A stretch of 64,000 nucleotides of DNA from Acidimicrobiaceae bacterium (lineage in GTDB: Bacteria > Actinomycetota > Acidimicrobiia > Acidimicrobiales > Aldehydirespiratoraceae), in the NCBI GenBank assembly GCA_009843915.1, contig VYCM01000001.1:1-64000 (forward strand), read 5' to 3'. Each line of letters begins with the position of its first letter. Position 1 is the first letter of the stretch. A program made the translations under genes and the position numbers. Positions 1 through 64,000 of the stretch are shown here, in pieces. The notes under the pieces were generated by a model that was not told the origin of the DNA, did no database searches, and saw nothing but the letters and a program-made list of their open reading frames with translations.

Positions 1-132
1 GGGGGGCCTCCCGGCGCGGGGGAGGGGGGGTCGCCTACGCCACCAGGTCGAGCGCGGTGAAGACGCTTCTCGCTTCGTCCGATCTGTTCCAGCCGGCGGT
101 GCTCCCCGAGTGCGGGTGAGCCACTGAGCCGC

Positions 133-366
133 TCACACCTCGATGAAGATGCACTCCCCGGGGCATTCTTCGGCCGACTCGATCACGGCCTCTTCCTGTC
201 CCGCAGGCACCGCGGCGAGCCCGTCCGGGCCACCGGGATCGGAGAACACGTTGCCGTCTTCCACTACGTAAGCGAGCCCGTCGTCGAGGAGAGTGAAGAC
301 GTCGGGGGCGATCTCCTCGCACAACCCGTCCCCCGTGCACAAGTCCTGATCAATCCAGACCTTCAT
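133..366 (-). CDS. 3Fe-4S/4Fe-4S-type small ferredoxin
   Basis: This 77-residue acidic protein has the layout of single-cluster bacterial ferredoxins. CTGDGLC near residues 10-16 gives C-x5-C, and the C-terminal CPGEC supplies the remaining ligands. Ferredoxins of this kind carry electrons to cytochrome P450s or other oxygenases in the cytosol. The gene is transcribed divergently from the proteasomal ATPase gene, with 266 bp between them. The ATG at 366 is preceded by GAGAGG about 14 nt upstream, a weak and distant ribosome-binding site. The partner enzyme is not adjacent; P450 and Rieske enzymes lie far away in the window. The family call is firm, the exact cluster type is not. Confidence 0.85.
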   Translation of the reverse strand: MKVWIDQDLCTGDGLCEEIAPDVFTLLDDGLAYVVEDGNVFSDPGGPDGLAAVPAGQEEAVIESAEECPGECIFIEV

Positions 367-458
367 GTCGGTAGCGGTACCTCTCTTCAGTGGGGCTCTC
401 TACGTGGGGGCAGGCCCGACTCGGTCGGAGCAGCCCGCCGCGGACCGCTCTTCATCGC

Positions 459-464
459 AGCATA
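459..464 (-). promoter_or_regulatory. Putative -10 box for the ferredoxin gene
   Basis: TATGCT on the minus strand fits the TANNNT pattern seen before other genes here. It would give a leader of about 85 nt for the ferredoxin gene. No clear -35 was seen, so this is tentative. Confidence 0.35.
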
Positions 465-583
465 GCGGATGCTGGTCCTAAACATTGCCAGGAAGCCGGG
501 GCCATTGCCAACATCTCCGGTCCGGGAGTCTTCCAGTTTGGCGCTGCCGAGCACCAAATGCACAGTCTGGGGCCCGTGCCGTC

Positions 584-589
584 TAGGGT
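584..589 (+). promoter_or_regulatory. Putative -10 box (TAGGGT) for arc
   Basis: TAGGGT lies 43 nt before the GTG start of arc, giving a predicted leader of about 37 nt. Unlike many genes in this window, arc has a strong Shine-Dalgarno (GGGAGGTGA, 621-629), so a leadered transcript is consistent. Confidence 0.45.
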
Positions 590-632
590 GTCGTCCTACC
601 CGAAATCCAACACGCAGCGTGGGAGGTGAACC

Positions 633-2387
633 GTGAGCGAGGCCGGCACCGGCGATTCAGCGAGAGATCTGGACCGTCTGCGCCAGCTTGTGTCCGAGCT
701 GGAGAGCGAGGTTGCCTCACTGCGGCGGCGCCTGCACGACGCGCCTAAGCGGGTGCGGATGCTCGAGGAGCGGCTGGCCGACACGAAGGGCCGTCTCACC
801 CAGGCCGTGTCGCAGAACGAGCGGCTCACCACCATGCTCCGAGACGCGCGCGAGCACATCGGCTCGCTGCGCGAAGAGGTCGAGAAGCTCACCCAGCCGC
901 CCAGCGGATACGGCACCGTGCTCGGGTGCAACGACGACGGCACCGTGGACGTGCGGGCCGGGGGCCGCAAGATGCGGGTCGCGGTCCATCCCGAGCTCGC
1001 CGACGACCTCAAGGCCGGCGAGGAGGTCGCTCTCAACGAATCGTTCAGCGTGGTGCTGGCCCGCCGGCCGGATCGCACCGGAGAGGTGGCCACCGTCAAG
1101 GAGCTTCTGCCGGGGGGCGACCGGGCGGTAGTGCTGGGCCGCGCCGACGAGGAGCGGGTCGTCGAACTCAGCGCGGTGGTGTCGGCCGAGCCGATCCGCA
1201 GCGGCGACAACGTGCTCATCGACGCCTCGGGCGATCTCGTCATCGAGCGCCTGCCCCGCCCCGAGGTGGAAGATCTCATCCTGGAGGAGGTGCCCGACAC
1301 CTGCTACGACGATGTCGGCGGCCTCGACGCTCAGATCGAGCAGATCACCGACGCGGTTGAACTGCCGTTCGTGCACCACACCCTGTTCGCCGAGTACGAC
1401 CTGCCGGCGCCCAAGGGCGTGCTGCTCTACGGGCCGCCCGGGTGCGGCAAGACCCTCATCGCCAAGGCGGTGGCCAACAGCCTGGCCGGCAAGGTGTCGG
1501 AGCTGTCGGGCGACGCCAGGGCCCGTAGCTTCTTCCTGAACATCAAAGGGCCCGAGCTGCTCAACAAGTACGTGGGCGAGACCGAGCGGCAGATCCGCCT
1601 GGTGTTCCAGAGGGCCCGGGAGAAGAGCGAGCAGGGATGGCCCGTCATCGTCTTCTTCGACGAGATGGAGTCGCTGTTCCGCACACGGGGCTCGGGGATC
1701 AGCTCCGACATCGAGTCGACCATCGTCCCCCAGCTGCTGGCCGAGATCGACGGCGTGGAGGCCCTGCGCAACGTCATCGTGATCGGAGCGTCCAACCGCG
1801 AGGACCTCATCGACCCGGCCATACTGCGCCCCGGCCGCCTCGACGTGAAGATCAAGATCGAGCGGCCCGACGCCGAGGCGGCCGCGTCCATCTTCGCCCG
1901 CTACCTGATCCCGAGCCTGCCCATCGCGGCCGAGATGGTCGACGCCGTCGGCGGGGGCGACCCCGACAAGGCGGTGCGGGGCATGATCGAGCAGACCGTC
2001 GAGGACATGTACCGGCCCGCGGACCCCAACCGGTTCCTCGAGGTCACCTACCAGAACGGCGACAAGGAGGTCATGTACTACCGGGACTTCGCCTCGGGGG
2101 CCATGATCGAGAACGTGGTCCGGCGGGCCAAGAAGCTGGCCATCAAGAGGGAGATCGCCGGCGGGACCCGCGGCATCATGACCTCCGACCTGCTCGCTTC
2201 CGTGCGCCAGGAGTTCAAGGAGCACGAGGATCTGCCCAACACCACGAACCCCGACGACTGGGCCCGGATATCGGGAAAGAAGGGCGAGCGGATCGTGTTC
2301 GTGCGCACCCTGGTGTCCAGCGACGAGGAGGACATCGCCTCCGGCGGCCGTTCCATCGAGAGGGTGCAGACCGGCCAGTACCTGTAA
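633..2387 (+). CDS. arc: Proteasome-associated AAA ATPase (ARC/Mpa)
   Basis: A hexameric unfoldase that recognises pupylated proteins and feeds them into the 20S proteasome. The 584-residue protein is close to the usual family length of about 600. It has an N-terminal coiled coil (about residues 10-88, the Pup-binding part in this family), an OB region (about 90-210), then the AAA module: Walker A GPPGCGKT (267-274), Walker B VIVFFDE (338-344) and the second region of homology with GASNRED and RPGRLD (about 385-404). It ends in GQYL, the tail that docks into and opens the proteasome core. The GTG start at 633 follows a strong GGGAGGTGA site. dop, pup and prcBA lie downstream beyond an inserted transporter operon. 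Confidence 0.97.
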
Positions 2388-2398
2388 TCGGACCCGGC

Positions 2399-3493
2399 GT
2401 GCGAGCAAACCCGATCGCGCCGATGCTGGTGCTGCTGATCGTCGTGGCGCTCGCAGCCGTGGCGTGCTCGGTGGATCAGCCTGCAGGCATGGCCGCCGCC
2501 GACGCGGTGGATCCCACGGCCGACGGCGACCTGCTCCGAACGGTGCGGGAGCGCGGCCGGCTGGTGTGCGGCGTGTCAGGCACCAGGGTGATCTTCTCGG
2601 AGACCCGGCCCGACGGCAGCGTGGTCGGGGTCGATGCCGACTACTGCCGCGTCGTCGCGGCGGCGGTGTTCGGCGACGCCGAGGCGGTGGAGTTCGTGTC
2701 GCTCACCACGGGGGAGCGCTTCACGGCCCTCCACACCGGTGTCATCGACGTGCTCATTCGCAGCACCACTTGGACCCAGAGCCGCGATACGGAGCTGGGC
2801 CTGGACTTCGGACCGGTGATCTACTACGACGGCCAGCAGCTCATGGCCCGGGCGGGTGACGGCTTCACGCCGACCTCGGGTGTGGCCGACATCGCCGGGG
2901 CGGTGGTGTGCGCCCTGGCCGGGACGACGACTGAGCAGAACGTCTCCGACGCAGCCGACGCCGCCGGGATCGACATCACCGTCACGACCTTCGAGGACTT
3001 CGACCAGATCACGGAGAACTTCATTCAGGGAGCATGCGACGTGGTCACCGCCGACGGCTCTGCGCTGGCCGGGCGCAAGGCCAAGCAGCAGCCCGACGAC
3101 CAGGAGTGGGTCATCTTCCCGGCCACCCCGATCTCCAAGGAGCCGTTGGCCCCGGTGTACCCGCAGAACCAATCCCGCTTCGGCGACGTTGTGAACTGGG
3201 CGGTGTACGCCACGATCATTGCCGACGAGAAGGGCATCACCCAGGCCAACGTCGACGCCATGGCGGCCGACCCGCCCGACGCCGAGACAGCCAGGCTGCT
3301 GGGCGCCTCCGACGACGAGCAGCAGTCGAACATGGGTCTGGCCCCCGACGCCTTCCGTCAGGCCATCTCCCAGGTGGGCAACTACGGCGAGATCCTCGGC
3401 CGGCACCTGGAGCCGGCCGGCCTCACCCGGGCCGGTTCGATCAATGCGAGTTGGCGCGACGGTGGCCTGATCTACGCCCCGCCGGCCCGCTGA
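2399..3493 (+). CDS. Amino-acid ABC transporter binding protein, copy 1 (AapJ-like)
   Basis: A periplasmic-type solute receptor of the general L-amino-acid (AapJ) class. The mature protein has the GDLLRTVRERGRLVCGVSG opening and conserved DADYCR, TTWTQSRD and YYDGQQLMAR segments. A short hydrophobic leader ends in AVAC, a weak lipobox, so a lipoprotein anchor is likely but not certain. The start is taken as GTG 2399, 12 bases after the arc stop; ATG 2423 is an alternative and neither has a clear Shine-Dalgarno. It is a close tandem paralogue (I estimate about 75% identity by eye) of the next gene, sharing the C-terminus LIYAPPAR. It is probably co-transcribed with arc. Permease and ATPase genes follow the second copy. 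Confidence 0.85.
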   Translation: MRANPIAPMLVLLIVVALAAVACSVDQPAGMAAADAVDPTADGDLLRTVRERGRLVCGVSGTRVIFSETRPDGSVVGVDADYCRVVAAAVFGDAEAVEFVSLTTGERFTALHTGVIDVLIRSTTWTQSRDTELGLDFGPVIYYDGQQLMARAGDGFTPTSGVADIAGAVVCALAGTTTEQNVSDAADAAGIDITVTTFEDFDQITENFIQGACDVVTADGSALAGRKAKQQPDDQEWVIFPATPISKEPLAPVYPQNQSRFGDVVNWAVYATIIADEKGITQANVDAMAADPPDAETARLLGASDDEQQSNMGLAPDAFRQAISQVGNYGEILGRHLEPAGLTRAGSINASWRDGGLIYAPPAR

Positions 3494-3544
3494 GCGTGCA
3501 CCGGATCGGCTGGGTGATTGTTCACACTACTGTCGAGCCGGAGC

Positions 3545-3573
3545 TTGAAAGAAGCGCGCCAAGCCAATACCGT
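3545..3573 (+). promoter_or_regulatory. Sigma-70-type promoter for the second amino-acid binding protein
   Basis: TTGAAA (3545-3550), a 17-nt spacer and TACCGT (3568-3573) form a well-spaced promoter between the two binding-protein genes. It predicts a start near 3580 and a leader of about 30 nt containing the GGAGGGA ribosome site. It would let the second binding protein and the importer genes be expressed independently of arc. Confidence 0.6.
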
Positions 3574-3610
3574 GGCAGCGTCATTGACAACCAGCCCACG
3601 GAGGGAACCA

Positions 3611-4777
3611 GTGACCAAGAACAAAGCACTGCTATGGCGCGCGCTTGCCGTGCTGTTTGCTGTGACCTTGATCGCCGCGTCATGCGGTGACGACGATGAA
3701 GACGCCGAGGTAACGGCGCCCAGTGAGACGGCGGCCCCGGCTACCGGCGATGACGAGCCTGACGCGCCCACCACGACAGTGGAGGACGTCGTCGACGACA
3801 CCCAGGACGGGGACCTGCTCGACACGGTCCTGGCCCGCGGCGAACTGAACTGCGGCGTTTCCGGTTCGGCGGTGGCGTTCTCGGAGACCCAGCCCGACGG
3901 CTCCCAGACCGGCTTCGACGCCGACTACTGCCGAGCGGTGGCCGCGGCGCTGTTCGGCGACGCCGAAGCGGTCGTCTTCACCCCTCTGACCGCGGCTGAG
4001 CGGTTCACCGCGGTGCAGACGGGCGAGGTGGACGTGCTGATGCGCAACACCACCTGGACCCAGAGCCGTGACACCGAGGTGGGCATGGACTTCGGTCCCA
4101 CCACCTACTACGACGGCCAGCAGCTCATGGCCCGCGAGGGCGACGGCTTCTCAGGCGGTTCGCAGGTGGCCGACATCGCCGGCGCGGTGGTGTGCACCAA
4201 TGCGGGCACCACGACCGAGCAGAACGTCGCCGACGCCGCCGAGGCAGCCGGGATCGAAATCGAACTCACCACCTTCGAGGACTTCGACCAGGTGACCGAG
4301 AACTTCATCAACGACGCCTGCGACGTGATCACCACCGACGGCTCGGCCCTCGTGGGTCGCAAGGCCAACCAGCAGCCCGCCGGCGAGAACTGGGTGATCT
4401 TCCCGGCCACGCCGATCTCCAAGGAGCCCCTCGGCCCGACCTACGGGCAGAACCAGTCCCGCTTCGCGGACGTGGTGAACTGGACTGTGTACGCCACGGT
4501 CATCGCCGATGAGAAGGGCATCAACTCGGGCAACGTGGCCGACATGGCGGCCAACCCGCCCGACGCTGAGGCGGCCCGCCTGCTGGGCGCAGCCGACGAC
4601 GAGCAGCAGTCGAACATGGGCCTGGCCCCTGACGCCTTCTACCAGGTGATCGCTCAGGTCGGGAACTACGACGAGATCTACTCCCGCCACCTGAACCCGG
4701 TCGGCCTGACCCGCGAGGGCTCGGCCAACGCCGGCTGGCTCGACGGAGGTCTGATCTACGCGCCACCGGCACGGTAG
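3611..4777 (+). CDS. Amino-acid ABC transporter binding protein, copy 2 (AapJ-like)
   Basis: The second tandem solute receptor of the AapJ class (388 residues). The GTG at 3611 is chosen because GGAGGGA ends about 4 nt upstream; an in-frame extension to 3518 lacks such a site. The leader has a positively charged start, a hydrophobic core and LIAASC, followed by an acidic, Thr/Pro-rich tether (GDDDEDAE onward) typical of a lipoprotein linker. The body closely follows copy 1, including DADYCRAVAAALFGDAEAV and TTWTQSRDTE. It has its own promoter and is followed by a strong hairpin before the permease genes, a layout that would make binding protein in excess of membrane components. Substrates within the amino acids cannot be told from sequence. 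Confidence 0.88.
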   Translation: MTKNKALLWRALAVLFAVTLIAASCGDDDEDAEVTAPSETAAPATGDDEPDAPTTTVEDVVDDTQDGDLLDTVLARGELNCGVSGSAVAFSETQPDGSQTGFDADYCRAVAAALFGDAEAVVFTPLTAAERFTAVQTGEVDVLMRNTTWTQSRDTEVGMDFGPTTYYDGQQLMAREGDGFSGGSQVADIAGAVVCTNAGTTTEQNVADAAEAAGIEIELTTFEDFDQVTENFINDACDVITTDGSALVGRKANQQPAGENWVIFPATPISKEPLGPTYGQNQSRFADVVNWTVYATVIADEKGINSGNVADMAANPPDAEAARLLGAADDEQQSNMGLAPDAFYQVIAQVGNYDEIYSRHLNPVGLTREGSANAGWLDGGLIYAPPAR

Positions 4778-4825
4778 AGGAACATCTCAAAAGCATGACC
4801 TAGAGAGCACGCTCGTCTAGGTTGA

Positions 4826-4857
4826 CGGGGGTCCGGGACAGCAGTCCCGGACCCCCG
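4826..4857 (+). terminator. Strong hairpin between binding-protein and permease genes (attenuator)
   Basis: A perfect 13-bp stem (CGGGGGTCCGGGA pairing with its complement) closes a 6-nt loop at 4839-4844; A4825 and T4858 can extend it. No run of T follows directly, so it may be a partial terminator or an mRNA-stabilising 3' end for the binding-protein message rather than a full stop. Confidence 0.7.
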
Positions 4858-4910
4858 TTGCCGTTTCCGTACTCGAAGACCGCGACCCACCGCCCCGGAG
4901 GCGCCCCCGC

Positions 4911-6446
4911 GTGTCCAACACCGATCAAGCCACGCTGGCCGCGACGCAGTCGCAGCGTCCGCCCTTCTACCGCGATGTCACCGTCGTCAAGTGGCTGGCC
5001 CAGGTGTTCACCCTCCTGCTGGTGGTCTTCGCCCTGTTCTTCCTGACCACGCAGGCCCTCGAGAACCTCGACCGCCAGGGGATCGAGATCAAGTACGACT
5101 TCCTGAGCATCGGGCTCGGGAGCGACCTCCGGGAGGGCATCGACACCGACCCCGACACCGCCGGCCGGGCGCTGTGGGCCGGAGCGGTCAACACCATACG
5201 CATCGCGGTGGGCGGGATAATCGCGGCCACCATCCTCGGGGTGCTGGTCGGCGTCGGGCGGCTGTCGAGCAACTGGATCGTCAGCCGCATGTGCAGCGTC
5301 TTCATCGAGACGGTCCGCAACATCCCGCTGCTGGTCCAGATCGTCTTCATCTGGGCGCTGGTCGCCACCTTCCCCGACGTGGAACTGGACCAGGGGCCCA
5401 TCAACGGCCTCCTGCACGTCTCCAACAAAGGCGTGTCGGTGCCGCGCGTCCACATCGACGACGGCTTCTACCAGTGGCTCATCTTCATCGCGGCCGGCTG
5501 GCTGGTCGGCACCTTCGTGAAGCGCCGCCAGGAGCGCCGTCACGACGCCACCGGCCGCGACACCTACCCGGTGCTGAGCTTCCTGGCGGTGCTGGCCGTC
5601 TTCGGCGCGGTGGGCTGGGTCGCCCATCCGATATTCGGCTGGGTGGGCGCAATCTTCGACTTCATCGGCGACGGGTTCTCCTCGTTGACTCCGGTCATCG
5701 TGCAGATCGTGCTGTCGCTGGCCGCCCTGGCCGCGGCGGCATGGTGGATCCGCCGCTTCCTGGCCCGGCTCCGCACGCCGGCGGGGCTCATGAAGCTCAC
5801 CGACGACGACAAGTTCCGGATCATCTTCGCCGGGGTGGGCGCCTTGGCGGTGATCGCCTTCGTGCTGGTGGGCTGGCCCGGACTGTCGAGCTGGATCATC
5901 AACTCCGGCACCGACCTGCTCGGCGTGATCGCCGACAAGTTCGGCGACGGCCGCACCGGGCGGCCCATCGACATCAAGGCGCCCGACGTCGAGCAGGTCG
6001 GCAACTTCCCCAACCCCGGCCCGGCCGGGCTGAACCTCACCCAGGGCGGCGCCGCGGTGTTCTTCGGTGTCGTGCTGTACACCGCGTCGTTCATCGCCGA
6101 GATCGTGCGGGGCGGCATCCTGGCTGTTCCCAAGGGCCAGACCGAGGCCGCCCAGGCGGTCGGTCTGCGGCGGGTGACGATGCTGCGCCGGGTCATCCTG
6201 CCCCAGGCCTTCCGGGTGATACTCCCGCCGCTGGGCAACCAGTACCTGAACCTCACCAAGAACACCTCGCTGGCCATCGCGGTGGGCTACAGCGACTTCG
6301 TGCAGGTGGGCCAGATCGTCTACAACCAGACCGGCAAGACGCTCGAAGTGATCTCTTTGTGGATGCTGTTCTACCTGGCCTGCTCGCTGACGATCTCGGT
6401 GGTGGTCAACTTCTTCAACATCCGCATGAAGATCGTGGAGCGCTGA
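4911..6446 (+). CDS. Amino-acid ABC transporter permease (AapQ/HisQ family)
   Basis: An inner-membrane permease of the general amino-acid importer. The family signature is at the C-terminal end: the EAA loop around IAEIVRGGILAVPKGQTEAA and AVGLRR, then the final helices (LTKNTSLAIAVGY). At 511 residues it is longer than the roughly 400 usual for AapQ; the extra length is a central segment with additional hydrophobic stretches (about residues 180-330). The GTG at 4911 has GGAGG 9 nt upstream. The next gene, the partner permease, starts 18 nt after its stop. It should pair with that protein and the downstream ATPase. Confidence 0.9.
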   Translation: MSNTDQATLAATQSQRPPFYRDVTVVKWLAQVFTLLLVVFALFFLTTQALENLDRQGIEIKYDFLSIGLGSDLREGIDTDPDTAGRALWAGAVNTIRIAVGGIIAATILGVLVGVGRLSSNWIVSRMCSVFIETVRNIPLLVQIVFIWALVATFPDVELDQGPINGLLHVSNKGVSVPRVHIDDGFYQWLIFIAAGWLVGTFVKRRQERRHDATGRDTYPVLSFLAVLAVFGAVGWVAHPIFGWVGAIFDFIGDGFSSLTPVIVQIVLSLAALAAAAWWIRRFLARLRTPAGLMKLTDDDKFRIIFAGVGALAVIAFVLVGWPGLSSWIINSGTDLLGVIADKFGDGRTGRPIDIKAPDVEQVGNFPNPGPAGLNLTQGGAAVFFGVVLYTASFIAEIVRGGILAVPKGQTEAAQAVGLRRVTMLRRVILPQAFRVILPPLGNQYLNLTKNTSLAIAVGYSDFVQVGQIVYNQTGKTLEVISLWMLFYLACSLTISVVVNFFNIRMKIVER

Positions 6447-6464
6447 GATGCCTGGAGTGCTGCG

Positions 6465-8612
6465 ATGACCGCGACGATGGGTGATCCGGCTGCGGGCGCA
6501 GGTCCGGTGGAGCCATGGGACGGCGAGCGCGAGCCCGCCCAGAAGCCCGAGGAGCCGAGCCTGTCGGCGGGCGAGTGGCTGGGCAGGAACCTGTTCTCCT
6601 CGCCGGTCAACTCGCTGCTCACCGTCGTCTTCTCGCTGCTGGTGCTGCTGGCGGTGCGGGGCCTGCTCAACTTCACGTTCAGCGAGGAGCGGACCTGGCG
6701 GGCCGTCAAGACCAACATGCGGTTCCTGTTCACCCACGCCTACCCCCAGGATCAGTACGCACGAATCTGGGTCTGCGTGGGCGCCATCGCGGTGCTCTCC
6801 GGGCTGTCGGTGGGACTGCTGGCCCGGGTGGGGCGCGGCATCTCGATGAAGAAGCTGTCGATGAACCTGATGGCCACCGGCGGCGTGATCGCGCTGGGGA
6901 TCGTGCTGCGCGAGCCCTCGGCGATCGTCGACGACGAGGGCGTGGCCCTGCACCGCGACGTCTCAGCGGTCGCCGGCGGCGGCTCCTTCGCCGGCTGGTT
7001 GGACGCCAACGCCTTCACGGTGCTGGCCGTGCTGGTGTTGGCCAACGTCGCGCTCGCTCTGTGGTTCCACCTCCAGGGCACCTACCTGCGGGGCGGGCCG
7101 GAGCCGAGGACCGCTCACGGTGCGCTGGTACTGGTGAGCGTCGGTGTGCTGATCGTGCAGCAGTACGCGACCGGCGAGGTCGTCCGGGAGTCGTTCGCCG
7201 ACGCCATGTCGGACCGGGCCTGGTGGTGGCTGGCCGCGGCCGTGCTGGTTGGCGGGGGCGCGGCCCTGTGGCTCGGGCTGGGCGACGCCCGCCGGCGCAA
7301 CACCTTCGTGCCGGCCATGTACGTGTTCTTCGTCGGCTCCGGGTTGATGGTGCTGTCGGCGTGGGTGTACCCGTGGGGGCACTACGGCTTCCTGGAGGGC
7401 GAGTTCATCAACGAGCCCGGTCGCACGGTGGCGATGACCACCAAGCTGCCGTGGACGGTCATGCTGGTCCTGCTGGTGGCCACCTACGAACTGGGACGGG
7501 TGCTCAGGGCGGCCGGGGCGGGCCCGAAGCTGCGGGTCCCGCTGAACCTGCTGTGGGTTCTGACCCCCTTCGTCCTGTACTGGGCGGTGCTGCGCGACCC
7601 CGACCTCGACTGGGACCACGTGCTGTCCACCGACCTCCCGATGGCGGTGTTCTTCGCCGCCTTCGGGGGCGTAGTGGTGTGGTTCCTCGCCCACCCCCGC
7701 ATCGGCGAGGCTGGAAGGGTGATGGCTGCCGTGCTGGTGGCGGTGGCCGCGCTCAACTGGGTGGCCGCGTACTTCGGGTGGTACCCGATGCTCCAGAAGG
7801 CGCGGATCAGCTTCCTGCTGCTGGCCGTGGTCGCCCTGCTGGCCCACAACTTCGCCGGGGACCGCTCCCAGCGGCTGAAGCTGGTGGCCGCGTGGGTGGC
7901 GACCATGGCCGTGTTCCACTGGCTGGTCACGCTGGTCAACTCGCCCTCGACCGTCGACACCCCCACCGACGCCCTGATCGGCGGTTTCGGCATCACCCTC
8001 ATCGTGGCCGTGTTCACGCTGCTGCTGGCGTTCCCGATGGGCGTGCTGCTGGCGCTGGCCCGCACGTCCAAGCTGCCGATCTTCAGGGTGCTGTCCACCG
8101 CCTACATCGAGGTGTTCCGGGGCGTGCCGCTGATCACGGTGCTGTTCTTCTTCACCCTGATCTTCAACCTGTTCCTTCCCGACAACATGACCCTGGTGGA
8201 CATCGCCGGGGCCACCATCGGCTTCGCGCTGTTCTCGGCCGCCTACCTGGCCGAGAACGTCCGCGGCGGGTTACAGGCCGTCCGCCGCGGCCAGTACGAG
8301 GCCTCCGACGCGGTCGGGTTCACCACCGTCCAGCGCACCCTGTTCATCGTGCTGCCACAGGCGCTGCGGGTGTCGATACCGCCGCTGGTCGGCCAGGTCA
8401 TCGCCACGTTCAAGGAGACCTCGCTGCTGGCCATCGTCGGCATCTTCGACTTCCTGCGGATCGCCGACAAGGTCATCTCCGCCCAGTCGGAGTTCCTCGG
8501 CGTCAAGCGCGAGGGCCTGCTGTTCGTGTCGTTCATCTACTGGATCTTCGCCTACAACATGTCCAAGCACAGCCAGCGCCTCGAGAAGCGGCTGGGAGTG
8601 GGGGAGCGCTAG
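6465..8612 (+). CDS. Oversized amino-acid ABC transporter permease (AapM/HisM family)
   Basis: A second inner-membrane permease of the importer. The recognisable HisM-type transport domain occupies only the last 200 residues or so, including the EAA loop at [20 protein letters not shown] and the helix [15 protein letters not shown]-like segment. The protein has 715 residues against about 380 for AapM, because some 450 residues with many extra hydrophobic helices precede the domain. The first 40 residues are Pro/Glu-rich and cytosolic in character. ATG 6465 is used; ATG 6477 is also in frame. The extra membrane region has no function I can name. Confidence 0.85.
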
Positions 8613-8652
8613 CCGTGCCGACCGTCCACACACACCGCAGGGGGATGAAGCC

Positions 8653-9432
8653 ATGAGTGTCAGCGACGCCACCACCGCCTTGACCGAGGAGCTCGCCGCC
8701 CGCGACGACATGATCGTCTGCGAGGGGGTCAACAAGTGGTTCGGGGACTTCCAGGCCCTCGACGGGATCACCGCCGTCATCAAGGAGCGCGAGGTGGTGG
8801 TGGTGCTCGGCCCGTCGGGCTCGGGAAAGTCCACCTGGATCCGCTGCATCAACCGCCTCGAGGCCCATCAGGAGGGCCGCATCGTCATCGACGGTGTGGA
8901 GCTGACCAACGACCTGCGCAACATCGAGAAGATCCGCTCCGAGGTCGGCATGGTGTTCCAGCAGTTCAACCTGTTCCCGCACCTCACCGTGCTCGACAAC
9001 ATCATGCTGGCGCCTATCTGGGTCCGCAAGAAGCCGAAGGGGGAGGCCGAGGAGCTGGCCCGCTCGCTGCTGGAGCGGGTCGGCATACCCGAGCAGGCCG
9101 AGAAGTACCCGGGCCAGCTCTCGGGCGGCCAGCAGCAGCGGGTGGCCATCGCCCGGGCTCTGGCCATGGAGCCCAGGATCATGCTCTTCGACGAGCCGAC
9201 CTCCGCGCTGGATCCCGAGATGATCAAGGAGGTCCTCGACGTGATGAAGGAGCTGGCCCTGTCGGGAATGACCATGATGGTGGTCACCCACGAGATGGGC
9301 TTCGCCCGCGAGGTCGCCGACCGGGTGATCTTCATGGAGGACGGCCAGATCGTCGAGACCGGCACCCCCGAGCACTTCTTCACCAACCCCCAGGAGGAGC
9401 GCACCAAGCTGTTCCTCTCCCAGATCCTCTAA
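8653..9432 (+). CDS. Amino-acid ABC transporter ATP-binding protein (AapP/GlnQ family)
   Basis: The cytoplasmic ATPase of the importer (259 residues, usual length for the family). It shows Walker [10 protein letters not shown] (about 53-61), the Q-loop in [12 protein letters not shown], the signature LSGGQQQR, Walker [13 protein letters not shown] and the switch histidine in [11 protein letters not shown] 8653 lies 40 nt after the permease stop, with GGGGATGAAG just upstream. It is the last gene of the five-gene importer block. The next gene, dop, has its own promoter. Confidence 0.95.
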
Positions 9433-9458
9433 CCCCGACAGCTTCTCGCACGTCTCGC

Positions 9459-9464
9459 TAGCGT
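9459..9464 (+). promoter_or_regulatory. -10 box TAGCGT of a leaderless dop transcript
   Basis: TAGCGT ends exactly 6 nt before the dop GTG at 9471, and no Shine-Dalgarno is present. A start of transcription at the G of the start codon is predicted. Confidence 0.6.
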
Positions 9465-9470
9465 CGGTCT

Positions 9471-10988
9471 GTGGCTGTTCCGAAGACGGTCGGGCTTGAG
9501 ACCGAATACGGCATCGTCCACCGGGGCGCTCCGGAGCCCAACCCGATCTCGGCCTCGTCGCTGCTGATCAACGCCTACCTGGTCGGCACCCATCAGGCAC
9601 CCGAGCCGGGCCGGGCCGCGGTGAGCTGGGACTTCACCGACGAGACGCCCGGCAACGACGCCCGGGGCGGCGTGCCAGCGGGCTCGCTCGCTCCCGAGAT
9701 CGAGACCCACCTGGTGAACGCAGTGCTCACCAACGGCGCCCGCTACTACGTCGACCACGCCCATCCCGAGCTGTCCACCCCCGAGTGCGCCGACGCCCGC
9801 GCGGTGGTCGTCTACGACCGGGCCGCCGAGCTGATCGCGGCCCGCTCGATGGAGGCGGCCCGGATGCTGCTGCCGCCCGGCGAGGAGATCGTGGTCTACA
9901 AGAACAACTCCGACGGCAAGGGCAACAGCTACGGCTGCCACGAGAACTATCTGGTGAGCCGGGCCGTGCCCTTCTCGCGCATCGTCACCCACGCCACCGC
10001 GCACTTCGTGACCCGCCAGATCTTCTGCGGCGCCGGCAAGGTGGGCAGCGAGACCTCCGGCATGCGCCTGGACGACGCCGGCTACCAGATCTCCCAGCGG
10101 GCCGACTTCATCGAGGAGGAGGTCGGCCTGGAGACCACCCTCAAGCGTCCCATCGTCAACACCCGCGACGAGCCCCACGCCGACGCGGCCAAGTACCGGC
10201 GCCTGCACGTGATCGTGGGCGACGCCAACATGTCGCAGGTGGCGACGTTCCTCAAGGTGGGCACGACTGCGCTGGTCATGGCCCTTACCGAGGACGACGC
10301 CGTGCCCCGCGAGCTGCGCTTCGCCACGCCGGTGGCGGCGCTTCGCCAGGTGAGCCGCGACCTGTCGCTGCGGGAGCCGCTGGAACTCGTCGACGGCGCC
10401 ACGATCACCGCCCTGGGCGCGCAGTGGGAGCTGCTGGCCGCGGCCCGCGCCTATGTGGAGACGAGGGGCGCGGACGCGGTGGGCGGCGACGTCGCGCACC
10501 AGGTCCTGGATCGCTGGGAGGCAGTGCTCGGCGGTCTGGAGCGAGACCCGACGAGCCTCGCTGCCCAGGTCGACTGGGTGGCCAAGCTCCGGCTGCTGGA
10601 GGGCTTCCGGGAGCGTCACGGCCTCGACTTCACCGACGCCCGGCTCCGGGCCCTCGACATCCAGTACCACGACCTGCGCCCCGCCAAGTCGCTGGCGGCC
10701 AGGGCAGGGCTCGAGACCCTGGTGGACGAGGCCGAGGCCGAGTTGGCCATGACCGAGCCGCCGCCCGACACCCGCGCCTTCTTCAGGGGGCGCTGCCTGC
10801 AACGCTTCGCGGCGGAGGTGGTGGCGGCCAACTGGGACTCGATCGTCTTCGACGTGGGTGAGGGCTCGCTGCGACGGGTCTCCATGACCGAGCCGACGAG
10901 GGGAACGGTCGCCCATGTGGGGGCGATGTTCGACGAGTGCGGCTCCGCGATCGACCTGCTTCGCCGCTTGGGGGCTGCGGGCGCGTAA
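9471..10988 (+). CDS. dop: Deamidase/depupylase of Pup (Dop)
   Basis: Dop removes Pup from target proteins and, in species whose Pup ends in Gln, deamidates that residue. The protein (505 residues) belongs to the glutamine-synthetase-like Pup ligase/depupylase fold: GLETEYGIV near the N-terminus is the metal/ATP-binding strand, YVDHAHPELSTPEC and [15 protein letters not shown] are the conserved active-site segments, and the stretch from about residue 40 to 75 (EPGRAAVSWDF onward) corresponds to the Dop-specific loop absent from PafA. The start is GTG 9471, directly behind a -10 box and so probably leaderless. pup follows 46 nt downstream. The encoded Pup already ends in Glu, so only the depupylase role seems needed here. 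Confidence 0.96.
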   Translation: MAVPKTVGLETEYGIVHRGAPEPNPISASSLLINAYLVGTHQAPEPGRAAVSWDFTDETPGNDARGGVPAGSLAPEIETHLVNAVLTNGARYYVDHAHPELSTPECADARAVVVYDRAAELIAARSMEAARMLLPPGEEIVVYKNNSDGKGNSYGCHENYLVSRAVPFSRIVTHATAHFVTRQIFCGAGKVGSETSGMRLDDAGYQISQRADFIEEEVGLETTLKRPIVNTRDEPHADAAKYRRLHVIVGDANMSQVATFLKVGTTALVMALTEDDAVPRELRFATPVAALRQVSRDLSLREPLELVDGATITALGAQWELLAAARAYVETRGADAVGGDVAHQVLDRWEAVLGGLERDPTSLAAQVDWVAKLRLLEGFRERHGLDFTDARLRALDIQYHDLRPAKSLAARAGLETLVDEAEAELAMTEPPPDTRAFFRGRCLQRFAAEVVAANWDSIVFDVGEGSLRRVSMTEPTRGTVAHVGAMFDECGSAIDLLRRLGAAGA

Positions 10989-11034
10989 CCTCCTTGTGGA
11001 AAACTGAGGTACGCATCGAGCCGGGAGGATTCCA

Positions 11035-11229
11035 GTGGCCGAACGAGAGCAGATCCGCAAGCCGGCGCCGGCGAACCGCGAGCAGTCCGTGGAGGAGGCG
11101 CCGCCCGCGTCCGAGCGGGGCTCGGACATCAAGGCCCAGCTCGACGACCTGCTAGACGAGATCGACGAGGTGCTCGAGACCAACGCCGAGGACTTCGTGA
11201 AGAGCTACATCCAAAAGGGCGGCGAGTGA
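11035..11229 (+). CDS. pup: Prokaryotic ubiquitin-like protein Pup
   Basis: A 64-residue, largely unfolded, acidic tag that PafA attaches through its C-terminal glutamate to lysines of proteins destined for the proteasome. It has the expected charged N-terminus, the helical ARC-binding region ([19 protein letters not shown]) and the C-terminus [10 protein letters not shown]. The last residue is Glu, so the protein is made in the ligation-ready form. GTG 11035 has GGGAGG about 8 nt upstream. The stop overlaps the GTG of prcB (GTGA), so the two are translationally coupled. Confidence 0.97.
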
Positions 11230-12053
11230 GCCTGCCCCGCTTCGGGCCCCACGACGATCCCGGACCCGACTTCGCCGCGCTTCTACGTCTCACCGGTGCC
11301 GGCCCAGAGTCCGGTCCGCTCGGCGCGACCGCCCAGCACCCGCAGGCGCCGCCGGAGATCCCCCACGGCACAACCTGCGTGGCCGTGCGCTACGACTCGG
11401 GGGTGGTCCTGGCGGGCGATCGGCGAGCGACCGCGGGGCATCTGATCAGCAACCACCGCATCGAGAAGGTGTTCCCCGCCGACCGGCATTCCGGTGTGGC
11501 CATTGCCGGAGCGGCCGGCCCCTCCACAGAGATGGTGCGGCTCTTCCAACTGCAGCTCGAGCACTACGAGAAGGTGGAAGGAACCCAGATCAGCCTCGAG
11601 GGCAAGGCCAACCAGCTCGGCCAGATGGTGCGAGCCAACCTGCCCGCGGCCATGCAGGGCATGGTGGTGGTGCCCATCTTCGCGGGCTTCGACACCGCGT
11701 CCTCCAGGGGCCGCCTCTTCGAGTACGACGTCACCGGCGGACGCTACGAGGAGCGCGACCACGCGGCCACCGGCTCCGGCTCGCTGCACGCCGACACCGT
11801 GGTGAAGCTGGGGTTCCGACCGTCGATGACACGGGCCGCGGCTGTCGACCTGGTGCTGGACGCGCTGTACGTGGCCTCCGACGCGGATTCGGCCACCGGA
11901 GGCCCTGACCCTGTGCGCGACGTGTTCCCCGTGGTGGCGGTGATCGACGCCGACGGCTACGTGCGCCTCGACGACGCCGAGTTGCGCCGGCGCACCGAGC
12001 GGCTGCTGCGCCGCCACCGCAGCCGGCGCGAGGGCGACGGGAGCGCATCATGA
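11226..12053 (+). CDS. prcB: 20S proteasome beta subunit precursor
   Basis: The catalytic subunit of the proteasome core. A propeptide of about 48 residues is followed by the processing site HG/TT. Thr49 would become the N-terminal nucleophile, with Asp65 (GDRR) and Lys81 (IEKVF) at the positions of mature Asp17 and Lys33. The 275-residue precursor is about the usual length. The protein contains the conserved AGDRRATAG and GSGSLHAD segments. The GTG start overlaps the pup stop. prcA begins 37 nt after its stop. Confidence 0.96.
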
Positions 12054-12090
12054 CCACGCCTTCGGTCCGAGCCTCGAAGGGGTACTGGCG

Positions 12091-12780
12091 ATGACGATGC
12101 CCTTCTACGCCCCGCCCGAGCAGATGATGAAGGACAAGGCCGACTACGCCCAGAAGGGCATCGCCCGGGGCCGCAGCCTGGTCGCCTTCCGCTACGTCGG
12201 CGGCATCGCCATCGTGGCCGAGAACACTTCCAGCACGCTGCGAAAGGTGAGCGAGATCTACGACCGCATCGCCTTCGCGGGGGTGGGCCGCTACAACGAG
12301 TTCGACCAGCTCCGCATCGCCGGGGTGCGCCACGCCGACCTGAAGGGCTTCGCCTTCAGCCGCGAGGACGTGGACGCCCGCAGCCTGGCCAACGCCTACG
12401 CCCAGAGCCTCGGGCATGTCTTCACCAACGAGTTCAAGCCGATGGAGGTGGAGATCCTGGTGGCCGAGATCGGCCTGGAGGACGACGGCCGCGGCGACCA
12501 GCTGTTCCACATCCTCTACGACGGCACCGTGGTCGACGAGGACGACTGGGTGGTGCTAGGCGGCGAGACCGAGGAGATCTCGGAGCGCTTCGAGGAGGCC
12601 CTGCCCGATGCGCCCCGCTCGCTGGCCGACGGCGTGCGGGCTGCGGTTGCCGCCCTCGCCGGCCCCGATCGCACCCTCGCCGCCGAGGGCCTCGAGGCCG
12701 CCGTCCTGGACCGCGGCAACGACCGCCGAGCCTTCCGCCGCCTCAATGACGACGAGGTGGCCGCCATCCTCACGGGCTAG
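12091..12780 (+). CDS. prcA: 20S proteasome alpha subunit
   Basis: The structural, gate-forming subunit of the proteasome core (229 residues). The N-terminus [19 protein letters not shown] is the alpha-subunit H0 helix and gating region, and [18 protein letters not shown] continues as the typical first strands. It lacks a propeptide or catalytic Thr, as expected. The start is ATG 12091 (ATG 12097 is also possible). The surface pocket lysines contacted by the GQYL tail of ARC lie in this subunit in known structures. The C-terminal 45 residues are Ala/Arg-rich and less conserved. Confidence 0.95.
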
Positions 12781-12821
12781 GGGACCGGCGGGCCGATCCG
12801 TCGCCGCTGGGTCGTGGGGGG

Positions 12822-12827
12822 TACGGT
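12822..12827 (+). promoter_or_regulatory. -10 box TACGGT of a leaderless pafA transcript
   Basis: TACGGT ends 6 nt before GTG 12834, the same geometry as at dop, pafC and tatA. It would uncouple pafA from prcA. Confidence 0.55.
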
Positions 12828-12833
12828 GGCGGG

Positions 12834-14192
12834 GTGCAGCGGCGCATCTTCGGCATCGAGAACGAGTACGGCGTCACCTGCACGCTGCGGGGCCAGCGCC
12901 GCCTGAGCCCCGACGAGGTGGCCCGCTACCTGTTCCGCAAGGTGGTGTCGTGGGGGCGCAGCAGCAACGTGTTCCTGGGCAACGGCTCCCGGCTCTACCT
13001 CGACGTCGGCAGCCATCCCGAGTACGCCACCCCGGAGTGCGACTCGGCCCACGACCTGGTCGTGCACGACAAGGCGGGGGAGCGCATCGTCGAGCGCCTG
13101 CTGGGCGACGCCGAGGAGCGCCTGGCCGAGGAGGGCATCCGCGGCGACGTGTTCCTGTTCAAGAACAACACCGACTCGGCCGGCAACAGCTACGGCTGCC
13201 ACGAGAACTACCTCACCAGCCGCCGCGACGACCTCAGCGACTACGCCGAGGTGCTGATCCCGTTCCTGGTCAGCCGCCAGATATACGCCGGCGCGGGCAA
13301 GGTGCTGCAGACCGCCCGGGGCGCCATGTACTGCATCAGCCAGCGGGCCGAGCACATCTGGGAGGGGGTGTCGTCGGCCACCACCCGGTCGCGCCCGATC
13401 ATCAACACCCGCGACGAGCCCCACGCCGACGCCGAGCGCTTCCGGCGCCTGCACGTGATCGTGGGCGACTCCAACATGAGCGAGTACACCACCTTCCTCA
13501 AGGTCGGGGCGTGCGCGCTGATGCTGCGGATGCTGGAGGACCCGCGGGTGGTGCTGCGGGACATGACGCTGGAGAACCCGATCCGCGCCATCCGCGAGAT
13601 CAGCCACGACATCACCTGCCGGCGCCGGGTGCGGCTCGCCACCGGCCGCGAGGTCAGCGCGCTGGAGATCCAGTCGGAGTACCTGAACCGGGCCCTGCGC
13701 TACGCCGAGCACCACGACCTGTCCGATGAGGAGAAGAAGGCGCTCACCATGTGGGAGTACTGCCTGACCGCCATCGAGCAGGATCCCCTCCAGCTCGACC
13801 GCGAGATCGACTGGGTCGTCAAGCACCATCTGGTGGAGGCGTACCGGGAGCGGCACGGGCTGGATCTGGCCGACCCCCGGGTCGCCCTCGTGGACCTCCA
13901 GTACCACGATGTCTGCCAGAGCCGCGGCCTCTACTACACCATGCAGCATCGGGGGATGGTGGAGACGCTGGTGACCGAGGCCGAGATCCATCACGCCGTG
14001 GAGAACCCGCCGTCCACCACCCGGGCCCGCCTGCGGGGCGAGTTCATCCGCCGGGCCAAGGAGCGGCGCCGGGACTACACCGTCGACTGGGTCCACCTGA
14101 AGCTCAACGACCAGTCACAGCGAACCGTGCTGTGCAAGGATCCCTTCAAGTCCCACGATGAGCGGGTGGAGAAGCTGATCGCGTCCCTCTGA
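12834..14192 (+). CDS. pafA: Pup-protein ligase PafA
   Basis: PafA uses ATP to join the C-terminal glutamate of Pup to a lysine of the target. The 452-residue protein matches the family length. Key segments are [12 protein letters not shown] (residues about 5-16, metal and ATP strand), [21 protein letters not shown], and [16 protein letters not shown]. It shares its fold with Dop but lacks the Dop loop. GTG 12834 sits directly behind a -10 box without a ribosome-binding site, so the transcript is probably leaderless. pafB and pafC follow, as in mycobacteria. Confidence 0.97.
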
Positions 14193-14204
14193 CCCCGGCC
14201 CCGG

Positions 14205-14210
14205 TAGCGT
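14205..14210 (+). promoter_or_regulatory. Putative -10 box TAGCGT for pafB
   Basis: TAGCGT lies 27 nt before ATG 14238, giving a predicted leader of about 21 nt that contains AAGGTCGGA, a plausible ribosome site. Confidence 0.45.
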
Positions 14211-14237
14211 CGGGTTCCCTGACCAAGGTCGGACGCG

Positions 14238-15149
14238 ATGGACAAATTCGAACGGCTCTTGAACCTCACCGCGGCACTGCTCAACGCGTCGCATCCGCTC
14301 AGCGCCAACGAACTGCGTGAGCGCATGGCCGGTGCCTACTCGGAGGACAAGACCGCTTTCAGGCGGATGTTCGAACGCGACAAGGCCGACCTGAGGGCGA
14401 TCGGCGTGCCCATCGAGGTCTCGACCCTCTACCGGCTCGACCCGCCGGTGGAGGGCTACCGCATCCCGGCCCGGGCCTACGTGGGGCGCGACGTGCGCTT
14501 CGACCCCGACGAGCTCGCTGCGCTGCACCTGGCCACCAACCTGGTCCGGCTTGAGGGCGGCTCCGGCGCGGGCCTGGCCCGGCTGGGCGGCGCGGCATCG
14601 GCCGGTGCCGCCGGGTCGGTCGAGGAGGTGGGCGAGCTGCCCTTCCATGACTCGCTGGGGAAGTTGGTGGCGGCCGCGGTCGGGCGCCGGGAGGTCTCGT
14701 TCGTCTATCGCGGGGCCGAACGGCGCGTCGAACCGTGGCGCTTGTCGTTCCATCGGGGCCACTGGTACCTGGTGGGATGGGACGTCGGCCACGGCGAGGA
14801 GCGCATGTTCCGGGTGGATCGCATCGACGGCGAGGTCGAGGAGCTAGGCGATGCGTCCCGCCCGGTGGGGGAGGGGCCCGATCCCCGCACGCTCAGGCCC
14901 TGGGAGTTCGGCGCGGGCGAGGCGGTCGAGGTCCGGGTGCTGGTGGACGCCGACCAGGCGAGCTGGGCCTGCCACCGGGCCGGTGTCGACGGCGAGCGCC
15001 AGCCCGACGGCTCGGCCGTGCTCACCCTCCAGGTGCGCGATGCTGCCGCCTTGAGGTCGTTCGTGGTGGAGTTCCTCGAGCACGCCGAGGTTGTCGACCC
15101 CGACCGGCTGCGCGACGAGGTCAAGGCCTGGCTGGAAGCGCTGGTCTGA
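14238..15149 (+). CDS. pafB: WYL-domain transcriptional regulator PafB
   Basis: Together with PafC this forms the regulator that, in mycobacteria, activates DNA-damage genes independently of LexA; the ligand-sensing WYL domain and the winged-helix domain are both present. The N-terminus FERLLNLTAALLNASHPLSANELRERM is the helix-turn-helix, and the WYL core is around residues 155-200 (VSFVYRGAERRVEPWRLSF then HWYLVGWDV and RMFRVDRI). Length (303) is close to the family. It is separated by 25 nt from pafC, which has its own -10 box. Its role here is inferred from orthology. Confidence 0.92.
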   Translation: MDKFERLLNLTAALLNASHPLSANELRERMAGAYSEDKTAFRRMFERDKADLRAIGVPIEVSTLYRLDPPVEGYRIPARAYVGRDVRFDPDELAALHLATNLVRLEGGSGAGLARLGGAASAGAAGSVEEVGELPFHDSLGKLVAAAVGRREVSFVYRGAERRVEPWRLSFHRGHWYLVGWDVGHGEERMFRVDRIDGEVEELGDASRPVGEGPDPRTLRPWEFGAGEAVEVRVLVDADQASWACHRAGVDGERQPDGSAVLTLQVRDAAALRSFVVEFLEHAEVVDPDRLRDEVKAWLEALV

Positions 15150-15162
15150 TTCGCGGACGCCC

Positions 15163-15168
15163 TAGGGT
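15163..15168 (+). promoter_or_regulatory. -10 box TAGGGT of a leaderless pafC transcript
   Basis: TAGGGT ends exactly 6 nt before GTG 15175. The interval GGTGAG contains no useful Shine-Dalgarno spacing. Confidence 0.55.
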
Positions 15169-15174
15169 GGTGAG

Positions 15175-16185
15175 GTGACCCCGGCGCCGGCTGCGAACTC
15201 GACCAGTCTGTCGGTGGCCGAACGCATGGCCCGTTTGCTGGGTGTCGTGCCCTGGGTGGTCGAGCAGGACGGCGCCCACCTCGACGACATCTCAGCCCGC
15301 TTCGACTACCCCCGGGAGCAGCTGCTGGAGGACCTTGAGCAGCGCCTGTTCTTCGTGGGAGTGCACCCGTTCACTCCGGACACGCTGATCGAGGTCCGCA
15401 TCGAGGACGGGATCGTCGAAATCCAGTACGCGGACTGGTTCTCGCAGCCCATGCGGCTCTCACCCGAGGAGGCGACCCGGCTGCTGGCTGCAGGCCGCAG
15501 CGTGCTCGACATGACGAAGGGGAGCGGGCGGGGACCGTCGGGCGACGACGACGAGGCCGCCCCGCTGGTGCGGGCGCTGGCGAAGCTGAGTATGTCGCTG
15601 GGCTCGGAGGTAGCGGACAGCGCCGACTACATCGAGGTGAGTCTGGGCAACGCCCCGTCCCACACCCTCCACGACTTGCGGCGGGCCATCAGCGGGCGGC
15701 GGCAGATCGAGATCGAGTACTACTCCCAAGGGCGCGACGCGATGACGTCCAGGGTCGTCGATCCGGCTCGGCTGCTGAGCCATGACGGCGCGTGGTACCT
15801 GTTCGGCTGGTGCCATCGGGCCCGCGCCGAGCGGGTCTTCCGCGTCGACCGGGTCCGCACGCTGGTCGTGCTGGACTCGGATGCAGAGGTCGACCTGCCC
15901 CCTGGACCGTCGTCGACGCTCACGATCGACAGCGTGGACCGCACGGTCACGATCCGGCTGGCGCCGGAGGCCGCCTGGGCCGCCGACTACTACTCGGCGC
16001 GGGAGCGGACGGAGCATCCCGACGGCAGCGTCGACGCGGTGTTCGCGGTGGCCAGCGAGTCGTGGCTGGCCCGGCTGCTGGTTCAGCTCGGGCCCCAGGC
16101 GGAGATCATCGACATCCACGAGGCCATCGACCCCGATCTGCGATCAGCTACCGCGGCCCGGATGCTGGAGCGGTATCGCCGGTGA
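15175..16185 (+). CDS. pafC: WYL-domain transcriptional regulator PafC
   Basis: The partner of PafB (336 residues). It begins with a helix-turn-helix segment (LSVAERMARLLGVVPWVV and the following DDISARFDYPREQLLEDL), and carries the WYL domain around residues 175-225 (IEIEYYSQGRD, GAWYLFGWCHRARAERVFRVDRV). The C-terminal WCX part follows. The stop overlaps the GTG of the signal peptidase gene (GTGA), so the peptidase is translationally coupled to pafC. Confidence 0.92.
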   Translation: MTPAPAANSTSLSVAERMARLLGVVPWVVEQDGAHLDDISARFDYPREQLLEDLEQRLFFVGVHPFTPDTLIEVRIEDGIVEIQYADWFSQPMRLSPEEATRLLAAGRSVLDMTKGSGRGPSGDDDEAAPLVRALAKLSMSLGSEVADSADYIEVSLGNAPSHTLHDLRRAISGRRQIEIEYYSQGRDAMTSRVVDPARLLSHDGAWYLFGWCHRARAERVFRVDRVRTLVVLDSDAEVDLPPGPSSTLTIDSVDRTVTIRLAPEAAWAADYYSARERTEHPDGSVDAVFAVASESWLARLLVQLGPQAEIIDIHEAIDPDLRSATAARMLERYRR

Positions 16186-16982
16186 CCGGAGGGGCAACGG
16201 CTCGACCGGGCGAGCCCGCCGAACCGTCACCGGCGGAGTCCGCCTGGCGGAAGGCGGCCAGCTGGGCGGTCGGGGCGCAGCCGCCCGGAACGCAGCCGCC
16301 CAGAACGCCCGCCGACGATGCCGCGCCCGTGGACGATGCCGCGCCCGTGGACGATGCCGCGCCCGTGGACGGTGCCGACGATGCCGCGCCCGTCGAGGAT
16401 CCCGACGGACCGCCGCCGGCTCCGGGCCGGCGCGCGCTGTCGGTGGCCGTCGAGTGGCTCGTCGTGCTGGTCTGCGCCCTGGGTCTGGCCCTGCTGCTCA
16501 AGGCCTTCTTGGTGGAGGTGTTCATCATCCCGTCGGGCTCGATGGAGCCCACCCTGGTGGTGGACAACCGGGTGGTCGTGTACAAGCTCGGATACCGCCT
16601 CCACGACGTGAACCGGGGCGACGTGGTCGTGTTCGACAATCCGGGCCAGGGCCCGGGCATCGACGACCTGATCAAGCGGGTCGTTGCCCTGGAGGGTGAG
16701 ACCTTCGAGATCCGGGCCGGCTCGGTGCACATCGACGGCACCCGGCTGGAGGAGCCCTACCTCCAAGCGGGCGAATCGACGCTTCCCAAGGCGCCCATCC
16801 CGGGCTGCGTGAACGAAGCCGCCTCGACGTACTGCGAGGTGCCCGAGGGCACGGTCATCGTGCTGGGCGACAGCCGCGAGGACAGCCGCGACAGCCGCTT
16901 CTTCGGACCCGTGGACGTAGATGACGTCGTGGGCCGGGCCTTCATGAAGATCTGGCCTCCGAACGACATCGGCGGCGTGTAG
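16182..16982 (+). CDS. lepB: Signal peptidase I
   Basis: A membrane-bound serine protease that cleaves signal peptides from exported proteins. The protein (266 residues from GTG 16182) has a long Pro/Ala/Asp-rich cytosolic N-terminus, one transmembrane helix (about residues 86-112), then the S26 motifs: FIIPSGSMEP with the nucleophile Ser120, and DDLIKRVVAL with the general base Lys165. The GDSREDSRDSRFFG segment is the conserved box E. The N-terminal region contains four 18-bp DNA repeats coding for DDAAPV. Coupling to pafC and proximity to tatAC suggest co-expression with export functions. Confidence 0.94.
   Translation: MTGGATARPGEPAEPSPAESAWRKAASWAVGAQPPGTQPPRTPADDAAPVDDAAPVDDAAPVDGADDAAPVEDPDGPPPAPGRRALSVAVEWLVVLVCALGLALLLKAFLVEVFIIPSGSMEPTLVVDNRVVVYKLGYRLHDVNRGDVVVFDNPGQGPGIDDLIKRVVALEGETFEIRAGSVHIDGTRLEEPYLQAGESTLPKAPIPGCVNEAASTYCEVPEGTVIVLGDSREDSRDSRFFGPVDVDDVVGRAFMKIWPPNDIGGV
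16314..16394 (+). repeat. 18-bp in-frame tandem repeat inside lepB
   Basis: Units at 16314-16331, 16332-16349 and 16350-16367 are near-identical; a fourth at 16377-16394 follows a 9-bp insertion. Each encodes DDAAPV in the cytosolic tail of the signal peptidase. Copy number may vary between strains. Confidence 0.9.
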
Positions 16983-17010
16983 CCGCACCCGCGGGACGCG
17001 CTGGTTGCGT

Positions 17011-17016
17011 GATACT
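17011..17016 (+). promoter_or_regulatory. -10 box GATACT of a leaderless transcript
   Basis: GATACT ends 6 nt before ATG 17023. It departs from TANNNT only at the first base and supports ATG 17023 over the upstream TTG 17005. Confidence 0.4.
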
Positions 17017-17022
17017 GGCCTG

Positions 17023-17769
17023 ATGGGTACCCGCATACCGGCTCTGCTGGCGCCGCCTATCGCCTTCGCTCACCGCGGGGCGCGGGCCCATGCCCGGGAG
17101 AACACGCTTGAGGCGTTCGTGCTGGCTCGCCAGATGGGAGCCACCGGCATAGAGACCGACATCTGGATCACCGCCGACGGCGAGATCGTGTTGAACCATG
17201 ACGAAGCCGTCGGGGGGCTGCCCACGCTGTCGACCCGCCGGATCCTGGGCCGGTCCATCGCGAGCCTGCCCCGATCCCGGCTCCCGGGCCATATTCCCAC
17301 TCTGGGCGAGTACTACGAGCACTGTGGCACGGATCTCCCCCTGAGCGTCGACGTGAAGGACGCGGCCGCCTTCGCCGGCCTCATCGCGGTGGCCAGGGAC
17401 CACGGCGCGGCCGACCGGCTGTGGGTCTGCCACCACGACGTCAGCGTGCTGCAGTCCTGGCGGGCGGCCGCGCCCGAGGCTCGGCTAGTCCACTCCACCC
17501 GCCTGGAACGGCTCCCGCGAGGCCCCGAGCGCCATGCCGCCGATCTCGCCGAGGCCGGCATCGACGCGGTGAACTTCCGCCGCGAGGACTGGAACGGCGG
17601 GCTCACCACGCTCTATCACCGCTTCGGCCGGTTCGCCCTGGGATGGGACGCACAGCAGGCCCGCCAGATCGCCGAATTGGTGGACGCCGGCATCGACGGC
17701 GTGTACAGCGACCACGTCGACCGGATGGTGGAGACCCTGGCCCGCTTCACGGGCCACGCCGGCGCCTGA
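17023..17769 (+). CDS. Glycerophosphodiester phosphodiesterase family protein
   Basis: Predicted to hydrolyse glycerophosphodiesters to glycerol-3-phosphate and an alcohol. The GDPD signature is FAHRGARAHARENTLEAF near the N-terminus (catalytic His followed by the ENT glutamate), then GIETDIWITADGEIVLNHDE supplying metal ligands, and SVDVKD. The 248-residue length fits the cytosolic UgpQ-like class, and no signal peptide is seen. ATG 17023 is preferred because a -10-like box lies 6 nt upstream. The gene sits between the signal peptidase and tatA region, with no obvious functional tie. Confidence 0.88.
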   Translation: MGTRIPALLAPPIAFAHRGARAHARENTLEAFVLARQMGATGIETDIWITADGEIVLNHDEAVGGLPTLSTRRILGRSIASLPRSRLPGHIPTLGEYYEHCGTDLPLSVDVKDAAAFAGLIAVARDHGAADRLWVCHHDVSVLQSWRAAAPEARLVHSTRLERLPRGPERHAADLAEAGIDAVNFRREDWNGGLTTLYHRFGRFALGWDAQQARQIAELVDAGIDGVYSDHVDRMVETLARFTGHAGA

Positions 17770-17811
17770 ATCCCCAGTCGTTCCGTAGGGGAGCCGTTCA
17801 CGGCTCGCGGG

Positions 17812-17817
17812 TATCGT
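17812..17817 (+). promoter_or_regulatory. -10 box TATCGT of a leaderless transcript
   Basis: TATCGT ends 7 nt before ATG 17825, which argues for that start rather than GTG 17816, which the box overlaps. Confidence 0.45.
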
Positions 17818-17824
17818 GCAATCC

Positions 17825-18091
17825 ATGTGGATGCTGGCGCCGGCCGCGGCCACCGTCATCGCCCTCGGGGTGCTCATATATGGTTTGCGGGCCGTGGCCC
17901 TGGCCGCGGCCGATCTGACCGGAGCGTTGAGGAAGACGTCGTCGGCGGCCGTGGCCTCCGACGAGCTGTCGCGTTTCGCGGTCCGGCTGGGCGATCACGC
18001 CGAGGCAACCAGGGCGGCGGCCGACCGGTTGCGAGCCAACCGGACCGAGCCGCCCGGTAAGCAGCCGCCGCAAGCTCGGCCTCTAGGCTGA
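17825..18091 (+). CDS. Small single-pass membrane protein of unknown function
   Basis: An 88-residue protein with one N-terminal hydrophobic helix (about residues 3-26) followed by an Ala/Arg-rich amphipathic segment and a Pro-rich tail. I do not recognise a family. It ends just 4 nt before the tatA start, and the tatA -10 box overlaps its last codons. The layout resembles a TatA/B-like plan (short helix then amphipathic helix), but no Tat motif (FG hinge) is present, so I do not call it a Tat subunit. Its position may mean a role in export. Confidence 0.6.
   Translation: MWMLAPAAATVIALGVLIYGLRAVALAAADLTGALRKTSSAAVASDELSRFAVRLGDHAEATRAAADRLRANRTEPPGKQPPQARPLG
18084..18089 (+). promoter_or_regulatory. 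-10 box TAGGCT of a leaderless tatA transcript
   Basis: TAGGCT ends 6 nt before GTG 18096 and overlaps the last codons of the preceding gene. Confidence 0.55.
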
Positions 18092-18095
18092 CGGG

Positions 18096-18704
18096 GTGGG
18101 AAACCTCGGCGGGGGAGAGATCCTGGTCATACTGCTGGTCGCTCTCATCGTGCTGGGTCCGACCAAGCTGCCCCCGGCCGTCCGCCAGGTCGGCAAGGTC
18201 GTGGGAGAGATCCGCCGCATCGGCCAGGGCTTCCAGGCGGAGCTGCGCGAGGCGGCCAAGCCCCTGACGGACGCGACCGCCGATCTGAAGGCGGCCGACA
18301 AGAGCCTGCGTGAGACCACCCAGAAGCCCCTCAAGGAGATGACGGACACGCTGAAGGCCGCCGATCCGCGCAAGGTGATCGACCCCCCGCCCGACCCCAA
18401 GGACAAGGACAAGGACACAGCAGCATCGGGCAAGAGCGGCGACGCATCGGGAACTGCCGCGGCGGGAGCGGCCGCGGCCGGCCCCGTCTCCTGGGGTACC
18501 GCCGAGGCGAGGGTGAGCGCCCCGCCCGCGTCCAGCAGCGAAGACACCGACACGGCCTCGGACGCCCCCGAGCCGGCCTCCGATCCTGATGCCGTGGGGT
18601 CGGATCCCGTCGAGCCGGTGCCCGAGCCGGCTTCCGATCCTGATGCCGTCGAGCCGGTGCCCGAGCCGGAGGCCGAGCCCAAGACCGACGGCACGGCTGA
18701 CTAG
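18096..18704 (+). CDS. tatA: Sec-independent translocase TatA/TatB-type subunit
   Basis: A pore- or adaptor-forming subunit of the twin-arginine export system, which moves folded proteins across the membrane. The N-terminus GGGEILVILLVALIVLGPTKLPPAVRQVGK has the short helix, the LGPTKLP hinge and the amphipathic helix typical of the family. At 202 residues it is longer than most TatA proteins. The extra C-terminal half is Lys/Asp- then Pro/Glu/Ala-rich, with a repeated EPASDPDAV unit. It could be TatA or TatB; only one such gene is seen here. tatC starts 17 nt after its stop. Confidence 0.9.
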   Translation: MGNLGGGEILVILLVALIVLGPTKLPPAVRQVGKVVGEIRRIGQGFQAELREAAKPLTDATADLKAADKSLRETTQKPLKEMTDTLKAADPRKVIDPPPDPKDKDKDTAASGKSGDASGTAAAGAAAAGPVSWGTAEARVSAPPASSSEDTDTASDAPEPASDPDAVGSDPVEPVPEPASDPDAVEPVPEPEAEPKTDGTAD

Positions 18705-18721
18705 GACTCCCAGCCGCCGCG

Positions 18722-19561
18722 ATGACCGACGCAGTCGACGACACGGCCCCGATGGAGCGCCCCGACGGCGGCGATAACGGCGACGGCGGCCACATGACGC
18801 TCATGGAGCATCTGGCCGAGCTCCGCAACCGCCTGATCAAGTCGGTCATCGCGGTTGCCGTGTGCGTAGTCGGCTGCTGGATCCTCTACCCGTTCATCCT
18901 CGACTTCCTGCTCGAGCCGTACTGCAAGACCTTCCCCGTCGAGGACCGGATCGACTCCCACCTGTTCGGTCCCGACGGCGGCTGCAACCTCTATGTGTCC
19001 AGCCCTCTCGAACCCTTCAGCGTGCGCATCACGCTGGTCGGCTACTCAGGGCTGGCCTTGGCCATGCCGGTGCTGCTGTGGCAGGCGTGGCGGTTCATCG
19101 CGCCCGGCCTGTACCGCCACGAGAAGCGCTACGCGGTGCCGTTCGTGGCTGCGGGCGTGCTGCTGTTCTTCCTGGGCGTCGCGCTGGCATACTGGAGCCT
19201 GCCCCGGGCCCTCGACTTCCTGAAGGACATCGGCGGCCCCGACCTGGTGTCGCTGTTCAGCCCGCAGCGCTACCTGGGCTTCGTGGTCAGGATGATGGTG
19301 GCCTTCGGCATCGCCTTCCAGTTCCCGATAGTCCTCATCGGGCTGCAGGCCATGGACATCGTCGAGAACCGCACCCTGCGCAAGATCCGCTCCTACGCCG
19401 TGGTCGGGATCGTGGTGCTGGTCGCGGTGATCACCCCGAGCGGCGACCCCTTCACGCTGATGGCGCTGTCGATTCCGATGTACGCCTTCTACGAGTTCGC
19501 GATCCTCTGGGGCGTGCTCGCCCGCCGCCGGCAGAGAAAGCGCGAAGCGGCTCAGCGGTGA
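18722..19561 (+). CDS. tatC: Sec-independent translocase TatC
   Basis: The multi-spanning receptor of the twin-arginine system that binds RR signal peptides. The cytosolic N-terminus contains MTLMEHLAELRNRL, the TatC signature, followed by about six hydrophobic helices. SPLEPFSVRI in the first periplasmic loop and PVLLWQAWRFIAPGLYRHEKRY are further conserved blocks. The 279-residue length is normal. The tail is Arg/Lys-rich. The stop overlaps the GTG of the downstream helicase, an arrangement like tatC-helY in mycobacteria. Confidence 0.96.
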   Translation: MTDAVDDTAPMERPDGGDNGDGGHMTLMEHLAELRNRLIKSVIAVAVCVVGCWILYPFILDFLLEPYCKTFPVEDRIDSHLFGPDGGCNLYVSSPLEPFSVRITLVGYSGLALAMPVLLWQAWRFIAPGLYRHEKRYAVPFVAAGVLLFFLGVALAYWSLPRALDFLKDIGGPDLVSLFSPQRYLGFVVRMMVAFGIAFQFPIVLIGLQAMDIVENRTLRKIRSYAVVGIVVLVAVITPSGDPFTLMALSIPMYAFYEFAILWGVLARRRQRKREAAQR

Positions 19562-21621
19562 TCGCCCCGGCGGGGCCAGGCTTCGTCCTCGACGAGTTCC
19601 AGCGCCGCGCCATGGAGCACCTTGACGCCGGACGCTCGGTGCTGGTGAGCGCGCCCACCGGCTCCGGCAAGACGGTGGTGGCCGACCACGCCGTCGACCG
19701 GGCCCTCGCGGCGGGACAGAGGGCCTTCTACACCACGCCCATCAAGGCCCTGTCCAACCAGAAGTACCGGGACCTGCGGCAGCGGCTGGGCCCGCACCGC
19801 GTGGGCCTGCTCACCGGCGATAACGTCATCGCCGGCGACGCCGACGTGGTGGTCATGACCACCGAGGTGCTGCGCAACATGCTCTACGCCGAGGCAGTGG
19901 ACGCCCGGCTCGGAGCGGTCGTGCTCGACGAGGTGCACTACCTGGAGGACCCCTACCGCGGGCCGGTGTGGGAGGAGGTGATCCTTCACCTGCCGCCCAG
20001 CGTCGTGCTGGTGTGCCTGTCGGCCACGGTCTCCAACCATGAGCAGTTGGGCGGCTGGCTCCAGCAGGTGCGCGGCCCGACCGCGGTGGTGGTCGAGTCG
20101 CGGCGGCCGGTTCCGCTGACCAATCTCTATGCCGTCGGTCGTCGCCGCACCGACGCCGTGCAGATCGTGCCCACCCTCGTTGACGGCAGGCCCAACCCCG
20201 AGGGAGGCCGATTCGACGCACCGCCGCGCTCTCGGGAGCGCCGCGGTTCGGGTCGGTCGCGGCGTGGGGGTCCTCGTGGCGGGCCTGGTGGTGCGAAGCA
20301 TCGAGGGCAGCGTCCGCGTGTCCTATGGCGGCCGCCCCGTCGCGTCGACCTGCTGGCGGAGCTGGAGGAGCGGGGCCTGCTGCCGGTGATCTGGTTCGTG
20401 TTCAGCCGGAAGGGATGCGACCAGGCCGCCGCCCGCCTCGTCCGTGACGGGGCTCGCTTCACCGACGATGCCGAAGCCGCCCGCATCGACGAACTGGTCG
20501 AGGCGCGCCTCGGCCTCCTCGACCCCGCCGATCTCGCCGCGCTTGGCACCGGACGTTGGGCCGACCGGCTCCGCCTGGGTATCGCATCGCACCACGCCGG
20601 CATGGTGCCGGTCTTCAAGGAGGCGGTGGAGCAGTGCTTCGCCGAGGGCTTGGTGAAGGTGGTGTTCGCCACCGAGACTCTGGCGCTGGGCGTGAACATG
20701 CCCGCCCGCAGCGTGGTGATCGACAAGCCCGTCAAGTACGACGGCCAGCGCACCGCGCCGCTCAGCGCCGCCCAGTACACCCAGTTCACCGGGCGGGCCG
20801 GACGCCGCGGCATCGACAAGGAGGGATGGGCGGTGGCTCTGTGGTCGCCGGACAGCACCTTCAAGCAGGTGGCTCGGCTGGCCTCGAGCCGGTCCTTCGA
20901 ACTGCGCTCAGCCTTCCGGCCCACCTACAACATGGTGGCCGGACTGCTGGGCCGCATGTCCGCCGAAGCGGCCCGTGACCTTATGGGCCGCTCCTTCGCC
21001 CAGTATCAGGCGGAAACGGCGTCGTTGCCTGTCGACCTGGCCCGTCGTTTCGATGCAGTGGCCGGGGTGCTGCGTGAGCGGGGCCACCTGGACGGCTGGA
21101 CCCTCACCGACTCGGGGTCGCTGGTGGCGCGGATCTTCCACGAGGCAGACCTGGCCGTGGCCGAGGCATTGTCGGGCGGGCTCCTCGACGGCCTGTCGCC
21201 TCCCGAGCTGGCCTCGGTGCTGTCAGCGTTCACCTACGAGCACCGCTCGCCGGGTCCTCGGCCCGAGGTGTGGATCCCCTCCGGCACCGCCTACCGCCGC
21301 CTGCGGCGCATCGGCACGGCTCTCGACGGCCTGCACCGCACCGAAGGCCGCTTCGGCCTCGAACCGATCCGCTCCTTGGAGATGGGCTTCGGGCCCGCGG
21401 CCCATCGCTGGGCGGCCGGAGAGTCGTTCGAGGCCCTTCAGGACGAGGGTTTCTCGGCCGGCGACTTCGTGCGCAATGTCAAACAGGTGATCGATCTGGC
21501 CCGCAGGATCGCCGCGGTGGCTCCGGACCAGGGCACTTCGGCCGCGGCCCAGCAGACGGTCTCCGCGCTCAACAGGGGAGTGGTCTCCCTGTCGGGCGCG
21601 GTGTACGAGCCTGCGGCATGA
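19558..21621 (+). CDS. helY: Ski2/HelY-type DExH RNA helicase
   Basis: An ATP-dependent RNA helicase of the Ski2/Mtr4 class. The 687-residue protein shows motif I SAPTGSGKT (31-39), motif II VVLDEVHY, motif III CLSATVSN, the FATETLALGVNMPA block and motif VI FTGRAGRRGID. A basic Gly/Arg-rich linker (around GSGRSRRGGPRGGPGGAK) separates the two RecA lobes. It is shorter than mycobacterial HelY (about 900 residues), with a reduced C-terminal part. GTG 19558 overlaps the tatC stop by GTGA. The stop overlaps the ATG of the next gene. Physiological role in bacteria is not well defined; RNA turnover is likely. Confidence 0.9.
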   Translation: MIAPAGPGFVLDEFQRRAMEHLDAGRSVLVSAPTGSGKTVVADHAVDRALAAGQRAFYTTPIKALSNQKYRDLRQRLGPHRVGLLTGDNVIAGDADVVVMTTEVLRNMLYAEAVDARLGAVVLDEVHYLEDPYRGPVWEEVILHLPPSVVLVCLSATVSNHEQLGGWLQQVRGPTAVVVESRRPVPLTNLYAVGRRRTDAVQIVPTLVDGRPNPEGGRFDAPPRSRERRGSGRSRRGGPRGGPGGAKHRGQRPRVLWRPPRRVDLLAELEERGLLPVIWFVFSRKGCDQAAARLVRDGARFTDDAEAARIDELVEARLGLLDPADLAALGTGRWADRLRLGIASHHAGMVPVFKEAVEQCFAEGLVKVVFATETLALGVNMPARSVVIDKPVKYDGQRTAPLSAAQYTQFTGRAGRRGIDKEGWAVALWSPDSTFKQVARLASSRSFELRSAFRPTYNMVAGLLGRMSAEAARDLMGRSFAQYQAETASLPVDLARRFDAVAGVLRERGHLDGWTLTDSGSLVARIFHEADLAVAEALSGGLLDGLSPPELASVLSAFTYEHRSPGPRPEVWIPSGTAYRRLRRIGTALDGLHRTEGRFGLEPIRSLEMGFGPAAHRWAAGESFEALQDEGFSAGDFVRNVKQVIDLARRIAAVAPDQGTSAAAQQTVSALNRGVVSLSGAVYEPAA

Positions 21622-22262
21622 TCGGCAAGCGCGGTCCGGGCTGGGGTGTCGACTTCGGAGCGTCGGGCGAGATCCCGCCCGACGCTCTCGCCGCGGGCAG
21701 CGATGCGGCCGCGGGCAAGATCGTGGCTGAGGCCCGCCGAGCAAACCGGGCGATCCCTCCAGTGGTGCTGACCGGCGGCGACCTGGCCCGCACCCTGGGC
21801 TTGGCCCCGGCCCGGACAGCTTCGTCGCCGTCGCTTGCTGCGATCGGAGCCCGCTTCGAGGTCGATGTCGGCGCGGCGCTGGTGGACGGCCGGCTGCACT
21901 GGTTCGTAGCCCATCTCGTGGTCCGCAGATCCTGGTGGCGGGGCCGGCTGCTGGTGGCGGCCAATGCGTCGTTCATCGGCCGCTGGAACGCAGCGCCCCG
22001 GTCCCATCCCGGCGACGGCCGCCTCGACGTGTTCGATGCGGATCCGCCGCTGGGCGTGCGGCTCGCAGCCCGCCGCCGCCTGCCGTCGGGAACCCACGTC
22101 CCCCATCCGCAGATCACCCAGCGCCGGGTCGCCGCGGCCCAGTACGAACTGGATCCTGACCTCGATGTCTACCTGGACGGCGTGCGCCTGGACCGGGTTC
22201 GGACCCTCAGCCTGCGAGTCGAGCCCGGCGCCCTGGAGGCCTGGGTGCCAGGTGGGCCCTAG
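21618..22262 (+). CDS. Uncharacterised protein, faint resemblance to DAGK-type C-terminal domain
   Basis: A 214-residue protein coupled to the helicase by an ATGA overlap. The N-terminal third (GKIVAEARRANRAIPPVVLTGGDLARTLGL) resembles the edge of a nucleotide-binding lobe; the rest is strand-rich and ends in LDVYLDGVRLDRVRTLSLRVEPGALEAWV, which recalls the C-terminal beta domain of diacylglycerol/lipid kinases. I see no full catalytic GGDGT motif, so an active kinase is doubtful. It may bind a lipid or nucleotide. Treat the function as unknown. Confidence 0.35.
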   Translation: MIGKRGPGWGVDFGASGEIPPDALAAGSDAAAGKIVAEARRANRAIPPVVLTGGDLARTLGLAPARTASSPSLAAIGARFEVDVGAALVDGRLHWFVAHLVVRRSWWRGRLLVAANASFIGRWNAAPRSHPGDGRLDVFDADPPLGVRLAARRRLPSGTHVPHPQITQRRVAAAQYELDPDLDVYLDGVRLDRVRTLSLRVEPGALEAWVPGGP

Positions 22263-22265
22263 GAT
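22260..22265 (+). promoter_or_regulatory. -10 box TAGGAT of a leaderless transcript
   Basis: TAGGAT ends 6 nt before ATG 22272, selecting this ATG over the adjacent GTG 22269. Confidence 0.55.
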
Positions 22266-22271
22266 CAGGTG

Positions 22272-23450
22272 ATGGACATAGCTGACGCCAAGCGACGGGT
22301 CTGTGAGGAGATCGACCGTCTGACCCCCGAACTGCTCGACGTATCGCACCGCATCCACTCCCAGCCGGAACTGGGCTTCGAGGAGCACCACGCCCACGAT
22401 CTGCTCACCGAGGTGCTGGACGATCACGGCCTGGACGTGCAACGCCGGGCCTACGGCCTCGACACCGCCTTCGAGGCCCGAGCCGGCGACGGCGACGGAC
22501 CGTTGGTGGCCGTCGTGTGCGAGTACGACGCCCTTCCCGGGATCGGCCATGCCTGCGGGCACAACATCATCGCCGCCTCCGGCCTGGGGGCGGGCCTGGC
22601 CCTGGCGTCGGTGGCCGGCGAGGCCGGCGGACGGGTCGCCGTGATGGGAACCCCGGCAGAGGAGGGCGGGGGCGGCAAGGAGATCATGCTCCGGGCGGGC
22701 GCGTTCTCCGATGCCGACGCGGCCATGATGGTGCACCCCGCCAACCACGAGTTGAGCGTGTTCCACGCGGTCGCGGTCCAGCGGCTCAACGCTCGCTACA
22801 CCGGTGCCGCCGCCCACGCCGCGGCCGCGCCCGAGAAGGGCCGCAACGCGCTCGACGCGGCCGTGCTCGGCTACAACGCCGTCGCCGCCCTGCGCCAGCA
22901 CATCCGCGACGACGAGCGGATCCACGGCGTATTCACTGACGGGGGCGCAAAGGCCAACATCGTTCCAGCCACGGCCGCGGTCGAGTGGTACGTGCGCTCC
23001 ACCGACGTCACATCACTGGAGCCGCTCAAGGAGCGGGTGGCCGCCTGCCTGATGGCGGGCGCCGCCGCGGCCGGCTGCGAGGTCGATCTCGAATGGGGCG
23101 ATCACACCTATGCCGACATGAAGGACAACCCAACCCTTCTGGACCGCTATCTGGCCAACCTCGTCGCTGTGGGCCGCACCGTGGCGTCCGACCCCCAGGC
23201 CCGGGTGGTGGGCAGCACGGACATGGGCAACGTGAGCTACACCGTTCCCTCCATACATCCCATGATCAAGGTCGCGCCCGAAGACGTGCCCATCCACACC
23301 CCGCGCTTCGCCGAGCACGCCCGGGGCCCCGAGGGCGACTCGGCCGTGATCGACGGCGCCAAGGCGCTGGCCATGACCGCGCTGGACTGCTGGCTGGACG
23401 AAGCGGTACCGCCTGCGATGCGAGCTGAGTTTGTCCAGAGGCCGAGCTAG
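22272..23450 (+). CDS. M20-family amidohydrolase (AbgB/HipO-like)
   Basis: A predicted zinc- or manganese-dependent peptidase/amidohydrolase (392 residues) acting on N-acyl amino acids or similar amides in the cytosol. Metal-site segments are seen: CEYDALPGIGHACGHN (residues about 80-95) and GTPAEEGGGGK; the dimerisation domain follows around residues 165-280 (QRLNARYTGAAAHAAAAPEKG). The STDMGNVSYTVPSIHPM segment near the end holds the last ligand region. It is closest in style to aminobenzoyl-glutamate/indole-3-acetyl-amino-acid hydrolases. ATG 22272 is chosen from the -10 spacing. No operon partner is evident. Confidence 0.88.
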   Translation: MDIADAKRRVCEEIDRLTPELLDVSHRIHSQPELGFEEHHAHDLLTEVLDDHGLDVQRRAYGLDTAFEARAGDGDGPLVAVVCEYDALPGIGHACGHNIIAASGLGAGLALASVAGEAGGRVAVMGTPAEEGGGGKEIMLRAGAFSDADAAMMVHPANHELSVFHAVAVQRLNARYTGAAAHAAAAPEKGRNALDAAVLGYNAVAALRQHIRDDERIHGVFTDGGAKANIVPATAAVEWYVRSTDVTSLEPLKERVAACLMAGAAAAGCEVDLEWGDHTYADMKDNPTLLDRYLANLVAVGRTVASDPQARVVGSTDMGNVSYTVPSIHPMIKVAPEDVPIHTPRFAEHARGPEGDSAVIDGAKALAMTALDCWLDEAVPPAMRAEFVQRPS

Positions 23451-23479
23451 CGAGGCCGTGGCCCGAGCGGCCCGTGAGC

Positions 23480-23496
23480 GCAGCGAACAAGAGCGG
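23480..23496 (+). repeat. 17-bp dispersed repeat, copy 1
   Basis: GCAGCGAACAAGAGCGG occurs here, between the M20 gene and the ThyX-like gene, and again in the same orientation at 29138-29154, before the Arg/Asp-rich gene. Both copies are followed by GAAC or GGAAC. Function unknown. Confidence 0.6.
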
Positions 23497-23538
23497 GAAC
23501 GATCGGTCCTGAGCCCTCGGGCTGATCCGCGCCCGGCG

Positions 23539-23544
23539 TAGCCT
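23539..23544 (+). promoter_or_regulatory. Putative -10 box TAGCCT of the ThyX-like gene
   Basis: TAGCCT ends 9 nt before ATG 23554, predicting a 5' leader of only a few bases. Confidence 0.4.
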
Positions 23545-23553
23545 GCGCCCCTA

Positions 23554-25242
23554 ATGTCGCGCCCCGTGAACCTGTACACGGCGGAGTCCTTCTCGCCCGA
23601 AGAAGCCGACATCCTGCGCCGGTACTTCACCAACCTGGATGAGCCGGTGTTCGCGCTGGTGAACCTGCCCGAGGTCGTCAAGGGCGCCCTGTTCGCCCGC
23701 TACTCCCGGTCGATGTCGAGCCTCCGCCGGCTGTTCCTCGACGAGTTCGTCGACGATCTCGACATCACCGGGGACATCACGATCGACGCCACCGTCGGCC
23801 TGCGCCGGGCCGAGGCTCTGTACGACCGGGTCTTCTTCGAGTACGGAGACGACTCCGTGGCCCAGCTCGGCGGCGTGCACCTGGCCTGCGAGCAGGCCTC
23901 CAACCTGCTGACCAAGGTGCTGGAGTGGGGCCGGCTGATGGCCTACCTCGAGCAGAGCACCCGCTACATCGCCTACGACCAGCGTCTGGGAGGCCGCTAC
24001 CGCTACTACCGCGACTCGCAGGTGCTGAACTCGTCGCTGGGCACGCGCTACGTGGGCGACATCGACCGCATGTTCTCGACCTACTCGGAACTCGTGCCGG
24101 TCATGCAGGACTTCTTCCGGGCCAACGTGCCCAAGGAGTCCGGCGACTCCGACTTCGCCTACCGGCAGGCGATCAAGGCCAGGGCCCTGGACTCGATCCG
24201 CGGGCTGCTGCCGGCTGCGTCGCTGAGCAACGTCGGCGTCTACGGCACCGGCCAGGCCTATGAGGCGCTGCTGCTGCGGATGCGGGCCCATCCGCTTCCC
24301 GAGTCCCGCTTCTACGCCGACATGATGCTCACCGAACTGCGCAAGGTGATCCCCTCGTTCCTCAAGCGGGTGGACCTGCCCGACCGCGGCGGGCTCACCT
24401 CGCGCTACCTGGCCGACAACCGGGGCGCCATGGAGGATCTGGCCGGCCGTGTCTTCGGCGACGCGGTGGGAGGGCCGGTCGCCGACGACTCGGTCGACCT
24501 GGTGGACTTCGACCCGGACGGCGAGACCAAGATGATCGCGGCGATGCTCTACCCCCACACGTCGCTGGCGGACCGCACCGTCGAGTCCAGGGTGAGAGCT
24601 ATGCCGGCGGCCGAGCGTGTCGCCGTGGCCCGGGCCTACTGCGGAGACCGCCAGAACCGTCGCCACCGCCCCGGCCGGGCGCTCGAGCGCGTCTACTACC
24701 GCTTCGACGTGCTGTCCGACTACGGGGCGTTCCGGGACCTCCAGCGCCATCGGATGCTGACCGTCGAATGGCAGCCGCTGTCCCCCCGCCACGGCTACGT
24801 CCGGCCCTCCGCGGTGGACGCAGCCGGCGAGGACGAGAGGTTCGATGCGGTCATGGCCCGCTCGGCCCGCCTCTACGAGGCCCTCACCGCCGAGTTCAGC
24901 GACCAGGCCTCCTACGCCGTCGCGCTGGCCTACCGGATCCGGTACTCGATGCAGATGAACGCCCGCGAGGCGATGCACATGGTGGAGTTGCGGACCACGC
25001 CCCAGGGCCATCCCGCCTACCGCAGGGTGTGCCAGCGGATGCACACCCTCATCGCGGAGGAAGCGGGTCATGCCGCCGTTGCCGAACTGATGTCTTTCGT
25101 GAACCACTCCGCCGATCCCGGGCTGGGTCGCCTCGACGCCGAGAACCGGGTGGAGAGGCTGCGGACCGTGCAGTCTCATCCTTCATCGGACCTGTCTGCT
25201 GGCCGCGACGGCGAGGACGACGGAGGTCTGGCCCAAGGTTGA
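23554..25242 (+). CDS. Double-length ThyX-like (FAD-dependent thymidylate synthase) protein
   Basis: A 562-residue protein that looks like two ThyX domains in a row; a normal ThyX has 220-250 residues and makes dTMP from dUMP using FAD and methylene-folate. The first half holds GRLMAYLEQSTRY (126-138), matching the end of the ThyX motif but lacking RHR. The second half holds QRHRMLTVEWQPLSPRHGY (397-415), with RHR and the later Ser/Arg present, and ends with NAREAMHMVELRTTPQGHPAY, like the ThyX C-terminal helix. An intact active site might form only between halves. The extreme C-terminus is Asp/Gly-rich and non-conserved. Whether it synthesises dTMP is uncertain. Confidence 0.75.
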   Translation: MSRPVNLYTAESFSPEEADILRRYFTNLDEPVFALVNLPEVVKGALFARYSRSMSSLRRLFLDEFVDDLDITGDITIDATVGLRRAEALYDRVFFEYGDDSVAQLGGVHLACEQASNLLTKVLEWGRLMAYLEQSTRYIAYDQRLGGRYRYYRDSQVLNSSLGTRYVGDIDRMFSTYSELVPVMQDFFRANVPKESGDSDFAYRQAIKARALDSIRGLLPAASLSNVGVYGTGQAYEALLLRMRAHPLPESRFYADMMLTELRKVIPSFLKRVDLPDRGGLTSRYLADNRGAMEDLAGRVFGDAVGGPVADDSVDLVDFDPDGETKMIAAMLYPHTSLADRTVESRVRAMPAAERVAVARAYCGDRQNRRHRPGRALERVYYRFDVLSDYGAFRDLQRHRMLTVEWQPLSPRHGYVRPSAVDAAGEDERFDAVMARSARLYEALTAEFSDQASYAVALAYRIRYSMQMNAREAMHMVELRTTPQGHPAYRRVCQRMHTLIAEEAGHAAVAELMSFVNHSADPGLGRLDAENRVERLRTVQSHPSSDLSAGRDGEDDGGLAQG

Positions 25243-25253
25243 TCGGAATGCAG

Positions 25254-25281
25254 TTGCGCCTAGCCGATCAGTGTCTATGAT
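25254..25281 (+). promoter_or_regulatory. Promoter upstream of the acidic zinc-ribbon gene
   Basis: TTGCGC (25254-25259), a 16-nt spacer and TATGAT (25276-25281). The predicted start near 25288 leaves an 8-nt leader to GTG 25296. Confidence 0.5.
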
Positions 25282-25295
25282 CCGCCCCACATCCG

Positions 25296-25853
25296 GTGCC
25301 AACCGACCCTTCAGTTGGAGCGATGAACCAGAACCACCCTCTTGACGGCGACGGCGACGGCGACGACGAGTTCGACGACGACGACGACTTCGGTGACTCA
25401 GATGCGTTCGAAGGCGACCTGAGCGACGACGAGTTCGACGATGACTTCGACGGCGACGATGACTTCGACGGCGACGATGACTTCGACGGCGAGGACTCGG
25501 AGATCGAAGACGGCGACGACGGCGACGACGCCGCCGACGATGACGACGACGATGTGCCCATGCCGGCCGACGACGACGATGACGACGAAGTCCACCCCAG
25601 CGACGTCGAGGCCGATCTGGAGGAGATCCTCAGGGATCGCATCGCCGCCAGTGACGACGACGAGGAGGACGAGGAGGAAGACGCGGGCGAGACGAAGGCC
25701 ACCACGGTGGTTGCGCCGCCTCGCTCGGACGAGTGGACTTGCAACCAGTGCTTCCTGATCGTGAGCGTCACCCAGTTCGGCTCGCGCTCCAGTCCTGTGT
25801 GCCCGTCGGGCGAGGAGTCCTGCGAGTCGATCGAGAGGGTTCTCGGAGGCTGA
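25296..25853 (+). CDS. DUF4193-like acidic zinc-ribbon protein
   Basis: An actinobacterial protein of unknown function (185 residues). The first two thirds are extremely acidic, with runs of Asp and Glu including a tandem DDFDGD repeat. The C-terminus DEWTCNQCFLIVSVTQFGS matches the DUF4193 end, where DE(F/W)TC-x2-C starts a zinc ribbon; the second Cys pair is CPSGEESC. The start is taken as GTG 25296, 8 nt behind the predicted transcription start. ATG 25323 is an alternative with GGAG too close (2 nt) to be a good ribosome site. The acidic tail may mimic nucleic acid. Confidence 0.75.
   Translation: MPTDPSVGAMNQNHPLDGDGDGDDEFDDDDDFGDSDAFEGDLSDDEFDDDFDGDDDFDGDDDFDGEDSEIEDGDDGDDAADDDDDDVPMPADDDDDDEVHPSDVEADLEEILRDRIAASDDDEEDEEEDAGETKATTVVAPPRSDEWTCNQCFLIVSVTQFGSRSSPVCPSGEESCESIERVLGG
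25440..25493 (+). repeat. 18-bp tandem repeat coding DDFDGD
   Basis: Three adjacent 18-bp units (25440-25457, 25458-25475, 25476-25493), nearly identical, lie in frame in the acidic region of the DUF4193-like gene. There are no spacers, so it is not a CRISPR. Confidence 0.9.
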
Positions 25854-25902
25854 GAGGCCGGGAAGCCGGGAGTAGTTCCATGCTCGTCACCCACCCCTGC
25901 CG

Positions 25903-26409
25903 ATGACCTCTATCGACGAGGGGGCTAGACGGGCCGTCGAAGCTGACATCGCCAGCGTGGCCGGACTGGCGGCCCAGGCGACGGCCGAGATGTCGCAGCT
26001 GCGCGGCGGCGGGGTGTGGTCGCGGCTGGAGGCCCGGCCCGACCCGCAGCTGGAGAGTCTGGTCCGCGACCTGCGGGCCGACGATGCGCTGGTGGTGGTG
26101 GGCACCATCGACGAAGTGATCGTCGGCTACGGCGCGATCCGGCTCGTGGAGTTGCACGACGGCTCGTCGGTGGGACGCGTCGGCGACATCTACGTGGATC
26201 CCGAGGCACGCGGCGTGGGAGTCGGCGAGTCCATGATGGAGTTGCTGATGGCTTGGGCCGGCCAGCGCGGCTGCATCGGCGTGGACAGCCTGGCGCTGCC
26301 CGGAGATCGCAACACCAAGAACTTCTTCGAGACGCACGGCCTGGTAGCCCGGGCGATAACCGTGCACCGGACGCTGCCGGAGGCCGCCGGGCCGTCTGAA
26401 CGGGAATGA
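25903..26409 (+). CDS. GNAT-family N-acetyltransferase
   Basis: A predicted acetyl-CoA-dependent N-acetyltransferase (168 residues). The fold's A motif is VGDIYVDPEARGVGVGESMMELLMAWAG, with the acetyl-CoA pyrophosphate loop ARGVGVG, and it is followed by GVDSLALPGDRNTKNFFETHGLVARAITVHR, which matches the closing strand and helix. The substrate cannot be deduced. The stop overlaps the ATG of the NUDIX gene (ATGA), so both are probably one operon. Confidence 0.88.
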   Translation: MTSIDEGARRAVEADIASVAGLAAQATAEMSQLRGGGVWSRLEARPDPQLESLVRDLRADDALVVVGTIDEVIVGYGAIRLVELHDGSSVGRVGDIYVDPEARGVGVGESMMELLMAWAGQRGCIGVDSLALPGDRNTKNFFETHGLVARAITVHRTLPEAAGPSERE

Positions 26410-26813
26410 TCGAGCGGGCCGAGGTCGCGGTGGGCGCCGTCGTCCGCCGCTCCGACGAACTGCTGCTGGTACGCCGGGGACGTCCGCCCGCGGTGGGGGA
26501 GTGGTCCGTTCCCGGAGGCCGGGTCGAGCCGGGGGAGTTGTTGATGGAGGCGGTCGTGCGCGAGCTGCACGAGGAGACCGGGCTGCGCGGCGTGTGCGGA
26601 CCCTTGGTCGGCTGGGTGGAGCGCATCAGCGAGGACTATCACTTCGTGATCCTCGACTTCGAGGCGACCGTGATCGGCGACGTCGAGCCGACAGCCGGCT
26701 CCGATGCCTCCGAGGCCCGATGGTGGCCCGTCTCGGAGGTGGCCGCGCTACCGCTGGTTGAGGGCCTAGCGGAGTTCCTCTACGACCACGGGGTAATCCC
26801 GACGATCGTCTAG
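26406..26813 (+). CDS. NUDIX hydrolase (ADP-ribose pyrophosphatase-like)
   Basis: A predicted pyrophosphohydrolase of nucleoside diphosphate derivatives. The Nudix box GRVEPGELLMEAVVRELHEETGL is complete (Gly at its start, the REL and EE residues that bind magnesium). The 135-residue length is typical for a stand-alone domain. VGWVERISEDYHFVILDFEA resembles ADP-ribose or NADH-type members. It is translationally coupled to the GNAT gene and ends 8 nt before the convergent enoyl-CoA hydratase gene. Confidence 0.88.
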   Translation: MIERAEVAVGAVVRRSDELLLVRRGRPPAVGEWSVPGGRVEPGELLMEAVVRELHEETGLRGVCGPLVGWVERISEDYHFVILDFEATVIGDVEPTAGSDASEARWWPVSEVAALPLVEGLAEFLYDHGVIPTIV

Positions 26814-26821
26814 AGGACGGT

Positions 26822-27583
26822 TCAGCGGCCCTTCCACACCGGGGGGCGCTTCTCTATGAAAGCGCGGGGGCCCTCGGCGAAGTCCTCGGTTGTGCGCAAA
26901 TTCATCTGGGCTTCGCCGGCCGCGGCGATTGACTCCGCGTCGGTCTGTGTGAAGCTCTCGAGCACGAGGCGGCGGGACTCTCGCACGGCCAGGGGGCCGT
27001 TGGCGTTGACGCGGGCGGCCAGGCGGCGGGCTGCGTCGAGCGCTTCGCCCTGTTCGCAGAGTTCGTTGATGAGGCCCAGAGCCAGGGCTCGTTCCGCGCT
27101 GATCGGGTCTCCGGTCAGCACGATCTCCATCGCGATGGCAAGAGGAATGGTGCGGGGCAGGCGAACCAGCCCGCCGGCCGCGGCGATGAGGGACCGCTTC
27201 ACTTCGGGGAGTCCGAACCGGGCCGCGGTGGACGCCACCCGCAGATCGCAAGTGAGCGCGATCTCGGTTCCGCCGGCGAGGGCGGGGCCGTCGACGGCGG
27301 CGATCAGCGGCTTGGTGCGCTCCCGCAACACGATGCCGCCGAATCCGCCCCGGGCCGTCGACAACTCGCGGAAACGCTTCTCCGCGATCGCTTTGAGGTC
27401 CGCGCCCGCGGAGAACACCGGCCCGGTGTGGGTGAGGATCCCGAGCCACAGGGAGTCGTCGGCCTCGAGGCGGTCGATGGCGTCCTCCAGCCCGCTCGAC
27501 ATGGTGCCGTTGATGGCGTTGCGGGCCTCGGGGCGGTTCATGGTGATGAGGGCAACGTTGCCCTCGGCCTCGAATTCGATCAT
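26822..27583 (-). CDS. Enoyl-CoA hydratase/isomerase family protein
   Basis: A crotonase-fold enzyme (253 residues), probably hydrating enoyl-CoA in fatty-acid or side-chain degradation. It shows the CoA-binding and oxyanion segments HTGPVFSAGADLKAI and AAVDGPALAGGTEIALTCD, and FGLPEVKRSLIAAAGG, where the family Glu is expected. ATG 27583 overlaps the stop of the upstream Arg/Asp-rich gene (ATGA), so it is translated downstream of that gene. Specific substrates cannot be assigned. Confidence 0.9.
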   Translation of the reverse strand: MIEFEAEGNVALITMNRPEARNAINGTMSSGLEDAIDRLEADDSLWLGILTHTGPVFSAGADLKAIAEKRFRELSTARGGFGGIVLRERTKPLIAAVDGPALAGGTEIALTCDLRVASTAARFGLPEVKRSLIAAAGGLVRLPRTIPLAIAMEIVLTGDPISAERALALGLINELCEQGEALDAARRLAARVNANGPLAVRESRRLVLESFTQTDAESIAAAGEAQMNLRTTEDFAEGPRAFIEKRPPVWKGR

Positions 27584-29109
27584 GAAGTCTCTGGCGTGTC
27601 CGTGGCCGCTTCGGTGTCGGTTAGTTGCTCTGCGGTGTCGGCGGCCTCGGTGTCGGTGGTTGCTTCTGGTTCCGGGGCCGGCGTTTCGGTGGGCTGCTCC
27701 GTCGCCTTGTCGACCTCCGGCGCCGGCGGCGGCGGGGGAGGTCGGCGTCCTCGGGGGCTCGGCGCCTGCGGCTCGATGCCGAAGAGAGCCGCGATCTGCG
27801 GAACCCGGTCGGCCAGCCTCCGGATGGTGGCGAGCAGATCCTCGGACGGCTTCTCCGGAGCGCCGAGCGGGATCACCTGAGTGCGGACGGGGGAGAGGGC
27901 CACGGAGTCCACCACCGTCGACCACCGCTGCTGGTTGGTGTTGGGGCTCAGGTCCTCGGCCGCCATGTTGGCGAGTCGCTCGGCCATGTCGACAGGCAGC
28001 GGAGTCCCCGCCTTGGGCGGGCGAGAACTCAGCCGCAGTGCCCGGATGGTGCGGCCCTCGCCTATGGTGCCGGCCAACTCGTCCAACCACCGGCGATGGT
28101 CCACTTCCAGACGCTGAGCCAGGCCGGCTCGCAGGCTCTCGGCGAGGGCCCTGGTCTCGTCGGTTCGAGCCGCCCGGTCGGCGGCGGCGATGACGGAGCG
28201 GATGTCTCGCAGGTCGATCTTGGAGATTCCGGCCAGTGCCGCGTCGGCCCGGTCGTGCCATTCGGCCGCCTTCAACACGGGAGCGAGCTGCTCGGCCAGT
28301 GCCAGGATCGGCTCCGACTTGATCTGCGGGAGGCTCTCGGCGGCTGCTTTGGCATTCATTCGCTCGATGGACTTGCGCACCCCTGGCACACCGGCCTTCA
28401 GCACTTCGCGAGCCAGCGGCTGCTGGTCATCGGAAAGGGCTGCCAATGCAGCCTCGCGATGGACCCGCTTCGCCTTGAGGCCGGGAGTTCTCGGCCTTGG
28501 AGGTCGTTCGGATCGTCTACCGTCCTCCGAGCGCCTGTCGCTGGGTCGTCGATCCCGGCGACCGGACCGCTTCTCGTTTCGATCCCTGTCGCGGCTGGAT
28601 CCGGGATCGCGAGGCCGGCCACCATCGTCGCGACGGGAGCGGGTTCTGGTATCTCCATCCCGTCGGGACTTGCGGGCCTTGCCGTCGTCGCCGCCGTCCG
28701 TCTGCTTGCCTCGACGGTCACGTCTGCGATCGCGGCGACCATCGCCGTCGCGGCCATCTCGGCGGTCGCGCCCTCCCGGCCGATCCTTGTCACGGCCGCG
28801 CCGGTCGTCCCGGTCGCGTCGTCGGGACTTCGGTGCCAGAGCGGTTGTTACCAGGGGGCCGTCGCTGCCGCCTATCAACTCCAGACGGTCGGAGGGCGCG
28901 GCCCGGATCCGCGGCGCCGACACTGCGATGATCTCGAGGCCGTCGAGTCCGCCGTCGGCTTCGGCCTTGAGCACGGTGCCGACCGACGCTGTGTCCGGAA
29001 CGAGGTCACCGCTCACGTCGCCCTTGGGTTGGCGTGCGCCGGCGGCCCGCCAGGTCCAGGTGCCGTCGGGGCGCTGGCTGGTCAGCTCGATCTCTAGTCG
29101 CCGGGACAC
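27580..29109 (-). CDS. Arg/Asp-rich low-complexity protein of unknown function
   Basis: I do not recognise this 509-residue protein. It has a short ordered N-terminal domain (to about residue 90, with RPDGTWTWRAAGARQPKG), a highly charged Arg/Asp/Gly-rich stretch (about 95-208, RDRR and RRDG repeats), a helical region (about 212-430) and a Pro/Thr/Glu-rich tail. The charged stretch resembles intrinsically disordered RNA-binding regions. GTG 29109 is preferred over GTG 29163, because TAGCTT lies 8 nt upstream and the extra 18 residues would include a repeat that is intergenic elsewhere. It is coupled to the enoyl-CoA hydratase gene by ATGA. Confidence 0.6.
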   Translation of the reverse strand: MSRRLEIELTSQRPDGTWTWRAAGARQPKGDVSGDLVPDTASVGTVLKAEADGGLDGLEIIAVSAPRIRAAPSDRLELIGGSDGPLVTTALAPKSRRRDRDDRRGRDKDRPGGRDRRDGRDGDGRRDRRRDRRGKQTDGGDDGKARKSRRDGDTRTRSRRDDGGRPRDPGSSRDRDRNEKRSGRRDRRPSDRRSEDGRRSERPPRPRTPGLKAKRVHREAALAALSDDQQPLAREVLKAGVPGVRKSIERMNAKAAAESLPQIKSEPILALAEQLAPVLKAAEWHDRADAALAGISKIDLRDIRSVIAAADRAARTDETRALAESLRAGLAQRLEVDHRRWLDELAGTIGEGRTIRALRLSSRPPKAGTPLPVDMAERLANMAAEDLSPNTNQQRWSTVVDSVALSPVRTQVIPLGAPEKPSEDLLATIRRLADRVPQIAALFGIEPQAPSPRGRRPPPPPPAPEVDKATEQPTETPAPEPEATTDTEAADTAEQLTDTEAATDTPETS

Positions 29110-29117
29110 GGCCCACA

Positions 29118-29123
29118 AAGCTA
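29118..29123 (-). promoter_or_regulatory. Putative -10 box TAGCTT of a leaderless transcript
   Basis: TAGCTT on the minus strand ends 8 nt before GTG 29109 and is the basis for choosing that start. Confidence 0.35.
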
Positions 29124-29137
29124 CACGTCTATGGGGA

Positions 29138-29154
29138 GCAGCGAACAAGAGCGG
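29138..29154 (+). repeat. 17-bp dispersed repeat, copy 2
   Basis: An exact copy of the 17-mer at 23480-23496, located just upstream of the preferred start of the Arg/Asp-rich gene. Confidence 0.6.
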
Positions 29155-29186
29155 AACACTCACTCCCCGCCCTGCCGCCGGAAATC

Positions 29187-29197
29187 TACATTATGTA
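29187..29197. promoter_or_regulatory. AT-rich 11-bp dyad, possible operator
   Basis: TACATTATGTA is an odd-centre palindrome (TACAT/ATGTA) in otherwise GC-rich DNA. It overlaps the stop codon of the thiD-like gene and lies upstream of the Arg/Asp-rich gene. Confidence 0.3.
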
Positions 29198-29997
29198 AAG
29201 TAAAGCCGAGATGGAGTCAGGATGTGAGACACCGGACCCGGGCCGCCGAGCGGCCATGAGGCGGAGGCCTCGATAGCCGAGCGCACGAAGCGGCCTGCGG
29301 TGGCCACCGCGTGCTCCAGATCGGCGCCGAGGGCGAGGCCGGCCGCCAGGGCCGCTGAGAACGTGCAGCCGCTGCCTCGGACGTTGCCGGTGTGGACCCG
29401 TTGACCGGGCTCGACCCAGGCCTCACCGGCCGCGGTGATCACCACGTCGTCGGGCTGGCCGTCGAAGCCGCCGCCGGTCACCACCACGGCGTCAGATCCG
29501 AGGTCTCGGAACGCCTCGGCGCACTCCAGTACGGCCTCAGGGCCGGGCAGCGAGGTGCCGGCCAGCAACTCGGCCTCGCGCCGGTTCGGCGTGATCACCC
29601 GGGCCAGCCGGAACAGCCGCCGGCGATAGGCCTCCTCCACCTCGCCGGCCACGAACGGCACTCCCTTGCCGTCCACCATCACCGGGTCGACCACCGGCGC
29701 GGGCAGGACGCCGCCCTCGACCCTGTCCGCCACCAGCTCGACCACCTCGCGCCGGCGCAGCAGCCCGGTCTTGGCTCCGGCGACCCCCAACTCGGACGCC
29801 ACCGAGTCGATCTGGCGGGCCACCAGGCCGGCTTCGACCGGCTCGGTTGCGGTGACCGCGGTCAATGACTGCGCGGTGACTGCCGTCAGCGCGCTGGCTC
29901 CGTGCACCCCGAGGGCGGCAAACGTGGCCAGGTCGGCTTGCACGCCCGCGCCCCCCAGAGGGTCCGAAGCGGCTATCGTGAGCAGCACCGGCGGCAT
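29191..29997 (-). CDS. thiD: Hydroxymethylpyrimidine/phosphomethylpyrimidine kinase
   Basis: ThiD phosphorylates HMP and HMP-phosphate in thiamine synthesis. The 268-residue protein is of standard length. It begins VLLTIAASDPLGGAGVQADLATFAALG, the substrate-binding signature, and near the end has TGNVRGSGCTFSAALAAGLALG, the ATP/anion-hole motif with the catalytic Cys-Thr-Phe region of this kinase family. PVVDPVMVDGKG lies between. ATG 29997 is used; GTG 30006 and GTG 30009 are possible. TAGGGT lies 13 nt upstream of the ATG. The gene is divergent from yqgE. Confidence 0.93.
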   Translation of the reverse strand: MPPVLLTIAASDPLGGAGVQADLATFAALGVHGASALTAVTAQSLTAVTATEPVEAGLVARQIDSVASELGVAGAKTGLLRRREVVELVADRVEGGVLPAPVVDPVMVDGKGVPFVAGEVEEAYRRRLFRLARVITPNRREAELLAGTSLPGPEAVLECAEAFRDLGSDAVVVTGGGFDGQPDDVVITAAGEAWVEPGQRVHTGNVRGSGCTFSAALAAGLALGADLEHAVATAGRFVRSAIEASASWPLGGPGPVSHILTPSRLYFT

Positions 29998-30010
29998 GGT
30001 CGACACCACG

Positions 30011-30016
30011 ACCCTA
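30011..30016 (-). promoter_or_regulatory. Putative -10 box TAGGGT for thiD
   Basis: TAGGGT on the minus strand predicts a start of transcription near 30004 and a leader of about 7 nt to ATG 29997. Confidence 0.45.
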
Positions 30017-30110
30017 GATCGTGCCACATAGCCACCGCCGCCATCGCTTGGGGTCGCCGGATTGCCACCGTGCCGCTCCCCAATCCGTCCGCTACCTGGA
30101 AGACCCACGA

Positions 30111-30659
30111 ATGGAATCGACCCGCGGGAAACTTCTCGTGGCTGCGCCGAGTCTGTCCGATCCCAATTTTCGCCAGACCGTGCTGATGATGCTCGAGCAC
30201 AGCGGTGAGGGTGCGCTGGGTGTTGTCCTAAACCGGCCCAGCGAATTGACCGTCAGCAGCGCCATTGGAGACTGGGCGACGGCGGTGAGCAAGCCCCGCG
30301 TGGTGTTCGTCGGCGGTCCGGTGAGCCAGTCCTCGGTGATTGCGCTGGCGTCGGTGGCGCTCGACGATGCCGACGAGAACTGGTCCCAGGTCATGGGACG
30401 GATCGGCACCGTTGATCTGGAGCTCGACCCCGGCGAGATCGGCGGGCTGGATGAAGTGCGCATATTCGCCGGATACGCGGCGTGGGCGCCGGGACAGCTC
30501 GAGGCCGAGCTGGCCGAGGACGCCTGGTTCGTGCTCGAGCTCGACGGGTCCGACCCGTTCTCGGAGGATCCCCAGGAGTTGTGGTGGCAGGTGTTCGCTC
30601 GCCAGCAGGGAGACCTGAGGCAGCTTCGCCTCTACCCCCGTAATCCCGCCGACAATTAG
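30111..30659 (+). CDS. yqgE: YqgE/AlgH family protein (DUF179)
   Basis: A conserved bacterial protein of unknown molecular function (182 residues). The N-terminus TRGKLLVAAPSLSDPNFRQTVLMMLEHSGEGALGVVLNRPS is the hallmark of the family, and RIFAGYAAWAPGQLEAELAEDAWFV is its second conserved block. ATG 30111 is chosen because the alignment begins there. It is divergent from thiD and followed by the SOS-type operator of the alkB-like gene. Confidence 0.92.
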   Translation: MESTRGKLLVAAPSLSDPNFRQTVLMMLEHSGEGALGVVLNRPSELTVSSAIGDWATAVSKPRVVFVGGPVSQSSVIALASVALDDADENWSQVMGRIGTVDLELDPGEIGGLDEVRIFAGYAAWAPGQLEAELAEDAWFVLELDGSDPFSEDPQELWWQVFARQQGDLRQLRLYPRNPADN

Positions 30660-30664
30660 CTCTG

Positions 30665-30680
30665 GCGAACATATGTTCGC
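30665..30680. promoter_or_regulatory. LexA/SOS-type operator
   Basis: GCGAACATATGTTCGC is a perfect 16-bp palindrome. It contains CGAAC-N4-GTTCG, the LexA (SOS) box of Gram-positive bacteria. It directly abuts the -10 box of the alkB-like gene, so bound repressor would block RNA polymerase. Confidence 0.85.
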
Positions 30681-30686
30681 TAGGAT
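30681..30686 (+). promoter_or_regulatory. -10 box TAGGAT of the alkB-like gene
   Basis: TAGGAT begins immediately after the SOS-type palindrome and ends 8 nt before GTG 30695, predicting a nearly leaderless transcript. Confidence 0.55.
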
Positions 30687-30694
30687 CACCGCCC

Positions 30695-31357
30695 GTGAGG
30701 ATTTCCCGTTCGGGCACCGACGCCGCAGTGGGACCCCTCCAGGGCGACCTCTTCGCTCAGGGGCCGCCCGCCCTCGACCCGGCGGCATCCGTCGAGCGGC
30801 TCCATCTGGACGACCGCAGTTGGATCGATGTGTCGTCGCGATGGCTGCGCGGCGGCGACGAGCTGCTGGAGCTGCTGGTGGCCCGCCTGCGCTGGACACG
30901 AGCTGAGCGTCCCATGTACGGGCGGATGGTCGACGAGCCCCGGCTGGGCGCGTTCGTCCGGCCCGGTGCGCCGGGCGCCCCACTGTTGCTCGACGACCTG
31001 GCGGGCGCGCTGCAGGCTCGCTACCGGGTCGGATTCAACTCGGTGTGGGTCAACTACTACCGCGGAGGCGACGACTCGGTGGCCTGGCACAGCGACCGCA
31101 TCGGGATCGACCCCGCCGACGCCGTGGTGGCCATCGTCTCGCTGGGAGGACCGCGCCGGTTCCGGCTGCGCCCTGCAGGCGGCGGGCCCAGCCGGTCATT
31201 CACCCTGGCATCCGGAGACCTGCTGGTGATGGGCGGTGCCTGCCAGCAGAACTGGGAGCACTCGGTGCCCAAGGTCGCGGCCGCGCCGCCCCGCATGAGC
31301 GTGACCTTCCGCCACACCCGCTCTCAACCCCGTTCTGTGAGCAGATATGCCGCCTGA
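30695..31357 (+). CDS. AlkB-like 2OG-Fe(II) dioxygenase (DNA alkylation repair)
   Basis: A predicted iron and 2-oxoglutarate-dependent dioxygenase that removes alkyl groups from damaged bases. The 220-residue protein has VGFNSVWVNYYRGGDDSVAWHSDRIG (iron ligands His and Asp in HSD), the third ligand His in NWEHSVPK, and the 2-oxoglutarate arginine in PPRMSVTFRH. GTG 30695 is used, just behind a -10 box and an SOS-type operator, which fits a DNA-repair role and damage induction. The last eight codons (SVSRYAA and stop) lie inside a palindromic repeat, so the original C-terminus was probably replaced. Confidence 0.9.
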   Translation: MRISRSGTDAAVGPLQGDLFAQGPPALDPAASVERLHLDDRSWIDVSSRWLRGGDELLELLVARLRWTRAERPMYGRMVDEPRLGAFVRPGAPGAPLLLDDLAGALQARYRVGFNSVWVNYYRGGDDSVAWHSDRIGIDPADAVVAIVSLGGPRRFRLRPAGGGPSRSFTLASGDLLVMGGACQQNWEHSVPKVAAAPPRMSVTFRHTRSQPRSVSRYAA

Positions 31358-31379
31358 GTCGGCTTCATTGCGCACAAGA
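31333..31379 (+). repeat. REP-like palindromic element, copy 1
   Basis: An imperfect palindrome with core GCCGCC-TGA-GTCGGC and conserved outer part TTCTGTGAGCAGATATG. It differs from copy 2 at two bases in the first 42. It overlaps the 3' end of the alkB-like gene and supplies its stop codon. Confidence 0.85.
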
Positions 31380-31392
31380 CTCGGCCGCGGAC

Positions 31393-31439
31393 TTCTGTGA
31401 GCAGATATGCCGCCTGAGGCGGCTTCGTTGCGCACAGAA
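31393..31439 (+). repeat. REP-like palindromic element, copy 2
   Basis: The most symmetrical copy: 22-nt arms around TGA with 17 of 22 positions complementary, outer ends TTCTGTG and CACAGAA, inner stem GCCGCC/GGCGGC. It starts exactly 60 bp after copy 1, in the same orientation, next to the 3' end of the AbiEi/DUF559 gene. Confidence 0.88.
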
Positions 31440-31454
31440 CTGGGTGGTGGCCGG

Positions 31455-32369
31455 CTATGCGGCCGCCTGAGCCTTGGCGACGACGGCGCAGAGCTCCCCG
31501 GATCGGTCGGCGTAGTCCTCCCAGGTGAAGTTGAGCACGTCCCAGCCGGCGGCCTGCAGCTGGTTGCGCCGCCTGCGGTCGCCGACGAAGGACTCGCGGT
31601 TGTGGTGCCAGCGGACGCTGTCGAGCTCGATGGCGAGGCGCCGTCTCGGGTAGGCCAGGTCCACTTGGGCGAGGAAGCGGCCCGCGGCGTCGTGCACGCG
31701 GTACTCCAGTGCCGGGCGATCCAGTCCCGACCTGACCAGCAGGTTGCTCACCCAGCGGCTCCAGTCGCTGAGCGGCACGGGACCGTCGCCGCATTGGTCG
31801 TCCAGGACGGCTCGCAGCAGGGTCAAGCCGTCCCGTCCCTGGCGGGAGTGCGACACCACCACCTCGTAGAGATCCTCGTAAGTCAGCCTTCTGTCCCGGA
31901 GCACGCAGTCGAGTGCGCTCTCGAGCTGCTGACGACTCACCACGCTGGCGAGATCTAGCAGGGTGCGGGCCAACCCGGTGCACGGGATGCGCTCCCGGGG
32001 GACCGGCTTCGCGAGGTCCATCTGGGTCGACCGGTGGAGCCGCACGCCGGATGCCGACCGTCCCCTCCCCCGTGCCACCACGATCTCGGGTCGCACCAGC
32101 CTGAAGCCGTCGATGCCGTGGAGGGCTGCGGCCGCTCGATGGCTGGCGAGCCCGCCGTGGGCTATGCAGGCTGCGAGCAGCCGTGAGTGCGGGGTCACCG
32201 GCACGGCCGAGTCGTGGTACACGCCGGGAGCCGGGGCGCGCCATCGCTTCGTGTCCAGCTGGCGCTGGATCTGGTGCCTGGTCATGCCGGCGTCGAATGC
32301 CTGGGTGCGGGAGATCAGCCCGTACTGCGTACGACAGTGAGACGAGATCAGCGCGTGATCGACCTTCAT
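31455..32369 (-). CDS. AbiEi-type N-terminal domain with DUF559 endonuclease-like domain
   Basis: A 304-residue protein of the type often annotated as type IV toxin-antitoxin AbiEi with a DUF559 domain. The N-terminus (YGLISRTQAFDAGMTRHQIQRQL then YHDSAVP) matches the AbiEi winged-helix region. The C-terminus (VDLAYPRRRLAIELDS, RRRRNQLQAAGWDVLNFTWEDY) matches DUF559, a Vsr/restriction-endonuclease-like fold with the expected acidic ELD and basic residues. No AbiEii-like toxin is adjacent, so a working toxin-antitoxin pair is not supported. The gene lies between REP-like copies 2 and 3 and its promoter is AT-rich, both consistent with horizontal acquisition. ATG 32369 has no Shine-Dalgarno. 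Confidence 0.75.
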   Translation of the reverse strand: MKVDHALISSHCRTQYGLISRTQAFDAGMTRHQIQRQLDTKRWRAPAPGVYHDSAVPVTPHSRLLAACIAHGGLASHRAAAALHGIDGFRLVRPEIVVARGRGRSASGVRLHRSTQMDLAKPVPRERIPCTGLARTLLDLASVVSRQQLESALDCVLRDRRLTYEDLYEVVVSHSRQGRDGLTLLRAVLDDQCGDGPVPLSDWSRWVSNLLVRSGLDRPALEYRVHDAAGRFLAQVDLAYPRRRLAIELDSVRWHHNRESFVGDRRRRNQLQAAGWDVLNFTWEDYADRSGELCAVVAKAQAAA

Positions 32370-32379
32370 AAAGCAATGA

Positions 32380-32409
32380 AATATATTGGAAATAGATGTT
32401 ATATCGCAA
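32380..32409 (-). promoter_or_regulatory. Promoter of the AbiEi/DUF559 gene
   Basis: On the minus strand TTGCGA (32409-32404), an 18-nt spacer and TATATT (32385-32380). The 40 bp before the gene are strikingly AT-rich for this genome. Confidence 0.5.
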
Positions 32410-32417
32410 CCGCTGGT

Positions 32418-32459
32418 TTCTGTGAGCAGATATGCCGCCTGAGGCGGCTTCGTTGCGCA
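32418..32459 (+). repeat. REP-like palindromic element, copy 3
   Basis: Identical to copy 2 over 42 bp, in the same orientation, 1,025 bp further on. The right outer arm has decayed (AAATTT instead of CAGAA). It lies between the AbiEi/DUF559 gene and the divergent SDR gene. Confidence 0.88.
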
Positions 32460-32477
32460 AATTTCGGGGGTGGGGGT

Positions 32478-32483
32478 TAGCAT
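32478..32483 (+). promoter_or_regulatory. Putative -10 box TAGCAT for the SDR gene
   Basis: TAGCAT predicts a start near 32490 and a leader of about 19 nt carrying GGGAGG (32497-32502) before ATG 32509. Confidence 0.35.
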
Positions 32484-32508
32484 CCGCGGCCGGCGCGGGA
32501 GGATGTCA

Positions 32509-33258
32509 ATGGGACGGTTCGACGGCAAGGTGGCTCTCATCACCGGAGCGGCCTCCGGCATGGGGCGAGCGGTGGCGATCCGCCTGGCCTCGGAGGGTGC
32601 GGCCGTATTCGGGGTGGACGTCAACGACGAGGGCCTGGCCGAGACCGCCTCGGAGGTCGCCGCCGCGGGCGGCCGGATGGAGACGCAGCACTGCGACCTG
32701 GGTTCCGTAGCCGACTGCAAGCAGGCAGCGGCCGGCTGTGTAGACGCTCTCGGGCGCATAGACGTGCTGGGCAACATCGCCGGCCTCTCGTGGCAGGACC
32801 GGGTGGAGGACATCACCGAGGAGATCTGGGACCGGATGTTCGGCGTGAACGTGAAAGGAATGTTCTTCCTGACCCAGGCCGCGCTCCCCCACCTGCTGGC
32901 CTCCGGCGGCAGCATCGTCAACATCGCCTCCAACGCCGGGCTCCAGGGACTGGCCTACACCACCCACTACTGCGCCACCAAGGGCGCGGTGGTGCAGTTG
33001 ACCAGGGCCTTGGCCATGGAGCTGGCCAAGACCGACGTGCGGGTCAACGCCATCGCCCCCGGCGGGGTGGACACCCCCATGACCCAGAACTTCAAGATGG
33101 TCACCGACCCCGACCGGCACTTCATCCGCCGCATGATGGCCTTCAAGCCGATGAGCGGGCCCGAGCACATCGCCGCGCTGTTCGCCTTCGTGGCCTCCGA
33201 CGACTGCCCCGGCATCCACGGCGCCGTCCTCAGCGTCGACGGAGGCCTCACCAGCTAG
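32509..33258 (+). CDS. Short-chain dehydrogenase/reductase
   Basis: A classical NAD(P)-dependent oxidoreductase (249 residues). The Rossmann motif is TGAASGMG (near residue 13), NIAGLS replaces the usual NNAG, the catalytic Ser is in SIVNIASNAG, and Tyr/Lys are in HYCATKGA. Substrate is unknown; steroid- or alcohol-type substrates are common in this class. ATG 32509 is preferred over ATG 32503 because GGGAGG then has proper spacing (6 nt). It converges with the flavin reductase-like gene. Confidence 0.88.
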   Translation: MGRFDGKVALITGAASGMGRAVAIRLASEGAAVFGVDVNDEGLAETASEVAAAGGRMETQHCDLGSVADCKQAAAGCVDALGRIDVLGNIAGLSWQDRVEDITEEIWDRMFGVNVKGMFFLTQAALPHLLASGGSIVNIASNAGLQGLAYTTHYCATKGAVVQLTRALAMELAKTDVRVNAIAPGGVDTPMTQNFKMVTDPDRHFIRRMMAFKPMSGPEHIAALFAFVASDDCPGIHGAVLSVDGGLTS

Positions 33259-33290
33259 CTGGGCACTCGACCTTCCCGGTCCGGCAACCT

Positions 33291-34685
33291 TCAGCCGACC
33301 CGGCGGGCCCGGCGGCCGTCGATCTCGCCGAAGAACTGGGCCGCGGCCTTCTGCACGCCATTGGACCAGGTCGGGTAGGCGTGGGAAGCCTGGGCCAGGC
33401 GACCGGCGAAGGCCCTGGTGCGCATGGCCATCACGACCTCCTGGATCATCTCGCCCGCCCGGGGCGCGACGATGGTGGCCCCCAGGATGCGGCCCCCGCC
33501 TGCGTTGCGCAGCAGGCGCCGCGGTCCGGCCACGATGGCGATGAAGCCGTCGGTGCGGCCGTCGGTGACGGCCCGGTCCACCTCGGCCAGCGGCAAGTAG
33601 GCCACCCGGCTGCCCGCGGGCGCTTCTGCCGGCGTCACTCCCACCGACGCCAGCTCGGGGTCGGTGAACACCACTCTGGGAACTGTCGACACCCGGAACC
33701 GGCCCCGCAGCCCCTTGCCCAGCGCGTTGCCGGCCGCGATCCGGCCCATCTCGTCGGCCGCGTGCGACATGAATGCCCGTCCGGTCACGTCACCTGCGGC
33801 GAACACGCCCCTGAGCGAGGTCACCATCCGGTCGTTGGTGATGACGTGGCCGTGCGGGTCGAGCTTGACCTTCATCTCGTTCAGCCCTAGGCCCTCGGTC
33901 ATCGGCACCCGCCCGGTGGCTGCCAGCAATCGCTCGCAGACGGCAGGAGCGCTGTCAGCGGCACCGTCCCGACAGGATGTGCGTACCGCGATCCCTCCAC
34001 CCGGAGCCGGCTCGACGGCCTCCACACGGGTGTCGAGCCGCATGGCCACTCCGAGCTGCCCGAGAGCTTCGGAGACCAGGGCGGCCGCCTCGGAGTCCTC
34101 CGAGGGCAGGAGCTGCGGCCCCTGCTCGAACAGGGTCACCTCCACCCCGAGGATGGCTAACGCCTGGGCCAGTTCGCAGCCGGTGGTGCCGCCGCCGATG
34201 ATGCCGAGAGACTCGGGGGCCGCGGCGAGGTCGAAGACGGTCTCGTTGGTGAGGGGCTGGGCTTCGGTCAGGCCCGGTACGTCGTCGGGCAGCGCCGGCC
34301 TCGAGCCGGTGGCCAGCACGATGCGGGGCGCGGTGATGCGCCTGTCCCCCACCGCCACCGTGTCGTGGGTGGTGAGACGAGCCCGGCCCTCGATCACCGT
34401 TGCTCCCCGATCCCGCAGCACGTCGGCCGACTCGGTGGCCGCGATCTGCTCGATGGTCGCGCTCACCCGGGCCATCGCCTCGGAGAACCCCAGGCCGTCA
34501 CGGGCTGCGGCCAGCAGCGTCTTGGAGGGCACGCAGCCGGTGAAGGTGCATTCCCCGCCCGGCGGCGAGTCGGTGATCAGGGCCACGTCGGCTCCGGCCC
34601 AGAGCGCGGCCCGCACCGCTCCCAGCCCGGCCGCGCCCCCACCCACCACGATCAGGTCGTGGTCCATCATCCGCCCGCGCTTCAC
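33291..34685 (-). CDS. Flavin disulfide reductase family protein (mercuric/dihydrolipoyl reductase-like)
   Basis: An FAD and NAD(P)H-dependent oxidoreductase (464 residues). The FAD motif is VVGGGAAGLGAVRAAL, the redox-active pair lies in GGECTFTGCVPSK, the NAD(P) motif is GIIGGGTTGCELAQ, and GVFAAGDVTG is the second FAD site. In place of the family's C-terminal HPT-x2-E catalytic dyad it has HAYPTWSNGVQ, so the usual glutamate is missing and activity may be altered. GTG 34685 follows TACCCT by 7 nt; ATG 34670 or 34667 are alternatives. It lies 24 nt beyond trpA but probably has its own promoter. Confidence 0.82.
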   Translation of the reverse strand: MKRGRMMDHDLIVVGGGAAGLGAVRAALWAGADVALITDSPPGGECTFTGCVPSKTLLAAARDGLGFSEAMARVSATIEQIAATESADVLRDRGATVIEGRARLTTHDTVAVGDRRITAPRIVLATGSRPALPDDVPGLTEAQPLTNETVFDLAAAPESLGIIGGGTTGCELAQALAILGVEVTLFEQGPQLLPSEDSEAAALVSEALGQLGVAMRLDTRVEAVEPAPGGGIAVRTSCRDGAADSAPAVCERLLAATGRVPMTEGLGLNEMKVKLDPHGHVITNDRMVTSLRGVFAAGDVTGRAFMSHAADEMGRIAAGNALGKGLRGRFRVSTVPRVVFTDPELASVGVTPAEAPAGSRVAYLPLAEVDRAVTDGRTDGFIAIVAGPRRLLRNAGGGRILGATIVAPRAGEMIQEVVMAMRTRAFAGRLAQASHAYPTWSNGVQKAAAQFFGEIDGRRARRVG

Positions 34686-34692
34686 TTGCAGG

Positions 34693-34698
34693 AGGGTA
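34693..34698 (-). promoter_or_regulatory. -10 box TACCCT before the flavin reductase-like gene
   Basis: TACCCT on the minus strand ends 7 nt before GTG 34685, in the short gap after trpA. Confidence 0.4.
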
Positions 34699-34709
34699 TG
34701 GGATCAGGT

Positions 34710-35543
34710 TCAGCTGTGGGTCGCGTCGAGGGCGGCCCGGAACTCGGCTACCAGGGCGGCCACGCCCTCGGGGCCGGCACCTTCCAGCATCCGGGTGACG
34801 ATGGCCGAGCCGACCACCGCCCCGTCGGCCACCTCGCACACCTCGGCTGCCTGGGCTGGTGTGCCCACCCCCACTCCTACGAGCACGGGCCGGTCGGTGA
34901 CCGCCTTGAGGCGGGCCGCGGTGCGTACGGCGCTGGCGGCCAGTTCGGCGCGCACCCCGGTGATTCCCGCCAGCCCCACGCCGTAGACGAAACCCCGCGA
35001 CCGGGCGCAGATGCGGGGCAAGCGCTCGTCGGGGGCGGTGGGCGCGGCCAGCAGCACCGTCTCCACCCCGGCCGCATCTGCGCAGTCGGCCCACTCCCCC
35101 ACCTCCTCGAGGGGCAGGTCGGGCAGGATGCACCCGCTGACGCCGGCGTCGGCCAGCGACGAGGCGAAGCGCTCGTAGCCCATGTGGTGGGCGATGTTCG
35201 CGTAGGTCATCACCGCAGTGGGCACGCCGATGTCGGCCGCGGCGCCCCTCACCGCGGCCAGGATCGACTGCGGGGTGGCGCCCTCCGACAGGGCCCGGTC
35301 GTTGGCCTGCTGGATGGTCGTGCCGTCCATCACCGGGTCCGAGAACGGCACACCGATCTCGATGGCGTCAGCGCCCGCGACGGCCACCGCGCAGATCGTC
35401 TCCAGCCAGTCGTCGCCCAGCCCGCCGGTCAGGTACGGCACAAAGCACTTGCCGCCGGCGCGGCGACGGCCCCGGAGCGCAGTCTCGAGCCTCCCCCACC
35501 CGCCAGCCTCACCGGGTGCGGTGGTGCCGTTCGCCGCGGTCAC
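34710..35543 (-). CDS. trpA: Tryptophan synthase alpha chain
   Basis: Cleaves indole-3-glycerol phosphate to indole, which is channelled to TrpB. The 277-residue protein has the TrpA signature [25 protein letters not shown] with the catalytic Glu in IEIG and Asp in FSDPVMDG, then PTAVMTYAN and GVGLAGITG, and the phosphate loop [13 protein letters not shown]. The GTG start overlaps the trpB stop (GTGA). It is the last trp gene of the block. Confidence 0.96.
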
Positions 35544-36763
35544 CCGAGGATGCCCATCATCTGGTCGACATCCTTGTCACCCCGGCCGCTGAGGTTCAGC
35601 AGCACGGTGCGGCCGGCCAGCTCGGCGCGGGCTCGCGACACCCAGGCCAGGGCGTGGGCGCACTCCAGGGCGGGGATGATGCCCTCTGTGCGCGACAGCA
35701 GGCTGAACGCCTCGACCACCTCGGCGTCGGTCACCTGCTCGTAGGTCGCCCGGCCGGTGGCAGCCAGGTAGGAGTGCTCGGGACCCACGCCGGGATAGTC
35801 GAGCCCGGCCGAGATCGACTCCGCCTCGAGCACCTGGCCCCACTCGTCCTGCATCAGGAACGACCGGGAGCCGTGGACGATGCCGGGCACCGCTCGGCCG
35901 ATGGCCGCACCCCCGGCCGGCTCCACCCCCACGAGGGCGGCCGAGGTGTTGGCGAAGCCGGCGAAGATCCCGGCCGCGTTGGAGCCGCCGCCCACCGCGG
36001 CGGTGACCACATCGGGCACCCCGCCGTCGAGGATCTCAGCACACTGCCGGCGGGCCTCCTCCCCGACGACTCGCTGGAACTCGCGGACCATCCACGGGTA
36101 GGGGTGGGGGCCCATCACCGAGCCCAGGCAGTAGTGGGTGGTGTCGGCCACCGCTACCCAGTGGCGCAGGGTTTCGTTGACGGCGTCCTTGAGGGTGCGC
36201 GATCCGGTCTCGGCCGCCCGGACCTCGGTTCCCAGCAGGCGCATGCGGAACACGTTCAACTCCTGGCGAGCGATGTCCACGGTGCCCATGTACACCACGC
36301 AGTCCATGCCGAACAGGGCGGCTGCGGTGGCCGTGGCCACGCCGTGCTGGCCCGCGCCGGTCTCGGCCACCAGGCTGGTCTTGCCCATGCGCTGGGCCAG
36401 CAGGGCCTGGCCGAGCACGTTGTTGATCTTGTGGCTGCCGGTGTGGTTGAGGTCCTCGCGTTTCAGCAGGATGCGTACGCCCAACTCCTCGGAGAGGTTG
36501 GGGCACTCCGTCATCGGCGAGGGCCGTCCCGCGTAGTCGCGCAGCAGCCGGTCGAGTTCTCCTCTGAAGCCGGGGTCGCCCCATGCGGAGCGGAAGGCCC
36601 GGTCGAGCTCCTGGCAGGCCGGCACGAGGGTCTCGGGCACGAACATGCCCCCGAACTCGCCGAACCGCCCGTCGGCGCTGGGCTCGCCCATGAACTGCCC
36701 GGGTGGAGCCATGTCGGGCTCGCCCATGAACTCGCCTGGTGCTGAGCCCGCAGTCTCGGTCAC
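35540..36763 (-). CDS. trpB: Tryptophan synthase beta chain
   Basis: A PLP enzyme that condenses indole with serine. The PLP lysine is in HTGSHKINN, the phosphate-binding loop is GGGSNAAG, and [12 protein letters not shown] and GRGDKDVD are further conserved blocks. From GTG 36763 it has 407 residues, slightly long because of an N-terminal extension in which MGEP occurs twice ([17 protein letters not shown]), apparently a small internal duplication. GTG 36763 overlaps the trpF stop (GTGA) and is preferred on that ground; later in-frame ATGs are also possible. Its stop overlaps the trpA start. Confidence 0.96.
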
Positions 36764-37455
36764 GGATCCTGCTCCCAGTCGTAGGGGCCGGGTCCGGCCG
36801 GGTGGCCGCGCACCTCGTCCGCGGAGGCGACCTGCTCTCTGGCCGTCGCGGCCCCGGCCTCCTTGGCCGCGTTCAGGAAGGCTCTCAGCCGGGCCGGGTC
36901 CTTGCGGCCCGGCTGGCTCTCCACGCCGCTGGCGACGTCCACTCCCCACGGCCTGACCCGCCGGATGGCCGCGGCCACGTTGCCGGCGTCGAGACCGCCC
37001 GCCAGGAGCAGCCGGTGGCCGGCCAGCGGCGCGCCCTCGGCCAGGGACCAGTCGAACACCTTGCCGGAGCCGGGCTGCTCGTTGTCGAGCATCACCACGT
37101 CGGCGCCGTAGTCGGCCAGGCGTTCCAGACCCTCATGGCCGGCCGGGAAAGCCTTGATCGTGACGGGCACCCGTTCGGCCACCCAGGCCGTGTCGTCGGG
37201 CGACTCATGGCCGCTGAGCTGGGCCGCGCCCAGGCGGGCCTTGGAGGTGATCTCCACCACGCGGGCTGGAAGCTCGTTGCGGAACACGCCCACACTGAGC
37301 ACATCGCCGGGCAGGCGGCGCACGATGTCCCGGACCCTGTCCATGGACACCTGGCGGGGCGACGGGGCGAATATGAACCCCACCGCGTCGGCGCCCATGG
37401 CCACGGCCAGCAGCGCGTCGTCCTCGTTGGTGGTCCCGCAGATCTTCACGAACAC
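36760..37455 (-). CDS. trpF: Phosphoribosylanthranilate isomerase
   Basis: Converts phosphoribosylanthranilate to the carboxyphenylamino-deoxyribulose phosphate. The 231-residue protein starts [27 protein letters not shown], with the catalytic Cys, and has [15 protein letters not shown] and [10 protein letters not shown], the C-terminal phosphate-binding and Asp region. The extension of about 25 residues after the core is not conserved. GTG 37455 follows TAGCGT by 6 nt, so an internal leaderless promoter can drive trpFBA. Confidence 0.95.
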
Positions 37456-37461
37456 GCTCCG

Positions 37462-37467
37462 ACGCTA
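37462..37467 (-). promoter_or_regulatory. -10 box TAGCGT of a leaderless trpF transcript
   Basis: TAGCGT on the minus strand ends exactly 6 nt before GTG 37455 in the 37-bp gap between trpC and trpF. Confidence 0.55.
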
Positions 37468-37492
37468 GTGGCTCAATGACCGCCGGCGGGGT

Positions 37493-38281
37493 CTAGTGGC
37501 CAGAGGCGACCAGGGCCCGCACGGCCGCAGCCGCATCGGTGGAGCGCACCAGCGACTCCCCCACCAGCACCGCGCCGTAGCCGGCTTCGGCCAGGCGAGC
37601 CACGTCGGCCGGACCCTCGATGCCGGACTCGGCCACCGACACGACACCGGCGGGGATCACGGGAGCCAGGCGGGCAGCTCGGGCCCGGTCCACCTCGAAG
37701 GTCACCAGGTCGCGCTGGTTCACGCCGACAAGGTCGGCGCCCGCCGACAGCGCTCGCTCGAGCTCAGCCTCATCATGAACCTCAACTAGAGCGTCAAGGC
37801 CGACGTCCCGGGCGAGGGCGCAGAATCGCGTCAATTCGTCGTCGTTGAGCGCGGCCACGATCAAGAGCACACAGTCGGCTCCCATGATGCGGGCGTCGAG
37901 CACGTCGCGGTCGTCGACGGTGAAGTCCTTGCGCAGCGCGGGCAGGCTCGTCGCGCTCCTGGCTGCCTGCAGGTCCGAGGCCGAACCGCCGAACCACTCG
38001 GAGTCGGTGAGCACCGACAGGCACGCCGCCCCGCCTGACTCGTACTGGCGGGCGAGCTCAGCGGGGTCCAGGTCGGCTCGCAGGTCGCCCTTGGACGGCG
38101 AGCGCCGCTTCACCTCGGCGATGACGGCCAGGCTACTCACCGACACCAGCTGGGCGCGGAAGTCCCTCGTAGGCGGGCAGGAACGGGCCTGCTCCATCAG
38201 GTCGTCCGCGTCGCGCCGGTCGGCTCGGGCCGCATCCCGGTGCTGGACCACGATCCGATCGAGATAGGTACCGGCCGTCAT
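37493..38281 (-). CDS. trpC: Indole-3-glycerol phosphate synthase
   Basis: Closes the indole ring in tryptophan synthesis. The 262-residue TIM-barrel protein has VIAEVKRRSPSKG with the catalytic Lys, ALRKDFTVDD with the second Lys, LVEVHDEAELERAL with the Glu, and GVNQRDLVTFEVD and SVAESGI. Substitution of NNRDL by NQRDL is mild. ATG 38281 overlaps the stop of the DnaJ-like gene (ATGA), so that small gene is translated together with trpC. Confidence 0.96.
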   Translation of the reverse strand: MTAGTYLDRIVVQHRDAARADRRDADDLMEQARSCPPTRDFRAQLVSVSSLAVIAEVKRRSPSKGDLRADLDPAELARQYESGGAACLSVLTDSEWFGGSASDLQAARSATSLPALRKDFTVDDRDVLDARIMGADCVLLIVAALNDDELTRFCALARDVGLDALVEVHDEAELERALSAGADLVGVNQRDLVTFEVDRARAARLAPVIPAGVVSVAESGIEGPADVARLAEAGYGAVLVGESLVRSTDAAAAVRALVASGH

Positions 38282-38805
38282 CGCATCGGCCCGCCCCGGC
38301 TGCGGATCAGCACGACGAAGGGCGACAGCAGGAACAGCAGAGCCGACAGACCCAGCAGCAAGAGTCCGAACCGAACCAGCACGAACCCTCCGGCCAGCAC
38401 GCCGAAGATCACTGCAAAGATGCCAACTACGAAGGCGAGGGGCGCGCCGGCACGCATCCAGCCGGGAAGGTTGCCCCCAGTGAGGGGCCGGTCGTCGCCG
38501 TCGAAGTCGTCGTGGCTGAAGTCGAAGTCATCCCGATACGGGCGGGCGGTGGGCTCGGCCGCGGGCGAGTCTCGCGGGCCCGGCGGTGCTTGTGAAGGCT
38601 GATTCAGACGGCGGTCTATGGCCGCCCGCGAGTCGGCGTCCGAGAGCATCTCCCACGCCAGGTTGATGCGACGCATCTGTTCGGCCGCAGCGGGGTCGTC
38701 CCCCCTCACGTCGGGATGGGTGCTACGGGCCAGGGCGACATAGGCCTGCCTGATCTCCGAGACAGGGGCATCCCGGGCCACGCCCAGCACCGCGTACGGG
38801 TCCAT
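38278..38805 (-). CDS. J-domain membrane protein
   Basis: A 175-residue protein with an N-terminal J domain (MDPYAVLGVARDAPVSEIR, then ARSTHPDVRGD with the HPD tripeptide) that would stimulate an Hsp70. The linker is Pro/Asp-rich, and two hydrophobic helices (about residues 118-165) anchor it in the membrane with a short Arg-rich tail. ATG 38805 follows TACCAT by 6 nt, again leaderless. It is coupled to trpC through ATGA but has no obvious link to tryptophan synthesis. The client is unknown. Confidence 0.82.
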   Translation of the reverse strand: MDPYAVLGVARDAPVSEIRQAYVALARSTHPDVRGDDPAAAEQMRRINLAWEMLSDADSRAAIDRRLNQPSQAPPGPRDSPAAEPTARPYRDDFDFSHDDFDGDDRPLTGGNLPGWMRAGAPLAFVVGIFAVIFGVLAGGFVLVRFGLLLLGLSALLFLLSPFVVLIRSRGGPMR

Positions 38806-38811
38806 CCCGCC

Positions 38812-38817
38812 ATGGTA
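38812..38817 (-). promoter_or_regulatory. -10 box TACCAT of a leaderless transcript (J-domain gene, trpC)
   Basis: TACCAT on the minus strand ends 6 nt before ATG 38805; it lies in the 20-bp gap after the ygfZ-like gene. Confidence 0.5.
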
Positions 38818-38825
38818 GGCCCCAG

Positions 38826-39692
38826 TCAGTGATGGTCCAGTGTGGTGGCCGGTGTGGCCAGCACGGTGGCCGGGATGCCGTCCACTTCCGCGTCGGCAGG
38901 AGGCTCCACCCGGCGATGAACGGGTCCTAGGGCCACGGTCACGCCCGAAGCCGGGTCCGCGGCGGCTGAAGTGACCTCCCCGACCGCCTTGCCGTCGACG
39001 GTGATCCCGGCGCCGGGCGACACTCCGTCGCCGCGGATCTCGAGCAGCCGCACCGGACGGGGCACGTTCCCGCCCCGGCTGTCGATGCGGGCCACCAACT
39101 CCTGCCCGGTGTAGCACCCCTTGGTGAAGCTGACCGACGACTCCACCAGACCGGCGATCTCGGCCGGGATGGTGCGCTCGGTCAGCTCTCGGCCCATGGC
39201 CGGCCAGCCCGCCCGGATTCGGGCCGCTTCCATGGCCGCGGCCGAGGCTTCGGCGCCCGCTGGCAACGACACCTCCGGGCCCAGCAGGTCGACTCCTTCG
39301 AAGCCCGGCCACGCCACGGGGGCCCGCAGCTCGACTCGAACCGCATCCAGGCCATCCAGACCGCCGGATGAGCCCCTGATGCTCAGCATCTGCCAGCCCT
39401 CCAGGATCTCGAAGGTCGCGTCGACCCTGAGCTTGAACCTCTCCAGGCGGGCTACCAGCGCTTCGGCGAATCCAGCGTCCAGGTCGACTAGGAACTCGTT
39501 CTGGCCGAGCCGGGTGAGCCGGAACCAGGCGTCCACCTTGCCCTGGGGCGCGAGTACGAGCGACCACGCCGAGTCACCCGGCTCCACGGCTTCAACATCT
39601 TGGGAGATCTGGCCCTGCAGGAAGGTCGTGGCGTCAGCACCGGTCGTCCGCACCACGTCCCTCGGCACCAGTGCCGCGACGGTGGCCGTCAT
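38826..39692 (-). CDS. ygfZ: YgfZ/GcvT-family folate-binding protein
   Basis: A tetrahydrofolate-binding protein that, in E. coli, helps assembly or repair of Fe-S clusters. The diagnostic YgfZ signature KGCYTGQE is present (around residue 195), and the N-terminus (TTGADATTFLQGQISQDVEAV) is the GcvT-like domain. Length (288) is normal for an actinobacterial member. ATG 39692 overlaps the trpE stop (ATGA). It sits inside the trp block, which is unusual; it is not the glycine-cleavage T protein. Confidence 0.92.
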   Translation of the reverse strand: MTATVAALVPRDVVRTTGADATTFLQGQISQDVEAVEPGDSAWSLVLAPQGKVDAWFRLTRLGQNEFLVDLDAGFAEALVARLERFKLRVDATFEILEGWQMLSIRGSSGGLDGLDAVRVELRAPVAWPGFEGVDLLGPEVSLPAGAEASAAAMEAARIRAGWPAMGRELTERTIPAEIAGLVESSVSFTKGCYTGQELVARIDSRGGNVPRPVRLLEIRGDGVSPGAGITVDGKAVGEVTSAAADPASGVTVALGPVHRRVEPPADAEVDGIPATVLATPATTLDHH

Positions 39693-41221
39693 CCGATCTG
39701 GCTCGCCCGCTTGCGGGCCGCCGTCATGCTCCGAGCCGCAGGGACCGCAGCCAGCAGCGCCTGGGCCTTGTTCTCGCACTCGGCGTGTTCCTCCGCTGGC
39801 ACGGAGTCGGCAACGATCCCCGCGCCGGCCTGCACCGAGGCCCGGCCGTCGCGCACCAGCATCGTGCGGATGGTGATGGCCGTGTCGATGTTGCCCGAGA
39901 AGTCGATGTAGCCGACCACGCCCGCGTACGGACCGCGCTTGGTGGGCTCCAGTTCGTCGATGATCTCCATGGCTCTGACCTTCGGAGCACCCGACACCGT
40001 TCCCGCCGGTAAAGTCGCCCTCAGCACGTCGATGGGCGTGGCCGACGAGGCCAGCTTTCCCGACACCTGCGAGGTCAGGTGCATCACGTGGCTGTAGCGC
40101 TCAAGGGTCATCATCTCATCGAGGTTCAGGGATCCGAACTCCACCACCCGACCGACGTCGTTGCGAGCCAAGTCGACGAGCATCACGTGCTCGGCGACTT
40201 CCTTGGGGTGCTCGGCCAGCTCCGCGGCCAGGCGCCGATCCTCGGCGTCGGTGTGGCCCCGGCGCCTGGTGCCGGCGATTGGCCGGCTGACGACCTTGCC
40301 GTTGAGGAGCTGGACCATGGGCTCGGGCGATCCGCCCACCACCTCCAGCCCGTCGTGGCGCAGGAAGTACATGTAGGGGCTGGGGTTGACCTGGCGCAGC
40401 ACCCGGTAGGCGTCGAAGGCGTCGGCACCCAGCTCGAAGTCGTAGCGCTGGGACAGCACCACTTGGAACACGTCGCCCGCGAGGATGTACTCCCGGGCCG
40501 CCTCCACCGCGCGCGAGTAGAGCTCCAGGCCCATGGTCGAGGTGGTCGCTACCGGTTCCGTTCCGCCGGTGTCGGACGGTTCGGGCGGCGCCACCAGGGG
40601 CTCGTCGAGGGGCTTGGCCCCGTCGGCCGCGATGGCCTCCACCCGCAGAACAGCCTCGTAGTAGAGCCGGTCTATGGTCCGGTCGTCGGCCCCGGCGGGA
40701 ACGACCACGTTGGAGATCAGGGTGGCCCGCTGGCGCCAGTGGTCGTACACCGCCAGCTCGCCGATCAGTGACATCACGGCGTCGGGATGGCCCGAGTCGT
40801 CGACGGGCACTTCGGGCAGGTACTCCACCTCGCGCACGATGTCGTAGCCGAGGTAGCCGACCAGGCCCCCGTGCAGCGGCGGAAGGCCCTCGATCGACGG
40901 AGCGTGGTAGTGGTCCAGCAGCACCTCCAGCGCGGCGAGCATGCCTTCGTGCCGGGGGACGTTGACACCGAGGTGGCCGGTGACCTCCACATGCCGGCCG
41001 TGGGCCACCAGGGTGGCGATGGGGTTACGGCCCATGAACGACCAGCGGCTCCAGCGCTCCCCGTGCTCCACCGACTCCAGCAGGAACCCGTCGCCGGATC
41101 CGACCACCCGTGCGAAGGCGGCCACCGGCGTCGTCAGGTCGGCCAGCACCTCCCGCCAGACCGGGACCACCCGGTAGGCGCGGGCCAGCGCCCGGAACTC
41201 TTCCTGGGTGGGCTGAATCAT
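39689..41221 (-). CDS. trpE: Anthranilate synthase component I
   Basis: Makes anthranilate from chorismate, with ammonia supplied by a TrpG subunit that is not in this window. The 510-residue protein carries the chorismate-binding C-terminal domain: SRPIAGTRRRGHTDAEDR, the ELAEHPKEVAEHVMLVDLARNDVGRV block, and GTVSGAPKVRAMEIIDELEP. The N-terminal domain (LESVEHGERWSRWSFMGRNP) contains the LLES-type region linked to tryptophan feedback in this family. ATG 41221 lies 16 nt beyond the hisI stop, with no clear Shine-Dalgarno. Confidence 0.96.
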   Translation of the reverse strand: MIQPTQEEFRALARAYRVVPVWREVLADLTTPVAAFARVVGSGDGFLLESVEHGERWSRWSFMGRNPIATLVAHGRHVEVTGHLGVNVPRHEGMLAALEVLLDHYHAPSIEGLPPLHGGLVGYLGYDIVREVEYLPEVPVDDSGHPDAVMSLIGELAVYDHWRQRATLISNVVVPAGADDRTIDRLYYEAVLRVEAIAADGAKPLDEPLVAPPEPSDTGGTEPVATTSTMGLELYSRAVEAAREYILAGDVFQVVLSQRYDFELGADAFDAYRVLRQVNPSPYMYFLRHDGLEVVGGSPEPMVQLLNGKVVSRPIAGTRRRGHTDAEDRRLAAELAEHPKEVAEHVMLVDLARNDVGRVVEFGSLNLDEMMTLERYSHVMHLTSQVSGKLASSATPIDVLRATLPAGTVSGAPKVRAMEIIDELEPTKRGPYAGVVGYIDFSGNIDTAITIRTMLVRDGRASVQAGAGIVADSVPAEEHAECENKAQALLAAVPAARSMTAARKRASQIG

Positions 41222-41236
41222 GGCCGGACCCGGCCG

Positions 41237-41611
41237 TCAGCCGCCGTCAGCCGGAGCGGATCCGTCGAACGACCGGAAGAAGCACGAGTACCTGCCGGTG
41301 TGGCATGCGCCGCCGCCCTCCTGGTCGACCACGAACAGCAGGGTGTCGCCGTCGCAGTCGTAGTAGGCCTCCTGCAGCCACTGCCGCTCCCCGGAGGTCT
41401 CGCCCTTGCGCCATACCTCCTGGCGGGACCGGCTCCAGAACACGGTCCGGCCCTCGGCCAGGGTCAGGGCCAGGGTCTCAGCGCTCATCCAGGCCATCAT
41501 CAGCACGGCTCGGGTGGAGGCGTCCTGCACGATGGCGGGCACCAACCCGTCTTCGTTGTACTTGACGGCCGCGAGGGCCTCCTCGCTGGCCTCGATCGGT
41601 GTTCCAGTCAC
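41237..41611 (-). CDS. hisI: Phosphoribosyl-AMP cyclohydrolase
   Basis: The third step of histidine synthesis. The 124-residue zinc enzyme has [38 protein letters not shown], and the metal-binding [10 protein letters not shown] and [11 protein letters not shown] blocks. GTG 41611 is chosen because TAGGCT lies 7 nt upstream; a longer reading frame has no support. It heads the trpE-ygfZ run, joining histidine and tryptophan genes, which is common in actinobacteria. Confidence 0.95.
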
Positions 41612-41618
41612 GTGTTCC

Positions 41619-41624
41619 AGCCTA
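41619..41624 (-). promoter_or_regulatory. -10 box TAGGCT of a leaderless hisI transcript
   Basis: TAGGCT on the minus strand ends 7 nt before GTG 41611, just beyond the end of the upstream SDR gene. Confidence 0.5.
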
Positions 41625-41633
41625 AGGCGCGGC

Positions 41634-42371
41634 CTACTGGAAGAAGGCGCCCCCGTTGACCACAAGGTTCTGGCCGGTGACGAAGTCTGAGCCGCGGCCG
41701 GCCAGGTACAGGATGGTCCCGATCATGTCCTCGGGCTCCTGGGTGCGCTTGAGGGCTCGACCGGCGACCACGAACTGGTCGCTGGTGGCGTCGGTGGGCC
41801 GCAGCGACGGGTTGGGTATCAGGTCGGGTGACACCGTGTTCACCGTGATCCCGTCGGGACCCAGCTCCTGGGCCAGGCAGCGCGTCAAGCCGATGATCGC
41901 GCTCTTGCTGGCCACGTAGTGCGGGAAGCCGACGGTGCCCTTGAAGCAGGTGTTGGAGGCGATGTTGATGATCTTTCCCGAGCCCTGCTTCTGCATGTAG
42001 GGGTACACCGCGCAGCAGGTGAGCCACACGCCGCGGACGTTGACCTCGAAGGTGCGGTCCCATTCGTGTTGGGGGACCTCGTTGAACGGGCCCCGGGTGG
42101 TCTCCGAGAAGTAGGCCGCGTTGTTGACGAGCACGTCGATTGAGCCGAAGACGTCGTCCGCGGCCGCGGCCAGGGCGTGGTTGTCGCCCTCGGAGCTGAT
42201 GTCGGCCTGGACGCCGAGAGCCCGGCCGCCGACCGCCTCGACCTTGGCCACTGTCTCGGTGAGGTCGAGCAGGTCGCTGGCCACGATGTTGAACCCCTCG
42301 CCCGCCAGAGCGAGGCAGTAGGCCTGCCCCAGCCCTCTCGCCCCGCCGGTCACGATCGCTGTCGGCGCCAT
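41634..42371 (-). CDS. Short-chain dehydrogenase/reductase
   Basis: A classical SDR (245 residues). It has TGGARGLG (nucleotide binding), NNAAYF, the catalytic Ser in [10 protein letters not shown] and Tyr/Lys in HYVASKSA. It is a paralogue of the SDR at 55303-56055, sharing KRTQEPEDM and DFVTGQN near the C-terminus. ATG 42371 has GGGAGG 7 nt upstream. It lies downstream of a Rieske oxygenase gene, so a role in oxidising a dihydrodiol or alcohol product is plausible but unproven. Confidence 0.9.
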
Positions 42372-42414
42372 GCTGTTTCCTCCCTGTCCGCTTTCTCCCA
42401 AATGGGCGAGGCTT

Positions 42415-43455
42415 TCATCCCCGCAGTCCCGCCAGCTCGAGCAGCCACCGCCGGTACTCCAGCAGCGCGAGGTCGGCCCCCTTGACGAACATCTCCTCCG
42501 GCAGCCTGATCGGCACCTGGCAGGGCATCTGCGACTCCACGATGGGGCGGTCCTGGTCGGTGACCAGCTGCGCGAAGGCCATGAACTCCTCGCCGTGGTC
42601 GAGCCCGTAGTTGCGGCCCTGGTAGGTGAAGCACCGGGTCCGGTGGGGGCCGACGGGCGCCAGGCACACCCACAGCACGTAGTCCTCGTGTTCGCCGGCG
42701 CTGCTGTTGAGCTGCATCGCGTTCGGCACGAACACTCGGTAGCGCTTGATGGCGCCGAAGATGGGCTCGCCGCCGGAGTCCGCGGTGGGGGCATTCTTGA
42801 CGTTGTCGGTGAACTCCGGGAACGGCCCGGCCACGAACCTCAGCTCGCCCCCGACCCGCTCCACGTCGTAGTCGTCGACCCGGGGCTGGTTGCTGTCCCC
42901 GAGCAGCCCGTCGTGCACCCACGGGAAATGGGAGAAGTCGAAGTAGTTCTCCAGTCGGCGGGCCATCGAGCAGTCCCACTCGTAGATGTCGAGATGCAGG
43001 AACTGGTAGCTCGGGTCGTCGAACATCGGGACCGACGGCGGCGGGTAAATGGGGTCTCCCAGGCAGGTGTACACCAGCCCGCTGACCTCGCAGGTGGGGT
43101 AGCTGCGCAGCTTCACGTTGACGTGCTGCGAAAGCTCCTCCCGTGCCGGGATCCGGGCCACCGCGCCGGTGGCGTCGTAGGTCCAGCCGTGGTACGGGCA
43201 GCGCAGGCAGTCGTCGACCACCACGCCAAGGGACAGCGCGGTCCCCTTGTGCAGGCACTGGTCGTCGAACACCACGGGCTCGCCGCCGAGGCGCACCACC
43301 ACCATCTTCTTGCCGTACAGCACGAAGCCCTGCGGGGTGTCGGTCAGCTCGTCGGAGTAGGCCACCGGGTACCAGAACTTGTCCCGCATGGCCTCGTACA
43401 GCTTGTCCTCGGTCTCGGCGCTTACGTAGTCGATCCGGTCGTCCAGCTGGGTCAT
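42415..43455 (-). CDS. Rieske non-haem iron oxygenase, alpha subunit (1)
   Basis: An aromatic ring-hydroxylating or O/N-demethylating oxygenase (346 residues, VanA/NdmA-size class). The Rieske 2Fe-2S site is C67-x-H69 and C86-x2-H89 (CLH and CPYH); the mononuclear iron site is NYFDFSHFPWVHD, with His176 and His181. The C-terminal half is the catalytic domain. It resembles the Rieske protein at 44958-46043 (both have NVKN and a PNAM-LNSSAG region). ATG 43455 has GGAAGGGAAA upstream. Electrons must come from a separate reductase, not visible nearby. Confidence 0.92.
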   Translation of the reverse strand: MTQLDDRIDYVSAETEDKLYEAMRDKFWYPVAYSDELTDTPQGFVLYGKKMVVVRLGGEPVVFDDQCLHKGTALSLGVVVDDCLRCPYHGWTYDATGAVARIPAREELSQHVNVKLRSYPTCEVSGLVYTCLGDPIYPPPSVPMFDDPSYQFLHLDIYEWDCSMARRLENYFDFSHFPWVHDGLLGDSNQPRVDDYDVERVGGELRFVAGPFPEFTDNVKNAPTADSGGEPIFGAIKRYRVFVPNAMQLNSSAGEHEDYVLWVCLAPVGPHRTRCFTYQGRNYGLDHGEEFMAFAQLVTDQDRPIVESQMPCQVPIRLPEEMFVKGADLALLEYRRWLLELAGLRG

Positions 43456-43487
43456 CGGACGTTTCCCTTCCTGCTTCGAGATGAGCC

Positions 43488-44525
43488 TCAGCCCGCCCGC
43501 TGTCCGGCTGCCTGGCGGGCGGCGTCGGGGCCCCTGGCGATCTCGCGCAGCCAGCGGCGGTACTCGATGGCGACCCGGTCGACCCCGGCGATCTGGAGCT
43601 CGGCGCTCAGGTCGACGGGCAGCTCCTCGGGGCGCTGGGACTCGACGAAGGCGAGGTCCTGGCCGATGACCAGCGCGTTGAAGTCGAGCATCTCGGTGTC
43701 GGTGGCCTCTTCGAAGGCGTAGTCGCGGCCCATGAACGTGAAGCACCGGCAGCTCCTGCGGCCGGTGGGGCACACGCTGAAGAACAGCAGGTAGCGCTGG
43801 TCGACCGACTCGATGTACTGGTCGAGCAGGATGGTGTTGGGCATGAACAGCCGGTAGTCGAGCTTGACCTCGACGGCGCCGGTGATCTCGAGGCTCCTGT
43901 TCTTGCCCGAGTCGGGGGGTTCGGCCATGTGGGGGTGCTCGAAGCGCAGCTCGTTGCGATGCCGTCCGATGGAGTGGTCGGGGACCTCGGGGTGGGCCGA
44001 GTCGCCCAGCACGCCGTCGTGGACCCAGGCGAAGTGGCCGAAGTCCACGTAGTTCTCGATGCGGCGGGGCAGCGCGCACCTCCAGTCGTAGGGTTCGACC
44101 TCGACGTGGCGGAACGACTCGTCGCCGAAGTAGGGGTTCTCCGGCAGCGGGTAGACGGGGTCGCCGGTGAGGCACACCCAGATCAGCCCCAGGTGCTCGG
44201 CGGCCCGATACGCCGTGAGGCGGGCCCGCGACGGGATCTTCACGTCGGGCCGGGCGGGAATCCTGGTGCAGCGGCCCTCGCCGTTGTAGGTCCAGCCGTG
44301 GTAGCCGCAGCGCAGGCCCTCCTCGCTGACCGAGCCGAGTGACAGGGCGGTGCCGCGGTGCACGCAGATGTCCCGGAAGGCCGACACCTGGCCGTCGATG
44401 CGGGCCAGCACCAGGGGCTCGTCCAGCAGGGTCACCGCCAGAGGTCCACCGCCGGCCAGCTCGGACGCGTAGGCCACCGGGTGCCAGAAGCCCCGCAGCG
44501 CCTCGTACAGGCCGTCCTCGCTCAC
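43488..44525 (-). CDS. Rieske non-haem iron oxygenase, alpha subunit (2)
   Basis: A second Rieske oxygenase of 345 residues. Cluster ligands are C54-x-H56 and C73-x2-H76 (CVH and CGYH), and the iron site is NYVDFGHFAWVHD, with His164 and His169. It diverges from copies 1 and 3 in the catalytic domain (MPNTILLDQYIES in place of PNAM-LNSSAG), so its substrate probably differs. The GTG start overlaps the stop of the GroES-family gene (GTGA), so the two are translationally coupled. 32 nt after its stop the next Rieske gene begins. Confidence 0.92.
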   Translation of the reverse strand: MSEDGLYEALRGFWHPVAYASELAGGGPLAVTLLDEPLVLARIDGQVSAFRDICVHRGTALSLGSVSEEGLRCGYHGWTYNGEGRCTRIPARPDVKIPSRARLTAYRAAEHLGLIWVCLTGDPVYPLPENPYFGDESFRHVEVEPYDWRCALPRRIENYVDFGHFAWVHDGVLGDSAHPEVPDHSIGRHRNELRFEHPHMAEPPDSGKNRSLEITGAVEVKLDYRLFMPNTILLDQYIESVDQRYLLFFSVCPTGRRSCRCFTFMGRDYAFEEATDTEMLDFNALVIGQDLAFVESQRPEELPVDLSAELQIAGVDRVAIEYRRWLREIARGPDAARQAAGQRAG

Positions 44526-44905
44526 AGGTACAAGCCGGTGCTGCCCTTGTCGAGGCGCTCGGCGGCCACCGCGTGGATGTCGCGCTCGCGCAGGATGATG
44601 TAGTCGCGGCCCCTGACCTCTACCTCGTAGCGGTCCTCGGGGTTGAACAGCACCCGGTCGCCCTTCTCCATGTTGCGGACGTTGGGGCCGACCGCCACCA
44701 CCTCGGCCCAGGTGAGGCGCTTGCCCACCTGGGCGGTGGCCGGGATGAGGATGCCGCCGGTCGAGCGGCGCTCGCCCTCGGCCTCGCCCACGGCCACCAG
44801 GATCCGGTCGTTGAGCATCTTGACCGGTAGACGGTCGTCGTCGTGAGGGCCGGGGGCGGAATTGTTGCGGGACACAGTGTCAGCCCGGGGCTCGGTCGTG
44901 GTCAC
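44522..44905 (-). CDS. GroES-family chaperonin-like protein
   Basis: A 127-residue relative of the GroES co-chaperonin. The core shows LNDRILVAVGEAEGERRSTGGILIPATA (with the mobile-loop position) and WAEVVAVGPNVRNMEKGDRVLFNPEDRYEVEV, as in GroES, then an extension ending in STGLYL. I recall similar STGLYL proteins as a conserved second GroES-type protein in actinobacteria; their function is unknown. GTG 44905 follows TACCGT by 8 nt; TTG 44914 is an alternative. It is coupled by GTGA to a Rieske oxygenase gene, so it may assist folding or assembly of that enzyme. No GroEL gene is adjacent. Confidence 0.85.
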   Translation of the reverse strand: MTTTEPRADTVSRNNSAPGPHDDDRLPVKMLNDRILVAVGEAEGERRSTGGILIPATAQVGKRLTWAEVVAVGPNVRNMEKGDRVLFNPEDRYEVEVRGRDYIILRERDIHAVAAERLDKGSTGLYL

Positions 44906-44913
44906 GGATCCCA

Positions 44914-44919
44914 ACGGTA
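44914..44919 (-). promoter_or_regulatory. -10 box TACCGT before the GroES-family gene
   Basis: TACCGT on the minus strand ends 8 nt before GTG 44905. Confidence 0.4.
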
Positions 44920-44957
44920 CCCGCCCGCAGGGCTGGAGCCGCGAGGCGAGTTGAACG

Positions 44958-46043
44958 TCAAGCGGTCGGGGCGAGCTCGATCTCGCCGTCAGCGATGCTT
45001 ATGAGCCAGCGCCGGTACTCCACGGTGCCCGCGTCGGCTCCCTTGACGTGCATCTCGGCGGTCAGATCCACCGGCAGCTCCTCAGGCCGCTGCGACTCGA
45101 CGATGGGTTGGTCCTGGCCCAGGATCACGTACTGCATGTCGTGGAACTCCTGGTCGCGGTCCAGCGCGTAGTTCCGGCCCACGAAAGTGAAGCACCGGGT
45201 CCGGCGCCGGTTGACCGGCGCGACGGCGACGTACAGCACGAAGTCCTCGGTCACCCCGGCCGAGCTGTTGAGCTTCATGGCGTTGGGCATGTACACCCGG
45301 TAGCGCTTCCATGCCTCGTAGGTGAGGCCGTCGTGCTCGACCGCCGAGTTCTTGACGTTGTCGGTGTACTCGATGAACGGGCCTGCGGTGATCCGGAGCT
45401 CGGAGCCGTGCCGCTGCACGTCGTAGTCGGCGATCTCGGGCTCGTCGCGGTCGCCGAGGATGCCGTGGTGCACGTGGGCGAAGTGGGAGAAGTCGAAGTA
45501 GTTCTCCAGACGCCGGGCCACCGAGCAGTCCCACTCGTAGGGGTCGAAGCGCAGGAAGTGGTAGCTGGGGTCGTCGAGTTCGGGGCACTCCGATGGACCG
45601 AACCGCGGCGTCTCGCCCGAGACGCAGGTCCACACCAGGCCGCCGGCCTCGATCGTCGGGTAGGTCGGCAGTTGGGCTGTCAGCTTGCCGTTCAGCTCCG
45701 GCCTCGCCGGGATGTCAACGACGGTGCCGTCGGCGTCGTAGGCCCAGCCGTGGTAGGCGCAGCGCAGCCAGCAGCCGTCGATCCGGCCCAGCGACAGGGC
45801 CGAGCCGCGGTGGCGGCAGATGTCGCTGAAGACGTGGGCCTTCCCGTCGAGACGGGCCACGGCCAGACGGGTGTCGAACAGCGTGACTTGGTGGGGCGAG
45901 TCGGTGAGGTCGTCCGAGAAGGCCACCGGCTGCCAGAAGCGCTTGAGCTGCTGGTAGAGCCGCTCCTCGCCGGCCATGTCGAGCTGGGTGTTGCCCTGAA
46001 CCTCGAATCCTTCGGTCGCGGCGGGCTCTTGGGTGATGGTCAT
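44958..46043 (-). CDS. Rieske non-haem iron oxygenase, alpha subunit (3)
   Basis: A third Rieske oxygenase (361 residues). Cluster ligands are C76-x-H78 and C95-x2-H98 (CRH and CAYH); the iron site is NYFDFSHFAHVHHG, with His187 and His192. It is the closest relative of copy 1. ATG 46043 overlaps the stop of the adjacent small ferredoxin (ATGA), which makes that ferredoxin a good candidate electron donor. It is the last gene of a run that also includes the three molybdenum hydroxylase subunit genes. Confidence 0.92.
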   Translation of the reverse strand: MTITQEPAATEGFEVQGNTQLDMAGEERLYQQLKRFWQPVAFSDDLTDSPHQVTLFDTRLAVARLDGKAHVFSDICRHRGSALSLGRIDGCWLRCAYHGWAYDADGTVVDIPARPELNGKLTAQLPTYPTIEAGGLVWTCVSGETPRFGPSECPELDDPSYHFLRFDPYEWDCSVARRLENYFDFSHFAHVHHGILGDRDEPEIADYDVQRHGSELRITAGPFIEYTDNVKNSAVEHDGLTYEAWKRYRVYMPNAMKLNSSAGVTEDFVLYVAVAPVNRRRTRCFTFVGRNYALDRDQEFHDMQYVILGQDQPIVESQRPEELPVDLTAEMHVKGADAGTVEYRRWLISIADGEIELAPTA

Positions 46044-46246
46044 GGCATCGTCACCTTTATCGCCTCCACCGGGCAGCACGCCTCGGCGCTGCGGGCGTTG
46101 GCCACCAGTTCGGGCGGCAGCGTCGGTTGGAGGACTTCCAGCTTGAGACCGTCGTCGTCGATGTCGAAGATCTCGGGCGCCAGCGAGGCGCACATTCCCG
46201 AGACGATGCAGACATCGTGGTTCACTTCAACGCTCGCGTCAGCCAT
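46040..46246 (-). CDS. Small single-cluster ferredoxin
   Basis: A 68-residue ferredoxin with C-x5-C (CIVSGMC) and a C-terminal CCP, the pattern of 3Fe-4S ferredoxins that serve P450s and related oxygenases. ATG 46246 is used because GGAGG lies 8 nt upstream; ATG 46267 is also in frame. It overlaps the end of the 2Fe-2S subunit gene and is coupled by ATGA to Rieske oxygenase 3. No ferredoxin reductase gene is seen in the window. Confidence 0.85.
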   Translation of the reverse strand: MADASVEVNHDVCIVSGMCASLAPEIFDIDDDGLKLEVLQPTLPPELVANARSAEACCPVEAIKVTMP

Positions 46247-46754
46247 CGCGGGAACCTCCGCCTCCATGGTACGCGCTCCACGCCTCGGTCACCGCGGCCA
46301 CGATGTTCTGGTAGCCGGTGCACCGGCAGAGGTTGCCCGACAGCAGTTCCACGACGCGTTCGGGCTCGTTCCACTCGCCGGGGTCCACGCTCTCCAGCGT
46401 CATCAGGAAGCCTGCGGTGCAGAAGCCGCACTGCAGGGCATGGTTGTCGTGGAAGGCCTGCTGCATCGGCGACAGGGAGTCCGAGCCCGCCGGCGCGAGG
46501 TCCTCGACGGTGCGGACCTCTCCCCCGTCAGCCTGCACCGCCAGCATCAGGCATGACCGCACCGCGTCGCCGTCGACGATGACCGTGCAGGCGCCGCAGT
46601 ACCCGTGCTCGCAGCCCAGATGGGTGCCGGTCAGACCTACGGTGTCGCGGATGTAGTCCGACAGCAGCAGCCGGGCCGGCACCCGGTGACGGCGGGTCCG
46701 CCCGTTAATCGTGACCTCGACGTCCACCTCGGAGATCGGTTCGCTGATGGTCAT
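46239..46754 (-). CDS. Molybdenum hydroxylase 2Fe-2S subunit (CoxS-like)
   Basis: The small electron-transfer subunit of a xanthine dehydrogenase-family hydroxylase (171 residues). The plant-type cluster is held by Cys48, 53, 56 and 68 (GCEHGYCGAC then RSC); the second cluster by Cys109, 112, 143 and 145 (CGFC and CRC). ATG 46754 overlaps the end of the FAD subunit gene. Subunit order is large, medium, small in the direction of transcription. Confidence 0.94.
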   Translation of the reverse strand: MTISEPISEVDVEVTINGRTRRHRVPARLLLSDYIRDTVGLTGTHLGCEHGYCGACTVIVDGDAVRSCLMLAVQADGGEVRTVEDLAPAGSDSLSPMQQAFHDNHALQCGFCTAGFLMTLESVDPGEWNEPERVVELLSGNLCRCTGYQNIVAAVTEAWSAYHGGGGSRDG

Positions 46755-47617
46755 GCGGCCTCCTCGGCGACCAGAGCTCTCCGGGCGGCTCTGACCGTCA
46801 GTGCGGCCACCGCCTCGCGGCGGTACCAGCTCGTGGCGTGGATGTCGTCGAACGCGTCGGCCGTGTCGGCCATCACCGCCTCGGCGATGGTGTCCGCCGG
46901 GTGGTCCGCGGCCCAGCCCCTTATCGCAGCCTCGGCCGTTGCCAGCCGGGTGGGAACTCCTCCCAGGCCGAATCCGACGAGGCTGGCCGAGCGCACTGCG
47001 CCGCCGTCGGCTTCCACTATCGCGACCATGCCGGCCACCGCGAAGTCTCCGGCCCGGCGGGAGATCTCGTCCACGATGGTCACCGAGCCGGGCGGCGGTG
47101 CCGGAAAGCGCACCTCGGTGATGAGTTCGCCGTCCTCGAGAGCCGTCCAGAACGGTCCGATGAAGAAGTCCGCGGCGTCGACCCGGCGTTCACCGTCGGG
47201 TCCGGAGACGGCGAGCATCGCGCCGGAGGCGACTGCGAGGGCGGGCAGCTCCGCCGCCGGGTCGGCGTGGGCCAGGCTGCCGCAGACAGTGCCCCGGTTG
47301 CGGATCTGGAGATGCCCGACGTGGCGCAGAGCGGCCCGCAGCCCACCGACGACGCCGGCCGCACCTTCGTGCTCTAGCACACGCGTCTGCGTCGCGGCCG
47401 CCCCCACCGTCACCCCGCCCGGGTCGCAGTCCACCGAGGCGAGACCCTCGATCCGGTTGATGTCGACCAGCAAGGACACGTCGGTCAGGCGGAAGTTCAT
47501 GGCCGGAACGAGGCTCTGGCCTCCCGCCAGTACCCGGCTGGACTCGGCGGAGCTGAGAGCTTCGAGAGCCTCCGTCACCGTCGAAGGCCGGCAGTAGTCG
47601 AACGGTGCCGGCTTCAC
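46751..47617 (-). CDS. Molybdenum hydroxylase FAD subunit (CoxM-like)
   Basis: The medium, FAD-binding subunit (288 residues). It starts KPAPFDYCRPSTVTEALEAL and has the FAD motifs AGGQSLVPAMNFRL and IRNRGTVCGSLAHADPAAELPAL, typical of CoxM/XdhB-type subunits. GTG 47617 overlaps the stop of the large subunit gene (GTGA), and its stop overlaps the ATG of the small subunit gene. It passes electrons from the 2Fe-2S subunit to an acceptor. Confidence 0.94.
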   Translation of the reverse strand: MKPAPFDYCRPSTVTEALEALSSAESSRVLAGGQSLVPAMNFRLTDVSLLVDINRIEGLASVDCDPGGVTVGAAATQTRVLEHEGAAGVVGGLRAALRHVGHLQIRNRGTVCGSLAHADPAAELPALAVASGAMLAVSGPDGERRVDAADFFIGPFWTALEDGELITEVRFPAPPPGSVTIVDEISRRAGDFAVAGMVAIVEADGGAVRSASLVGFGLGGVPTRLATAEAAIRGWAADHPADTIAEAVMADTADAFDDIHATSWYRREAVAALTVRAARRALVAEEAA

Positions 47618-50034
47618 GAACCTGCTCCAGCTCCAGCCGCCTCGGCCGATCGGATGGCAGCCCTCACCGCCACGGGAGTGACCGGGCACTCGGTGAGGTC
47701 GACACCCCACTCCGAGAGGGCATCGGACACGGCTCCGGCCACCACCGCCGGCGGCCCCACGGTGCCTCCCTCGCCGCAGCCCTTGACGCCGAGGGGCTGT
47801 TCAGGGGCGGGCGACTCGAAGTGGTCGACCTCCATGCGGGGCACCTCGGCGCACGTCGGCACCAGGTAGTCCATGAACGACGCGAAGCGGGGATTCGCGG
47901 TGTCGGGGTCGTACTGGAAGTGCTCGTACATGGCGCCCGCGATGCCCTGGGCCACCCCGCCGTGGACCTGGCCCTCCACCAGCGCCGGGTTGATGACCGT
48001 CCCGCAGTCATGGACCACGATGTAGTCCTCGATCCTCACCTCTCCGGTGCTTACCCGGACGCTGACGACCCCGATGTGGGCGCCGTTGGACCAGCTGGCC
48101 GCGGCGTTGATCTTGCCGGTGTCGTCGAGCTGATGCTGCAGGTTCTCAGGGTGGAAGTAGCCCGAGGTCTCCAGGCCGGGCTCCATGCCGTCGGGCAGGT
48201 CCACATAGCGGATCCACGCCGCGGTGCCGACCTCGGCCCAGCTCACCGAGGGCTGGTCGCTGCCGGCCACATGGAACGCGCCGTCGGTGAGCACGATGTC
48301 GGCCTCGGCCGCCTCAAGCATGTGCGCGGCGATGGCCCGGGCCTTGTCCATCAGCCGCTCGGAGGCCAGTAGCACCGAGCCGGTGAGCATCATCGCGCCG
48401 CGGCTGCCCCACGAGCCCAGGCCGTAAGGGGCCCGCTCGGTGTCGCCCAGCACCACGGTGACGTTCTCAGGTGAGACCCCCAGAGCATCGGCCGCGAGCT
48501 GCGCCGCGACGGTCTCGGCGCCCTGTCCGAAGGAGCTGAGACCGGCCGCGACCCGCACTGAGCCGTCCGGGTCGACCCGAACGGTGGCCGCGTCGCCGCC
48601 GCCCCAGTGGCCGGTGGTCAGGTGGTAGCTCGGCGAGGTGGGCTCCACATAGTTGCAGTAGCCCACGCCCACCCGAACATCGGGGTCGTCGGCGTAGCGG
48701 GCTAGGGCCCGCTCCAGAGCCGGCTGGGTCATCTCCAGTCCCTGCTCGAATGACTCGGTGTGGGAGCCCGAATCGAGTCGACCCCCGCCGTGCATCACAT
48801 ACGGCGTTTGGCCCGGCTGCAGCAGCATTCGAAGTCGCAAGTCCGCGCGGTCGGTTCCCGTCAGGCGAGCCACCCGGTCGATTATTCGCTCCATGACGAA
48901 CGCGCCTTCGGGAATCCCGAAGCCCCGGTAGGCGCCGGACGGTGTCTTGTTGGTGACCACACCGATGGTGCGGGCCTGCATGTTGGGGAAGTCGTAGCCG
49001 CCCGTGACGCAGGCGTTGGTCACGAATACCGGCGCGGTGCCCGGCATGAAGATCTCGCCCGAGCCCATGTCGAGCGTGGACGCGCAGCGGACTCCCCTGA
49101 TCGTGCCGTCGTCGTCGTAGGCGACCTCCACGTCGTGGCGCTGCTCGCGGGCGTGAACCGACGCGACGAGGTTCTCCATGCGGTCCTCGATCCAGCGGGC
49201 CGGCTGGTCGAGCAGGCGGGCGATCCAGGGCACCACGATGTCCTCGGGGTAGATGTGGGTCTTGGTGCCGAAGCCGCCCCCGATGGTCGGATGGATCACC
49301 CGCACCTGCGGCTCGGGCATGTCCAGCATCAGCGCGACGGTGGAGCGGACCATGTGGGGGCTCTGCGTCGAGGACCACACCGTGAGCGTCCCGTCGGTGA
49401 TGTCGGCCACCACTCCCCTGGTCTCCATCGGCAGTCCCGTCTGGCGCTGGCTGACGTAGGTCTCGGAGAAGGTGTGGTCGGCCTGCTCGAAGGCGTGGTC
49501 GACCTCGGGCTTGTGGGTGGCCACGTCGAACGAGTAGTTGCTCTCCCAGTGGTCGTGGAGCGTGGGCGCTCCGGGGGCCAGGGCCTGGTCGAGATCGGCC
49601 ACCGTCGGCAGCGGCTCGTAGGTGGTCCCCGCCGCGACCAGCGCGGCGGCGTCCTCAGCGATGTAGCGGTCCACCGCAACCACGGCGGCGTAGGGAGCAC
49701 CCACGTATCGCACCCGGTCCTCGGCGAGCGGGCGCTGCTTGACCGGGCCTATGTAGGGGATGTAGTCCGGGAAGGTCTTGACGTCGGCCAGGTCGGCCGC
49801 GGTGAACACCGCCTGCACGCCCTCGACGGCCAGGGCCTCTGACGTGTCGATTGACACGATGCGGGCGTGGGCCTCGATGCTGCGCACGAAGACGACCTCG
49901 AGCATCCCCACGATCTTGATGTCGGCGACGTAGCGCCCCCGGCCGGTGAGCGGGCCCTGGTCCTCCCTCCTCGGGACCGACCTTCCGATGTGGCGGGTGC
50001 TGTGGCGGATGTGGGAGTCGATGTCGAGGCTCAT
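47614..50034 (-). CDS. Molybdenum hydroxylase large (molybdopterin) subunit
   Basis: The catalytic subunit (806 residues) of a xanthine dehydrogenase/CO dehydrogenase-family enzyme that hydroxylates an N-heterocycle, aldehyde or similar carbon with water oxygen. Motifs: TIGGGFGTKTH, the loop AYRGFG, SSFGQGAETVAAQLAADALGV, and GVKGCGEGGTVGPP with the active-site Glu. The loop is AYRGFG, not the AYRCSF of true aerobic CO dehydrogenase, so CO oxidation is unlikely. It lies 17 nt after the permease gene of a BMP-type importer, suggesting the imported compound is the substrate. Confidence 0.92.
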   Translation of the reverse strand: MSLDIDSHIRHSTRHIGRSVPRREDQGPLTGRGRYVADIKIVGMLEVVFVRSIEAHARIVSIDTSEALAVEGVQAVFTAADLADVKTFPDYIPYIGPVKQRPLAEDRVRYVGAPYAAVVAVDRYIAEDAAALVAAGTTYEPLPTVADLDQALAPGAPTLHDHWESNYSFDVATHKPEVDHAFEQADHTFSETYVSQRQTGLPMETRGVVADITDGTLTVWSSTQSPHMVRSTVALMLDMPEPQVRVIHPTIGGGFGTKTHIYPEDIVVPWIARLLDQPARWIEDRMENLVASVHAREQRHDVEVAYDDDGTIRGVRCASTLDMGSGEIFMPGTAPVFVTNACVTGGYDFPNMQARTIGVVTNKTPSGAYRGFGIPEGAFVMERIIDRVARLTGTDRADLRLRMLLQPGQTPYVMHGGGRLDSGSHTESFEQGLEMTQPALERALARYADDPDVRVGVGYCNYVEPTSPSYHLTTGHWGGGDAATVRVDPDGSVRVAAGLSSFGQGAETVAAQLAADALGVSPENVTVVLGDTERAPYGLGSWGSRGAMMLTGSVLLASERLMDKARAIAAHMLEAAEADIVLTDGAFHVAGSDQPSVSWAEVGTAAWIRYVDLPDGMEPGLETSGYFHPENLQHQLDDTGKINAAASWSNGAHIGVVSVRVSTGEVRIEDYIVVHDCGTVINPALVEGQVHGGVAQGIAGAMYEHFQYDPDTANPRFASFMDYLVPTCAEVPRMEVDHFESPAPEQPLGVKGCGEGGTVGPPAVVAGAVSDALSEWGVDLTECPVTPVAVRAAIRSAEAAGAGAGS

Positions 50035-50051
50035 CGCCGCTCCAGCGCCGT

Positions 50052-50999
50052 CTAGCGCTCGCCCCGGTGGTACGGGATGGTCAGCGACAACGGGACCTGG
50101 GAGCGGCTGCGGTTGAACACCAGCGCGACGATCGTCAGAAGGAACGGCAGGGCCAGCAGGAGCTGGTAGGGCAGGTCCACACCGCTGGCCTGGAGCGACA
50201 GCTGGGTGGCCTCGAGGAACCCGAACAGCAGCGAGCCACCCAGGATCCATGACGCCCGCCAGTTCCCGAAGATCACGATGGCCAGGGCGATCCATCCCCG
50301 CCCGGCGACGATGTCGTCGAAGAACTGGTTCCCCCCCGCCAGCGAGAGGTAGGCGCCGCCCAGCCCGGCCATCACGCCCCCGTAGATCACCGCGGTGTAC
50401 TGGCGGGAGATGATGCCCACGCCTCGCATGTCGCACGCCTCGGGGTTGTGGCCGATGCTGCGGAGCTCCAGGCCGTACTTGGTGCGGTTCAGGAAGATGA
50501 AGGTCGCCGGCACCATGAGGATCCCGAAGTAGGTCAGCCAGTGCTGGTCGAAGAACACCTCGCCCACCGCGGGGATGTCGGACAGCAGCGGGATGGTCGC
50601 CGTCTGGAACCGGTCGACGGTGGGGAACGCGACGGCGCCGCCCTCCTCGTACACGGAGCGGTACCAGAAGAAGGCTCCGCCCAGGCCGAGGATGTTCAGC
50701 GCGAGCCCGGCGACGATCTGGTTTACCTTTACCGTGGCCGTCATCACCGCCATCAGCAGCCCCAGCGCACCACCGCCTAAGGCCGCCCCCACCAGCCCCA
50801 GCCACAGGTTGCCGGTCTCGTTGGCCACCAGGAACCCGGTGAAGGCGCCCAGTGTCATGGTCCCCTCGAGGCTCAGGTTCAGGATCCCGCTGCTCTCGGC
50901 GACCAGCTCGCCGGTGGCCGCGATCAGCAGCGGTGTGGCGATCTTGAAGGTAGTTACGAAGATGCCCAGGATCACCGAGTAGGTGAGGAAGTCCTCCAC
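50052..50999 (-). CDS. BMP-type (nucleoside/purine) ABC transporter permease (YufQ-like)
   Basis: A multi-helix inner-membrane permease (315 residues) of the BPD_transp_2 type, which serves nucleoside and purine-like substrates. The conserved block is TGELVAESSGILNLSLEGTMTLGAFTGFL near the N-terminus and YGLELRSIGHNPEACDMRGV in the middle. GTG 50999 lies 16 nt after the stop of the partner permease. The next gene downstream is the molybdenum hydroxylase large subunit. The substrate is inferred from family only. Confidence 0.9.
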   Translation of the reverse strand: MEDFLTYSVILGIFVTTFKIATPLLIAATGELVAESSGILNLSLEGTMTLGAFTGFLVANETGNLWLGLVGAALGGGALGLLMAVMTATVKVNQIVAGLALNILGLGGAFFWYRSVYEEGGAVAFPTVDRFQTATIPLLSDIPAVGEVFFDQHWLTYFGILMVPATFIFLNRTKYGLELRSIGHNPEACDMRGVGIISRQYTAVIYGGVMAGLGGAYLSLAGGNQFFDDIVAGRGWIALAIVIFGNWRASWILGGSLLFGFLEATQLSLQASGVDLPYQLLLALPFLLTIVALVFNRSRSQVPLSLTIPYHRGER

Positions 51000-51015
51000 G
51001 GCGGGCTACCCGGAG

Positions 51016-52179
51016 TTATCCATGGTGGGCGATCTTCCTGAGTCGGTAGCGGCAGGCGACTGCGGCCAGCAGCACGAGAACCAGGGCCACACCCTCGATG
51101 ACGTCCACCAGCGCGGCGGGGATGCCGGTGCCGACCTGCATCTGGGTCGCGCCGTTGAGCAGCCCCGCGAAGGCGATGGCCACCACGATCACGCCCGCGG
51201 GATGCAGCCGGGCCACCAGGGCGATGATGATTCCGGTGAAGCCGACGGCCTGGCCGCCGAACTCGAAGTTGATCCGGTGATGAAGGCCCAGCAGCTCACC
51301 CGCGCCGGCCAGTCCTGCCAGCGCCCCTGAGATGGCCATGACCGCGATGACGGCCGCCCCGACGCTGATGCCCTTGTACGAGGCCGCCTGCTTGTTCACG
51401 CCGATGGCCCTCAGTTCGAATCCCAGGGTGGTGCGCCGCACCAGAAAATGGACCACGACCGCCATCACCAGCGCGAGGGCGAAGCCCAGGTGCAGCCGGC
51501 TGCCGTCGAAGAAGCGGGGCAGGAATGCGCTCTCGACCATCCGCTCGGTCTGGGAGTAGGGCGTGTTGTTCGCCTGCCAGGGCCCCGAGAGCAGCCATGA
51601 CAGCCCGGAGTCGATGACGAAGTTGAGCATCACCGTCGTGAGGATCTCGTTGGTTCCGTAGCGGACCAGCAGGACGCTGGCCACCGTCGCCCACACTGCT
51701 CCGAAGACCGCAGCCCCGGCGAACATGGCCACGAACAGCACCGGCGCGGGAAGGCCTGAGAATGTGTCGTAGACCCACCAGGTGCCGATGGCGCCCGCGA
51801 TGAACTGACCCTGTCCGCCGATGTTCCAGACCCCGGCCCGGAAGGCGATGGCCGCGCACAGCCCGGTGAGGATCAGCGGCGTCGCCTGCACCAGCGTCTC
51901 GAGGGCCGATTCCCGGTTTCCGAAGGCCCCCTCGTAGAGGGACGCAAACGCGTCCAGCGGCGACACGCCGACGATGATCACCAGCAGGCCGATGATCACC
52001 GCAGTGACGGCCAGCGCGATGAGGGTGGCGTACAGCTCGTACACCGGACGGGTGTACAGCCTCCGCTCCAGGCGCCAGGCGCCCGGCTGGAACAGCATCG
52101 AGAGCGGATCGCGGCCGGCGTCTGCTTCGTGGTCGTCGCGCGGGCTGTCCTGGGGAGCGTCGGCGACCTGCTCGCTCAC
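51016..52179 (-). CDS. BMP-type (nucleoside/purine) ABC transporter permease (YufP-like)
   Basis: The second permease (387 residues), with about eight hydrophobic helices. It has the family blocks AIAFRAGVWNIGGQGQFIAGAIGTW and RRTTLGFELRAIGVNKQAASYKGI. The acidic N-terminus of about 40 residues is cytosolic. Its start overlaps the stop of the ATPase gene upstream, so the importer is one translation-coupled unit: ATPase, permease, permease. Confidence 0.91.
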   Translation of the reverse strand: MSEQVADAPQDSPRDDHEADAGRDPLSMLFQPGAWRLERRLYTRPVYELYATLIALAVTAVIIGLLVIIVGVSPLDAFASLYEGAFGNRESALETLVQATPLILTGLCAAIAFRAGVWNIGGQGQFIAGAIGTWWVYDTFSGLPAPVLFVAMFAGAAVFGAVWATVASVLLVRYGTNEILTTVMLNFVIDSGLSWLLSGPWQANNTPYSQTERMVESAFLPRFFDGSRLHLGFALALVMAVVVHFLVRRTTLGFELRAIGVNKQAASYKGISVGAAVIAVMAISGALAGLAGAGELLGLHHRINFEFGGQAVGFTGIIIALVARLHPAGVIVVAIAFAGLLNGATQMQVGTGIPAALVDVIEGVALVLVLLAAVACRYRLRKIAHHG

Positions 52180-53732
52180 GGTGGACCTTGGTCTGTGTCG
52201 CTGGCACCCGCCATGTGCATTCCGATCTCTTCAAGGGTGGTCGCGTCGGGTTCAGTGACCGCGACAATCCGCCCATCGTAAATCACCGCGATCCGGTCCG
52301 AGAGCTGGAATATCTCATCGAGGTCCTCGGACATCAGCAGCACCCCCGCGCCGCGGTCCCTCTCCTGGATCAGGCGGCGCCGGACGTACTCGGTGGCGGC
52401 TATGTCGAGACCCCGCGTCGGCTGGTGCGCCACGATCAGCTGGGGCTGGCCGGAGAGTTCCCGGGCCATGATTATCTTCTGCAGGTTGCCACCCGAGAGG
52501 GTCCTGGTGATCTGCGCCGCCGACGGTGTCTTGATCTCGAAGGTGTCGATCGACTCCGTGGCGAAGGCGTCGATATGGCCCCGGTTGAGGATCCCGGCGC
52601 GGGAGAACTGCCGCTCGCGTTGGTTGCCCAGCACCAGGTTCTCCTTCACGCTGAAGTCCATCATCAGACCCTGGGCGATGCGGTCTGCGGGCACGCTGGC
52701 CACCCCGAGGGTGGCGATCCGGTGGGGCGCTGACTCGGTGGTGTCCTGGCCGGCGATCCGGATGGAGCCGGTCTCGGGATGGCGCACGCCCACGACCGCG
52801 TCGAACAGGGCGTTCTGGCCGTTGCCCGACACGCCGGCGATGCCCACGATCTCGCCCGAGCCGACGGTGATCGACAGCCCCTCGAGCGAGCCTCGTCCCG
52901 TATCGGACCTCAGGTGGATCTCGTCGACCTCCAGCACCGGCTCGCCGGCGGTGGATGCAGCCTTGTCCGCCTGCATCAGGACCTCGCGCCCCACCATCAT
53001 CCGGGCCAGGTCTCGCTGATCGACGTCGGCAGTGTCGACCGTGCCGACCACCTTGCCGCGGCGCAGCACTGTCACCCGGTCCGAGAGGTCCATCACCTCC
53101 TTGAGCTTGTGGGTGATCAGGATGATGGTGAGGCCCTCGTCGCGCATCCGGCGCAGGATCCGGAACAGCTCATCGATGCCCTGCGGGGTCAGCACCGCGG
53201 TGGGCTCGTCCAGGATCAGGATCTCGACGCCGAAGTAGAGCGTCTTGAAGATCTCCACCCACTGCTGCTCCCCCACCGAGAGCCGGCCGACCTCCGCGTC
53301 GGGATCGATCTCCACGTCGTAGTCGGCGAAGAACTCCTCGAGGCGGCGCCGCGCCTCTGTGAGGTCGAGCCACTGCTTGGCGGGCGTGCCGATCACCACG
53401 TTCTCGATGACCGACATCGGGGGCACCAACTCGAAGTGCTGGTGGACCATCCCGATGCCGGCCTCGATGGCGTCGCGGGGCGAGTGCAATTCCAGCGGCC
53501 GGCCGTTGAGCAGGACTTGGCCCTCCTCGGGCCGGTAGACGCCGTAGAGGATGTCGGCCAGGGTCGTCTTGCCCGCTCCGTTCTCGCCGAGCAGGCAGTG
53601 GATCTCGGCCCTGCGGATTTCGACGCTGACGGAGTCGTTGGCGACCACGCCGGGGAAGACCTTCGTCACGTCCTCGGCGACGAGGATGTTCTCCCCCGGC
53701 GCGGCCGCGCCGGACTGGGCTGCATCTGCCAT
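52176..53732 (-). CDS. BMP-type ABC transporter ATP-binding protein (two domains)
   Basis: A duplicated ABC ATPase (518 residues), as in sugar and nucleoside importers. The first domain has LLGENGAGKTTLADILYG, VGEQQWVEI as its signature and LDEPTAVLTP; the second has VSGNGQNALFDAVVG, the signature LSGGNLQK and VAHQPTRGLD. In this class the first Walker B is the functional one. The stop overlaps the start of the YufP-like permease gene. It is transcribed after the binding-protein gene. Confidence 0.93.
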   Translation of the reverse strand: MADAAQSGAAAPGENILVAEDVTKVFPGVVANDSVSVEIRRAEIHCLLGENGAGKTTLADILYGVYRPEEGQVLLNGRPLELHSPRDAIEAGIGMVHQHFELVPPMSVIENVVIGTPAKQWLDLTEARRRLEEFFADYDVEIDPDAEVGRLSVGEQQWVEIFKTLYFGVEILILDEPTAVLTPQGIDELFRILRRMRDEGLTIILITHKLKEVMDLSDRVTVLRRGKVVGTVDTADVDQRDLARMMVGREVLMQADKAASTAGEPVLEVDEIHLRSDTGRGSLEGLSITVGSGEIVGIAGVSGNGQNALFDAVVGVRHPETGSIRIAGQDTTESAPHRIATLGVASVPADRIAQGLMMDFSVKENLVLGNQRERQFSRAGILNRGHIDAFATESIDTFEIKTPSAAQITRTLSGGNLQKIIMARELSGQPQLIVAHQPTRGLDIAATEYVRRRLIQERDRGAGVLLMSEDLDEIFQLSDRIAVIYDGRIVAVTEPDATTLEEIGMHMAGASDTDQGPP

Positions 53733-53783
53733 CGGATCGGAGCGCTCAGTCGATCGTTCGACGCGCAGCCCGGCTTCTCGCGA

Positions 53784-55127
53784 CTACTCGAACGCGTCGA
53801 ACTTGAGCGGGACGACCAACTCGCCCGACAGGATGGCGACCCGGGCCGCCTCGACGGCAGCCACCACGTCGGCCGGCACGTCGCCGGCTATGGCCCCCAG
53901 GGAGGAGCCGTCGTCCACCATCGACTGGTAGACGATGCGCTGCGGCGGCGAGTTGTAGGGCACGCCGTGCACCGTGTAGTCGTACCAAGCGTCGAGCACG
54001 TCGCTGAAGGCGGTGTCCCACTGCGCCACTGCGCTGGTCAGCACCACCGGCGACAGGCTCAACTGGTCGGTGAAGTGGCCGACGGCCCGCACGTTGCCGG
54101 CGTCCTCGGCCGCGGCGAACGGGCCGAACCGCTCGGCATAGATGACATCGGAGCCGTTGGCGATCTGGGCCTCTGCCGCGGCCGACGCGGTGGCCGGGTC
54201 GAACCAGCTCTCGATGTAGGTGACCCCGGCCACCTCGATGTCGGGGTTGACCGACCGGGCCCCGTCGACGAAGGCGTTGAGAGGCGCGTTGACGTTGGGG
54301 AACGGGTACGCGGCCACACCGCTGATCCTGTTCGTCTGGGTCGTCAGGCCGGCGATGATCCCGGCGAGGTAGGCGGGTTCGTGGATGAACACGTCGATCC
54401 AGTAGGCGTTGTCGCCGCCCTCGTGGTCGTCGTTGCCGGAGCCCGAGTACACGAACAACGTGTCGGGGAAGTCGGCCTTGTTGGCGGCGACCCCGTCCAC
54501 GAAGGTGCTGTGGCCGACGATGATCTCGTACTCGCCGGTCTGGGCCAGGTCGCGGATGACGCGTTCGCCCTCGACGAACGGGATTCCCTCGAGGATCTCG
54601 AGGTTGACGGTGATGCCGTACTTGTTGGACGCCGAGACGCGGTTGACGCTGTCGATGAACGTGGCGTACCAGCCCTCCTCCTTGGTGCCCACGACGAGCA
54701 TGGCCATGTCGATCTCGCTGGGTGCGGCGGCTGCCTGCTCCGCAGCCGCCTCCTCCGCGGCGGCGGCGGCTTCGGCGGCGGCGGCCTCGGCTTCGGCGGC
54801 GGCGGCTTCGGCGGCGGCGAGCTGTGCTTCGAGTTCCTCGACTGCTGCTCCCTCGGCTTCGGCAGCCTCCAGCGCGGCCGCGGCGGCGGCGGCTTCGGCC
54901 TCGGCGATGGTGGCCGCATCGGCTGCGGCCTTGGCCTCGGCTTCGGCGGCGTCGGCCTCGGCCTGCGCCTCCGCCGCTGCTGCTTGCGCGGCGGCGGCTT
55001 CGGCCTCGGCGGCCTCGACGGCGCCGGTGTCCACGGCGGGTGCCGGGGCCGGTTCGTCGTCGCCGCAGGCGACGAGGCCTACGACGAGTGCAAAGGCAAC
55101 CAGTAGTCGCATCGTTGTTCTGCGCAT
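53784..55127 (-). CDS. BMP-family lipoprotein binding protein with long Ala/Glu-rich tether
   Basis: A solute receptor of the BMP/Med family (447 residues). The leader ends with the lipobox GLVAC (Cys21). Residues about 31-136 are almost only Ala and Glu with a few Gln, Asp and Lys, forming a predicted long helix or coiled coil, then the BMP domain begins at DMAMLVVGTKEEGWYATF. PLKFDAFE is the C-terminus. ATG 55127 is preceded by AAGGAGG at a longish 14 nt. A strong promoter lies upstream. A tether this long is unusual; it could span the cell wall or hold the receptor away from the membrane. Confidence 0.88.
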   Translation of the reverse strand: MRRTTMRLLVAFALVVGLVACGDDEPAPAPAVDTGAVEAAEAEAAAAQAAAAEAQAEADAAEAEAKAAADAATIAEAEAAAAAAALEAAEAEGAAVEELEAQLAAAEAAAAEAEAAAAEAAAAAEEAAAEQAAAAPSEIDMAMLVVGTKEEGWYATFIDSVNRVSASNKYGITVNLEILEGIPFVEGERVIRDLAQTGEYEIIVGHSTFVDGVAANKADFPDTLFVYSGSGNDDHEGGDNAYWIDVFIHEPAYLAGIIAGLTTQTNRISGVAAYPFPNVNAPLNAFVDGARSVNPDIEVAGVTYIESWFDPATASAAAEAQIANGSDVIYAERFGPFAAAEDAGNVRAVGHFTDQLSLSPVVLTSAVAQWDTAFSDVLDAWYDYTVHGVPYNSPPQRIVYQSMVDDGSSLGAIAGDVPADVVAAVEAARVAILSGELVVPLKFDAFE

Positions 55128-55247
55128 GATGTTTCGGTCTTCCTCCTTGTGGGACCCATCGCAGGGCCACCGTCGGAAAGGCGGCGTTGTACTGCCGAAT
55201 GGTTCCGCCGGTGGCTGTGCGAATTGGTTGTGTGAATATTGATGAGG

Positions 55248-55276
55248 ACTATACGCGCTGGTCGGACGTTTGTCAG
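55248..55276 (-). promoter_or_regulatory. Sigma-70-type promoter of the BMP importer operon
   Basis: On the minus strand CTGACA (55276-55271), a 17-nt spacer and TATAGT (55253-55248). It predicts a start near 55241 and a leader of about 114 nt before ATG 55127. It is one of the best matches to consensus in the window. Confidence 0.65.
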
Positions 55277-55302
55277 CGGCACCGCAAGGTTGCCGTCGGG
55301 CC

Positions 55303-56055
55303 CTAGTGGAATCCCGAGCCACCGTTGACCCAGATGTTCTGGCCGGTCACGAAATCCGATAGCGGGCTCATCAGGTAGATGAGGGTGCCCACCATGTCCT
55401 CCGGCACCTGGGTCCGCTTGAACGCTCGCCTGGCCTGGATGGCCGCGTCGACCTCGGGCTGGACGCTGGAGTACGCCTCGTCGTGGGGGATGTAGTCGGG
55501 GGTGATGGTGTTCACCGCGATCCCGGAGCCGCCCAACTCGCGGGCCATGGCTCGGGTCAGCCCCCAGATCGCCGACTTCGACGACACGTAGTGCAGGAAG
55601 TTGGGGGTGCCGTCGTTCACCGTCATGGAGGCGATGTTGACGATCCGGCCGCTGCCCTGGGCCCTCATGGTGGGCGCTACCGCGCGGGAGCACAGCCAGG
55701 TCCCCTTCACGTTCACCGCGAAGCAGAGGTCCCACTCGTCGGGAGGGAGGTCCTCCATGGGGGCGCGGGTGGCGGCCATGTAGAAGGCGGCGTTGTTGAC
55801 CAGCCCGTCGATGCGGCCGTAGGCGTCCACGGTCGCGGCCGCCATCGCCTCGGTCTGATCGACGTCGGAGACGTCCACCTGCATCGACATCGCCCGGGTG
55901 CCCGACGCGCTGAGTTCAGCGACCACGTCGCGGCCGTCGCTGAGGTCGGCGACCACGACGGTCGCGCCCTCGGCGGCCAGCCCCCGGCAGTAGGCCAGGC
56001 CGATGCCCTTGGCTCCACCGGTGACGATGATCACCCGCCCGTCCAGTATTCCCAT
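55303..56055 (-). CDS. Short-chain dehydrogenase/reductase
   Basis: A classical SDR (250 residues) with TGGAKGIG, NNAAFY, SGRIVNIASM and the Tyr-x3-Lys in HYVSSKSA. It is a paralogue of the SDR at 41634-42371 (shared KRTQVPEDMVGT and DFVTGQN). ATG 56055 has GGGAGG upstream. It is the second gene of a pair with Rieske oxygenase 4, so an oxygenase-plus-dehydrogenase module repeats twice in the island. Confidence 0.9.
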   Translation of the reverse strand: MGILDGRVIIVTGGAKGIGLAYCRGLAAEGATVVVADLSDGRDVVAELSASGTRAMSMQVDVSDVDQTEAMAAATVDAYGRIDGLVNNAAFYMAATRAPMEDLPPDEWDLCFAVNVKGTWLCSRAVAPTMRAQGSGRIVNIASMTVNDGTPNFLHYVSSKSAIWGLTRAMARELGGSGIAVNTITPDYIPHDEAYSSVQPEVDAAIQARRAFKRTQVPEDMVGTLIYLMSPLSDFVTGQNIWVNGGSGFH

Positions 56056-56099
56056 CGAGGTCCTCCCGTGTCTTGGTTGATTGAGGCTTGCGGTCCGGC

Positions 56100-57152
56100 T
56101 CAGCCCGGCTCCATCTCCTCGGCCAGCTCGAAGAGCCACTTGCGGTAGGCCAGGGTGATGTCGTCGGCGACCTTCACGTAGGTCTCGGCACTGAGCCGGT
56201 CGGGCAGGTGCTCGGGCCACTGCGACTCGACGACGGGCTGGTCCTGGTCCAGCACCATGTACTCGAACTCGAGCAGGAAGTCCATGTCGTCCTGAGTGGA
56301 TGCGAAGTCTGCGCCGATGTGCCAGAAGTTGCGGCACGTCGCCGGGCCGGTGGGGGCGGTGACCATGTACAGGGCGTAGCGCTTGCCGTTGGGGAAGGTC
56401 CGGACCAGCGAGATCGATCCGGGAACGGTCAGCTGGTACCAGTTGCGCACCGACATGGTGTCCTCATCGATTCCCAGCATCTCCTTCATGCGGTCGACGT
56501 TGGGCTCGACGAAGACCTTGTCGAACCGCAGCGCGCCGTCCTCCCGCCACACGTCGTGCTCCTCGATCTGAGCCTTGTCTCTGGTGCCGAGCACGTTCTC
56601 GTGCACGAACGGGAAGTGGGAGAAATCCACGAAGTTCTCCAGACGGCGAGGCGAGCTGGTGGCCCAGTCGTAGCTGGGGGGCGTCTGCCAGCGCATGATG
56701 GGGTCGTCCCATTCGGGGATGCCGGGCGGGTCTCCCCACGGCTCGTCGGTCAGGCTCACCCAGACCATGCCGGAGCTCTCCCGGCACAGGTAGCGGACCA
56801 GCCCCAGTTGCAGCACCCCGTTGAGCTCGGGGCGGGACGGGATCGACACCAGGGTGCCGTCCATGTCGTAGGCCCAGCCGTGGTAGGGGCAGTTGATGCA
56901 GCCGTTCTCGACCCATCCCAGCGAGGGAGCGGCCCCCTTGTGGCGGCACACGTCCATGAAGGCCCGCACCCGGCCCTCGTGGCGGACGACCAGAATGCGC
57001 TCCCCCAGCAGCCGGCCGGAGACCATCTGGTCCTCGGCCACGTCCTTGGAGTAGGCGACGGGATGCCAGAAGTGCCTCATCGCCCGGTACCACCGCGAAT
57101 CCCGCTCGGGTATGAACGGATCGACGGCCTCGCGTGCCTCGAGTGGCGTCAC
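56100..57152 (-). CDS. Rieske non-haem iron oxygenase, alpha subunit (4)
   Basis: A fourth Rieske oxygenase (350 residues). Cluster ligands are C69-x-H71 and C88-x2-H91 (CRH and CPYH), and the iron site is NFVDFSHFPFVHE, with His179 and His184. The catalytic domain is distinct from copies 1-3 (RNWYQLTVPGSISLVRTF). GTG 57152 is the start; TAGCGT at 57218-57213 would give a leader of about 55 nt. It is divergent from the alpha/beta hydrolase gene and precedes an SDR gene. Confidence 0.92.
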   Translation of the reverse strand: MTPLEAREAVDPFIPERDSRWYRAMRHFWHPVAYSKDVAEDQMVSGRLLGERILVVRHEGRVRAFMDVCRHKGAAPSLGWVENGCINCPYHGWAYDMDGTLVSIPSRPELNGVLQLGLVRYLCRESSGMVWVSLTDEPWGDPPGIPEWDDPIMRWQTPPSYDWATSSPRRLENFVDFSHFPFVHENVLGTRDKAQIEEHDVWREDGALRFDKVFVEPNVDRMKEMLGIDEDTMSVRNWYQLTVPGSISLVRTFPNGKRYALYMVTAPTGPATCRNFWHIGADFASTQDDMDFLLEFEYMVLDQDQPVVESQWPEHLPDRLSAETYVKVADDITLAYRKWLFELAEEMEPG

Positions 57153-57212
57153 TGGCCCTCCTTCCTCTCGTGCGTGTTGTGCGGTCGCGCCGGCGAGGGC
57201 GCGGATCGCGCC

Positions 57213-57218
57213 ACGCTA
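57213..57218 (-). promoter_or_regulatory. Putative -10 box TAGCGT for Rieske gene 4
   Basis: TAGCGT on the minus strand in the 179-bp divergent gap. Predicted leader about 55 nt. A possible box on the other strand is TACGTT at 57266-57271 for the hydrolase. Confidence 0.35.
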
Positions 57219-57331
57219 GTCCGGCCGATCGACATCTCTAAAAGGCGCTCGGCGGTGCGTGCCGCTACGTTGTCGCAGCGTCCGTTGAGCCGTCGCCGGC
57301 GGCGACCCGACCCCCGAGGAGTCTCAGTACC

Positions 57332-58153
57332 ATGCCGCTCACCACTTCCGACACTTCCCATTTCTTCGTCGAGGGGGCTGCTGGCAACCGGATGCACGGG
57401 CTCGACTTCGGGGGTGACGGCCCGGTGCTGGTCTGCCTCCACGGCGTGACCGGCAACGCGTGGAACTGGTATGAGGTGGCCCTCGGCGTGCGGGCCTGCC
57501 GACGGGTGGTGGCGCTCGACTTCCGCGGCTACGGCGAGAGCCAGTGGTCGCCCACACACGACTACACGACCGCCGACCACGTCGCCGATCTGGTCGGCGT
57601 GGTCGAGTCGGTGTCCGGCGGCTCGCCCGTGGACCTGGCCGGCTCCTCGTGGGGGGCGCTGGTCGCCATCCAGTACGCCGCCGAGCATCCCGACCGCGTC
57701 GGACGGCTGGCCGTAGTCGATGTCGAGCCGTCCTTCGAGCAGGGCGAGACCGACCTGTTCCCCCGCCCCCGGGACCACGCCGACCACGACGAGGTCCGCG
57801 CCTCGGTGGCGGCCGCCTACCCGAACGCCGGTGCCGACATGGTCGAGGTGGTGGCGGCCACGTGCTACGGCCCGATCGAGGGTGGCCGTCTGGCCCCCAA
57901 GCACGATCCGTTCTTCTTCGAGCGCTGGCCGTTCCGCTCCGACGACCACTGGGACCGACTCCCGCGGATCCAGGCGTCGACGCTTCACGTCCACGCCTCC
58001 GGAAGCTTCGTCCGGGCCGACGTGATGGCCGAGATGGATCGCCTCACTCCCGACTCCCACTTGGTCGAGATCGGCGACAGCACCCATGTAGTCCCGGTGG
58101 ACAACCCCTCGGCCCTGGTCGACTCGCTCGTGGAGTTCCTGGCCGGCGGATGA
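57332..58153 (+). CDS. Alpha/beta hydrolase
   Basis: A predicted esterase, lactonase or C-C bond hydrolase (273 residues). It has the oxyanion segment LHGVTGNAWNW, FRGYGESQW, the nucleophile elbow AGSSWGAL (Ser in GSSWG), and the His in GDSTHVVPVDN. ATG 57332 has GAGGAG about 14 nt upstream. It is divergent from Rieske gene 4 and followed by the XRE-cupin regulator, so it may act on a product of the oxygenase pathway. Substrate not assignable. Confidence 0.88.
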   Translation: MPLTTSDTSHFFVEGAAGNRMHGLDFGGDGPVLVCLHGVTGNAWNWYEVALGVRACRRVVALDFRGYGESQWSPTHDYTTADHVADLVGVVESVSGGSPVDLAGSSWGALVAIQYAAEHPDRVGRLAVVDVEPSFEQGETDLFPRPRDHADHDEVRASVAAAYPNAGADMVEVVAATCYGPIEGGRLAPKHDPFFFERWPFRSDDHWDRLPRIQASTLHVHASGSFVRADVMAEMDRLTPDSHLVEIGDSTHVVPVDNPSALVDSLVEFLAGG

Positions 58154-58169
58154 GCCCGACCGGGCGAGC

Positions 58170-58175
58170 TAGGAT
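58170..58175 (+). promoter_or_regulatory. Putative -10 box TAGGAT for the XRE-cupin gene
   Basis: TAGGAT ends 14 nt before ATG 58190, predicting a leader of about 7 nt. Confidence 0.4.
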
Positions 58176-58189
58176 CCGCAGGCAGAGCG

Positions 58190-58780
58190 ATGAGAACGCA
58201 CCACGGAGCAGTTGAGCACGAAAGACCTTCTGAGCCGACCTCGGTCGCTTCGCAGCTCGGGCCCGCCCTACGGCAGCGCCGCAAGGCCGCCGGGATGACC
58301 ATGCAGGAGCTTGCCGACCGCTGCGACCTCTCCCAGCCGTTCCTCTCCCAGATCGAGAATTCGCGGGCCATGCCCAGCCTCTTCGCTCTGCACCGGGTGG
58401 CCCAAGCGCTGGGAACGACGACGGTCGCGCTGCTCGAGCCGGCGGTCTCGGAGGTCACGCTGGTCCGGGCCGGTGAGGGCGAGGCGTTCTTTCTCGCCGA
58501 GGGAGCCAGAACCCGCTTCCTCACTCCGGGCGAGGGGCGCCGCCTCGAGGCCAACGAGACGGTGGCAGAACCGAATATCGACTCGGAAGTGATCGTGCAC
58601 GAGGGGCAGGAAGTCGTCCATGTGCTCGAGGGCTCGCTCGAGATACGCCTGGAGGGCAGGGACCCGATCCCGCTGAGTCCGGGCGACACCGTCCTGTATC
58701 CGTCGACGACACCCCACCAGTGGGCCTCCGGGGATACTGGAGCGCGTTTTCTGATAATCACCAGCCCTCCGTCGTTCTAG
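58190..58780 (+). CDS. XRE-family regulator with cupin sensor domain
   Basis: A transcription factor (196 residues) of the HTH-XRE plus cupin class. The DNA-binding helix-turn-helix is about residues 22-75 (LGPALRQRRKAAGMTMQELADRCDLSQPFLSQIE), and the cupin beta-barrel is the C-terminal half (EVVHVLEGSLEIRLEG, LSPGDTVLYPSTTPHQW), which binds a small ligand. Such proteins often control the catabolic genes beside them. It converges with the GcvT-like demethylase gene with 9 bp between them. The ligand is unknown. Confidence 0.9.
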   Translation: MRTHHGAVEHERPSEPTSVASQLGPALRQRRKAAGMTMQELADRCDLSQPFLSQIENSRAMPSLFALHRVAQALGTTTVALLEPAVSEVTLVRAGEGEAFFLAEGARTRFLTPGEGRRLEANETVAEPNIDSEVIVHEGQEVVHVLEGSLEIRLEGRDPIPLSPGDTVLYPSTTPHQWASGDTGARFLIITSPPSF

Positions 58781-58789
58781 CGGCCGGGC

Positions 58790-60061
58790 TCAGTCGATCC
58801 TTCTGCGCTTCATTTCGACGAACGGCAGGTCGACGACCCGGGCCGGGACCTCACCCTCGACGGCCTCGCCGCGACCGTCGTAGATCTTCCAGGTGAGCGT
58901 GACGCCGTCTCCCGCGTCCACGTCGGGCGACTCGAGATGGGCGAAGCCGATCATGGTCTCCAGCACCGGGCTCCAGCACATCGACGTGGCGAACCCCGCG
59001 TTGGCGCCGCCTGCGAGGATCTCGGAATTGAAGTGGCGGTGCAGCCGCGGGCTGAGGAACGGAGGCGACCCGGCACGCTCGTAGAGCGCCGCAATGCCGG
59101 CGGGGTCGATGTCCACGCCCCGCATCACCTTGCCCGGCCGGTCCCTGGCCGCTTCGGCCTCGAGCGCCTGTCGGCCGACGAAGTCGGTGTCGCGCCCGAA
59201 GTTGACGAGGCGCCCGAAGTTGAGCTCGGCGGGGGTGTGGAAGTAGCGGTCGCCGTCCAGGTAGGCGAACTGGACCTGGGCGAACGGGCCGGCAGGGCGG
59301 TAGTCGACGCCGATGATCAGCATGCCGGCCTCGACGCGGGTGGCCGCCTGTGCCGCGTTGCCGATGGGCACGGCCCCGTGCGGGCGCCCGCCTTCGACGA
59401 AGATCGAGTACATCTCCCTGGAGGCGACGGGATCGACCCACATCTCGAAGCCGATCTCCCCCGTGAACCCGGTGCGCCAGAGCCGGATCTCATGACCGCC
59501 GACGGTGATCATCCGGCCCCGGGAGAACGGCAGGTCCCTGTGGGCGCTGCCGGTGACGGCTTCCATGACTTCATGCGACCGTGGGCCCTGCACGCACAGG
59601 ACGCTGTAGTCGCGGTCGGTGTTCAGGGTGTCGGTGAGCTCGATGTCGTAGCCGTCGGCGAACCCGCTGAACCATCCGACCATGGGTCCGCCCATGTGGA
59701 TGAACTGGTCGGCCGCCGTTCGGAACGTGATTCCCTCGTTCACCACACGGCCGGCGTCGTCGCAGTAGAAGGTGTAGATGCCGTGGTCGGTGTCGACCCT
59801 GGATGCGTCGCGGACCTGCATGCGGTCGACGAACGCCTCCGCGTCGGGGCCCTCGATGATGGTCTTGAACAGGGGCGTCTTGTCCTCGATGCCGGCGCCG
59901 GCGCGCAAAGCCATCATCTCGGAGACCTCGTTGACGTAGTGGTCGACGAGGTGGTAGCCGCCCCAGGCGATCCACAGCCCTGTCTGCGAGTACGGCGCAG
60001 CCCCGGGATTCAGGAACGTCCCGGTGAATGCGCTCGGATCGTAGGTGTGCTCCTCTGCCAT
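58790..60061 (-). CDS. GcvT/folate-type methyltransferase-like protein (possible demethylase)
   Basis: A 423-residue protein of the aminomethyltransferase (GcvT) superfamily. The folate-binding domain runs from YHLVDHYVNEVSEMMALRAGAGIEDKTPLF to about residue 300 (GRLVNFGRDTDFVGRQAL), with a C-terminal barrel domain. No glycine-cleavage partners are near, so glycine cleavage is unlikely. Family members outside that system remove methyl groups from O, N or S and give them to tetrahydrofolate (for example LigM and DmdA). ATG 60061 has GAGGGG upstream. Position next to a P450 and an XRE regulator suggests demethylation of a catabolic substrate. That role is an inference. Confidence 0.75.
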   Translation of the reverse strand: MAEEHTYDPSAFTGTFLNPGAAPYSQTGLWIAWGGYHLVDHYVNEVSEMMALRAGAGIEDKTPLFKTIIEGPDAEAFVDRMQVRDASRVDTDHGIYTFYCDDAGRVVNEGITFRTAADQFIHMGGPMVGWFSGFADGYDIELTDTLNTDRDYSVLCVQGPRSHEVMEAVTGSAHRDLPFSRGRMITVGGHEIRLWRTGFTGEIGFEMWVDPVASREMYSIFVEGGRPHGAVPIGNAAQAATRVEAGMLIIGVDYRPAGPFAQVQFAYLDGDRYFHTPAELNFGRLVNFGRDTDFVGRQALEAEAARDRPGKVMRGVDIDPAGIAALYERAGSPPFLSPRLHRHFNSEILAGGANAGFATSMCWSPVLETMIGFAHLESPDVDAGDGVTLTWKIYDGRGEAVEGEVPARVVDLPFVEMKRRRID

Positions 60062-60092
60062 TGTGCGTCGCCCCTCACGTCTGCTTCATAGA

Positions 60093-60107
60093 TCACATCA
60101 ATAGTGA
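60093..60107. promoter_or_regulatory. Dyad TCAC-N7-GTGA before the GcvT-like gene
   Basis: A short interrupted palindrome 32 bp upstream of ATG 60061 with an AT-rich centre. It could be an operator for the neighbouring XRE-cupin regulator, but four-base arms may occur by chance. Confidence 0.25.
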
Positions 60108-60125
60108 CTCGCACAGAGGGCTCTG

Positions 60126-61337
60126 TCAATCGTTGCCGGCCAGCTCCGCAGCTACCCGGTCGGCGGCGTCCTGTCCGAAAACGAAATGGGCCTCGGTCAC
60201 GCTGTCGACGATGCCGGCGATGCGGCCGAAGGGCTTCGAGGTGTCCATGCGAAGGCCGGGCAGCCTCCGTAGGGCCTCCTGGAGCAGGATCTTGGTCTCC
60301 AGCCGGGCTAGCTCGGAACCGAGGCAGTAGTGGGTGGCCCAGCCGAGTGCCAGGTGGCGGTTGGGCCAGCGTTCAGGATCGAAGGTCGACGGGTCGGACT
60401 GTACCTGTCCGCCGTTCACGGCCTCGTCCCGGTTGGCGGCTGCGAACCACACCGCCAGCACGCTGCCTGCCGGCACTGCGAGGTCTCCGAAACGGGTGTC
60501 CTTGCGTACGTACAGCGGCTTCATCGGGAACGGCGTGCCGAAGCGCAGGATCTCCTCGGTAGCGCGGCGCAACGCCTCGTCGTCGTCGATGTGGTCGCGG
60601 GCCCAATCGAGCCTGTGGAACTCGGCCAGGTAGCAGAAGGCGTTGGCGAGGCTGGCTCCGGTGGTGTCGGTGCCGGCCGCGGTGAAGCCGAAGAGGTACC
60701 CGAGCAACTCGCGGTCGTTGATGGTCCCGTCCTTCCAGGCGGCCACGAGGATGTCGAGCAGTTCGTCGGAGGGGTCCGCAAGCCGCTTGGCCACCATCTG
60801 CCAGAAGTACGCCTGCACCTCCCACTGGGGAGGCATGTCGTCCCAGGGGGAGGTGTTGAAGATGTCGAGTTGGGCCCGCATCCAGTCCTCGCGCTCGATG
60901 TCCATGCCCAGAAGGCGGCAGATCACCCGCATCGACAGGCGCGACGACATCTCGGTGGCGACGTTGACGGTGCCCGTTCCCTTGGACACCACCTCGTTGA
61001 CGGTGTCGACGGTCAGTTGGCGGATGACCGGCTCCATGGTCCGCACGGCGTTGTTCCTGAACCACGGCTCCACTACGCCCCTCAGGACGTCGTGGCGTCC
61101 GGTGTTCCCGTCGAGGGTGAAGGGCTCGACCATCCACATGAACTCCATGGCCATGTGGATCGGGGCGCCCTCGCCCAGGTAGGGCTCCTGGTCCCGCGAG
61201 AAGGCCTCGTCCTTGTTTTGCAGCACCCGCATCACGTCCGCGTGGCTCATCACGTGGTACATGCCCGTCTCATCCTGGAACGGAGCGGTTGTGGGATCCC
61301 GGAACTTCTTGTCCCTCGGGAAGTCCGACGGCTTCAT
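60126..61337 (-). CDS. Cytochrome P450
   Basis: A haem monooxygenase (403 residues) of the soluble bacterial type. Features: the I-helix oxygen-binding motif AGTDTTG (221-227), the K-helix ExxR (Glu262-Arg265), and the haem loop LALGWATHYCLGSE with ligand Cys338. It probably hydroxylates or demethylates an organic substrate and needs ferredoxin; the window has two single-cluster ferredoxins. It lies upstream of the GcvT-like gene with 64 bp between them, transcribed in the same direction. Substrate is unknown. Confidence 0.93.
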   Translation of the reverse strand: MKPSDFPRDKKFRDPTTAPFQDETGMYHVMSHADVMRVLQNKDEAFSRDQEPYLGEGAPIHMAMEFMWMVEPFTLDGNTGRHDVLRGVVEPWFRNNAVRTMEPVIRQLTVDTVNEVVSKGTGTVNVATEMSSRLSMRVICRLLGMDIEREDWMRAQLDIFNTSPWDDMPPQWEVQAYFWQMVAKRLADPSDELLDILVAAWKDGTINDRELLGYLFGFTAAGTDTTGASLANAFCYLAEFHRLDWARDHIDDDEALRRATEEILRFGTPFPMKPLYVRKDTRFGDLAVPAGSVLAVWFAAANRDEAVNGGQVQSDPSTFDPERWPNRHLALGWATHYCLGSELARLETKILLQEALRRLPGLRMDTSKPFGRIAGIVDSVTEAHFVFGQDAADRVAAELAGND

Positions 61338-61427
61338 GGCGCTCCCTTCGGCTGGAGGCTCGACGCCGCGCGCCGGTCCCGCGAGTCAGCGGGTCTCGAT
61401 AGTAGGCGGACTGCGCCGGCCGGTTCT

Positions 61428-63008
61428 TCAGCCGGTGCCGGTGCCTCCGCTCGCGGCGGCACCGGCCGGGGAGTCGGCCTCGCCGCCGGCCATCAGCAGC
61501 CCGAGGCCACCGACGGTGCAGTCGGCGCGGGGAACTACGGCCACGATCCGGCCCTCGAACATCACGGCCACATCGTCGGAGAGGGCCATCACCTCGTCGA
61601 GGTCCTCGGATATGACCAGGATGGCCGTGCCCCGCTCCCGCTGGGCGACCAGACGCTCGTGGATGTACTCCGCGGCGCCGATGTCGACCCCTCGGGTGGG
61701 TTGGGCGGCCAGCAGCACGGGCGGCTCGCCGTCCAACTCGCGGGCCAGGATCAGCTTCTGGATGTTGCCGCCCGACAGCGAGCTGGTAGTGGTCGAGAGG
61801 TCTGGTGTCTTGACCGCGTACTCGTGCACCAGGTTCTCGCCGTGGGTCTTGATGGCGGTGGTGCGGAGCACCCCGCGGCTGGAGAACCGGGGCTCGGCGT
61901 GGGCCAGCAGCATCAGGTTCTCCGACACGCTGAAGCTGCCGATGGCGCCGTCGCGCATGCGCTCCTCGGGTATGAAGGCAAGGCCGGCGTGACGCACCTG
62001 TTTCGGCTCGGCCCCGGTCACGTCGGTGCCGTCGATCGACACGCTGCCCGCAGCCACCGGCCGCAGGCCCGCGATTGCTTCGGCCAGCTCGCGCTGGCCG
62101 TTGCCCGAGACGCCGGCGATGCCGAGGATGCGCCCGCCGCGCACGTCGAGGTCCAGGTCCTTCACTGCATCGGTGCCCCTGTCCCCCACAACCGTGAGTC
62201 CCGAGACGCTGAGTCGCACCCCCCGGTCCTCGGTCTCGGCCATGTCTGGGGCCAGCCTCACGGGCCGCCCCACCATCATGTGGGCCAGGCCCTCCCGGTC
62301 GGTGTCGGCCGGGACGGTCGTGCCCACGACGCAGCCGTCTCGCAGCACCGTGATCCGGTCGGCCAATGCCAGGACCTCGTGCAGCTTGTGCGAGATGAAG
62401 ATCAGCCCCTGCCCGTCGTTGGCCATCCGCCGCAGCGTGATGAACAGGTCGTCGACCTCACCCGGGGTGAGCACCGCGGTGGGCTCGTCCAACACCAGCA
62501 GGCGGGCTTCGCGCAGCAGGGCCTTGATGATCTCTACCCGCTGGCGCTCGCCCACCGCCAGCTGCCACAGGTAGGCGTCGGGCTGCACGTCGAGGCCGTA
62601 CGTCTCTGACAATTCGATGATGCGGGCCCTGACGCCAGCGAGGTCGGGCCGGCCCTTGCGGTGGGACTTCAATCCGAGAGCCACATTCTCGGTGACGGTG
62701 AGGGTCGGCACCAGCATGAAGTGCTGGTGGATCATGCCGATCCCGGCGGCGATGGCCGTTGCCGGCGAGTGCACCCGGGACTGCTCGCCGTCTAGGAAGA
62801 CCTCGCCGCTGTCGGGAGCGTACAGCCCGAACAGGATCTTCATGAGCGTGCTCTTGCCCGCCCCGTTCTCGCCCAGCAGGGCGTGTATCTCCCCCGCCTG
62901 GACGTCGAAGTCGACGGAGTCGTTGGCCAGCACCCCGGGGAAGCGCTTGGTGATGCCGCGCATCTCCAGCAGCGGCGCCTCCGTGCGCTCCCCCGGGGCG
63001 TCTGTCAT
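61428..63008 (-). CDS. BMP-type ABC transporter ATP-binding protein, second importer
   Basis: A duplicated ABC ATPase (526 residues) resembling the one at 52176-53732. The first domain has LLGENGAGKSTLMKILFG and LDEPTAVLTP; the second has VSGNGQRELAEAIAG, LSGGNIQK and AAQPTRGVD. The C-terminal 20 residues are Gly/Ala-rich. The start is ATG 63008. The partner permeases are not in the window and probably lie further along or elsewhere. It is transcribed after the tandem BMP binding-protein gene. Confidence 0.92.
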   Translation of the reverse strand: MTDAPGERTEAPLLEMRGITKRFPGVLANDSVDFDVQAGEIHALLGENGAGKSTLMKILFGLYAPDSGEVFLDGEQSRVHSPATAIAAGIGMIHQHFMLVPTLTVTENVALGLKSHRKGRPDLAGVRARIIELSETYGLDVQPDAYLWQLAVGERQRVEIIKALLREARLLVLDEPTAVLTPGEVDDLFITLRRMANDGQGLIFISHKLHEVLALADRITVLRDGCVVGTTVPADTDREGLAHMMVGRPVRLAPDMAETEDRGVRLSVSGLTVVGDRGTDAVKDLDLDVRGGRILGIAGVSGNGQRELAEAIAGLRPVAAGSVSIDGTDVTGAEPKQVRHAGLAFIPEERMRDGAIGSFSVSENLMLLAHAEPRFSSRGVLRTTAIKTHGENLVHEYAVKTPDLSTTTSSLSGGNIQKLILARELDGEPPVLLAAQPTRGVDIGAAEYIHERLVAQRERGTAILVISEDLDEVMALSDDVAVMFEGRIVAVVPRADCTVGGLGLLMAGGEADSPAGAAASGGTGTG

Positions 63009-63036
63009 CAGTCGGCCCTGACGTCCGGCGTCCGGC

Positions 63037-64000
63037 TCAGCCGACGCCGGTGGACAGCGAGCCGTCGGTGAAGCCCGCCACCGCATTGTCGATGGCTGCC
63101 CGGGCGTCCGCGGGCAGGTCGTAGGCGTCGTTGTACTCGATCACGAGCCCGCCGTTGGAGAAGTCGATGGTGTAGGCGCTGCCGCCCATCGAGCCTCCCT
63201 GGATGTCGCGCACCAGGTCGTCGAGCACCACGTCCCACTTGTAGACCTGGTTGGCCACCACCACTTCGGGGCCGACCGAGGTCTGGTTGGACTGGGTGCC
63301 GAACCACGGGACGCCGTTCTCGCGGGCGACGCCGATGGCGCCCACCGTCATCTGGGCGGTGCCGGTGAGCACGGCGTGGCCGTTGTCGATGAACGACTGG
63401 GCCGCCTCGGCGGCCAGCTGCACGTCGGCGAAGGAGTCGGTGTACACCGCGTTGGCGGTGCCGCCGGCGTCCTCGACGCCGGCTGCGAAGCCGTCCACGA
63501 ACAGCTTGGCGTCGCCGACCTCGATCGGTCCGACGATCCCCACCGGGGAGCCGCCTGCGATCACAGCCGCGGCGAGCCCCATGGCGTAGCCGCCCTGGTC
63601 CGATCTGGTGGTGTAGGCCGAGATGTTGGGCTGCCCGAAGGTCTCCACCGAGGTTCCCCACGCGAAAGCGGTATCGGGGAACGCCGGGGCGATCTCCTCG
63701 AGCAGGCCGCCGTACTGGGAGCCGTGGGCGATGACGAGGTCGTAGCCGTCCTCTGCGTAGTTGCGCAGCGCCACACCGGCGTCCTCCACAATGAAGGTGC
63801 CCGGCGTGATGGCGACCTCGCTCAGCAGCCCGGCGTCCTCCATGCGGTGCAGGGCGTCGACGATGGACTGGCTGAAGGCCAGGTCGTTCTCCGCGCTGGG
63901 CGTCACCACCGCGGCCCGCAGCGGCTCGGCCATGAAGCCGGCCACGGCCGCGTCTCCTGCGGCTCGCACGTCGGCGGGCAGGTCGTAGGCGTCGTTGTAC
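63037..64000 (-). CDS. BMP-family binding protein with tandem domains (partial, cut by window edge)
   Basis: A partial gene: its 5' end lies beyond the window. The visible region contains a full BMP domain (from AAVVTPSAENDLAFSQSIVDAL to SLSTGVG), with DGYDLVIAHGSQYG, IGPIEVGDAKLFVDGFAAG and QGGSMGGSAYTIDF. Directly before it, in the same frame and with no stop, is YNDAYDLPADVRAAGDAAVAGF, which matches the C-terminal end of this same domain (YNDAYDLPADARAAIDNAVAGF). So the protein carries two BMP domains fused head to tail, with a repeat period of 288 codons. Such tandem receptors may bind two ligands or act as a fused dimer. The ATPase gene follows 28 nt downstream. Confidence 0.85.
   Translation of the reverse strand, partial: YNDAYDLPADVRAAGDAAVAGFMAEPLRAAVVTPSAENDLAFSQSIVDALHRMEDAGLLSEVAITPGTFIVEDAGVALRNYAEDGYDLVIAHGSQYGGLLEEIAPAFPDTAFAWGTSVETFGQPNISAYTTRSDQGGYAMGLAAAVIAGGSPVGIVGPIEVGDAKLFVDGFAAGVEDAGGTANAVYTDSFADVQLAAEAAQSFIDNGHAVLTGTAQMTVGAIGVARENGVPWFGTQSNQTSVGPEVVVANQVYKWDVVLDDLVRDIQGGSMGGSAYTIDFSNGGLVIEYNDAYDLPADARAAIDNAVAGFTDGSLSTGVG
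63112..63136. repeat. 25-bp direct repeat of the tandem BMP domains, copy 1
   Basis: Exactly the same 25 bases occur at 63976-64000, 864 bp away (288 codons). Both encode part of the C-terminal YNDAYDLPAD motif, marking a recent domain duplication. Confidence 0.9.
63976..64000. repeat. 25-bp direct repeat of the tandem BMP domains, copy 2
   Basis: The second copy ends at the window edge, so the true repeat may be longer. Confidence 0.88.

Follow-up and report, generated by a model that had tools for sequence, protein, structure and literature searches.

Among described systems, the closest to the locus reported here is that of REP sequences and RAYT proteins (Y1/HUH; PMC2817692, PMC3733652), in which short intergenic palindromes are scattered near stop codons and form tandem clusters, two copies bracket one gene, enzyme and repeat type change together, and families are species-specific. 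REP superfamilies have been defined by a GTAG or CGTC tag, and many bacterial palindromic repeats, CGTC REPs among them, have no known mobilising enzyme (PMC3733652). Our locus shares all of these REP/RAYT traits, but its partner is a predicted AbiEi-PD-(D/E)XK (Vsr-fold) protein and not a HUH tyrosine enzyme. Its element has no GTAG/CGTC tag and carries two-sided outer arms at a fixed overall length of 47, 49-50 or 52 bp, its copies number about 10-25 instead of hundreds, and its flanking copies may be direct or inverted. A second relative is the AbiE type IV toxin-antitoxin system (PMC7319586, PMC3985639), whose AbiEi protein binds a 49-bp operator, a pair of 23-bp inverted repeats separated by 3 bp (PMC7319586). 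The N-terminal part of our protein matches AbiEi and the palindrome has the size of the AbiEi operator, whereas here a nuclease is fused, no gene for an AbiEii-type toxin (nucleotidyltransferase) occurs among the window genes adjoining the nuclease gene, and the palindrome also lies 3' of the gene and at scattered places. Vsr-fold homing endonucleases, represented by the mobile intron protein 3r3p, are related by profile to the C-terminal nuclease domain. Unlike them, our gene is associated with no intron or intein and, rather than interrupting its presumed site, lies between two copies of it, which is at most suggestive of a homing endonuclease. VsrA of Caulobacter, a Vsr-like nuclease, likewise has a DUF559 PD-(D/E)XK domain, although the available part of that paper reports neither an AbiEi part nor a palindrome association (PMC12907096).

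The window, the whole stretch of DNA analysed, comprises 64,000 nucleotides of an Acidimicrobiaceae MAG (G000; 3.24 Mb, 88% complete) and contains the following features.

31333..31379, + strand: 47-bp palindromic element, copy 1, with right arm CACAAGA and an inner-stem mismatch
31380..31392, no strand: 13-bp spacer of the tandem dimer, which has a 60-bp period
31393..31439, + strand: copy 2 of the 47-bp palindrome, complete and 15 bp beyond the nuclease stop codon
31455..32369, - strand: gene for a 304-aa predicted AbiEi-type winged-helix / DUF559-MTES_1575 (Vsr-fold PD-(D/E)XK) nuclease, assigned by profile matches
32418..32464, + strand: copy 3 of the 47-bp palindrome, with a degenerate right arm, 48 bp ahead of the start codon of the nuclease gene

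An earlier sequence-only reading had described three repeats in the same orientation, two of them 60 bp apart and the third about 1 kb away, with a shared 42-bp core. These features are borne out: the copies begin at 31333, 31393 and 32418 on the + strand (start-to-start distances of 60 and 1025 bp), and over the 42 bp copy 3 matches copy 2 exactly, with two differences in copy 1. The reading as a whole is confirmed only in part, since the full unit is not the 42-bp core but a 47-bp imperfect palindrome (consensus TTCTGTGAGCAGATATGCCGCCTGAGGCGGCTTCGTTGCGCACAGAA) present in three direct copies. The outer arms TTCTGTG/CACAGAA ascribed to every copy are both found only in copy 2, whereas copy 1 ends in CACAAGA and the right arm of copy 3 reads CAAATTT; similarly, the inner GCCGCC-TGA-GGCGGC hairpin has one stem mismatch in copy 1 (GTCGGC). 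The upstream 2OG-Fe(II) oxygenase gene ends on a TGA stop codon supplied by copy 1. When up to three mismatches were allowed, a 26-base core pattern matched three times in the window and never in 100 shuffles, and an Rfam covariance-model search of the element gave no match up to an E value of 1. Elsewhere in the window, positions 2522-3486 and 3806-4770 are tandem paralogous stretches (79% identity over 969 bp), and 42443-45831 holds clustered related repeated coding stretches (74-78% identity).

The sequence-only reading had missed the gene that lies between copies 2 and 3, flanked in the window by genes for the (AlkB-like) 2OG-Fe(II) oxygenase and a short-chain dehydrogenase (SDR). The first ~170 residues of its 304-aa product match AbiEi antitoxins, with a PADLOC profile E value of 4e-20 for the window protein and values down to 3e-32 overall; the Pfam AbiEi_4 match is weak or absent in the window protein and above cut-off in several relatives. 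The C-terminus matches DUF559/MTES_1575 Vsr-type nucleases, of which MTES_1575 has been described as having the Vsr REase fold (PMC3710099). Against Pfam, the window protein fell slightly below the cut-offs in one search and at the DUF559 cut-off in another. A profile built from 24 relatives matched the endonuclease-like structure 3hrl (3e-6) and the mobile-intron protein 3r3p (0.0014), and of the conserved acidic residues D237 is invariant and E248 and D250 are conserved in at least 90%. By these profile matches, the protein is an AbiEi-type winged-helix part fused to a predicted PD-(D/E)XK nuclease of the Vsr fold. An AlphaFold model built from only two sequences (pLDDT 37.5) was discarded. 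We also dropped the notion of a single DUF559 mobile unit: Pfam gave one gene in G000, and a protein search gave one to five paralogues per genus genome. Open-licence PMC papers yielded nothing relevant on DUF559 together with palindromes, transposable elements or AbiEi.

The element is not confined to the window, and the result that the sequence-only reading had named as telling against dispersal, an absence of further copies, was thus not obtained. G000 contains 13 copies and sister species up to 24, and at least one copy is present in eight of the 16 genus genomes. Numbers are highest in the three genomes with the bracketed nuclease gene (13, 22 and 24), against 13 (G008), 4, 3, 1, 1 and 0 in the remainder. 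The copies could be grouped into ~38 distinct sites, ~20 of them common to more than one species. In a public collection, the contigs with matches belong to Acidimicrobiaceae MAGs. The palindromes matched in G024, G064 and G055 look unrelated, and a Planctomycetaceae match (L057) is compatible with chance for the pattern used. Dimers with a 59-60-bp period recur, and that of the window is polymorphic: G010 has a dimer at the orthologous place, G015 a monomer. As a short palindrome in many intergenic copies at 3' ends, with dimers, the element is REP-like in a loose sense. This likeness is what would speak for a RAYT-mobilised REP of the classical kind, the association that the earlier reading had proposed to check. 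Nevertheless, none of the 16 genus genomes, G000 included, contains Y1_Tnp (PF01797), whereas the same search was positive in control genomes, and neither the GTAG nor the CGTC end tag occurs in the flanks of any copy; we regard a RAYT origin as highly improbable. Thus the dispersed, intergenic and spreading nature of the element stands, and its proposed partner does not. A better candidate partner is the AbiEi-DUF559 gene, because the same kind of palindrome brackets it in unrelated families.

Flank queries were used to locate orthologous places in the genus, and several sites proved to be empty in relatives. This supports the previous suggestion that the element is possibly mobilised and indicates that it spreads. 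In alignments, the site C20:13001 of G010 is occupied, and the corresponding place is empty in G000, G006, G013, G004, G007, G001 and G015. An entire dimer present in G015 is missing at the orthologous place from G010, G000, G013 and G004. Insertion seems the simplest reading of these occupied and empty sites, with loss possible site by site and junctions blurred. Clean target-site duplications sought at the empty sites were not found, the intergenic DNA having diverged. In G008, the window locus lacks 30729-33260 altogether and retains one element. Gene gain or loss is often seen next to element sites. In G008 (L143, 2609-3210), a short gene pair encoding AbrB-type antitoxin-like and PemK/MazF-type toxin-like proteins is inserted directly beside an element and is missing at that place in G010 and G015. 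In G000 (C96; L109, 664-2555), an insertion of 1.9 kb, which carries a small HTH gene together with an MmgE/PrpD-like gene, lies directly beside an element and is missing in G015.

With gene boundaries taken from ORFs and an ad hoc codon-usage gene caller, the genus sites show a strong bias towards gene 3' ends, and most elements lie within ~30 bp of a stop codon. This position, together with the stable fold of the complete copy (z-score of copy 2, -5.3; copies 1 and 3 fold far worse), might be expected if the palindromes acted as RNA hairpins or terminators comparable to 3'-UTR REPs, with nuclease genes as incidental neighbours. The T-run that should follow a terminator hairpin is absent, however, and orientation relative to genes is about even (~24 co-directional sites, ~12 in each orientation, besides 10 convergent ones and 2 divergent). 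Stem covariation within the genus does not exceed that of shuffles, albeit this is expected of recent copies. Moreover, a role in RNA would leave unexplained both the recurrent bracketing of nuclease genes and the fixed length with interchangeable interiors, and we consider it improbable.

That bracketing is not peculiar to the window. A spacing of 1025 around the AbiEi-DUF559 gene is found in G000, G010 and G015, and bracketed genes in other families have spacings of 1018 (G172), 996 (G325) and 1020 (G436), where 47-bp elements have the same TTCTGTG/CACAGAA arms with different interiors. Furthermore, an AbiEi-DUF559 gene lies within a pair of 49-bp palindromes in G131 (spacing 1029) and within a TGCGTGAG-variant pair in G111 (spacing 991), and in G179 the element is found on one side of the gene only, at the contig start. 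G436 also shows the dimer-gene-monomer layout of the window. An entire 315-kb contig of G325 carries five elements and a single AbiEi-DUF559 gene, which lies between two of them. The 3' element lies -19 to +42 bp from the stop codon and the 5' element 15-57 bp before the start, some starts being approximate. The analysis draws on incomplete MAGs, with loci outside the genus sampled in part; in the sampled loci of G280 (10 tag matches), G161, G214, G303, G304 and G362, a bracketed gene was not found. Thus, the same kind of palindrome repeatedly brackets the same type of gene in distantly related bacteria, which suggests a previously undescribed repeat-plus-nuclease partnership that may resemble REP/RAYT with an unrelated enzyme.

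Across 395 Acidimicrobiia genomes, TTCTGTGNG...CNCACAGAA at an overall length of 45-51 bp was found in 14, with up to 14 copies each, and the reversed control was positive in one. Among the matches listed, almost all are exactly 47 bp, and interiors vary between genomes. When the arm positions used in the search were left out, 35 such elements showed 73 doubly changed cells, compared with 38.9 +/- 4.7 after shuffling (none of 500 shuffles reached 73) and at most 41 in slid controls. Palindrome symmetry is therefore maintained class-wide through paired changes. A related TTCCGTGAGC...GCTCACGGAA palindrome forms a four-copy tandem array with a 52-bp period in G425 (C48; L244, 2260-2460).

Paralogues of the nuclease gene within the genus are without the TTCTGTG element, and some are bracketed by other palindromes instead, namely AATCTCGG (49-50 bp), CGAAATTG (52 bp) and a CTATA type. 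Seven of 21 paralogues reached a flank similarity score of at least 25, as against 28 of 1460 random intervals (1.9%), most of which are tandem paralogous genes; in about ten genus paralogues a flanking repeat was undetectable. In G009, further AATCTCGG and CTATA repeats are present in another part of the genome, a 400-kb stretch that has no AbiEi-DUF559 gene. One orthologous locus holds five AATCTCGG and three CGAAATTG genes, which indicates that palindrome and protein changed together in place and were not gained independently. On the nuclease tree, palindrome type requires three changes, the minimum for four types, and none of 5000 label shuffles reached three; the nuclease of G002, flanked by a CGAAATTG palindrome, falls in the CGAAATTG clade. 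Nuclease clade thus tracks palindrome type. In G012 (L211, ~1325-1380 and 2390-2450), another direct repeat, CTTCTGTCAG...GGTTGTTCGGCC, flanks an AbiEi-DUF559 gene. In G003 (L213, 3749) and G002 (L216, 3644), 52-bp palindromes of the CGAAATTGATGC...GCATCAATTTCG type are found ~1.2-1.3 kb past the nuclease locus that they share.

Tracking of this kind bears on the possibility that some other transposase moves the palindrome in trans as a miniature element and that the AbiEi-DUF559 gene rides along as a passenger. Copies do occur in genomes without a bracketed orthologue, as in G008 with its 13, and our transposase search covered Y1_Tnp only. Against this, the gene enclosed by the pairs found 0.9-1.1 kb apart was always of the AbiEi-DUF559 family, and palindrome type follows nuclease clade; such an origin seems to us improbable as well.

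We somewhat favour the reading in which the AbiEi-nuclease has the palindrome as its cognate site and disperses it, with binding, cutting and mobilisation all inferred. The element lengths of 47, 49-50 and 52 bp are close to the 49 bp of the AbiEi operator and the symmetry is alike, from which the AbiEi part would recognise the palindrome and the Vsr-fold part would nick or cut it, driving copying. Two protein copies may bind the two half-sites, each through its winged-helix part, and this dimer binding would explain the fixed overall length and the conserved outer arms. After a nick or cut at the palindrome by the Vsr-fold domain, repair or strand transfer could copy the small element to new places, singly or as a tandem dimer, and insertions would survive chiefly where they fall shortly after a stop codon. 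A nuclease gene flanked by two elements would then form an autonomous unit, of which the single elements scattered elsewhere would be non-autonomous copies. Such an arrangement would operate as RAYT and REP do, although the enzyme is unrelated. Of these steps, recognition appears better supported than mobilisation, which is the weaker one.

The same operator match could also mean that the palindromes are nothing but AbiEi-type autoregulatory sites kept at the ends of nuclease genes, the scattered copies serving as a regulon or binding reservoir and not being products of the nuclease. Besides the equal size and symmetry (PMC7319586), the nuclease-gene start is in every case preceded, at 15-57 bp, by an element. 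Yet an element is also present at the 3' end of the gene, insertions appear at new sites, and the scattered copies, placed just past stop codons with only two divergent sites, are not promoter-like; we consider a purely regulatory role unlikely.

Taken as a dispersing site of the nuclease, the palindrome points to a broader proposal, which we put forward tentatively and hold to be a little less probable than not: AbiEi-Vsr-fold nucleases may constitute a non-HUH class of mobile repeats in which the protein recognises and spreads its own fixed-length operator palindrome and the two diverge in step, a repressor-operator pair having thereby turned selfish. If AbiEi-Vsr nucleases do mobilise palindromes, a second, unrelated enzyme chemistry would spread dispersed palindromes in bacteria. 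DUF559/AbiEi fusion genes, currently annotated as domains of unknown function or antitoxins, would then gain a concrete and easily tested substrate, the adjoining palindrome.
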